Shown here in pieces: positions 1 to 27,922 of a stretch of 27,922 nucleotides of DNA; position 1 is the stretch's first letter; each line of letters begins with the position of its first letter. The notes beneath the pieces are model-generated. The model was not told the DNA's origin, ran no database searches, and saw nothing but the letters and a program-made list of their open reading frames with translations. This stretch comes from a virus, in the IMG/VR virus record IMGVR_UViG_3300044701_000182, positions 1-27,922 of that record. One strand, written 5' to 3'. The translations under genes were made by a program, and so were the position numbers.

Positions 1-2
1 CA

Positions 3-2354
3 AAGAAGTTCACTACGATGCGTGAGGCGAAGGAGTTTACAGAAAAGTTTGAAGATGTAAAGAACTTCACTGTGTATGGCAACACAAACTACATAGCTCA
101 GTTCATCGCCGAAGAATTTCCAGGTGAGATAAAGTTCGACCGCAGCAAGATTCGCATTCACTATCTAGACATTGAAGTCGCGTCTGACCAAGGATTCCCT
201 GAGCCAGATCAAGCGCTGCATCCTGTCATTTCAATCTGTATCAAAGATAGTATTCTTAACTGCTACTATGTGTGGGCACTAGGTGACTATGATGTAGAGC
301 GTTCTATCATGAAGGACGCACAGGTGCGATATACCAAGTGTGTCAGTGAAGAACATCTGTTGAAGCAGTTCGTTCAGTTCTGGTTTGAAGAGCACACATG
401 TCCTGACGCAGTCAGTGGCTGGAATATTCGTACGTTCGACATTCCGTATCTGGTTAATCGCATCACTCGCATACTTGGCGAAGACTATGCGAGTAAGTTG
501 TCGCCGTGGGGATCGGTACAAGAAAAGATGGTGTCGATGCGTAAGAAGATGGTACAGATCTACGACATCATGGGTATCGCGCAGTTGGACTACATGGACT
601 TATTCATGAAGTTCGGTTACTCATTTGGTCCACAAGAATCGTATCGTCTTGATCATATCGCGTATGTAGTTCTCGGCGAGCGTAAGCTGGAATATGATGG
701 TAGTCTACATACTCTATATCAGACAGATCATCAGAAATTCATCGACTATAATATTCGCGACGTAGATCTTGTCGACAAGATGGAAGATAAGATCGCGATG
801 ATCACACTAACGATGACTATGGCATACAAAGGTGGAGTGAATTATTCAGACACTATGGGTACTGTTGCTATATGGGATTCGTTAATTCACAGATATCTTC
901 TAGCACAGAACATCGTCATTCCTCCAAATAAAGAGAGTATCAAACTAGACTACGAGGGTGGATATGTAAAAGATCCGCAGTGTGGTGTACACGACTGGGT
1001 TTGTTCTTTCGACGTTAACTCACTGTATCCTAACATCATCGTGCAGTGGAACATGAGTCCCGAGACTATTATGAAAGGCCGTATAGAGCCAAACATAAAT
1101 GTCGAGCGAATGTTGGATGGATATGTGTCGACAAAAGAAAATATGTCGATGGCCGCCACTGGTCAATACTTCGATAATTCGAAACAAGGCTTCATGCCTA
1201 AAATCATCGAAGAGATGTACGACGAGCGCACTGTCGTAAAGAAAAAGATGTTGGCATCTAAGCAAGAATTAGAGCGGTGTGATAAGACAAATAAAGCTGA
1301 AGTGTATCGAATCGAACGAGACATCGCTCACTATGAGAATCAACAAATGGCGATTAAGATCTTGTTGAACTCACTGTATGGCGCACTTGGTAACAAGTAC
1401 TTTCGTTACTTTACGATGGAGATCGCCGAAGGTATTACCATCACTGGTCAGACTATCATTAAGTGGGCTGAAAAACATCTCAACGATTTTCTCAATAAGA
1501 CACTGAAGACTGATAAAGACTACGTCATCGCTATCGACACCGACTCAGTATACGCTGGGTTAGGTCCTTTGGTTGAAGCACTGGTACCAGATGGAAGCAC
1601 TGAGAAAAAAGTAAACTTCCTCGATAAGGTGTGTGCTAAGATCGAGAAAGATGTGTTGGATATCGCTTTCAAAGAGTTAAAAGAAAATTGTAATGCGTTC
1701 AAGCATCGCATCTCGATGAAGCGTGAAAGTATCGCTGACCGTGGTATATGGACTGCGAAGAAACGATACATTCTTAATGTGTGGGACAATGAAGGAGTTC
1801 GTTATGCGAAACCAAAACTCAAGATCATGGGCATCGAAGCCATTAAGTCCTCTACACCTGCGCCGTGTAGAGAGGCTATGGAACAACTCTTCCAAATTCT
1901 CATTAATGGTACTGAGTCTGAAACTCAACGCTTTATACAAGAGTTTAGGAATACCTTTGATAGTCTACCCGTCGAAGAGAAAGCCTTCCCACGTGGCGTA
2001 TCTTCGATCAGTGATTACACCGACAAAAAGACTATATACAAGAAGGGCACACCTATAAATTCTAGAGCTGCGATTCTGTACAATCATCTTTTGAAAGAGC
2101 ATAGCCTTGAGAAGAAATATGAAATCATTAAGGACGGCGAGAAGATCAAGTACATCTATCTTAATCCACGTAATCCACTTAATGAAGATGTAATTGCCTT
2201 CATGGAGGTACTGCCACCTGAATTTGGTCTGCACAAATATATAGACAACGACACTCAGTTCGAGAAAGCTTTTCTTGATCCAGCAAAAATTATACTAGAT
2301 TCAATAGGTTGGAAAGCTGAGGAAGAAGCAACGTTGGAGGATTTCTTTGCATGA
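3..2354 (+). CDS. 43: DNA polymerase, family B, T4 gp43 type (5' partial)
   Basis: This is the replicative DNA polymerase with 3'-5' proofreading. The reading frame is open from base 3, before the first ATG at 18. The first codons (KKFTTMREAKEF) match the T4 gp43 region near residue 70 (FPSMKDARDW), as I remember it, so roughly 60-70 N-terminal residues lie outside the window. Counting from the ATG at 18, the exonuclease motifs are DIE (residues 51-53, bases 168-176), SGWNIRTFDIPY (Exo II) and YNIRDVDLVD (Exo III). The polymerase motifs are SFDVNSLYPNII (A), KILLNSLYGALGN (B) and AIDTDSVY (C), all intact. The C-terminal ATLEDFFA resembles the clamp-binding tail of gp43-type polymerases. The stop overlaps the next start (ATGA). 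The family assignment is secure; only the 5' end is missing. Confidence 0.97.
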   Translation, partial: KKFTTMREAKEFTEKFEDVKNFTVYGNTNYIAQFIAEEFPGEIKFDRSKIRIHYLDIEVASDQGFPEPDQALHPVISICIKDSILNCYYVWALGDYDVERSIMKDAQVRYTKCVSEEHLLKQFVQFWFEEHTCPDAVSGWNIRTFDIPYLVNRITRILGEDYASKLSPWGSVQEKMVSMRKKMVQIYDIMGIAQLDYMDLFMKFGYSFGPQESYRLDHIAYVVLGERKLEYDGSLHTLYQTDHQKFIDYNIRDVDLVDKMEDKIAMITLTMTMAYKGGVNYSDTMGTVAIWDSLIHRYLLAQNIVIPPNKESIKLDYEGGYVKDPQCGVHDWVCSFDVNSLYPNIIVQWNMSPETIMKGRIEPNINVERMLDGYVSTKENMSMAATGQYFDNSKQGFMPKIIEEMYDERTVVKKKMLASKQELERCDKTNKAEVYRIERDIAHYENQQMAIKILLNSLYGALGNKYFRYFTMEIAEGITITGQTIIKWAEKHLNDFLNKTLKTDKDYVIAIDTDSVYAGLGPLVEALVPDGSTEKKVNFLDKVCAKIEKDVLDIAFKELKENCNAFKHRISMKRESIADRGIWTAKKRYILNVWDNEGVRYAKPKLKIMGIEAIKSSTPAPCREAMEQLFQILINGTESETQRFIQEFRNTFDSLPVEEKAFPRGVSSISDYTDKKTIYKKGTPINSRAAILYNHLLKEHSLEKKYEIIKDGEKIKYIYLNPRNPLNEDVIAFMEVLPPEFGLHKYIDNDTQFEKAFLDPAKIILDSIGWKAEEEATLEDFFA

Positions 2355-2932
2355 AAAATTTATCATATTATATTAGAGCATACGACGAAGTAATGAGTAA
2401 AGAAGGTTGCCAGAACTTTATCGATATGTACGAACAAGAAGTGAGCAAGGGTGAGTCGCAGTATCTACGAAAATCAGATCAACAATGGAATGATGATTAT
2501 CGTAGTTTCACAGAACTCAATATTACTCAGATAGATTCGTTTAAGCCATATCTAGAAGAGTACTATGCACGTTTAAAGAACGTATATGACCATTATAAAG
2601 GTGTAGTCGACTTTAAATTTTTCCCATCTAAATTTGCTTTTGAAGATGCTAGACTTAAAAAATACGAAGCTAATGACTATGATCAATTTGGTTGGCATAC
2701 TGATGTTGGCAACAAAGCATCAGCGTCTAGATTTTTAGTAATGTTCATGTATTTAAATGATGTTGAAGAAGGTGGCACTACTGAATTTGAAGATGAAAAT
2801 GGTTTGTGTACAATAAGTCCTGTAAGTGGTAGAATATTAGTATTTCCTCCCATGTGGTTATTCCCCCACAGAGGCACTAAACCAGTGAGTGGCCCAAAGT
2901 ATATACTTTCGACTTATCTTCACTATATCTAA
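2351..2932 (+). CDS. 2-oxoglutarate/Fe(II)-dependent oxygenase (prolyl-hydroxylase-like)
   Basis: A 193-aa protein with the double-stranded beta-helix signature of 2OG-Fe(II) oxygenases. H116-x-D118 (WHTD) and H173 (FPHRG) form the iron triad, and K183 in GPKYILSTYLH sits where the basic residue that binds the 2OG carboxylate is expected. EEGGTTEF (139-146) is the usual prolyl-4-hydroxylase-type strand. The ATG overlaps the polymerase stop, with GGAGGA at 2336-2341 as ribosome site. Enzymes of this type are common in marine T4-like phages and their substrates are mostly unknown. They could act on a protein or on DNA bases. Its place between polymerase and uvsX, a few kb upstream of base-modification genes, leaves DNA as a possible substrate, but nothing here proves it. 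Confidence 0.88.
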   Translation: MKNLSYYIRAYDEVMSKEGCQNFIDMYEQEVSKGESQYLRKSDQQWNDDYRSFTELNITQIDSFKPYLEEYYARLKNVYDHYKGVVDFKFFPSKFAFEDARLKKYEANDYDQFGWHTDVGNKASASRFLVMFMYLNDVEEGGTTEFEDENGLCTISPVSGRILVFPPMWLFPHRGTKPVSGPKYILSTYLHYI

Positions 2933-2941
2933 AGGAAACAT

Positions 2942-4027
2942 ATGAGTATTCTAGAAAAGATTAAGAAGAATACGACTATCAAAGAGTCGTCTATTCTAGC
3001 ACAATCAAAGTTCTTTACTAAAAAAGACATGATTCCTACATCGATCCCTGTTATCAATGTAGCATTAAGTGGTCGACTTGATGGTGGTCTTACGCCGGGT
3101 CTGACGATGTGGGCGGGTCCTTCGAAACATTTTAAGACAGCTTTCAGCCTGTTGATGGCTAGGTCTTACTTAGATAAATATCCCGAATCTGCACTTCTGT
3201 TTTATGATTCTGAATTCGGCACACCACAGTCGTACTTCGACACCTTTGGTATCGACACCAATCGAGTATTGCATACACCCATCACTGATCTCGAACAGTT
3301 GAAGTTCGACATCATGCAGCAGATCAATAATCTTGATCGTGGTGATCGGGTCATCATCGTTATTGATTCAATCGGTAACCTAGCTTCAAAGAAAGAAGTT
3401 GAAGACGCGCTAGAAGGTAAGTCTGTCGCAGATATGTCTCGCGCTAAGCAGATTAAGTCGCTGTTTCGTATGGTAACTCCTCATCTTACGATCAAAGACA
3501 TCCCTATGGTTGTAGTGAATCATACCTATAAAGAGATCGGTATGTTTCCAAAAGACATTGTTGGTGGTGGCACTGGTTCATATTACTCAGCAGACAATAT
3601 CTTTATTTTAGGTCGTCAACAAGAAAAAGAAGGAACCGAGATAGTCGGTTATAACTTCATCATCAACGTAGAAAAATCAAGATATGTTAAAGAAAAATCT
3701 AAGATCCCTGTTAGTGTATCTTTTGACGGTGGTATCAGCAAGTGGTCTGGCCTATTGGATATCGCACTCGAATCTGGACATGTTATCAAGCCCAGCAACG
3801 GTTGGTATTCGAAAGTAAATACTGAAACTGGCGAAGTCGAAGATAAAAAGTATAGACTTAAAGATACTGACAGTAAAGAATTCTGGATGTCTATCGTTAC
3901 TTCGAAATCTTTTAATGAATTTGTTTCTAAGAAATATCAGATCGCTCATGGTGACATCATTAAAGATGACGAAATTTTAGAAGATATGGAAAACTATGCA
4001 GATGACAACGCAGTTAAGGCCGCATAA
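2942..4027 (+). CDS. uvsX: UvsX recombinase (RecA family)
   Basis: This is the phage RecA-type strand-exchange ATPase, which drives recombination-dependent replication and repair in T4-like phages. The Walker A region is AGPSKHFKT (residues 58-66), very close to the T4 UvsX form AGPSKSFKS. The Walker B region is RVIIVIDSIGNL, with D142. The KDIVGGGTGSYYSADNIFIL segment corresponds to the conserved DNA-binding/L2 side of UvsX. At 361 aa it is somewhat shorter than T4 UvsX (about 390). The ATG at 2942 follows an AAAGGA ribosome site at about 2931-2936, ten bases after the oxygenase gene. The acidic C-terminus (DDEILEDMENYADDNA) is typical of the family. The next gene starts inside its 3' end. 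Confidence 0.96.
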   Translation: MSILEKIKKNTTIKESSILAQSKFFTKKDMIPTSIPVINVALSGRLDGGLTPGLTMWAGPSKHFKTAFSLLMARSYLDKYPESALLFYDSEFGTPQSYFDTFGIDTNRVLHTPITDLEQLKFDIMQQINNLDRGDRVIIVIDSIGNLASKKEVEDALEGKSVADMSRAKQIKSLFRMVTPHLTIKDIPMVVVNHTYKEIGMFPKDIVGGGTGSYYSADNIFILGRQQEKEGTEIVGYNFIINVEKSRYVKEKSKIPVSVSFDGGISKWSGLLDIALESGHVIKPSNGWYSKVNTETGEVEDKKYRLKDTDSKEFWMSIVTSKSFNEFVSKKYQIAHGDIIKDDEILEDMENYADDNAVKAA

Positions 4028-4361
4028 AGTTCTTGGTAAAAATGATAGTGAAGGATCACTTCATGCACTATCGTTGACTACTGGTCCATTTTCAGGAATC
4101 ATATTTTCTTATACTGAAGTAGCATTCGAAGAAGACAAAGATAACGACAAACTTAAAATAAAGTTTGAATATTTTGTTCACGATGTTCCTGCAGACAAAA
4201 AGGGATATGATAAGAAGTTATTTGAAAACGAACTCGGAGATTTCCTGGTAGAATTACTCTACTATGGACTAGAACGAGATCACTTAGGATTTATTGATGG
4301 CGAACAAGATCGAAAAGACAATCCTTTCCAATCTGATTCACAACGAGGAGTACTGCCGTAA
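3996..4361 (+). CDS. Conserved hypothetical protein between uvsX and gene 41
   Basis: A 121-aa soluble, acidic protein with no transmembrane segment and no motif I recognise. The central part looks like alternating beta strands (GIIFSYTEVAFEED, LKIKFEYFVHDV) followed by a helical segment (ENELGDFLVELLYYGLER). The only in-frame ATGs near the 5' end are at 3996 and 4002, so the gene overlaps uvsX by about 30 bases and gene 41 by about 65 bases. T4 carries gene 40 in this slot (a head-vertex factor, about 114 aa). I see no sequence reason to equate the two. Translational coupling with uvsX and the helicase suggests a role in replication or recombination, but that is inference from position only. 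Confidence 0.72.
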   Translation: MQMTTQLRPHKVLGKNDSEGSLHALSLTTGPFSGIIFSYTEVAFEEDKDNDKLKIKFEYFVHDVPADKKGYDKKLFENELGDFLVELLYYGLERDHLGFIDGEQDRKDNPFQSDSQRGVLP

Positions 4362-5688
4362 GGTAGTACCATTTATTAAGAGCGAATACTTTATTGAAAA
4401 AATTGAACGTGTAGTTTCTGAAGAAATAGTACAGTTCTTTAATCTATACAATAAGCAACCTACGCTGGATATTCTTGCTATCCAGATATCTAAGCGCACT
4501 GACGTTCACAAGAATCAATACAAAGAAGTAGAAGATTATCTTAATTCTCTTGATTTCATCACTGAAAGAAATGAGTGGCTTCTAGAAAACACTGAGAAGT
4601 TTTGCAAGCAGCGAGCAGTATATAATGCTATTATTGATTCGTTCGAGATCATCGAGGGCAAGAACAAAATAAAGACAGAAGACGCTATTCCATCTATGTT
4701 GTCTGATGCTCTAGCAGTATCATTCAATACTAGTGTTGGTCACGACTATCTTGATGACTTTGAATCACGATATAACTTCTATCATCGCGTAGAAGAAAAG
4801 ATCGCGTTCGATATCGAGCTACTCAACAAGATCACCAAAGGCGGTCTGTCTAGAAAGACTCTCAACGTAGTGCTGGCTGGTACTGGCGTTGGTAAGTCGT
4901 TGTTCATGTGCCACTGCGCAGCAGCAGCTCTAATGAATCAACACAACGTTCTTTATATCACTATGGAGATGGCCGAGGAAAGAATCGCTGAGCGTATCGA
5001 CGCGAATCTTCTCGACCTAAGTATGAACGAACTATCCAATGTTACTAAAGAAATTTATGACAGTCGTATCAGTCGTCTTATTAAGAAGACCAGAGGTAAA
5101 CTAATCGTTAAGGAATATCCCACTTCTTCTGCACATGCAGGACACTTTAAAGCATTGATCGAGGAACTAAAGATTAAGAGAGACTTCGTCCCTGATCTAG
5201 TTATTATCGATTATTTGAATATTTGTTCTTCTGCACGAATCAAGTATGGAGCTGGAGTTAATTCTTACACGTATGTGAAGTCGATCGCCGAGGAACTTCG
5301 TGGTCTTGGTGTAGAATATAACGTACCGGTATTGAGCGCAACACAAACTACTCGAGGTGGATATGACAATACCGATGTCGATCTTACTGATACCTCCGAG
5401 TCTTTTGGCTTGCCTGCTACTGTTGATCTTATGTTCGCCCTTATTTCCACTGAAGAACTCGAGAATCTTAACCAGATCATGGTTAAACAGCTTAAGAATC
5501 GCTACAACGATCCTTCTTATTATAAGCGTTTCGTCATTGGCGTTGACCGCGCTAGGATGAAGTTGTATGATGTAGAAGACTCAGCTCAGAAGAACATCGC
5601 AGACTCAGGACAAGACGACTCACCTTCATTTGATAAATCGGCTTTTGGTAAGCGAATGAAGCAAGCCGGTGAAGGATTTACTTTTTAA
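4297..5688 (+). CDS. 41: Replicative DNA helicase, T4 gp41 (DnaB family)
   Basis: This is the hexameric replicative helicase. The N-terminal helical domain begins IEKTILSNLIHNEEYCRKV, similar to the T4 gp41 start (EIILSHLI). The RecA-like motor has Walker A AGTGVGKS (residues 194-201), an ITMEMAEERIAERIDAN block as in gp41, and Walker B LVIIDYLNI with D305. It also has SATQTTRGGYDNTDVDLTDTSESFGLPATVDLM, given here only as a region (about 349-381), which matches the gp41 motif that ends in AESAGLPATADFM. The ATG at 4297, with AGGA at 4286-4289 seven bases upstream, is preferred to the TTG immediately before it. The 463-aa length agrees with T4 gp41 (about 475). It is immediately followed by a promoter (5677-5706) and lies one gene away from the primase. 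Confidence 0.96.
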   Translation: MANKIEKTILSNLIHNEEYCRKVVPFIKSEYFIEKIERVVSEEIVQFFNLYNKQPTLDILAIQISKRTDVHKNQYKEVEDYLNSLDFITERNEWLLENTEKFCKQRAVYNAIIDSFEIIEGKNKIKTEDAIPSMLSDALAVSFNTSVGHDYLDDFESRYNFYHRVEEKIAFDIELLNKITKGGLSRKTLNVVLAGTGVGKSLFMCHCAAAALMNQHNVLYITMEMAEERIAERIDANLLDLSMNELSNVTKEIYDSRISRLIKKTRGKLIVKEYPTSSAHAGHFKALIEELKIKRDFVPDLVIIDYLNICSSARIKYGAGVNSYTYVKSIAEELRGLGVEYNVPVLSATQTTRGGYDNTDVDLTDTSESFGLPATVDLMFALISTEELENLNQIMVKQLKNRYNDPSYYKRFVIGVDRARMKLYDVEDSAQKNIADSGQDDSPSFDKSAFGKRMKQAGEGFTF

Positions 5689-5706
5689 TACTATGTGTGG
5701 TATAAT
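5677..5706 (+). promoter_or_regulatory. Sigma70-like promoter with extended -10, upstream of the MazG-like gene
   Basis: TATAAT at 5701-5706 is preceded by TG at 5698-5699 (extended -10). TTTACT at 5677-5682 lies 18 bases upstream as a 4/6 match to TTGACA. Transcription would start near 5712-5714, giving a very short leader that opens almost directly on the AAAGGAG ribosome site (5714-5720) of the gene at 5727. The same layout recurs at 7114-7142 and 23624-23652. Confidence 0.65.
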
Positions 5707-5726
5707 ACTACATAAAGGAGAATATA

Positions 5727-6164
5727 ATGTCTACAAATTGGGTACAAGATATCGCGGATATGCACCAGAAATACGGTGTAAATCCTGTTGTTAGAAACTT
5801 CGATAAAGATAAATTGGAAGCATTTCTAAAATTTCGAATTGACTTTCTTCAAGAAGAACTAGATGAAATGCGCAATGCGGTGGCCAATCGTCAAGCATCA
5901 GCTCTTGATACTGCTAACGCGTCAGACGATGTAGTTGATGCTTTAATCGACTTGTGTGTTGTTGCTATTGGAACACTCGATGCATTTGATGTAAATGCTT
6001 ATGAAGCTTGGGACCGAGTTCATAAAGCCAATATGAATAAAGAAGTTGGTGTTAAAGCATCAAGACCGAATCCTCTAGGTTTACCAGATTTAATTAAACC
6101 TGAAGGCTGGGTTGCTCCTACACATAAAGATAACTTAGGATTGGTGACCAAGGCTTTGTCATGA
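5727..6164 (+). CDS. MazG/HisE-like all-alpha NTP pyrophosphohydrolase
   Basis: A 145-aa all-helical protein carrying the metal-binding pattern of the MazG/dUTPase-like NTP pyrophosphatase superfamily: EELDE (residues 43-47), then DDVVDALIDLCVVAIGTL (67-84). The tail with KANMNKEVG and LIKPEGWVAP is typical of phage MazG-like proteins. These enzymes hydrolyse NTPs or dNTPs to NMP and pyrophosphate. T4 excludes cytosine from its DNA with gp56, an all-alpha dCTPase/dUTPase. This gene, in a phage that also has a dCMP hydroxymethylase, is the best candidate in the window for that role. ppGpp or other nucleotide substrates are alternatives. It has its own promoter and an AAAGGAG site, and its end overlaps the primase start by four bases. 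Confidence 0.85.
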   Translation: MSTNWVQDIADMHQKYGVNPVVRNFDKDKLEAFLKFRIDFLQEELDEMRNAVANRQASALDTANASDDVVDALIDLCVVAIGTLDAFDVNAYEAWDRVHKANMNKEVGVKASRPNPLGLPDLIKPEGWVAPTHKDNLGLVTKALS

Positions 6165-7123
6165 TCTCATTGACCGTCTTTAAGTCGATCTTCGACAATA
6201 AGACTGATACACGAGTCGACTTCGATTCTTTTGAAAAATTTGAGAAAGCATTGTATCATCTATCAACTCTGCCTGGCTACAAAGCTAAGCGAGGAGAGTT
6301 TGTAAAGAATGCTTCGCCTCTTATATCGCCAGCAATATATAAACCGGACACAACTCGAGCCAACGCGAACGTAATGGAGTGGGCAGGGTGGGCTGCTCTA
6401 GACGTCGATAATCATAAGTTTGAAGGGGACCTTGAAAGTGAACTGGCTCGTCTTTACAGCGATAGCTATTATATTTGCTATTCAACTGCTAGCTCTAGTC
6501 GTGATCATCCGAAGTTTCGGTTGGTCTTCCCACTTACGCGCCCTGTTGAGGGAAACGAAATCAGACACTTTTGGTTTGCCCTTAACACAGAGTACGGTAT
6601 GGTTGGAGATACCCAAACTAAAGATCTTTCACGCATGTATTACGTCCCAGCGCAATACCCTAATGCTTACAACTTTATCTTTACTCATCGCGCAGATAGT
6701 TATCTTGATGTTGATGTTCTATTAGCTAAACATCCATATACTAATAATCCTGAGTCTACTAATTTTCTCGATAGATTTTCTCCAGAAGTACAGAGAGATA
6801 TTATCGAAAAGAGAAAGCAACAACTTCATCGCAAAGAGATAACATGGAGCTCTTACGCAGACTGTCCGTTCGTCAACCAAAGATTAGTGAGTGAGTACAA
6901 GCACATCGCGCATGTAGACGGATCAGGTAGATACGCTATGATCTATAGACTAATGACCTCTATCGCTTGTAATGCTGTTAAGAAAAAGTATCCTATCACA
7001 GAGTACGAGATCGTAGATCTAATCAGAGCTCTAGACCGAGAGACATCTAACATCTATGCTAAGAGACCATTGACTACTGAGGCTTCTAGGGCAATAGAAT
7101 TTGCATATAGAAATGTACAATAA
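6161..7123 (+). CDS. DNA primase of archaeo-eukaryotic (AEP/PrimPol) type
   Basis: A 320-aa protein with the core signature of phage AEP primases: WAALDVDNH (residues 77-85, metal-binding D81 and D83), followed after a helix by YSTASSSRDHPKFRLVFPL (107-125), the S-x-H/K-x-R-LVFPL strand typical of these enzymes. A likely third acidic site is in the KDLSRMYYVPAQ region. The C-terminal third (about 225-320) is helical and may be a helicase- or DNA-contacting domain. It starts by ATGA overlap with the MazG-like gene and lies one gene after helicase 41, the position where T4 has its Toprim-type primase gp61. It therefore probably primes lagging-strand synthesis for gp41 with an unrelated fold. 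I see no zinc-finger cysteines at the N-terminus, which DnaG-type primases would have. Confidence 0.82.
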   Translation: MISLTVFKSIFDNKTDTRVDFDSFEKFEKALYHLSTLPGYKAKRGEFVKNASPLISPAIYKPDTTRANANVMEWAGWAALDVDNHKFEGDLESELARLYSDSYYICYSTASSSRDHPKFRLVFPLTRPVEGNEIRHFWFALNTEYGMVGDTQTKDLSRMYYVPAQYPNAYNFIFTHRADSYLDVDVLLAKHPYTNNPESTNFLDRFSPEVQRDIIEKRKQQLHRKEITWSSYADCPFVNQRLVSEYKHIAHVDGSGRYAMIYRLMTSIACNAVKKKYPITEYEIVDLIRALDRETSNIYAKRPLTTEASRAIEFAYRNVQ

Positions 7124-7142
7124 TTCTTCTTTATGATATAAT
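7114..7142 (+). promoter_or_regulatory. Sigma70-like promoter (TGTACA-N17-TATAAT)
   Basis: TGTACA at 7114-7119, a 17-base spacer and a perfect TATAAT at 7137-7142. The -10 box lies in the 43-base gap after the primase gene; the -35 overlaps the last primase codons. A start near 7149 gives a leader of about 18 bases with GAGGAG at 7155-7160, six bases before the ATG at 7167. The -35 word TGTAC(A/T) with 17-base spacing is shared with the thyX promoter. Confidence 0.68.
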
Positions 7143-7166
7143 TACTGTATATATGAGGAGATTTTC

Positions 7167-7646
7167 ATGAAAGTCAATGTTCCGTCGTCCTACAAGACAA
7201 AGAAAGAAAAGCTTGGATATATTGGAGAGTACTTAGTCAAACATATCTTTGGTGGTGTCATGTCAGAGAATAAATTCGACATGAAGAAAGACATCACACT
7301 AGATAACGGCACTATGGTAGAAGTAAAGACACAGAATCGTGACAAGTATCGAAATATGTTCACCGTCAACACCATGCATAAGAATCAAGTAGAGAAATGT
7401 GTGAATGTTGATAAATTATATTTCGTAGAATACGATCACAGTAATACAATTAGAGTGTGGATGTGTTCCGATAGGACATACACTATCTATGAAACTAACG
7501 ACGGCCGTCTTATGGCTGGTTGGCCAATTTCGAAAATGACTATGATTGGAATGTTGGATGACGAAGAACTGTCGCGGCAGATGAAGTCCTTCTCGCAGTC
7601 GCGTGATTATTCGTTGGATTCACCTTATGCATTTAATAAATTTTGA
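7167..7646 (+). CDS. PD-(D/E)XK nuclease-like protein
   Basis: A 159-aa protein whose first 60 residues follow the PD-(D/E)XK layout: a helix with E21 (YIGEYLVKHIF), then D42 in KKDITLDNG, then a strand with E52-V-K54 (MVEVKTQNR). The rest has beta-rich segments (KLYFVEYD, IRVWMCSDRTYTIYE) compatible with a small single-domain fold. Such proteins in phages can be junction resolvases, host-DNA nucleases or recombination nucleases. I cannot tell which, and the pattern is short enough that the call should be confirmed by profile search. It has its own promoter and a good ribosome site, and is followed eight bases later by the Nmad1-like gene. Confidence 0.6.
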   Translation: MKVNVPSSYKTKKEKLGYIGEYLVKHIFGGVMSENKFDMKKDITLDNGTMVEVKTQNRDKYRNMFTVNTMHKNQVEKCVNVDKLYFVEYDHSNTIRVWMCSDRTYTIYETNDGRLMAGWPISKMTMIGMLDDEELSRQMKSFSQSRDYSLDSPYAFNKF

Positions 7647-7653
7647 GGACACT

Positions 7654-8037
7654 ATGACTAATCAATTCACCCGTGCATCTGCGAATGTACTTCTTGAAGC
7701 AGCTGAACTTCAAGAACGAAAGGGACGCGACTATCAGAATCCTATGAGTCGCGTTCGTCAGGCTGACTACTATCCTAATGGCGTGTGGTCTATCTTAGAC
7801 ATCATTAACGCCAAGTATCTCCGAATGGTGTCAGTGTTAGAGACTATGGAACAAGGTGGACAACCTAACTTTGAATCTATCGAAGATTCAGCTGTAGATC
7901 TCATCAACTATGCTTCATTCGCAGTGTCGTATATGCGAGGCGATATCGACGGACAAGACCCAGAGCGTGATATCTTCAATCGCAAAGGCCAAGAAAATCC
8001 CGCCCTTATTCCAGCTAAATTTCGTACAGCACGCTAA
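7654..8037 (+). CDS. Small nucleotide-modification-associated protein (DUF1599/Nmad1-like)
   Basis: A 127-aa helical protein with the run RKGRDYQNP (residues about 23-31), a central helix containing NAKYLRMVSVLE, and SIEDSAVDLINYASFAVSYM. This K-x-x-D-Y...K-x-x-R...D-x-x-x-D-x-x-N-Y pattern is what I associate with DUF1599, also called nucleotide modification associated domain 1; I could not verify the family match. The acidic helix is also reminiscent of MazG-type pyrophosphatases. The ATG at 7654 is chosen over an upstream in-frame ATG at 7603, because GAGGA at 7645-7649 precedes it and the upstream start would lie deep in the previous gene. It overlaps the dCMP hydroxymethylase start by one base (TAATG), which ties it to that pathway. 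Confidence 0.65.
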   Translation: MTNQFTRASANVLLEAAELQERKGRDYQNPMSRVRQADYYPNGVWSILDIINAKYLRMVSVLETMEQGGQPNFESIEDSAVDLINYASFAVSYMRGDIDGQDPERDIFNRKGQENPALIPAKFRTAR

Positions 8038-8777
8038 TGATACACACAACAATTCATGATATTCGAACCGAGTTTGCTATTCTTTATACTAAAGATAAGA
8101 CTGTAGTCGATAAGACTGGAGTAAAGACGCTTGAAATTATGAATGCATCTTTCATTGCAAGCGATCCACTTATCTTTGGTTCTGTTAATGAAGACTACGT
8201 TCGACGCGAACTCGAGTGGTATCTCAGCGAGTCGTTGAATGTAAATGACATCCCAGGTGAAACGCCGCAGATCTGGAAACAGGTCTCTGATAGAGATGGA
8301 TTCATCAATTCTAATTATGGTTGGTGTATCTTTTCATCAGAAAATAATGATCAGTTCTACCATGCAGTTACTGAATTAGAAAATAATCCAGATTCACGCC
8401 GTGCAGTCATGATCTATACTCGCCCTACTATGTGGGGTGACCATAACGAAAACGGACGATCCGACTTCATGTGTACTAATGCAGTACAGTACATGATCAG
8501 GGATAATAAAGTTAATGCATTGGTTCAGATGCGAAGCAACGACGTAGTATTCGGTTATCGCAATGATTACGCTTGGCAGTCTTATGTCCTTGATAAAGTG
8601 ATTGAGACACTTAAAGAACGTGGTAAACCATATGAGCGCGGTAAGATCTTTTGGAATGTTGGTTCACTCCACGTATATGAACGCCATTTTTATCTAGTAA
8701 ATCACTTTGCAAAGACTCGCGAAACTACTATCACCAAGGAAGAATATGATAAGCGATACGCTGTCGAAGTGGGATGA
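8037..8777 (+). CDS. 42: dCMP hydroxymethylase (T4 gp42 type)
   Basis: This enzyme converts dCMP to 5-hydroxymethyl-dCMP with methylenetetrahydrofolate; hm-dCTP then replaces dCTP in the phage genome. The 246-aa protein resembles T4 gp42, as I remember it, along its length: VVDKTGVKT near residue 23, DIPGETPQIW at 71-80, INSNYGW, NPDSRRAVMIYTRP, SDFMCTNAVQY and NVGSLHVYERHFYLV. The catalytic cysteine is C146. In the motif VVFGYRNDYAW, D177 stands where thymidylate synthases have the uracil-selecting Asn. That Asp is the cytosine-selecting residue of gp42 (D179 in T4), so this is a hydroxymethylase and not ThyA. It overlaps its neighbours on both sides. Confidence 0.95.
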   Translation: MIHTTIHDIRTEFAILYTKDKTVVDKTGVKTLEIMNASFIASDPLIFGSVNEDYVRRELEWYLSESLNVNDIPGETPQIWKQVSDRDGFINSNYGWCIFSSENNDQFYHAVTELENNPDSRRAVMIYTRPTMWGDHNENGRSDFMCTNAVQYMIRDNKVNALVQMRSNDVVFGYRNDYAWQSYVLDKVIETLKERGKPYERGKIFWNVGSLHVYERHFYLVNHFAKTRETTITKEEYDKRYAVEVG

Positions 8778-9204
8778 ACGGTACATGGATATTGCCAAGC
8801 GTATTGCAGCTTGGAGTAAAGATCCCAGCCGTAAGATTGGTGCTGTCGCTGTAGGATCTAAAGGACAGATTTTATCTCAGGGATATAATGGGTTTCCTCG
8901 TGGTATACTTGACAGCACTGAGCGTTATGATAATCGCGAACGTAAATACCAATTAGTAGTTCATGCAGAAATGAACGTCATCTTCAATGCTACATTCAAT
9001 GGAGTATCGTTGGATGGCGCTTCGTTATATGTGTATGGTCTACCCGTTTGTTCAGAGTGCTCAAAAGGTATCATACAAGTCGGCGTAAAACGAGTAGTTA
9101 TTCTTACTGATGATGCTGTTCCAGATATCTGGACTAACTCATTTAAGATTACATCAGAGATGCTATCAGAAGCTGGAGTAGAATGGCAATGGGTTCAGAC
9201 TTAA
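8746..9204 (+). CDS. cd: dCMP (deoxycytidylate) deaminase
   Basis: This enzyme deaminates dCMP to dUMP, the substrate of thymidylate synthase (ThyX is encoded at 23681). The zinc-dependent deaminase motifs are present: H73-A-E75 (VVHAEMNV) and P-V-C102-S-E-C105, together with DPSRKIGAVAV and YNGFPRG typical of deoxycytidylate deaminases. The start at 8746 gives 152 aa and is set by AAGGAAGA at 8736-8743; an upstream in-frame ATG at 8707 has no comparable site. It overlaps the hydroxymethylase gene by 32 bases, so the two enzymes that compete for dCMP are co-translated. T4 Cd is longer (about 193 aa). Confidence 0.93.
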   Translation: MISDTLSKWDERYMDIAKRIAAWSKDPSRKIGAVAVGSKGQILSQGYNGFPRGILDSTERYDNRERKYQLVVHAEMNVIFNATFNGVSLDGASLYVYGLPVCSECSKGIIQVGVKRVVILTDDAVPDIWTNSFKITSEMLSEAGVEWQWVQT

Positions 9205-9563
9205 AGATACTGATAATTGGAATGAATCCAAGTGGTCGAGATCTAAAACATAAAAAAGGTCCAACACTTACTAAACTAGAATCATGGATGGATTCCATTG
9301 GAGTCCATCATTTTTCTTTTATGAATACTTTCGACAAGCCAGGTAAAGCAAAAAAAGCTAATGTTGACATAAACAGATTATGTAAAATAACTAAAGAGTA
9401 TAGTAAAATACTAGCACTAGGTGGCTTTGTTTCTGAAACACTAAATACACTTAATGTTTCGCACTTTAAATTACCTCATCCATCTCCTTTGAATAGATTA
9501 TTGAACGATAAGCACTATGAAAAGCAAATACTATCTAAATGTAAGGACTATTTAAATGATTGA
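9183..9563 (+). CDS. Uracil-DNA-glycosylase-superfamily protein
   Basis: A 126-aa single-domain protein with the UDG-superfamily landmarks in order: a strand ending in IIGMNPSG (residues 11-18, motif A), FSFMNTF (45-50), a central strand and helix ILALGGFVSETL (76-87), and LPHPSPLNR (97-105, motif B with the H-P-S-P loop). Motif A has N15 where many active families have an Asp or Glu near PG, so activity could be altered. The gene overlaps dCMP deaminase by 22 bases and the glycosyltransferase by eight bases. It may remove uracil, act on unmodified or modified bases, or simply bind DNA as part of the modification pathway. Starts at 9183 and 9189 are both possible; GGAG at 9175-9178 sits upstream. 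Confidence 0.72.
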   Translation: MAMGSDLKILIIGMNPSGRDLKHKKGPTLTKLESWMDSIGVHHFSFMNTFDKPGKAKKANVDINRLCKITKEYSKILALGGFVSETLNTLNVSHFKLPHPSPLNRLLNDKHYEKQILSKCKDYLND

Positions 9564-10374
9564 GCACATTATAATTCCAACTCTTGGTCGTATGGATAAG
9601 CAGATCACATACAATAATCTACCCAAGAAATACCAAGACATTACTAAATTTGTAGTTCAAGCTCATGAATTTGAGGAAATGGATAGCCGTTACTTAGGTA
9701 AAGTGTTGTGTCTTCCTAAAGAAATCAACCGTATCGCACCTACGCGCGAGTGGATCTTTAATAAGTTCAAGGACTGCGACCATATGGTATTCGACGACGA
9801 TCTAGACTTCGTCGTTAAAGAACCTAATGAAGGTGGCGAAACTAAGTGGAAGAGCCGTAAGTTTACTGAGCAGGACTTCGACGATGCTTTTAATCTAATG
9901 AATGCTTGGATCGACGAAGGTATCGCTTATGGTGGTCTTCTTCCTGCGTGGGTTATTCCCGACGTAAAGCAGTGGCCTGTACGCGAGAATCAGAGGATCA
10001 TGACCAATGTATTCTACAGCGGTAAGAAGATTCCTCGTGATATCCAATGGAATCGAGTCGTAGCCGCGGAAGACTTCGACGTCAACTTGCAGTTGCTGTC
10101 ACGAGGATTTAAGAATCGTATCAGTGCTAAGTATATGGTAACGTGTTCTGAAACAAATGCCGCTGGTGGTTGTTCTACTTGGCGCACTCTAGAAGTACAT
10201 AATGAAGCTCAGCGTAGACTCGCTGAACTCTGGCCAGACTTTATCGCTGTTCGTGAAAAGAAAGTTACGTCGGGTCCTTGGAAAGGACAGATTAAGTTGG
10301 CCACAACGATCCAGCACAAGAAAGCTTATGAGTCTTCACAGAAAGAACAATCATTGGAGACTTTCTTTGATTAA
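9556..10374 (+). CDS. GT-A-fold glycosyltransferase, probable DNA base glycosyltransferase
   Basis: A 272-aa protein with a GT-A (family-2-like) layout: an N-terminal nucleotide-binding strand IIIPTLGR (5-12), INRIAPTREWIF (58-68), a metal/nucleotide DxD-type motif FDDDLDF (79-85), and a late acidic motif AAEDFDVNLQLLSRG where GT-A enzymes keep the catalytic base. It resembles the phage 'TET-associated glycosyltransferase' type described from comparative genomics; that label is my recollection, not a search result. It lies in the overlapping cluster with dCMP hydroxymethylase, so the most economical role is transfer of a sugar to hydroxymethylcytosine in DNA, as T4 alpha- and beta-glucosyltransferases do with an unrelated fold. 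The C-terminal EQSLETFFD resembles a clamp-binding peptide and the polymerase tail (ATLEDFFA). Confidence 0.75.
   Translation: MIEHIIIPTLGRMDKQITYNNLPKKYQDITKFVVQAHEFEEMDSRYLGKVLCLPKEINRIAPTREWIFNKFKDCDHMVFDDDLDFVVKEPNEGGETKWKSRKFTEQDFDDAFNLMNAWIDEGIAYGGLLPAWVIPDVKQWPVRENQRIMTNVFYSGKKIPRDIQWNRVVAAEDFDVNLQLLSRGFKNRISAKYMVTCSETNAAGGCSTWRTLEVHNEAQRRLAELWPDFIAVREKKVTSGPWKGQIKLATTIQHKKAYESSQKEQSLETFFD
10356..10359 (+). promoter_or_regulatory. Ribosome binding site deciding a TTG start
   Basis: GGAG lies seven bases before the TTG at 10367 and inside the 3' end of the glycosyltransferase gene. It supports a TTG start for the next gene instead of the long upstream extension from 10202, which would overlap by more than 170 bases, or the later ATG at 10421. 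Confidence 0.6.
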
Positions 10375-11554
10375 GCATGCATCTATAGTTCCATTAATTG
10401 GAGGAGAGACTATAGGTCAGATGAATGCTTTTGGATCTCGGCCTGACTATCTCTTGTCGTACTCGCCATTCTCTAGTAACGACTCCCATCTCGTTAATTA
10501 TCTTAAAGATGTTCCTTATATTCTATTAGATCAGGGTGGGAAACATCCACATCCGGTGAACGTAGTTAACGCAGTATGTCCATGTGCTGGGTTGAGTTCT
10601 CTGTCACCTAGTGCAAACTCAGAAGCTTCAGCAAACGACTGGATGACGACCACCGCGAAGTACGTATTGGAAGAGATGAAGCCAGAAGTATTCTGGGGAG
10701 AGAACGCGCCTCGATTTGCTGGTGAGATGGGTAAACCTGTAGTAGCTAAACTACATGCTATAGCTCAAGAGAATGGTTACACGATGTCTGTGTATAGGAC
10801 TAAGTCACTACTACACGGGCTGTCGCAGGTGCGGGAGCGTAGTTTCTACTTCTTTTGGCGCGGTGATCAAGTACCAGTGTTCGAATACTTCGACAAACCA
10901 CGACAGCCGATCGAAAAATTATTCGCTACTATAGATAATAACTCAACTCAACAAGATCTGGTTAATGCAAAGGTTCCTAGTCGGGACGATCCATATTATC
11001 GTTATGTGCTTGAAGTGATACACGGTGGAATAAGCCATCGTGAATTCTTTGACAAGATAGAAAAGTCCTGCGACACTATGGGTTATCTAGAGTCTAATGG
11101 GCACAACTATAGGATGGTAAAGAAGTTCTTTGAGAAAGAAGGCTACGAGAACTTAGCCGCTAAGATGGATAATATCCAAGATAAACTAGACGCTGGTGGT
11201 AACATCATGCGTCGTACTTCGTATATTCCAAAGGACTATATCGGTGCTTTCGTCGGTCATCTCCCAACTCTCATGACCCATCCACAAGAGGACAGATACT
11301 TAAGTTATAGAGAGTGTATGACTATCATGGGTCTACCACAAGACTTTCAGATGTTGAACCCAAGTAGGAATCTAAATCATGTATGTCAAAATGTTCCAGT
11401 TGGTACAGCTACAGACATGGCCAATGAGATCAAAGCCGTCTTAGATGGTAAGCGAGAAATGAAGCGTAGTACCCTACTGTATCAATTCAACCATCAGAAG
11501 AAGTACGAGATACGAGATCCTGAGCCAGTAAGTAGTCTAGAATCCTTCATCTGA
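10367..11554 (+). CDS. C5-cytosine-methyltransferase-like protein
   Basis: A 395-aa protein that keeps most landmarks of DNA (cytosine-5) methyltransferases. Counting from the TTG, these are a glycine-rich start IVPLIGGETIG (motif I position), P72-C73-A-G-L-S (motif IV with the catalytic Cys), E112-N-A (motif VI, normally ENV), Q154-x-R156-x-R158 (motif VIII), SYRECMTIMGLPQDF (motif IX/X region), and QNVPVGTATDMANEI (motif X, normally GNAVP). Motif I lacks the usual FAGIGG and the acidic residue that binds the AdoMet ribose is not obvious, so cofactor use may differ. It overlaps the glycosyltransferase by eight bases and is the last gene before the terminator. It may methylate cytosine, or have been recruited to flip and alter hydroxymethylcytosine. 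The C-terminal SSLESFI again looks like a clamp-binding tail. Confidence 0.78.
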   Translation: MIKHASIVPLIGGETIGQMNAFGSRPDYLLSYSPFSSNDSHLVNYLKDVPYILLDQGGKHPHPVNVVNAVCPCAGLSSLSPSANSEASANDWMTTTAKYVLEEMKPEVFWGENAPRFAGEMGKPVVAKLHAIAQENGYTMSVYRTKSLLHGLSQVRERSFYFFWRGDQVPVFEYFDKPRQPIEKLFATIDNNSTQQDLVNAKVPSRDDPYYRYVLEVIHGGISHREFFDKIEKSCDTMGYLESNGHNYRMVKKFFEKEGYENLAAKMDNIQDKLDAGGNIMRRTSYIPKDYIGAFVGHLPTLMTHPQEDRYLSYRECMTIMGLPQDFQMLNPSRNLNHVCQNVPVGTATDMANEIKAVLDGKREMKRSTLLYQFNHQKKYEIRDPEPVSSLESFI

Positions 11555-11575
11555 TCGCCCTTCGGGGCGATTTTT
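11554..11575 (+). terminator. Rho-independent terminator after the replication/modification block
   Basis: A 7-bp perfect stem ATCGCCC / GGGCGAT closes a TTCG tetraloop (11561-11564) and is followed by TTTTT (11571-11575). It begins in the stop codon of the methyltransferase-like gene and lies directly before a late promoter, marking the boundary between early/middle and late genes. Confidence 0.93.
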
Positions 11576-11579
11576 AATT

Positions 11580-11587
11580 TATAAATA
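11580..11587 (+). promoter_or_regulatory. T4-type late promoter (TATAAATA)
   Basis: A perfect TATAAATA, the -10 element recognised in T4 by gp55-loaded RNA polymerase. It lies five bases after the terminator T-run and 20 bases before the ATG at 11608. Transcription would start near 11594. It opens the block of virion and packaged proteins. Confidence 0.85.
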
Positions 11588-11607
11588 TATTCATCTATTA
11601 TGCATAA

Positions 11608-12690
11608 ATGGATATATTTTACATGGCATTATCATCAGAAGATTATAAGAAACTGGGAGATTGGCTGAACGCCGTTCTTCTTAGATACAATTATCAGGTT
11701 GCTCCACTAGCTGCATCTGGAAAACCTGGTAAAAATATACGCACTATGCGTGAATATAGACTTCAACTGATAAACAAGACGAATGATACATCTGACCAAG
11801 CCATACAAGCATTAAGTGTTATTCTGAATAATGCTTCTCAAGATATAAAGAACATAAAATATAATCAAATATCTCCAAATAGTTCTAAATTTCCTAGCTA
11901 TACCTTTGATTTTTCTGGTCAAAGTATAGATTTAGTCATAGGTAGAGGAGCTAATAGAGGTGAAAACTTTGAAACACAGACGGTAGCAAATCTCGCCACA
12001 GCTTTTAAAAGAAACAGTAATAAAGATGCTGAATTTATTAAATTAATCAATCAACTAAATGCAGTAAACACAGATTTTGCTTCTAGAGAAATTAAAGAAG
12101 TTAAGCAAAGAACCGGTTCGACTAAAAAAGAAGGCGTACCAATTGAAAAACTTGGTGCAATCATTGGCGATATTGTATTAACTGATACTACAAACTATCA
12201 GTGGTTTATATCTTTGAAAGATGTGAATGGAGAAACTTTTAGTTCTTATTCTGGAGCAGCATCACTGTTCAATGCTGCTGGAGATCTACAAGAGAATTCA
12301 GCTGGAGCCGAGTTTTTAAATGCCTTTGGTGTAGACCTTAATCAAGTACAAGCAGGATTTGATCTAAGAAACAATAAGAGTACGCCAAGACGTGCTCTTC
12401 CAGTTAAACGTGCAAATCCCTCCCAAATAAAAGCTATATTTGAGAGAGCATGGGGCATGAATTATTTTTATGTACGAAAACTCCCTATCGGTTGGAAAGT
12501 TTTTTGGATCGACAGAAATTATCTCAACAAGTTAACTTCTAATATTAGAGTTACAGAGATAAAATATCCTAATAAAACTTCTAAACAGATAACCATAAAA
12601 TGTCAGAATGCTGAGCAAAGTTATATAATTGAATTAAGAAATTCTAAAGCTGGCGAATATCCAAACGATACTAAATTTAAAGTCAAATAA
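11608..12690 (+). CDS. First late gene: putative restriction-endonuclease-like fold protein
   Basis: A 360-aa protein that I do not recognise by name. The middle has a PD-(D/E)XK-like arrangement: E122 in a helix-forming stretch (GENFETQTVANLATAF), G187-D188-I-V (IIGDIVLTD), and a strand ending in S202-L-K204 (YQWFISLKDVNG), consistent with nuclease or DNA-end-binding folds that use D...(S/E)xK. The C-terminal half has beta-rich segments (GWKVFWIDRNYL, QITIKCQNAEQSYIIEL). It begins just after the late promoter, so it is a late product. The start is ambiguous: ATG 11608 or ATG 11623, neither with a good ribosome site. A nuclease role is a hypothesis; the adjacent ligase-like gene makes a DNA-end function attractive. 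Confidence 0.7.
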   Translation: MDIFYMALSSEDYKKLGDWLNAVLLRYNYQVAPLAASGKPGKNIRTMREYRLQLINKTNDTSDQAIQALSVILNNASQDIKNIKYNQISPNSSKFPSYTFDFSGQSIDLVIGRGANRGENFETQTVANLATAFKRNSNKDAEFIKLINQLNAVNTDFASREIKEVKQRTGSTKKEGVPIEKLGAIIGDIVLTDTTNYQWFISLKDVNGETFSSYSGAASLFNAAGDLQENSAGAEFLNAFGVDLNQVQAGFDLRNNKSTPRRALPVKRANPSQIKAIFERAWGMNYFYVRKLPIGWKVFWIDRNYLNKLTSNIRVTEIKYPNKTSKQITIKCQNAEQSYIIELRNSKAGEYPNDTKFKVK

Positions 12691-12691
12691 T

Positions 12692-13921
12692 ATGTTAAAA
12701 CTAAAAGAATTCTTAACTGAAGAAAAAAATGTGCACATGGAGCACATTGAAGACCTCGTATTCAACGAAGGTGTAGAAGGTACTCGTAAAGCCATTAACT
12801 TCTTACGAGACCTGCGCGATATGTTGGCAGGTCATAGTACAGATAAGCTAGCCACTACTGTAAAGTGGGATGGAGCTCCAGCTATATTCGCAGGTGTGGA
12901 CCCTCGAGACGATAAGTTCTTTGTTGCTAAGAAGGGTATCTTTAATAAAGATCCAAAGGTATATAAGACTGAAGCCGACATCAACGCTGATCTCACGGGT
13001 GATCTAGCAGCAAAATTTAAAGTAGCGCTACAACAATTATCAAATCTAGGAATCACTTCAGGGGTGTATCAAGGTGACCTGATGTTCACCAACGACAAGA
13101 AGATCGAGACTATAGATGGTAAGAAGTATGTGACTTTTCATCCTAACACCATTGTCTACGCAGTACCATATGACTCTGAACTAGGGCGAAGAATACGTGG
13201 ATGCAAGATTGGAGTGGTATGGCACACCACCTATACCGGTGATTCGTTTGAGAATATGAGGGCTACATTTGGCGAACCAATAGCCAGCAAGTTTAAGAAA
13301 CTACCATACGTATGGGTAGACGACGCCACCTATAAAGATTATTCTGGATCAGCTACTTTTACTGCAGCAGAAACGAACGAAGTAACTCAAGTTCTATCAA
13401 GAGTTGGTAGTTTATTTAATTCTGTCGCAGCTAGAACTCTAAACGCTATCAGCGAAGACGAAGATCTACTAACAGCTGTAAAGACTTTTAATAATTCCAA
13501 GATACGCAAAGGTGAGACTATCACCAACACACGTAAACACGTTAAAGAATTATTCGACTATATCCATGATAAGTATCAGGCAGATGTAGACAGCAAGAAG
13601 ACTCCTGCTGGGAAACAGAAAGCAGAACAACGCAAGACAAAGGTGATGCAGTTCTTTGCACATCACGACATGAACCAGATAGTGTCCATATTCGATATAG
13701 TATTACTACTCACTCAGGCAAAACAGCTCATCATCAATAAGATGAATAGTGTAAGTAACATATCAACCTTTATACGTACAGCGAATGGATTCAGGATTAC
13801 TGGTGTCGAGGGATACGTTGCTATAGACAAATTAAATGGTGGAGCAGTTAAGATAGTAGATCGTATGGAATTTTCTAAGTCTAACTTCTCGGCAGACGTT
13901 ATAAAGGGATGGCAGAGATGA
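12692..13921 (+). CDS. Nucleotidyltransferase/ligase-fold-like late protein with capsid-targeting-like N-terminus
   Basis: A 409-aa protein. The N-terminus MLKLKEFLTEE resembles the capsid-targeting sequence of T4 internal proteins. The body shows landmarks of covalent nucleotidyltransferases (DNA/RNA ligases): K58-W-D-G61 (motif I, KxDG, in TTVKWDGAPAIFAG), GVYQGDLMF as a possible motif III, E373-G-Y-V376 (motif IV) and AVKIVDR with K387 (motif V). A helical insert of about 100 residues (about 255-355) separates the early and late motifs. Cyanophage relatives are usually annotated only as a DUF family (DUF6267, from memory). If the motifs are real, this is a late, possibly head-packaged ligase or adenylyltransferase. 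If only KWDG is conserved, it may be a structural relic. It overlaps the next gene (ATGA). Confidence 0.75.
   Translation: MLKLKEFLTEEKNVHMEHIEDLVFNEGVEGTRKAINFLRDLRDMLAGHSTDKLATTVKWDGAPAIFAGVDPRDDKFFVAKKGIFNKDPKVYKTEADINADLTGDLAAKFKVALQQLSNLGITSGVYQGDLMFTNDKKIETIDGKKYVTFHPNTIVYAVPYDSELGRRIRGCKIGVVWHTTYTGDSFENMRATFGEPIASKFKKLPYVWVDDATYKDYSGSATFTAAETNEVTQVLSRVGSLFNSVAARTLNAISEDEDLLTAVKTFNNSKIRKGETITNTRKHVKELFDYIHDKYQADVDSKKTPAGKQKAEQRKTKVMQFFAHHDMNQIVSIFDIVLLLTQAKQLIINKMNSVSNISTFIRTANGFRITGVEGYVAIDKLNGGAVKIVDRMEFSKSNFSADVIKGWQR
13904..13909 (+). promoter_or_regulatory. Ribosome binding site deciding the start at 13918
   Basis: AAGGGA lies eight bases before the ATG at 13918. The alternative ATG at 13909 begins on this site and so is unlikely to be used. 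The choice leaves MIRFKEYIAES as the exact N-terminus. Confidence 0.55.
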
Positions 13922-14418
13922 TACGCTTTAAAGAGTATATCGCTGAATCACAGCCAGGAGTAATTTCAGCTAAAGATGCTCAGGCTAAGTTGTCTAAGCG
14001 CAGGTGGAAGACTATAACAACACATAAGTGGTTTGCAGATTACATGCATACTGCACAAACTGTAAACATCCCTATAGGATTTAAGATTGGCGGTAACTCA
14101 GCTTTTGACGAAGTATACGTAGCTCATGGCCCTATGGGCAACGACAAGTTACGAAGAATGTTGAGGTTTGTTTTTCTCAAAGATAAACTTATCAATATAG
14201 ACTATTATCAGAACTGGCACGACGAATTAATTGGTGGTCATATTAAGTGGAAACATATTAAGTCACTAAAAGCGGTAAAAGAAGAGAATACTCAGGGTGA
14301 CATAGGCACAGATAAACTTACTAAAACTCGTAAGAAGATGACTCCATATGAACCAATGAAGACTCCTGACATGTTTCCAGGCTGGATTGAAGACGAGAAT
14401 GTAAAAAAAGATAAATAA
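13918..14418 (+). CDS. Small late protein with capsid-targeting-like N-terminus
   Basis: A 166-aa protein beginning MIRFKEYIAESQPG, which matches the T4 internal-protein targeting pattern (for example MKTYQEFIAEA) including a plausible prohead-protease site after the Glu of IAES. After this comes a compact, mixed alpha/beta region (KTITTHKWFADYMHTAQTV, DEVYVAHGPMGNDKLRRML, INIDYYQNWHDELIGGHIKW) that I do not recognise, then a charged, low-complexity tail with KTRKKMTPYEPMKTPDMFPGW. The ATG overlaps the stop of the upstream gene (ATGA). A protein packed in the head and processed by the gp21-type protease is the simplest reading of the N-terminus; what the mature protein does is unknown. Confidence 0.78.
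   Translation: MIRFKEYIAESQPGVISAKDAQAKLSKRRWKTITTHKWFADYMHTAQTVNIPIGFKIGGNSAFDEVYVAHGPMGNDKLRRMLRFVFLKDKLINIDYYQNWHDELIGGHIKWKHIKSLKAVKEENTQGDIGTDKLTKTRKKMTPYEPMKTPDMFPGWIEDENVKKDK
14410..14417 (+). promoter_or_regulatory. Possible late promoter (GATAAATA)
   Basis: A 7/8 match to TATAAATA that overlaps the stop codon of the preceding gene and ends about 27 bases before the proposed start of the long modular protein. The match partly coincides with lysine codons and a TAA stop, so it could be chance. Confidence 0.35.
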
Positions 14419-14444
14419 TAGAACCAACTAAATTGATGGATAAA

Positions 14445-16580
14445 ATGAAAAGATATCGTCAGCTCGTTAAAGAGCTACCTTCTAAGAAAATAGTGTTTGC
14501 CTTTGGTAGGTTTCAACCACCTACAACGGGCCACGAGCTATTGGTCAACGCCGTCAAGAGAATAGCTGCCGCTCAGAAGGCAGACCACGTTATCTATGCT
14601 TCTCGTACTCACGACAAGAAGTCAAATCCTCTTCCAGTAGACAGAAAGGTCTATTATCTCAAGAGGATGTTCCCAAATACTAATTTTGCAGCAGCTAGCG
14701 ACGAGATTCGTACGTTTCTAGAGGCCGCTGCGACTCTGTCCAATACATACAAGAATGTGGTCATGATCGCTGGATCAGACAGAGTTCCCGAATATAAACG
14801 ACTGTTAGATAGATATAATGGTGATCTATTTAAATTCGACACGATAGAAGTTGTATCAGCTGGAGAACGTGATCCAGACTCAGACAGCGCTACAGGTATG
14901 TCTGGCACAAAGATGCGAGAAGCTGCCAAGAAAGGCGACTTCCAGTCCTTTAAGAAAGGTCTACCTCATACTCTAACGGAACTGGACGGAAAGCGTCTGA
15001 TGAACGAGGTCCGTGCTGGTATGGGTATGGCGGCTATAAAAGAAGAGATTAAGTTTGCGGTCAATACGATTCGCGAACAGTATCACGCAGGAAAGATTTT
15101 TAATGTAGGTGATAGAGTTACTGATGGTGAAATTGTTTATGAGATCTTAGATCGTGGAGCAAATTATGTAACGGTAGTGAACGAATCTGGAGATACTAGT
15201 AAGAAGTGGCTTGACTCAGTTCAGCCAATCAACGTTCATCTCGACGAAGATATTCCAGCAGGTCCTACCCCATCTGAGATTACGTATAAAGGTTATACCA
15301 CTAAGAACCTACATCATTCTGAAGACGCTCGAAAAGCTTTTGCGATGACTATTCAGAGAGCTTCTGAGGGTAAGGTGACAGATCCAATGGGTGTGTTAAA
15401 TGCTTTAAAAGCAACAGATACATACATGGGTTTAAATGACAGACACCTTACAGGCGAAGAAGTAACAGAAGAAGAGAAAAAGGCTTGGATAGAAGCGCAT
15501 TATAAAGCTAGAGAATCTCTTAATAGAATTGGCGAGTTCATGCATCACATGGACTATTGGCACATGCACGAACATGAGCTACAAGACGTAATGAGCACAT
15601 ACGGACAAGAAGGTCCTGAAGAAGATACTTTTGGAGAAGCTGTGGAACAACTAAAAGAAATGAAATTCAGCCCAGCTGATAAGATAAAAGTTGCGCGCAT
15701 CATAGCGTCTACTTTAGGCGACGACAAAGCCGACGAGAAGAGTGGACCAGAGAATATGGTCAATATGGCTTTGCGTAAAGTTAAAAATAAACCCATGACC
15801 AAAGACGCATGGAAGATACTTGGCAATATGCTAGATATAGCTCGTGAAGCTGGAATTAAGTACGACGAAAAAATTATTGGTGGTAAAGTGGCTATGGCTG
15901 AAGCTGAGACTAAAGGAAAAGGAATTGCGATTCCAGCTAAAGATGAGAGCGACGACGAAGAAACAACCATACAGATCGTCGCAGCACCAGGTCACACTCT
16001 AGCAAAAGGCGAAGCAGATCAAGTTAGAAAAATGAAGATCAAGCATCATCTAGGTGAAGAAAAAGAAGACGACGAAGATGAAGACATGGGTGAAGACGAT
16101 GTCGATGATATGTTGAAGGGATTCCAAGACGACGACGCGTTTGAAGCATACGAAGATGATGAGTTCCATTTAGAAGATGAAGACACCGGTGAAAAGCTTG
16201 AAGAACTTCAGAAAGAAGAAGTTATCAATGAAGTGCTGTCACGACTAGAAAGAATTAAAGCAAAAGCTAGATTCAAGCGCACCGAAGCTAAGCGCGAGCG
16301 CAGAGTAAAGATCGCACTTAAGATGAGATCTTCAAATAAGACTTTAAACAATAGAGCTCGTAAACTCGCTATTACACTCATGAAGAAACGTATAGGCAAG
16401 AAAGATCCAAGTAAGATGAGTGTAGCTGAGAAAGAAAGAGTCGAAAGAATGGTTCATCGCCGCAAGACTGCGATCAATCGTATCGCTATGAAATTAGTGC
16501 CTAGACTTCGTAAGATAGAGAATAATAGACTAACTGGTAAACATACTAAGTCATCACCTTCTGCTGGAGTAGTGGCATGA
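14445..16580 (+). CDS. Cytidylyltransferase-like nucleotidyltransferase fused to a long modular tail
   Basis: A 711-aa late protein. Residues 15-170 form an NMNAT/cytidylyltransferase-type Rossmann domain: GRFQPPTTGH (21-30, the HxGH-type motif with T28-G-H30) and MSGTKMREA (152-160, in place of ISSTxxR). About 218-258 is a KOW/Tudor-like segment (NVGDRVTDGEIVYEILDRGANYVTVV is the region) common in phage modular proteins. About 265-400 is helical and His-rich. About 410-480 repeats a helical module ending in EAGIKYDEKI. About 500-585 is very acidic (runs of D and E) and about 590-700 very basic. Such fusions are known from marine T4-like phages and annotated as cytidylyltransferase, with unknown substrate. 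The acid/base tail and late position fit a packaged, DNA-associated protein. Starts at 14433 (TTG) and 14436 are alternatives; TGGA before 14445 favours this one. Confidence 0.82.
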   Translation: MKRYRQLVKELPSKKIVFAFGRFQPPTTGHELLVNAVKRIAAAQKADHVIYASRTHDKKSNPLPVDRKVYYLKRMFPNTNFAAASDEIRTFLEAAATLSNTYKNVVMIAGSDRVPEYKRLLDRYNGDLFKFDTIEVVSAGERDPDSDSATGMSGTKMREAAKKGDFQSFKKGLPHTLTELDGKRLMNEVRAGMGMAAIKEEIKFAVNTIREQYHAGKIFNVGDRVTDGEIVYEILDRGANYVTVVNESGDTSKKWLDSVQPINVHLDEDIPAGPTPSEITYKGYTTKNLHHSEDARKAFAMTIQRASEGKVTDPMGVLNALKATDTYMGLNDRHLTGEEVTEEEKKAWIEAHYKARESLNRIGEFMHHMDYWHMHEHELQDVMSTYGQEGPEEDTFGEAVEQLKEMKFSPADKIKVARIIASTLGDDKADEKSGPENMVNMALRKVKNKPMTKDAWKILGNMLDIAREAGIKYDEKIIGGKVAMAEAETKGKGIAIPAKDESDDEETTIQIVAAPGHTLAKGEADQVRKMKIKHHLGEEKEDDEDEDMGEDDVDDMLKGFQDDDAFEAYEDDEFHLEDEDTGEKLEELQKEEVINEVLSRLERIKAKARFKRTEAKRERRVKIALKMRSSNKTLNNRARKLAITLMKKRIGKKDPSKMSVAEKERVERMVHRRKTAINRIAMKLVPRLRKIENNRLTGKHTKSSPSAGVVA

Positions 16581-16846
16581 TTACATTCAAAGAATTTATA
16601 ACAGAGGCTACTTATAAAGGTAGAGAAGTAGCATTAAATAAGCCTATGGCTGGTGATGTTAAGAAGTCTAAGGTATATGTAGATCCTGATGGAGATGGAA
16701 AAGCTAAGAAAGTAGAGTTTGGTGATCCAAACATGACTATTAAGAAGCATATTCCAGCTCGTCGTAAGAGTTTCAGAGCTCGTCACAATTGTGATAACCC
16801 TGGTCCTAAAGATAAAGCTCGTTATTGGTCTTGTAAAGCTTGGTAA
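16577..16846 (+). CDS. Small basic late protein with capsid-targeting-like N-terminus
   Basis: An 89-aa protein beginning MITFKEFITEA, the clearest capsid-targeting-like signature in the window. It then has a calcium-loop-like run VDPDGDGKAKKVEFGD, and ends with a strongly conserved-looking, cysteine-containing tail (SFRARHNCDNPGPKDKARYW, then SCKAW) rich in basic and aromatic residues. I have seen this tail in many marine phage proteins annotated only by DUF numbers. The two cysteines and basic residues could bind metal or nucleic acid. It starts inside the stop of the long modular protein (ATGA). If cut after ITE, the mature protein would be about 79 aa and highly basic, as expected of an internal head protein. 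Confidence 0.82.
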   Translation: MITFKEFITEATYKGREVALNKPMAGDVKKSKVYVDPDGDGKAKKVEFGDPNMTIKKHIPARRKSFRARHNCDNPGPKDKARYWSCKAW

Positions 16847-16869
16847 AATAATAATAAAAAGAGGATAAT

Positions 16870-17313
16870 ATGGAAGAACTTAATAAATCTATGCGAGAAT
16901 GTCTTGCGAATACTTTTGTGATGTATTTCAAAGCGCACTCATTTCATTGGAATGTGGAAGGTATAAACTTCCCAAGCTATCATGAATTTTTTGGAAATCT
17001 ATACAACGAACTTCATGACGCCATCGATCCAATTGCAGAAGAGATTAGAGCTTTAGACTATTATGCACCTGCAGGATTAAACGAACTCTATGCTTCTGCT
17101 AAGATAGCAGATAGTAATATAAAGGGTGACTCTGTTAAGGAGATGTTGGGAGCACTACTCGCCGATAACGAACAAGTTCTATCTTGCTTGAACGAATCTT
17201 TTAAACTAGCAGACGCTGCCGATCTACAGGGTTTAGCTGACTTTATTGCAGGTCGCATCGATGTGCACAAGAAACACGGATGGATGCTTAGAGCATCTAT
17301 GAGAGGAGCATAA
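16870..17313 (+). CDS. dps: Dps-like ferritin
   Basis: A 147-aa four-helix protein of the Dps family, which oxidises and stores iron in 12-mers and often protects DNA from peroxide. The ferroxidase ligands have the canonical spacing: H26 (SFHWNVEG), H38 (+12), D53 (+27) and E57 (+31), in the context HEFFGNLYNELHDAIDPIAEEIRALD. The extra Asp at +16 of typical Dps is Gly here. There is no long Lys-rich N-terminal DNA-binding tail. GAGGA at 16861-16865 precedes the ATG, and the stop overlaps the next start (TAATG). Its place inside the late block, among probable packaged proteins, suggests it is made late and may enter the virion or protect replicated DNA. Confidence 0.93.
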   Translation: MEELNKSMRECLANTFVMYFKAHSFHWNVEGINFPSYHEFFGNLYNELHDAIDPIAEEIRALDYYAPAGLNELYASAKIADSNIKGDSVKEMLGALLADNEQVLSCLNESFKLADAADLQGLADFIAGRIDVHKKHGWMLRASMRGA

Positions 17314-18938
17314 TGGAACAGATTCAAGAAAAAGGAAATGGTCTCTGGGCCAATATTCATGCCAAACGCGAGAGAATCAAGCGTGGTTCTGGCGAACGCA
17401 TGAGAAAACCAGGCGAGAAAGGTGCTCCTACTGCTGCCGATTTCAAAGCCTCGCAGAAGAATGAAGAGACTGAAGTAAAAGATTCAGACGACTATAAGTT
17501 GTCTAAAAATGGAAAAAAAGTAAAAGCGCAAAAAATCGTCTTTAAACACGGCGAGGACGACGGCAAAAAAGGAGTTACTGAACAAATGAAAAAAACATTC
17601 GACCAGTTCGTACAAGATCATATCGTCGAACTTACTGAAGAAGAAATCGAAGATGCACTCACTTGTGATCTCATGGAAGTGCTGAAGAAGAGTGATCCTG
17701 CTGGAAAATGGATCAGTGACTTCGTAAAATCGGATAACCCAAAGTTTGCCGGTAAGTCTAAAGAGAAACGCAAGCAAATGGCACTAGCCGCTTATTACGC
17801 TAAGCAGCGTAACGAAGAAGCAGAAATTGAAGAAGGTAACAATACTCAAAAGAAATTTACTGTTGTCCACTATAGTCCAAAAACAGATAGAAACGTTACT
17901 AAAAAAATTAAAGCTAATTCAGAGTCTGAAGTATGGGATAGGCTGAAAGCAAAAGGCATTAATCCTGTCAGCGTAAAAGAAGATCATGTTGCGGAAGGTT
18001 ATGGAGTAGGTTGGATGCTTCGTGCCGATCCTAAACTTGGAGCCAAAGTTAAAGCAAAAATAGATGCTGCTAAGCTTCGTCAGAAGTATATGGGTAAGAC
18101 TTCCGATGAAATCGAAAAGATGAGAAAAGAAAAAGCTAAGCAAACCAACGAGGCTCTTCGATTAAGTCCAGAAGCTGGTAAGAAACTATCTGCTGCAGTT
18201 GCTTCAGCTGCTAAAGGTGGTAAAGTTCATTTTCAATCCACTAGCGTTGGAAAAGATGGAAAGAAAACTACGGAACACGGTTATACCGACTCAGAAGGCA
18301 ACCGTGTAGTTACTAAAGTCGTCAAAGAGGAAGAACAAATGGATGAAGCTCTAAAAGGCAAGCAACACAAGATCGATAAGAACAAGAACGGAAAGGTCGA
18401 TGCTCACGACTTCAAGTTGCTTCGTAAAGAAGAAACCGACGAGATCGACGAAGCACAGAGTCATCAAGCTAAGACAACGATGAAGCACATCAAGAAGCCA
18501 ACTGCTGGTGAGAAGAAAGCCGCAGCAGATATTAAACCTGGTGTAGCTGGATTCCGTGATCGTATTGCTATGCTTAAGTCTGCCGAAGCACGAGGTGCTC
18601 TAAAGAAAGAAGAAACAGAACAAGTTGACGAAGCTTGGCCAGGAACAGCTGAATACAAGAAGAAGTTTCCTGACACAGAGCGTACTACAGGCCGCGGCGA
18701 GCGTCATGACATCGAGAAAACAGCTACTGGCGTTAAAGCAACTCGCAGATATTCTACAGACGACACGACTGAGAAGCCAGCAAGTGCTCCAAAGCGTGGG
18801 CGCGGTCGTCCTAAGAAAGACAAGTTCGCTGAGGCTGTCAATTTCTTAATGGCTGCCGATGAACAGCAATTTGAAGAACTTATCGCAGAAGGTTTCGACG
18901 CTTTCTTTGAAGCATACGAACGTGCTGTTACTAAATAA
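17313..18938 (+). CDS. Modular late polyprotein with AT-hook, EF-hand-like loop and repeated EExEQxDE linkers
   Basis: A 541-aa, highly charged, low-complexity protein. Recognisable modules in order are a basic N-terminus (GLWANIHAKRERIKRGSGER, about 10-29); an acidic/helical part; a helical KWISDFVKSDNPKFAGKS...MALAAYYAKQ module (about 132-167); GYGVGWMLRADPKLGAKVKA (about 230-249); an EF-hand-like loop DKNKNGKVDAHD; an AT-hook PKRGRGRPKKDKF (about 492-504); and a C-terminal EELIAEGFDAFFEAYERA helix. Modules are separated by acidic linkers of the form EEEQMDEA (18327-18350), EETDEIDEA (18429-18455) and EETEQVDEA (18609-18635). Similar modules occur in many marine T4-like phages, by recollection. 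I infer a DNA-binding, possibly protease-processed internal head protein; the linkers could be cleavage or docking sites. It starts by TAATG overlap with dps. Confidence 0.75.
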   Translation: MEQIQEKGNGLWANIHAKRERIKRGSGERMRKPGEKGAPTAADFKASQKNEETEVKDSDDYKLSKNGKKVKAQKIVFKHGEDDGKKGVTEQMKKTFDQFVQDHIVELTEEEIEDALTCDLMEVLKKSDPAGKWISDFVKSDNPKFAGKSKEKRKQMALAAYYAKQRNEEAEIEEGNNTQKKFTVVHYSPKTDRNVTKKIKANSESEVWDRLKAKGINPVSVKEDHVAEGYGVGWMLRADPKLGAKVKAKIDAAKLRQKYMGKTSDEIEKMRKEKAKQTNEALRLSPEAGKKLSAAVASAAKGGKVHFQSTSVGKDGKKTTEHGYTDSEGNRVVTKVVKEEEQMDEALKGKQHKIDKNKNGKVDAHDFKLLRKEETDEIDEAQSHQAKTTMKHIKKPTAGEKKAAADIKPGVAGFRDRIAMLKSAEARGALKKEETEQVDEAWPGTAEYKKKFPDTERTTGRGERHDIEKTATGVKATRRYSTDDTTEKPASAPKRGRGRPKKDKFAEAVNFLMAADEQQFEELIAEGFDAFFEAYERAVTK

Positions 18939-18973
18939 GTAAACACACAAATAAATTTTAAGGAGAAGTAAAA

Positions 18974-19537
18974 ATGGCACTATGGGGTAAAACAGATGCT
19001 AACGGCAGCAAGCCAAAGTACTTAAGTACTGCTGACGCTGCAAAAGCAGTATTCGTTTCCGTAGAAGAAGCTCTACTAGGTACGAATAAATCTAAGGGTA
19101 TCACCGGCGCAGGTTGGTGGTTAGTTAACGAATACACTGATAATTCTGGTGCAACTCGCTACAAGAGTGAGTGCTTAGTTGCAATGTCGGTCGCTAATGC
19201 TACTTCAGGCGACGCAGCCGATGACGCTACTGTTGCCGACGTTGAGATCACTATTACTGTTGGTACTCAACCAAGTAATCAGACTGCAGCAGACGGTGAA
19301 GCAACATTTACAGTCGTTGCTTCTGTTAACAGTGGTTCGGTAACTTATCAATGGCAGAAGAAAGAATCTGGTGCTACACGTTGGAGCAACATCACTGGTG
19401 CGACAACAGATACACTAGCTCTTACTGGTCTAACTAACGCTGCAGACAACGGTGATCAATATCGTGTTGTTCTTGGATCTAACTCCGGAGCTAAGAAAGT
19501 TAATTCTGACGCAGCTACATTAACAGTGGCAGCTTAA
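18974..19537 (+). CDS. Virion protein with C-terminal Ig-like domain
   Basis: A 187-aa protein in two parts. Residues 1-70 (MALWGKTDANGSKPKYLSTA, then AGWWLVNEYTDNSGATRYKSECLVAM) are of a kind common in T4-like marine phage structural proteins. Residues about 90-187 form a single Ig-like (I-set/bacterial Ig) domain: an ITVGTQPSNQTAADGEATF strand pair, VTYQWQKKESG with the core Trp, NITGATTDTLALTGL, and DNGDQYRVVLGSNSGAK ending in TLTVAA. There is no signal peptide. Ig domains on phage heads or tails (for example T4 Hoc) are thought to bind surface carbohydrates. A strong AAGGAG at 18960-18965 and low-complexity, high-expression-looking codons fit an abundant virion component. Confidence 0.8.
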   Translation: MALWGKTDANGSKPKYLSTADAAKAVFVSVEEALLGTNKSKGITGAGWWLVNEYTDNSGATRYKSECLVAMSVANATSGDAADDATVADVEITITVGTQPSNQTAADGEATFTVVASVNSGSVTYQWQKKESGATRWSNITGATTDTLALTGLTNAADNGDQYRVVLGSNSGAKKVNSDAATLTVAA

Positions 19538-19563
19538 ACGGAGATTAAATCCGATTCTTCGTT

Positions 19564-19917
19564 ATGAAGTTAAATGATGATAATTTTATCCTGTATGCTA
19601 TGCACCACTACGATAACCCGCAGTGTCATAGTGTACAGGAGTTTGATGAAGATCTAAAGCGATTCTTATATCTAAAGAAATTATTTTCTCGGTATAAGAC
19701 TAATGGCGAGTTAAGAGAGCGACTGATATTAAATCATGTGATCGTATTATATAATCTATTTGGAGACGCAGCTACAGAGATGTTGTTTCACAAGATAGAT
19801 GAAGAACACTGGCCAGCTCTCGCAACATTTTTGATCTATATCAATAGGATTCCTGAAGATAAGATGGGAAATTTTAGTATAGACAACAATATAGCTTCTG
19901 TTCTAAGGAAACTCTAA
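19564..19917 (+). CDS. Conserved hypothetical late protein
   Basis: A 117-aa helical protein (FILYAMHHYDNPQCHSVQEF, a KRFLYLKKLFSRYK helix, RLILNHVIVLYNLFGDAATEML, then PALATFLIYINRIPEDK). I recognise the general pattern from marine T4-like phages, where it always sits next to the following gene, but no function is known to me. There is no signal peptide and no clear transmembrane segment. It begins 27 bases after the Ig-domain gene with no obvious ribosome site, and its stop overlaps the next start (TAATG), which suggests co-translation and a joint role with that protein. Confidence 0.75.
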   Translation: MKLNDDNFILYAMHHYDNPQCHSVQEFDEDLKRFLYLKKLFSRYKTNGELRERLILNHVIVLYNLFGDAATEMLFHKIDEEHWPALATFLIYINRIPEDKMGNFSIDNNIASVLRKL

Positions 19918-20459
19918 TGTCTCGTATGATAGACAATCTCATGGCATTTCGTGTCTTGTATATGTTAGTTACTCCATTTGAGTCTACTGACGCTTACAAG
20001 TTGGGTATAATCAATAAAGATGGTACTGCGCTAAAAAAGACTCGAGATCTAAAGACTACAGAAGAAAAAGAAGCTTATACTAATCTTCATAAACTAGTCT
20101 TTAGTTTAAAGAGATTATTGGAAAAAGTACCTGGTGGTAAGAGTAGGTTTGGTTCATTAGTGGCGGCCTATTGGCTGATTAAAGAGTCATACTCATCTAA
20201 GATGTCGGTCACTGAAGCTGATTTTGTAAAAATTCTATCTGAGATCGAACGCGGAGTAGTCTTTGTAGAAGAAGAACTCGAGATTGAAAGATTCCTAAAT
20301 ATGATCGAAGAAGAAGGTGGAATAGCTAATGTAGCTGGCGCTGCTACGGCTACAGATAAAGAAGCAGTTCGACTAAAGAATAAGAAACCTGTTTCAGGCA
20401 TAGTTGGTGGAAGTAACTACATGATGCGCCGTAAGAAACCAATTCAAGTGGGGCAATAA
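19917..20459 (+). CDS. Conserved hypothetical late protein
   Basis: A 180-aa protein. The first about 130 residues are helical and well ordered in appearance (MSRMIDNLMAFRVLYMLVTP, KLGIINKDGTALKK, VFSLKRLLEKVPGGKSRFGS, VAAYWLIKE). The remainder is an acidic helix (EEELEIERFLNMIEEEGG) followed by an Ala-rich and then basic, flexible tail (MMRRKKPIQVG). I recall near-identical N-termini from marine T4-like phages, where it is a virion-associated or uncharacterised protein. The N-terminal MIDNLMAFRVL helix is amphipathic. It overlaps both neighbours by one base (TAATG), forming a tight three-gene unit with the proteins before and after it. Confidence 0.76.
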   Translation: MSRMIDNLMAFRVLYMLVTPFESTDAYKLGIINKDGTALKKTRDLKTTEEKEAYTNLHKLVFSLKRLLEKVPGGKSRFGSLVAAYWLIKESYSSKMSVTEADFVKILSEIERGVVFVEEELEIERFLNMIEEEGGIANVAGAATATDKEAVRLKNKKPVSGIVGGSNYMMRRKKPIQVGQ

Positions 20460-20743
20460 TGAAGACATTCAAAGAGTTAGTAGAAAAAATTGGAGTTGTT
20501 CCTGAGTACGACGATCCTATATCTAGAATGCGTAAGAAAGAGAACGAAGAAAAGCGCAAGAAAAATGTGGCGGAAGAAGTCGAACAGATCGACGAGATCT
20601 CTCAAAAGCTAAAGCAGTCTTATCTAGATAAGTCTAAAGAAGAAGTTAAACAGCTTAAGAAACATATGAAAGGCGAGTATGGCGGTATCGTCAAAAGAAT
20701 GATTGCTCGTCGTAATAAAGGTATTGCAATGGCAAGTAAATAA
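20459..20743 (+). CDS. Small charged late protein with targeting-like N-terminus and EEVEQIDEI motif
   Basis: A 94-aa, very charged protein. It begins MKTFKELVEKIG, a weaker version of the capsid-targeting pattern seen in three other late genes here. It contains EEVEQIDEISQKLKQSYLDK (bases from 20573), the same E-E-x-E-Q-x-D-E element that is repeated three times in the polyprotein at 17313. It ends in a basic segment (KRMIARRNKGIAMASK). In other marine phages this element is followed by helical SYL-type repeats, as here. The simplest inference is an internal head protein or prohead-core component. It starts by TAATG overlap with the preceding gene and is followed three bases later by the lysis cassette. 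Confidence 0.72.
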   Translation: MKTFKELVEKIGVVPEYDDPISRMRKKENEEKRKKNVAEEVEQIDEISQKLKQSYLDKSKEEVKQLKKHMKGEYGGIVKRMIARRNKGIAMASK

Positions 20744-20745
20744 GT

Positions 20746-21180
20746 ATGTGGATACTCAATTTTTTACCTTACTGGATATTTTATGCGATACTTGGAATTG
20801 GTGTAGTAGGACTTGCAATAACGTACCTACTGCGCTTTATTCCTATTCCAGCTATTTACATGTACAAGACACCAATACAATTGGTGTCTATATTGTTTAT
20901 AGTTTATGGTGTATACATGGCTGGGTCTATCGCCAATAACGAAGCTTGGGAAGCTAAAGTTAAAGAAGTTGAAGCTCAATTAGCTGAAGCTCAAGCTAGA
21001 GGTGCCGAAGAAACAGTAAAGATAGTTGAAAAAGTCGTAGTACAAAAACAAGTTATAAAAGAAAGAGGTCAAGATATAATTAAATATGTTGACCGAGAAA
21101 TTGTGAAGTACGATAATAAGTGCGAAATACCTCCACCATTTGTCGATGCCCACAATAAAGCAGCAGAGAAAATACAATGA
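20746..21180 (+). CDS. Inner-membrane spanin-like protein
   Basis: A 144-aa membrane protein with two hydrophobic segments near residues 5-30 (FLPYWIFYAILGIGVVGLAI) and 42-62 (PIQLVSILFIVYGVYMAG), followed by a long coiled coil (about 68-120, rich in E, K, Q and A) and a short Pro/Cys tail (CEIPPPFV). It lies directly before, and overlaps by four bases, a small lipoprotein gene. That is the classical arrangement of i-spanin (Rz) and o-spanin (Rz1), which fuse inner and outer membranes after the endolysin acts. Typical i-spanins have one N-terminal membrane helix; the second one here is unusual. The assignment rests on topology and position. Confidence 0.68.
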   Translation: MWILNFLPYWIFYAILGIGVVGLAITYLLRFIPIPAIYMYKTPIQLVSILFIVYGVYMAGSIANNEAWEAKVKEVEAQLAEAQARGAEETVKIVEKVVVQKQVIKERGQDIIKYVDREIVKYDNKCEIPPPFVDAHNKAAEKIQ

Positions 21181-21443
21181 GATATATAGTATTACTGTTG
21201 TGCTTAGGTCTTACTGGATGTTTTCAAACTACAGTTCCAGTTAAGGCAAAATTTCCTGAAGCACCTGGGATGTTGTTAGAACCTTGCGTTGAATTGAAGA
21301 GATTAGAAAAAGATCCAAAACTTAGTGATGTCGCAAAAACGGTTACTGAAAATTATACTATCTATCACGATTGCGCATTAAAAAATCGTGCATGGGGTGA
21401 ATGGTATAAAGCGCAGAAGAAAATTTTTGAGGACGTAAAGTAA
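21177..21443 (+). CDS. Outer-membrane lipoprotein, o-spanin-like
   Basis: An 88-aa protein with a short signal sequence and a lipobox L12-T-G-C15 (LLCLGLTGCFQ), so the mature protein should be lipidated at Cys15 and about 74 residues long. The mature part (EPCVELKRLEKDP, ENYTIYHDCALKNRAWGEWY) matches the pattern of small phage lipoproteins next to endolysins, with two further cysteines that could form a disulphide. It overlaps the i-spanin-like gene (ATGA) and the endolysin gene (TAATG). It is probably the outer-membrane half of the spanin pair, which implies a Gram-negative host. Confidence 0.8.
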   Translation: MRYIVLLLCLGLTGCFQTTVPVKAKFPEAPGMLLEPCVELKRLEKDPKLSDVAKTVTENYTIYHDCALKNRAWGEWYKAQKKIFEDVK

Positions 21444-22066
21444 TGGAATTAACTCTAGATCAATTAAAACAATTATTACCAAAGAATCCATATGTGGATC
21501 ATTGGCATAAAGCATTGTCGCAACTTCTTCCAGACTACGAGATCAATACAACTCGTAGAATCGCTGCGTTTATAGCACAGTGCTCGCATGAGTCTGCTAA
21601 TTTCACAGCACTTAAAGAAAATCTAAACTATCGCTGGCAGACACTTAGAAAACTATTTCCTAAGTACTTCCCTACCGATGAGCTAGCTCAACAGTATGCT
21701 TCGCTTCCAAATAAGCAGGAAGCCATTGCAAATAGAATTTATGGTGGACGTATGGGCAACGGCCCTGAGGAAACCGGTGACGGATTTAGATTCTGCGGCC
21801 GCGGTTTAATTCAATTAACCGGTAAGCAGAACTACACTTGGTTTGCCGCATCACTTGGTATCACAGTAGAGGAAGCTTCAGAGTATCTTCAAACATTTGA
21901 AGGTGCTGCACAGTCGGCGTGCTGGTTCTGGGAAACCAACAAACTAAATCAGTGGGCTGATGCTGGTGATATGGTAACATTGACTAAGAGAATTAATGGT
22001 GGAACTATTGGATTAGATGATCGAATCAAACACTACGAACACGCACTACACGTTCTAGGAGATTGA
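21443..22066 (+). CDS. Endolysin, glycoside hydrolase family 19 (chitinase-like)
   Basis: A 207-aa peptidoglycan hydrolase. It has the GH19 catalytic stretch FIAQCSHESANFTALKENLN (residues 43-62), with catalytic candidates E50 and E59, then ANRIYGGRMGNGPEETGDGF and RFCGRGLIQLTGKQNY (116-131), all typical of phage GH19 lysozymes. There is no signal peptide or membrane anchor, so export needs a holin. The gene is flanked by the spanin-like pair and by several small membrane proteins that include the likely holin. It starts by TAATG overlap with the o-spanin gene. T4 instead uses the unrelated e lysozyme (GH24). Confidence 0.94.
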   Translation: MELTLDQLKQLLPKNPYVDHWHKALSQLLPDYEINTTRRIAAFIAQCSHESANFTALKENLNYRWQTLRKLFPKYFPTDELAQQYASLPNKQEAIANRIYGGRMGNGPEETGDGFRFCGRGLIQLTGKQNYTWFAASLGITVEEASEYLQTFEGAAQSACWFWETNKLNQWADAGDMVTLTKRINGGTIGLDDRIKHYEHALHVLGD

Positions 22067-22067
22067 T

Positions 22068-22331
22068 ATGAACGACATCAAACTAGCAAAATGGTTGCTA
22101 GTACTAATAGCTCTTCCTCTAGGATTAGCAGTATTTGGCGGTGATAGATATAGATATCCTTGCCAAGATCCTGCTAATTGGGATAAACAGTTCTGCAAGT
22201 TACCTGAGTGCGATGTAAATCGTACTTGTCCAGAACATATATTCAAAGGCCAACGTGACCCTCGTCAAGGTCCTCCAAGAGACGGCATAAATGCTTCTCT
22301 ACCAGCTCAAGGAGTTAACTGTGGAAAATAA
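22068..22331 (+). CDS. Small membrane-anchored or secreted Cys-rich protein
   Basis: An 87-aa protein with one N-terminal hydrophobic helix (WLLVLIALPLGLAVFGG, about residues 9-25) and a mature part with five cysteines (PCQDPANWDKQFCKLPECDV, then RTCPEH, VNCG) that could form disulphides in the periplasm. There is no lipobox. AGGAGATT before the ATG (22057-22064) is a good ribosome site. It sits in the lysis cassette. I do not recognise a family. Roles in envelope stress, superinfection exclusion or lysis timing are possible but unsupported. Confidence 0.72.
   Translation: MNDIKLAKWLLVLIALPLGLAVFGGDRYRYPCQDPANWDKQFCKLPECDVNRTCPEHIFKGQRDPRQGPPRDGINASLPAQGVNCGK
22309..22314 (+). promoter_or_regulatory. 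Ribosome binding site deciding a GTG start
   Basis: AAGGAG lies six bases before the GTG at 22321, whereas the ATG at 22291 has no such site. The GTG start also shortens the overlap with the preceding gene to 11 bases. Confidence 0.6.
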
Positions 22332-22782
22332 TAGCTTTCTATACACCGAAGACCAGTTGATGGCGCGCCTGCGCTTCTTTATTGGTGTTTGTCTTGCTCT
22401 AACACTTACCGGTATCGTATTCGTTGTTCTATACTCGATTATATTCGTTACACAGCCTCTCAATGCGATATCGCCAATTGACCAGAAATTCTTTGAGTTG
22501 ATTATTCCTATCGCTACTTTCCTTACAGGTACACTGTCAGGTATTATGTTAGCAGGCAATGATAAGGAAGCTCAGAAGGAAGCACTGAAAGCTGCCAACA
22601 AAGGATGGGATAAGCCTCCAACGCCTGTAGCTCCACCTCCCGCGCCTGTGACTTCAATGATGGGTTATGGAGCTATGATGCCTGGAAGAATGGAACCAAC
22701 ACTTGGTGCTATGCCTCAGGCAGTCGTTACAGGATATGGTGGTAAATTAGCTCCACCTCCAGCACCACAACCAGAGATCTAA
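22321..22782 (+). CDS. Small membrane protein with Pro-rich tail (holin candidate)
   Basis: A 153-aa protein from the GTG start. Two hydrophobic helices lie at about 17-43 (FFIGVCLALTLTGIVFVVLY and on) and 58-79 (FFELIIPIATFLTGTLSGIM), followed by a charged patch (GNDKEAQKEALKAANKGWDK) and a low-complexity C-terminal tail with Pro-rich PPTPVAPPPAPV and PPPAPQPEI and Met/Gly-rich stretches. Two membrane helices and a lysis-cassette position fit a class II-like holin, but the long Pro-rich tail is unusual for one. The next gene is an alternative holin. Confidence 0.7.
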   Translation: MENNSFLYTEDQLMARLRFFIGVCLALTLTGIVFVVLYSIIFVTQPLNAISPIDQKFFELIIPIATFLTGTLSGIMLAGNDKEAQKEALKAANKGWDKPPTPVAPPPAPVTSMMGYGAMMPGRMEPTLGAMPQAVVTGYGGKLAPPPAPQPEI

Positions 22783-22783
22783 T

Positions 22784-23023
22784 ATGCCACCACTAGTAAG
22801 CATATTTCAGTCCAACGTAAACGACGATGGACTCAGTAGTAAGAGAGTCGTAACTTTCTTAGCATTCTTGTTTTGTTCAGTTGCTTTCTTTGCTAACTTA
22901 TTCTTCGGTTTTAAAGTAGACACTCATATCTTTGATGGTATGATGTATATAGCGATCGCGGGATTAGGAGTAACAGCTTCTGAAAAATTCGCACCCAAGA
23001 CTCCTCCACCATTATTAAAATAA
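22784..23023 (+). CDS. Small membrane protein, holin-like
   Basis: A 79-aa protein with two hydrophobic segments, about residues 22-43 (VVTFLAFLFCSVAFFANLFF) and 50-66 (FDGMMYIAIAGLGVTAS), and a short Pro/Lys tail. Size, topology and placement next to the endolysin and spanins make it the best holin candidate by general features. No family motif is visible. It begins one base after the previous stop. Confidence 0.7.
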   Translation: MPPLVSIFQSNVNDDGLSSKRVVTFLAFLFCSVAFFANLFFGFKVDTHIFDGMMYIAIAGLGVTASEKFAPKTPPPLLK

Positions 23024-23033
23024 AGGAATCAAC

Positions 23034-23258
23034 ATGAAATTAATCATTACAGCTGCCATCATTGGTCTAATCCCAATTCTCAGCTATCACGGTATTTCTT
23101 TTGCAGCAGAGACACAAAAAGTCTGTGTTGATAAAATTACTAACGATGGTAAGAAGGTTCTTGATAAACAGGGTAAGCCTGTTCAAGAGTGTAAAGAAAT
23201 GAAAGTCCATAAGAAGCTCGAAGGAACTAAGGTTCCGGAGAAAAGCGATAAGAAATAA
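23034..23258 (+). CDS. Small secreted (periplasmic) protein
   Basis: A 74-aa protein with a signal peptide (KLIITAAIIGLIPILSYHG) and a likely signal peptidase I site after ISFAAE or FAA. The mature part is short, Lys-rich and has two cysteines (VCVDKITNDGKKV, VQECKEM) that could pair. No family is recognised. AAAGGAATC before the ATG provides a ribosome site. It lies in the lysis cassette; a periplasmic role late in infection is the only inference I can support. Confidence 0.72.
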   Translation: MKLIITAAIIGLIPILSYHGISFAAETQKVCVDKITNDGKKVLDKQGKPVQECKEMKVHKKLEGTKVPEKSDKK

Positions 23259-23260
23259 TC

Positions 23261-23623
23261 ATGGACACATCTGAAAGAATAGCAAAAATGGAAGCACAGG
23301 TGGAATCCTTGAAAGAAGACGTTTCAGAATTAAAAGACGATGTGAAAGAACTTCACTCTAGAATCACGACTGGTAATCGCGAAATTCTTGAAAAGATCGA
23401 TTCAATGGAAAGTAAACTCGATTATCGAATGCGTGAAAGTTCTGAAAGTGCTACTCTTCAACACAACAGAATGCAGAGTGAACTTAGACACGACATTCAA
23501 GCAGTGAGCGATCGCGTAACAGTTCTAGAACGCTGGAGATTCATGATCGCTGGTGGTGCCATTGCTTTGGGATACCTTATAAGTCATTTAGAAGTTTTTA
23601 GTAAAATTTTTAGCTTTAAATAA
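23261..23623 (+). CDS. Coiled-coil protein with C-terminal membrane helix
   Basis: A 120-aa protein. Residues about 1-92 form a long heptad-rich coiled coil (ERIAKMEAQVESLKEDVSEL and on), and about 95-112 a single membrane helix (FMIAGGAIALGYLISHLEVF). This layout is like XhlA-type proteins that accompany holins. It is the last gene of the lysis cassette, and its TAA stop (23621-23623) is followed at once by the thyX promoter and hairpin. Ribosome site is weak. Confidence 0.73.
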   Translation: MDTSERIAKMEAQVESLKEDVSELKDDVKELHSRITTGNREILEKIDSMESKLDYRMRESSESATLQHNRMQSELRHDIQAVSDRVTVLERWRFMIAGGAIALGYLISHLEVFSKIFSFK

Positions 23624-23652
23624 TGTACTAAACTCTCCAGATGATATATAAT
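23624..23652 (+). promoter_or_regulatory. thyX: Sigma70-like promoter of thyX (TGTACT-N17-TATAAT)
   Basis: TGTACT at 23624-23629, a 17-base spacer and a perfect TATAAT at 23647-23652, immediately after the stop of the lysis cassette. The predicted start is near 23659, between the two arms of an inverted repeat, so transcripts from this promoter lack the left arm. Word and spacing match the promoter at 7114. Confidence 0.72.
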
Positions 23653-23678
23653 GGTACCACGTTATATTATGGAGAGTT
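23631..23678 (+). promoter_or_regulatory. thyX: Inverted repeat that can sequester the thyX ribosome site
   Basis: AACTCTCC (23631-23638) is the perfect reverse complement of GGAGAGTT (23671-23678), which contains the thyX ribosome site GGAGAG. A39-T70 extends the outer stem to nine pairs. An inner stem ATATAA (23646-23651) / TTATAT (23662-23667) can also form, closing a ten-base loop. The promoter -10 lies inside the hairpin. Only readthrough RNA would contain both arms. Confidence 0.7.
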
Positions 23679-23680
23679 AA

Positions 23681-24370
23681 GTGCAAGTCAAATTAGTTTC
23701 ATATTCAAAACCTTCTAGAGATCTAGTCAATGAAGGATTGTACGACGTCCAGGAACTTATAGCATACTGCGCGCGTGTTTCAAATCCTTCTAACCAATTT
23801 AACACTGAGACTTCTGAGAAGTTAATTAATTATCTAGTTAAACATCAACATTGGTCTCCACTAGAGATGGTCTCTGCCTGTTTAGAGATCGTAACTACTA
23901 GAGACATCGCCCGGCAGATTCTACGCCATCGTTCTTTTTCTTTTCAAGAATTCTCTCAACGGTATGCTGATCCCACTGCTGAGTTGAGCGAAGCTTTTGT
24001 TACTCGTGAAGCAAGATTTCAAGACACTAAGAATCGTCAGAATTCTATTGAGATAGACTACAATGACGAAGCTCAGCGTATGCTTGCAATCGAATGGGAA
24101 CGAGCTCAGAAGCGAGTGTTGTTCGCCGTTGAGAGAGAATACAAGTGGGCTATAGCGAATGGTATTGCTAAGGAACAAGCCCGTGCAGTGCTACCTGAAG
24201 GACTTACTGTTTCACGCATGTATATGAATGGAACTCTTCGTAGTTGGATTCACTTTATTCAACTGCGTTCTGGTAATGGTACTCAAAAAGAACATCGTCT
24301 GATAGCACTAGAATGTGCTAAGGTTATAGCAGAGATCTTTCCTCTCGCTGAGCAATATATAACAGATTAA
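23681..24370 (+). CDS. thyX: Flavin-dependent thymidylate synthase ThyX
   Basis: This enzyme makes dTMP from dUMP with FAD, NADPH and methylenetetrahydrofolate, releasing tetrahydrofolate. The 229-aa protein has the ThyX signature R82-H-R-S-F-S-F-Q-E-F-S-Q-R-Y95 (family pattern RHRxxSxxxxSxRY) and a C-terminal substrate/flavin segment (ARAVLPEGLTVSRMYMNGTL, RSWIHFIQLRSGNGTQKEHR). The start is GTG at 23681 with GGAG at 23671-23674 six bases upstream. T4 carries the unrelated ThyA (td) instead. Because ThyX does not produce dihydrofolate, the phage has less need of a DHFR. It has its own promoter and leads the dNTP-synthesis block; dUMP comes from the dCMP deaminase at 8746. Confidence 0.96.
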   Translation: MQVKLVSYSKPSRDLVNEGLYDVQELIAYCARVSNPSNQFNTETSEKLINYLVKHQHWSPLEMVSACLEIVTTRDIARQILRHRSFSFQEFSQRYADPTAELSEAFVTREARFQDTKNRQNSIEIDYNDEAQRMLAIEWERAQKRVLFAVEREYKWAIANGIAKEQARAVLPEGLTVSRMYMNGTLRSWIHFIQLRSGNGTQKEHRLIALECAKVIAEIFPLAEQYITD

Positions 24371-24384
24371 TAAGGAATACACGT

Positions 24385-26187
24385 ATGGAAGATGTCGTAC
24401 ACGGCGTCAGGGTAGACTATACACGCGATAATCTATTCGACGAGCTTGGAAAGATTAGGTTAAAAGAATCATATATGCGCGAGGATGAAGTCAGTCCTCA
24501 GGAAAGGTTTGCGTATGTATCGTCTAAGTTTGGTAGTAATCCTGAGCATGCTCAGCGCCTGTACGAATATTCGTCTAAGCACTGGCTGTCTTACTCAACA
24601 CCCATTCTATCCTTCGGTAGAAGCAAGAGGGGTCTGCCTATCAGCTGCTTTTTAAATTATATTGAAGACACCGCGGAGGGTCTAGTTGATAATCTTAGTG
24701 AAACTAATTGGCTTTCTATGCTTGGTGGTGGCGTGGGTATCGGTTTTGGTATACGTTCGGCGGATGAGAAGAGCACGGGAATCATGCCGCACCTCAAGAT
24801 CTATGATGCGTCGAGTCTGGCCTATCGTCAAGGGCGTACTCGCCGTGGAAGTTACGCTGCTTACCTCGATATTAGTCATCCTGATGTTATTCCATTCCTA
24901 GAGATGCGCAAGCCTACGGGCGATCAGAACATGCGTACTCTAAACATGCATCATGGTATCAATATCCCCGATGCATTCATGGAGATCATCGAACGCTGTA
25001 TGGTAGATCCTAGTGCTAGCGACGATTGGCAGTTGATCGATCCTGCTAGTAAAGAAGTACGAGAGACAGTCTCGGCTAAAGAACTATGGATGAAGATCCT
25101 CGACCTACGTATGCAAACGGGTGAGCCGTACCTGCATTTTATCGACGAATCTAATCGTCAGATGCCAAAGTGGCTTAAAGACAAAGGGTTAAAGATTCAT
25201 CAGTCTAATCTATGTTCTGAGATCGTTCTTCCCACTGATGAGAAGAGAACAGCCGTATGTTGTCTATCATCACTGAACTTGGAGTATTATGATGATTGGA
25301 AAGATAACAAACTTTTTCTTAGGGACGTGGCTGAAATGCTCGATAATGTTCTTGACTACTTCATTACTAATGCTCCTAACAGCATATCGCGAGCAAGATA
25401 TTCAGCTAAGCGTGAACGGTCTATTGGTATTGGTGCTCTCGGTTTTCATGCTCTACTCCAAAAGAAAAATATTGCATGGGAATCCGTGGTAGCAAAATCG
25501 ATCAACAACAAGATTTTTAAGCACATAAGAAATGAACTTGATAAAGCGAATCAAACTCTTGGAATGGAGAGAGGTGAGGCTCCTGACGCTAAAGGGACTG
25601 GCAATCGTTTTAGCCATCTTATGGCAATTGCTCCCAATGCTTCATCTTCCATTCTTATGGGCAATACCTCTCCTAGTGTTGAACCTTATCGGGCTAACGC
25701 TTATCGCCAGGATACTCTTTCGGGCGCTCACCTGAATAAGAATCGATTCCTTGATAACATCATTAGAGAAAAGTGCGGCACCGACATTACTGCTACGTTA
25801 AATTACGACGAGATCTGGCGCAGTATCATCGCCAATGATGGATCAGTTCAGCATCTAGACTGGATGGATGAGCACACAAAAGAAGTGTTTAAGACTTCTA
25901 TGGAGATCGACATGCGTTGGGTTATCGAACATGCAGCTGACCGACAACAGTATATCGATCAGGCGCAGTCGATCAACTTGTTCTTCCGTCCGGACTCGCA
26001 TATTAAATATATTCACGCCGTTCATTTTCTGGCGTGGAAAAAGAAACTCAAGACACTCTACTACTGCCGCTCAGAAAAGATCGGTAAAGCCGACAAAGTA
26101 CATAAGAGACTTGAACGAGAGATTATTAAAGAAATCGACATGGCAGCTGTAGCTCAAGGGAACGACTGTATCGCATGCGAGGGGTAA
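24385..26187 (+). CDS. nrdA: Ribonucleotide reductase class I, large subunit NrdA (no ATP cone)
   Basis: This subunit reduces NDPs to dNDPs. The 600-aa protein has the active-site residues of class I NrdA: C88 (PISCFLNY), N275-L-C277-S-E279 (radical cysteine and catalytic Glu), C292/C293 (AVCCLSSLNL), a tyrosine pair in TLYYCRS for radical transfer, and a C-terminal C595-I-A-C598 shuttle for thioredoxin. It is about 150 residues shorter than E. coli or T4 NrdA. The N-terminal ATP-cone allosteric domain is absent: the protein begins near the YSSKHWLSYSTPILSFG region, so dATP shut-off through a cone is not expected. AAGGAA before the ATG (24372-24377) sets the start. Its stop overlaps a 38-codon gene. 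Confidence 0.96.
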   Translation: MEDVVHGVRVDYTRDNLFDELGKIRLKESYMREDEVSPQERFAYVSSKFGSNPEHAQRLYEYSSKHWLSYSTPILSFGRSKRGLPISCFLNYIEDTAEGLVDNLSETNWLSMLGGGVGIGFGIRSADEKSTGIMPHLKIYDASSLAYRQGRTRRGSYAAYLDISHPDVIPFLEMRKPTGDQNMRTLNMHHGINIPDAFMEIIERCMVDPSASDDWQLIDPASKEVRETVSAKELWMKILDLRMQTGEPYLHFIDESNRQMPKWLKDKGLKIHQSNLCSEIVLPTDEKRTAVCCLSSLNLEYYDDWKDNKLFLRDVAEMLDNVLDYFITNAPNSISRARYSAKRERSIGIGALGFHALLQKKNIAWESVVAKSINNKIFKHIRNELDKANQTLGMERGEAPDAKGTGNRFSHLMAIAPNASSSILMGNTSPSVEPYRANAYRQDTLSGAHLNKNRFLDNIIREKCGTDITATLNYDEIWRSIIANDGSVQHLDWMDEHTKEVFKTSMEIDMRWVIEHAADRQQYIDQAQSINLFFRPDSHIKYIHAVHFLAWKKKLKTLYYCRSEKIGKADKVHKRLEREIIKEIDMAAVAQGNDCIACEG

Positions 26188-26303
26188 TGGAGCAAGAAAC
26201 TTCTAAGCAAGAATCACATAGACCATATGTGTGGTGGATTATGAGAATTGTAGAAATGATTACTTGTGCACATATTATTGCAGGCGTATGGAGACATTGG
26301 TAA
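26187..26303 (+). CDS. 38-aa miniprotein directly after nrdA
   Basis: A 38-codon gene whose ATG overlaps the nrdA stop (TAATG at 26185-26189), with GAGGGG at 26179-26184 just upstream and the next gene starting immediately after its TAA. The product begins MEQETSKQESHRPYVWW and ends in a hydrophobic stretch (IMRIVEMITCAHIIAGVW) that could span or lie on a membrane. No family is recognised. Perfect end-to-end packing with both neighbours and a ribosome site argue that it is real. Confidence 0.6.
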   Translation: MEQETSKQESHRPYVWWIMRIVEMITCAHIIAGVWRHW

Positions 26304-26495
26304 ATGGATGCACACGACTTATATCACAAGATCGCTGATCTCTGGTCTCAGCATGTTAACAAACACAGCGGAATAGTCAATCAGCCCGATAGCACTATCA
26401 GAGTCTGCGTTTGGACAGATCAAGGATATTGCGAAGTTAAAGATGTTAAATTTAATAATGATTTAAAGATTATAGAATTGGAGCTTGACGAATGA
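26304..26495 (+). CDS. Small conserved hypothetical protein
   Basis: A 63-aa protein starting immediately after the preceding stop. An N-terminal helix (DLYHKIADLWSQHVNKHSG) is followed by three strands (IRVCVWTDQGYCEVKDVKFN, LKIIELELDE), the look of a small alpha/beta domain. I recall similar small proteins in RNR regions of marine phages but no function. The stop overlaps the thioredoxin start (ATGA), so it is co-translated with thioredoxin. Confidence 0.68.
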   Translation: MDAHDLYHKIADLWSQHVNKHSGIVNQPDSTIRVCVWTDQGYCEVKDVKFNNDLKIIELELDE

Positions 26496-26737
26496 AAGAA
26501 GTATTGAAATTTTATGCGGACTGGTGTGGTCCATGCAAGATGTTGTCGAAAACTCTTGAGAATTTGAAGGACAACGACATTCCTATTCGCGAAGTAGATA
26601 TTGATGAACAAACTGATCTAGCGGTACAATATAATGTACGCAGCGTCCCAACTATGGTATTATTAGAGAATGGCAGCGAGGTCAAGCGAGTCGTAGGTTC
26701 AATGTCGCTTGAAAAAATAAAAGAATTCTTAAGATAA
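26492..26737 (+). CDS. Thioredoxin-like protein
   Basis: An 81-aa minimal thioredoxin with active site W11-C-G-P-C15 and the cis-proline segment SVPTMVLLENG. It is shorter than canonical thioredoxins (about 105 aa) and closer to glutaredoxin-size phage redoxins. It lies between nrdA and nrdB, and NrdA keeps the C-terminal CxxC shuttle, so it most likely re-reduces the phage ribonucleotide reductase, as T4 NrdC does. The start overlaps the previous stop (ATGA). Confidence 0.93.
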   Translation: MKEVLKFYADWCGPCKMLSKTLENLKDNDIPIREVDIDEQTDLAVQYNVRSVPTMVLLENGSEVKRVVGSMSLEKIKEFLR

Positions 26738-26746
26738 GGAAATACA

Positions 26747-27385
26747 ATGGCTCATCTCGTTGCTAATCTACCTCCATTACACTGTTACGTTAGAAAAGAA
26801 TTTCTATATGATTTTCAAAAAGGATTTGGAGAGTACGAGCCATGTATATGGGTCAGTATCAAATCTATAAGAGGGCAGGCTTTCCGTATTGAGTCATATC
26901 TTCCTAACTATGGAGCACTTTACGACAAGCTGCCGCTCAACGCGTATGTGTCGCGTAACACCGAATTAGTTAAAGAAGATTTCTTACCTTTAGATGTTCT
27001 TCAGATATGGGATTGTTTCAGTCACGACATAACTGTAATAAAGAAGTCGTTCTTATCAAATCTAACTGCTAAATTCTTTGGTAAAGATAAACACTGGTAT
27101 CAGGGTTCATATATGTTCACTGCCGATAATTCTTGTCCTGATACTAATGTGTTAGACACCACGTACGCAGAGTGGCCCGAAGATCACAAGTCGTTTAATT
27201 TTATTATGTTGGACAACGGCCAGTTCGCAGCACAACCTAACAACAGAACTATATTTTTAGACGCAGCTTCTAATCCACCAACATTAAGTATGCCCGATTT
27301 TAAAGTATGTACGAAACTATATCGAGTCGAGACTAATCCTAAGTGGGCACTAGGCAATACAACTACTGTCATGTACGACAAGTAA
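26747..27385 (+). CDS. Conserved hypothetical protein between thioredoxin and nrdB
   Basis: A 212-aa, mostly beta-rich protein with several aromatic/acidic strands (EYEPCIWVSIKSIRGQAFRI, FDCF-type core in VLQIWDCFSHDITVIKK, HWYQGSYMFTADN, FNFIMLDNGQFAAQPNNRTI). There are no membrane segments and no known motif. I recall homologues only as hypothetical proteins in the nrd region of marine T4-like phages. AAGGAA before the ATG is a good ribosome site, and GAGGA precedes the following nrdB. Its position between a redoxin and nrdB suggests a role in nucleotide metabolism, but an unrelated late protein is equally possible. Confidence 0.72.
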   Translation: MAHLVANLPPLHCYVRKEFLYDFQKGFGEYEPCIWVSIKSIRGQAFRIESYLPNYGALYDKLPLNAYVSRNTELVKEDFLPLDVLQIWDCFSHDITVIKKSFLSNLTAKFFGKDKHWYQGSYMFTADNSCPDTNVLDTTYAEWPEDHKSFNFIMLDNGQFAAQPNNRTIFLDAASNPPTLSMPDFKVCTKLYRVETNPKWALGNTTTVMYDK

Positions 27386-27398
27386 TTTAGAGGAATTC

Positions 27399-27922
27399 AT
27401 GGTTAAGAATAAGTTAAATCTAACGGACGAAAGAAATACATTTAAACCATTCAACTATCCTTGGGCATATGAGGCATGGTTGAAACACGAGCAGAGTCAT
27501 TGGCTTCATACAGAAGTGCCTATGGCCGAGGACGTCAAGGACTGGAAGAAGAAACTAACAGATGAAGAAAAACAATTCCTTACTCACATCTTTCGTTTTT
27601 TTACTCAAGGAGATATTGACGTTGCTGGTGGCTATGTCAATAATTACCTACCTTATTTCCCGCAACCGGAAATCAGAATGATGTTGCTGGGCTTCGCAGC
27701 CCGCGAAGCTCTTCATATCGCAGCGTATTCTCATCTTATTGAGACACTAGGACTGCCTGAGACTACATATAATCAGTTCCTAGAGTACCAAGAGATGCGC
27801 GAGAAGCACGACTACGTCATGGAGATCTCTAGTAAGAATGGTACTAAGGAGTCCACTGCTACTCATATCGCAGTATTCTCTGCCTTCACCGAAGGTATGC
27901 AGCTGTTTAGTTCATTCATCAT
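27399..27922 (+). CDS. nrdB: Ribonucleotide reductase class I, small subunit NrdB (3' partial)
   Basis: This subunit carries the di-iron/tyrosyl radical cofactor for NrdA. The first 174 residues are in the window and the frame runs off the 3' edge. Visible ligands are E103 and H106 (AAREALHIAAYSHLIE), the radical tyrosine Y110 four residues after H106, D72 or D74 in FTQGDIDVAGGY as the first Asp ligand, and E165 in FTEGMQLF. The tyrosine means a class Ia/b-type radical protein rather than a Phe-containing class Ic. GAGGA at 27390-27394 precedes the ATG. The missing part should hold the last Glu/His ligands and the C-terminal NrdA-docking tail. Confidence 0.95.
   Translation, partial: MVKNKLNLTDERNTFKPFNYPWAYEAWLKHEQSHWLHTEVPMAEDVKDWKKKLTDEEKQFLTHIFRFFTQGDIDVAGGYVNNYLPYFPQPEIRMMLLGFAAREALHIAAYSHLIETLGLPETTYNQFLEYQEMREKHDYVMEISSKNGTKESTATHIAVFSAFTEGMQLFSSFI

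Follow-up and report, generated by a model that had tools for sequence, protein, structure and literature searches.

Gene layout and nucleotide-pool enzymes

The window analysed here, a 27,922-nucleotide stretch of DNA, is a 28-kb fragment of an uncultured, probably marine phage. Five genes located between positions 8037 and 11554 are real, as the first-pass annotation had observed: all of them are on the plus strand and form overlapping ORFs, with overlaps of 32, 16, 8 and 8 nt along the unit. These are gene 1 (8037-8777, putative dCMP 5-hydroxymethylase of the T4 gp42 type), gene 2 (8746-9204, dCMP deaminase), gene 3 (9189-9563, small UDG-superfamily protein of 124 aa), gene 4 (9556-10374, TAGT-family DNA glycosyltransferase) and gene 5 (10367-11554, TTG start, C5-methyltransferase-fold protein). 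The second overlap is 16 nt when gene 3 starts at 9189 and 22 nt when it starts at the upstream ATG at 9183. The mechanically listed ORF 10202-11554 begins too early for gene 5, as the conserved protein begins at about 10367. An intrinsic-terminator-like hairpin (11553-11572, plus strand) closes the unit after gene 5, but it is suggestive at most since 7 terminator-like sites are found in the window against 2.8 expected in shuffles. The unit reaches further upstream, where a DUF1599-like gene (7648-8037, plus strand) overlaps gene 1 by 1 nt and an accessory MazG-like gene (5727-6164, plus strand) is also present. The earlier family calls (thymidylate synthase family, dCMP deaminase, TAGT glycosyltransferase and C5-MTase) are correct, and that of the UDG superfamily is probably so, as judged from Pfam and PHROG profiles and AF2 models.

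The gene 1 protein matches PDB 1b49 (E 8.5e-97) and has a thymidylate-synthase fold with the catalytic Cys and an Asp at the Asn177 position, aligning with the D179 region of T4 gp42. Residues C146, D177, R166, E58 and H212 are kept in all 67 distinct relatives (67/67). It is 59% identical to T4 gp42 and 24% to RB69 ORF048c, and an RB69-type 5-hydroxy-dCMP synthase is therefore ruled out. D177-type enzymes of this family yield hmdCMP and not dTMP. Hence, we strongly infer from its sequence that gene 1 encodes a gp42-type dCMP hydroxymethylase making hydroxymethyl-dCMP.

Gene 2 matches the deaminase profiles PF00383 (E 2.6e-20) and phrog_174 (E 1e-44). The MazG-like protein, a MazG/PRA-PH-like NTP pyrophosphohydrolase (PF01503, E 1.1e-7; phrog_671, E 1e-20), is a candidate dCTP-removing enzyme. 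The DUF1599-like protein, annotated as 'nucleotide modification associated', matches PF07659 at E 0.0066, which is under the cut-off, and phrog_18404 ('hydrolase', E 5e-16), which the MazG-like gene hits as well. A flavin-dependent thymidylate synthase, ThyX, is encoded at 23681-24370 (plus strand; TIGR02170, 149 bits against a cut-off of 88; phrog_85, E 2e-72), and it could provide dTMP, freeing the ThyA-type enzyme for dCMP. Contigs with experimentally demonstrated cytosine modification combine dCMP deaminase and PRA-PH domains with that of thymidylate synthase (PMC8670742). A search of eight related contigs, any of which may be incomplete, gave no hmdCMP kinase of the T4 gp1 type (PF21448), and to call the pathway complete, as the earlier description did, would be premature.

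Conserved partners and the exchangeable slot

Co-inheritance was surveyed in IMG/VR over 77 sufficiently long loci of the family, a survey set beforehand as the refuting test for the proposed unit. In 73 of the 77 loci the hydroxymethylase has the C5-MTase-like gene downstream of it; three of the four exceptions stop at contig ends and the fourth carries the gene just outside. The dCMP deaminase is present in 67/77, the MazG-like gene in 54/77, the DUF1599-like gene in 53/77 and the UDG-fold gene in 27/77, counts which are not independent because most loci come from related lineages. Across hundreds of related phages the sugar-adding gene is swapped while the C5-MTase-like gene is nearly always kept. 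The hydroxymethylase, deaminase and C5-MTase-like genes are thus strongly co-inherited, but the UDG-fold gene, earlier considered an integral step of the pathway, is optional.

Gene 3 falls slightly below the Pfam UDG cut-off (23.2 bits against 24.3). Its AF2 model (pLDDT 88) resembles the family-4 UDG 4zbx (VIA Z 11.0) and MUG 1mug (VIA Z 9.7), and the HPS and NR motifs are invariant. No Foldseek match with E below 0.001 was obtained for the model and no PADLOC match for the protein. This optional protein may be a base-excision accessory, for example for deamination-derived hmU or U.

Gene 4 matches PF20691 (TAGT) with 76.1 bits against a cut-off of 27.5 and phrog_842 with E 8e-41. Its aspartate-rich DDD motif at residues 80-82 is conserved (D80, D81 and D82) in 27/27 relatives. 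The first-pass annotation had set this enzyme apart from the T4-type transferases, in what might be an undescribed system. An undescribed kind of transferase finds no support, as gene 4 belongs to the TAGT/phrog_842 family of T2 and T6, and a T4-type alpha-glucosyltransferase fills the identical slot in close relatives. A sequence search for a solved structure related to TAGT gave no credible relative. The name TAGT derives from an adjacent TET/JBP oxygenase. The Pfam scan of window proteins gave no TET/JBP match and a single 2OG-Fe(II) protein (PF13640, 2351-2932). However, the T2/T6 TAGT is likewise not known to have such a neighbour, so its absence is not decisive for gene 4.

Immediately ahead of the C5-MTase-like gene, the slot is occupied by T4-type AGT (PF11440) in 44 loci, for example with E 3e-75 in locus L015, and by TAGT in 36 loci. 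Elsewhere it holds uncharacterised proteins accompanied by UDP-galactopyranose mutase or UDP-glucose dehydrogenase. On the tree of the C5-MTase-like protein, at least 21 exchanges of slot content are seen. Neither Pfam nor NCBIfam matches the clusters phrog_14998 and phrog_13881, which are candidate glycosyltransferases by their gene position only. Locus L126 carries an epimerase, an uncharacterised candidate transferase and UDP-galactopyranose mutase, from which galactofuranose is predicted as the DNA sugar.

The C5-methyltransferase-fold protein

Gene 5 matches PF00145 (E 1e-14; 55 bits, cut-off 22), and its AF2 model (pLDDT 90) gives VIA Z of 25-26 to M.HaeIII and M.HhaI (26.1 to M.HaeIII) and 24.0 to the CmoX structure 8yf3. 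The catalytic residues C72, E111, N112, R155 and R157 of the PC, EN and QxRxR motifs are invariant (106/106). In motif I (FxGxG), Phe is replaced by V or I at residue 7 and the first Gly by Leu, each in 105/106 sequences, and the Asn of motif X is Gln (Q340) in 106/106. Glu is retained at the ribose-contact position in 32/106 and Asp is present at residue 54 in 90/106. Because the SAM-contact motifs are replaced, gene 5 has not been filed as a methyltransferase by function, though the altered pocket, as read from sequence, would fall short of proof that SAM binding is lost. Pseudoalteromonas phage XG4, cyanophage S-TIM5 and phage G, all only distantly related, each pair a C5-MTase-like protein with a thymidylate-synthase-family enzyme, and in S-TIM5 and phage G that enzyme has Asp at the Asn177 position. 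SAM-free C5-MTases have been reported to dehydroxymethylate 5hmC (PMC11347137). A literature search confined to non-subscription papers found no account of a C5-MTase-like partner or of DNA galactofuranosylation.

It is conceivable, at odds well short of even, that gene 5 is an ordinary SAM-dependent C5-methyltransferase, an orphan anti-restriction enzyme methylating residual cytosines or a specific motif and linked to the other genes through a shared anti-restriction purpose only. The full catalytic set, the whole C5-MTase fold, the Pfam score above cut-off and the matching PADLOC type II MTase models agree with this. However, the motif I Phe and Gly and the motif X Asn, all lining the SAM pocket of M.HhaI and CmoX, give way to other residues in nearly every sequence, TIGR00675 scores 27 against a cut-off of 100.65, and few free cytosines would be left to methylate if hydroxymethylation is complete. 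It is unlikely that gene 5 installs an extra group from another SAM-type cofactor, in the way CmoX uses carboxy-SAM. The structural match to CmoX and the invariant Gln at the selectivity residue (Asn304 in HhaI, Arg350 in CmoX) point in that direction, but Gln differs from the CmoX-defining Arg, carboxy-SAM synthase (TIGR00740) is absent from the window and eight related contigs, and no other cofactor-making gene is constant across loci. The carboxy-SAM route itself was rejected, as CmoA is missing from the window and these contigs and Arg350 is not conserved in gene 5. We tentatively favour action of gene 5 on a modified base over plain cytosine methylation. In its specific form, namely Cys/Glu chemistry on 5hmC or glycosyl-5hmC without ordinary SAM methylation, as a common module behind varied DNA sugars including the predicted galactofuranose, this suggestion is a doubtful one.

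Proposed pathway and comparison with known systems

The locus is probably a modular cassette that makes and decorates 5hmC in phage DNA, and it is best read as a new form of the T-even pathway. The earlier proposal of hydroxymethyl-dCMP synthesis followed by glycosylation gains support, at the level of sequence, from the gp42 identity, the TAGT family membership and the exchange of the slot with AGT. The gp42-type enzyme would, by strong inference, convert dCMP to hydroxymethyl-dCMP, which is incorporated instead of C, and the MazG-like enzyme and the deaminase would deplete the dCTP and dCMP pools. TAGT would then attach a sugar directly to 5hmC in DNA, since it is the only recognised DNA glycosyltransferase of the phage (in the 28-kb window), doing the job that the T4 alpha-glucosyltransferase does from the same slot in sister phages. 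Finally, the C5-MTase-fold protein may flip out the hydroxymethylated or glycosylated base and engage it covalently through Cys and Glu, in a pocket reshaped away from ordinary SAM use. The 5-substituent might in this way be removed or exchanged in a site-specific manner, or particular sites might be marked.

The T2/T6 TAGT puts on the second glucose and not the first (PMC13390438, PMC13216743), and by analogy gene 4 could add a second sugar to alpha-glucosylated 5hmC, the first transferase being encoded elsewhere in the genome. As the window is a fragment, this phage may carry an AGT elsewhere. However, a search for such a second transferase in TAGT phages found no PF11440 in six TAGT-bearing contigs of 71-114 kb, TAGT is likewise absent from the AGT-bearing contigs examined, and the two alternate in the same slot, which makes a second-sugar role improbable. 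Less probable still is that genes 1-3 serve dTMP/dCMP metabolism only and that the glycosyltransferase targets something other than DNA, with no base modification. Nothing favours this directly, although clustering of nucleotide genes is seen in T4-like phages. Against it stand the hmdCMP product expected of the D177-type enzyme, the presence of ThyX for dTMP and the exchange of the slot with a DNA-specific transferase.

In this widespread, mostly uncultured phage lineage, DNA sugar chemistry would thus be a plug-in, with the 5hmC genes and one unusual protein held constant. The loci offer concrete candidates for new DNA glycans and for the problem of 'solitary TAGT' phages, which have been noted before (PMC13216743). 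As the C5-MTase-like protein is almost always tied to 5hmC synthesis, its role becomes a directly testable question. The answer would bear on phage evasion of restriction, CRISPR and DNA-glycosylase defences, and new tools for 5hmC chemistry could come of it.

The T-even pathway (T4 gp42, AGT, BGT) shares with the window the gp42-type hydroxymethylase, the dCMP deaminase and an enzyme of the dCTP-removing type, and its AGT occupies the slot in sister loci. However, the window has TAGT in place of AGT/BGT and its genes form one tight unit, and T4 has no constant C5-MTase-fold partner. The T2/T6 TAGT (beta-glucosyl-HMC-alpha-glucosyltransferase, PF20691) is in the same Pfam and PHROG family as gene 4, which is about 25-31% identical to its matches in named phages and, unlike the T2/T6 enzyme, appears to be the sole transferase. 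Brig1 and Brig3, UDG-superfamily glycosylases, resemble gene 3 in connecting the UDG fold with modified cytosine, but they are bacterial defence enzymes and gene 3 is a phage protein half their size. The MetaGPA 5hmC carbamoyltransferase clusters have the same nucleotide scaffold of TS-family, PRA-PH and dCMP deaminase domains but decorate through a carbamoyltransferase, and the sections describing them that are considered here mention no C5-MTase-like partner. CmoX, the DNA cytosine carboxymethyltransferase of Synechococcus phage S-B43, is likewise a C5-MTase fold repurposed by a phage for hypermodification. It has Arg350 and an SPPC motif and is linked to CmoA/CmoY, whereas gene 5 has Gln (106/106) and a CPC motif and is linked, without CmoA, to a hydroxymethylase and glycosyltransferases.

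Layout and co-inheritance of the cassette

The 27.9-kb IMG/VR virus fragment is T4-like in character, with genes for a DNA polymerase (phrog_262), a UvsX-like recombinase, a DnaB-like helicase, ThyX and ribonucleotide reductase. All five cassette genes lie where the first-pass annotation had placed them, on the + strand and in overlapping reading frames (32, 16, 8 and 8 nt): hydroxymethylase (8037-8777), dCMP deaminase (8746-9204), UDG-fold protein (9189-9563), TAGT (PF20691 family; 9556-10374) and C5-MTase-like protein (10367-11554). The unit closes with a hairpin and a T-rich tail. For the last gene the most probable start codon is TTG at 10367, preceded by GGAG; a 450-aa ORF from 10202 was rejected as an over-extension. 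A DUF1599-like gene (7648-8037) precedes the hydroxymethylase, its stop codon sharing one base with the start codon of the latter, and a MazG-like gene is located farther upstream. A DUF6267 protein and a cytidyltransferase-like protein (12692-13921 and 14433-16580) adjoin the cassette, the former gene also being present 3' of the C5-MTase-like gene in several relatives (surveyed loci L002, L040 and L048). A 2OG-Fe(II) oxygenase of PF13640 type, not TET/JBP, is encoded at 2351-2932.

In scans of IMG/VR, the C5-MTase-like protein as query gave 25 loci and TAGT gave 34; the alignment of the former retrieved at least 546 relatives, 80 of which were fetched. Upstream sequence of 3.5 kb or more before the C5-MTase-like gene is available in 77 loci, which are interrelated so that counts are not independent events. 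Of these, 73 have a hydroxymethylase, 67 a deaminase, 54 a MazG-like gene and 53 a DUF1599-like gene. Of the four loci lacking the hydroxymethylase, L132 has a thymidylate-synthase-family gene just beyond the fetched stretch, and L097, L120 and L135 begin at contig ends. The hydroxymethylase is also present in 8/8 contigs binned with bacterial genomes that have at least 4.6 kb upstream. These counts and contigs bear out the co-inheritance that the first-pass annotation had proposed to survey, except for the UDG-like gene, which is optional (27 of 77).

The best solved relative of the hydroxymethylase is T4 dCMP hydroxymethylase (1b49, E 8.5e-97). It is 59% identical to T4 gp42 versus 24% to RB69 ORF048c, a 5-hydroxy-dCMP synthase according to recent work (PMC13390438). 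Catalytic Cys146 and cytosine-selecting Asp177 are kept in 67/67 distinct relatives, and we infer the product chemistry from family knowledge. The AF2 model (pLDDT 88) of the 124-aa UDG-fold protein is nearest to family-4 UDG and UdgX, then to TDG/MUG. Because UDG-superfamily enzymes of bacterial defence, Brig1 and Brig3, excise glucosyl-5hmC or 5hmC, several substrates might be guessed, namely hmU or U from deamination, or competitors' DNA.

TAGT and the exchangeable slot

The first-pass annotation had taken the fourth gene for a GT-A enzyme of non-T4 type. Its product scores 76.1 bits against Pfam TAGT, above the cut-off of 27.5, and also falls in phrog_842, to which the beta-glucosyl-HMC-alpha-glucosyltransferase of T2/T6 belongs. 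In these phages TAGT adds a second glucose onto alpha-glucosyl-5hmC (PMC13390438, PMC13216743); a 2026 survey found it alone in 288/753 genomes and left its function there open (PMC13216743). AGT (T4 DNA alpha-glucosyltransferase, PF11440) was not found in six contigs of 22 to 114 kb that carry TAGT and are related to the window, nor TAGT in two AGT-bearing contigs from the same search; the window's relatives are of the solitary-TAGT sort. In L066 (Brevibacterium phage LuckyBarnes, 4430-7594) and L067 (ctUhy936, 5995-7775), TAGT adjoins a thymidylate-synthase-family enzyme lacking Asp177 in the alignment, so it is possibly acting on 5hmU there.

Of 38 loci that have both TAGT and the C5-MTase-like gene, 36 place the two next to each other, within about 10 nt. 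The identity of the gene immediately preceding the C5-MTase-like gene varies, with several unrelated groups represented: AGT in 44 loci (L015, E 2.9e-75), TAGT in 36, a phrog_14998 protein in 17, a phrog_13881 protein in 11, UDP-glucose dehydrogenase in 8, UDP-galactopyranose mutase in 7, and other glycosyltransferases or sugar-nucleotide enzymes in single cases. Sugar-nucleotide enzymes sit between the transferase-like and C5-MTase-like genes, in the orders AGT, dehydrogenase; TAGT, epimerase, dehydrogenase; or phrog_14998, mutase. A maximum-likelihood tree was built from 103 C5-MTase-like proteins (two being outgroup rows); on it the slot type changes at least 21 times, where the minimum would be 10; slot exchange is therefore frequent.

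The order in L126 (1515-7194) is hydroxymethylase, deaminase, UDG, epimerase, phrog_14998, mutase and C5-MTase-like, from which UDP-galactofuranose, and hence a furanosyl modification, is predicted. The phrog_14998-mutase pair likewise separates the 5hmC genes from the C5-MTase-like gene in L018, L119, L121, L138 and L141, a layout that predicts galactofuranose as a DNA sugar. In L115 (405-7188), L132 and L135 a nucleotide-sugar epimerase and UDP-glucose dehydrogenase come after AGT or TAGT; in L115 a radical-SAM-like gene also stands between deaminase and UDG. The slot of L022/L025 (3136-6005), L159 and L162 holds an AGT-like protein, a second gene of ambiguous family (with a PHROG match to phosphoheptose isomerase) and a cytidylyltransferase, suggesting a CDP-activated group.

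The C5-MTase-like partner

The AF2 model of the C5-MTase-like protein (pLDDT 90) matches M.HaeIII, M.HhaI, DNMT1 and CmoX, the DNA cytosine carboxymethyltransferase of Synechococcus phage S-B43, with Z of 24-26. Cys72, Glu111, Asn112, Arg155 and Arg157 are invariant among 106 distinct sequences, while the cofactor side is altered relative to M.HaeIII, M.HhaI and CmoX. In motif I, where the first aligned residues of these three enzymes agree on one register, the adenine-stacking Phe is Val/Ile and the first Gly is Leu, each in 105/106 sequences. The motif-X Asn position is Gln in 106/106 (HMMER alignments to M.HaeIII and CmoX); in CmoX an Arg at this position contacts the carboxymethyl group (PMC12783734). 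The ribose-binding Glu position, where the alignment is less certain, takes various residues (Glu in 32 sequences, Ser in 37, Thr in 16, and others), and residue 54, close to the adenine-binding Asp, is Asp in 90/106. We read this site as remodelled rather than decayed, given that the substituted residues are constant in their turn.

More distant versions of the protein are found in Pseudoalteromonas phage XG4, whose hydroxymethylase is 48% identical, in cyanophage S-TIM5 and in Bacillus phage G; the thymidylate-synthase-family enzymes of the last two have Asp at the Asn177 position. Phage G also encodes two annotated alpha-glucosyltransferases and, nearby, a dCMP deaminase, and one region of it (L146, 1027-16218) holds both transferases, the Asp177 thymidylate synthase, the deaminase and the C5-MTase-like gp301; phage G DNA may carry modified cytosine. 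That dCMP-type enzymes accompany the protein across distant phages suggests that it acts on 5-substituted cytosine or in response to it. Chemistry on the modified base is plausible, since dehydroxymethylation of 5hmC by C5-MTases without SAM has been reported, as cited in PMC11347137.

The pathway to glycosylated hydroxymethylcytosine proposed in the first-pass annotation was right in direction, but the cassette is of a known kind, that of T-even 5hmC glycosylation, and its enzyme families are known. What is new is the modular layout, in which exchangeable sugar genes are joined to a constant C5-MTase-fold partner, with a cofactor site that differs from those of M.HaeIII, M.HhaI and CmoX.
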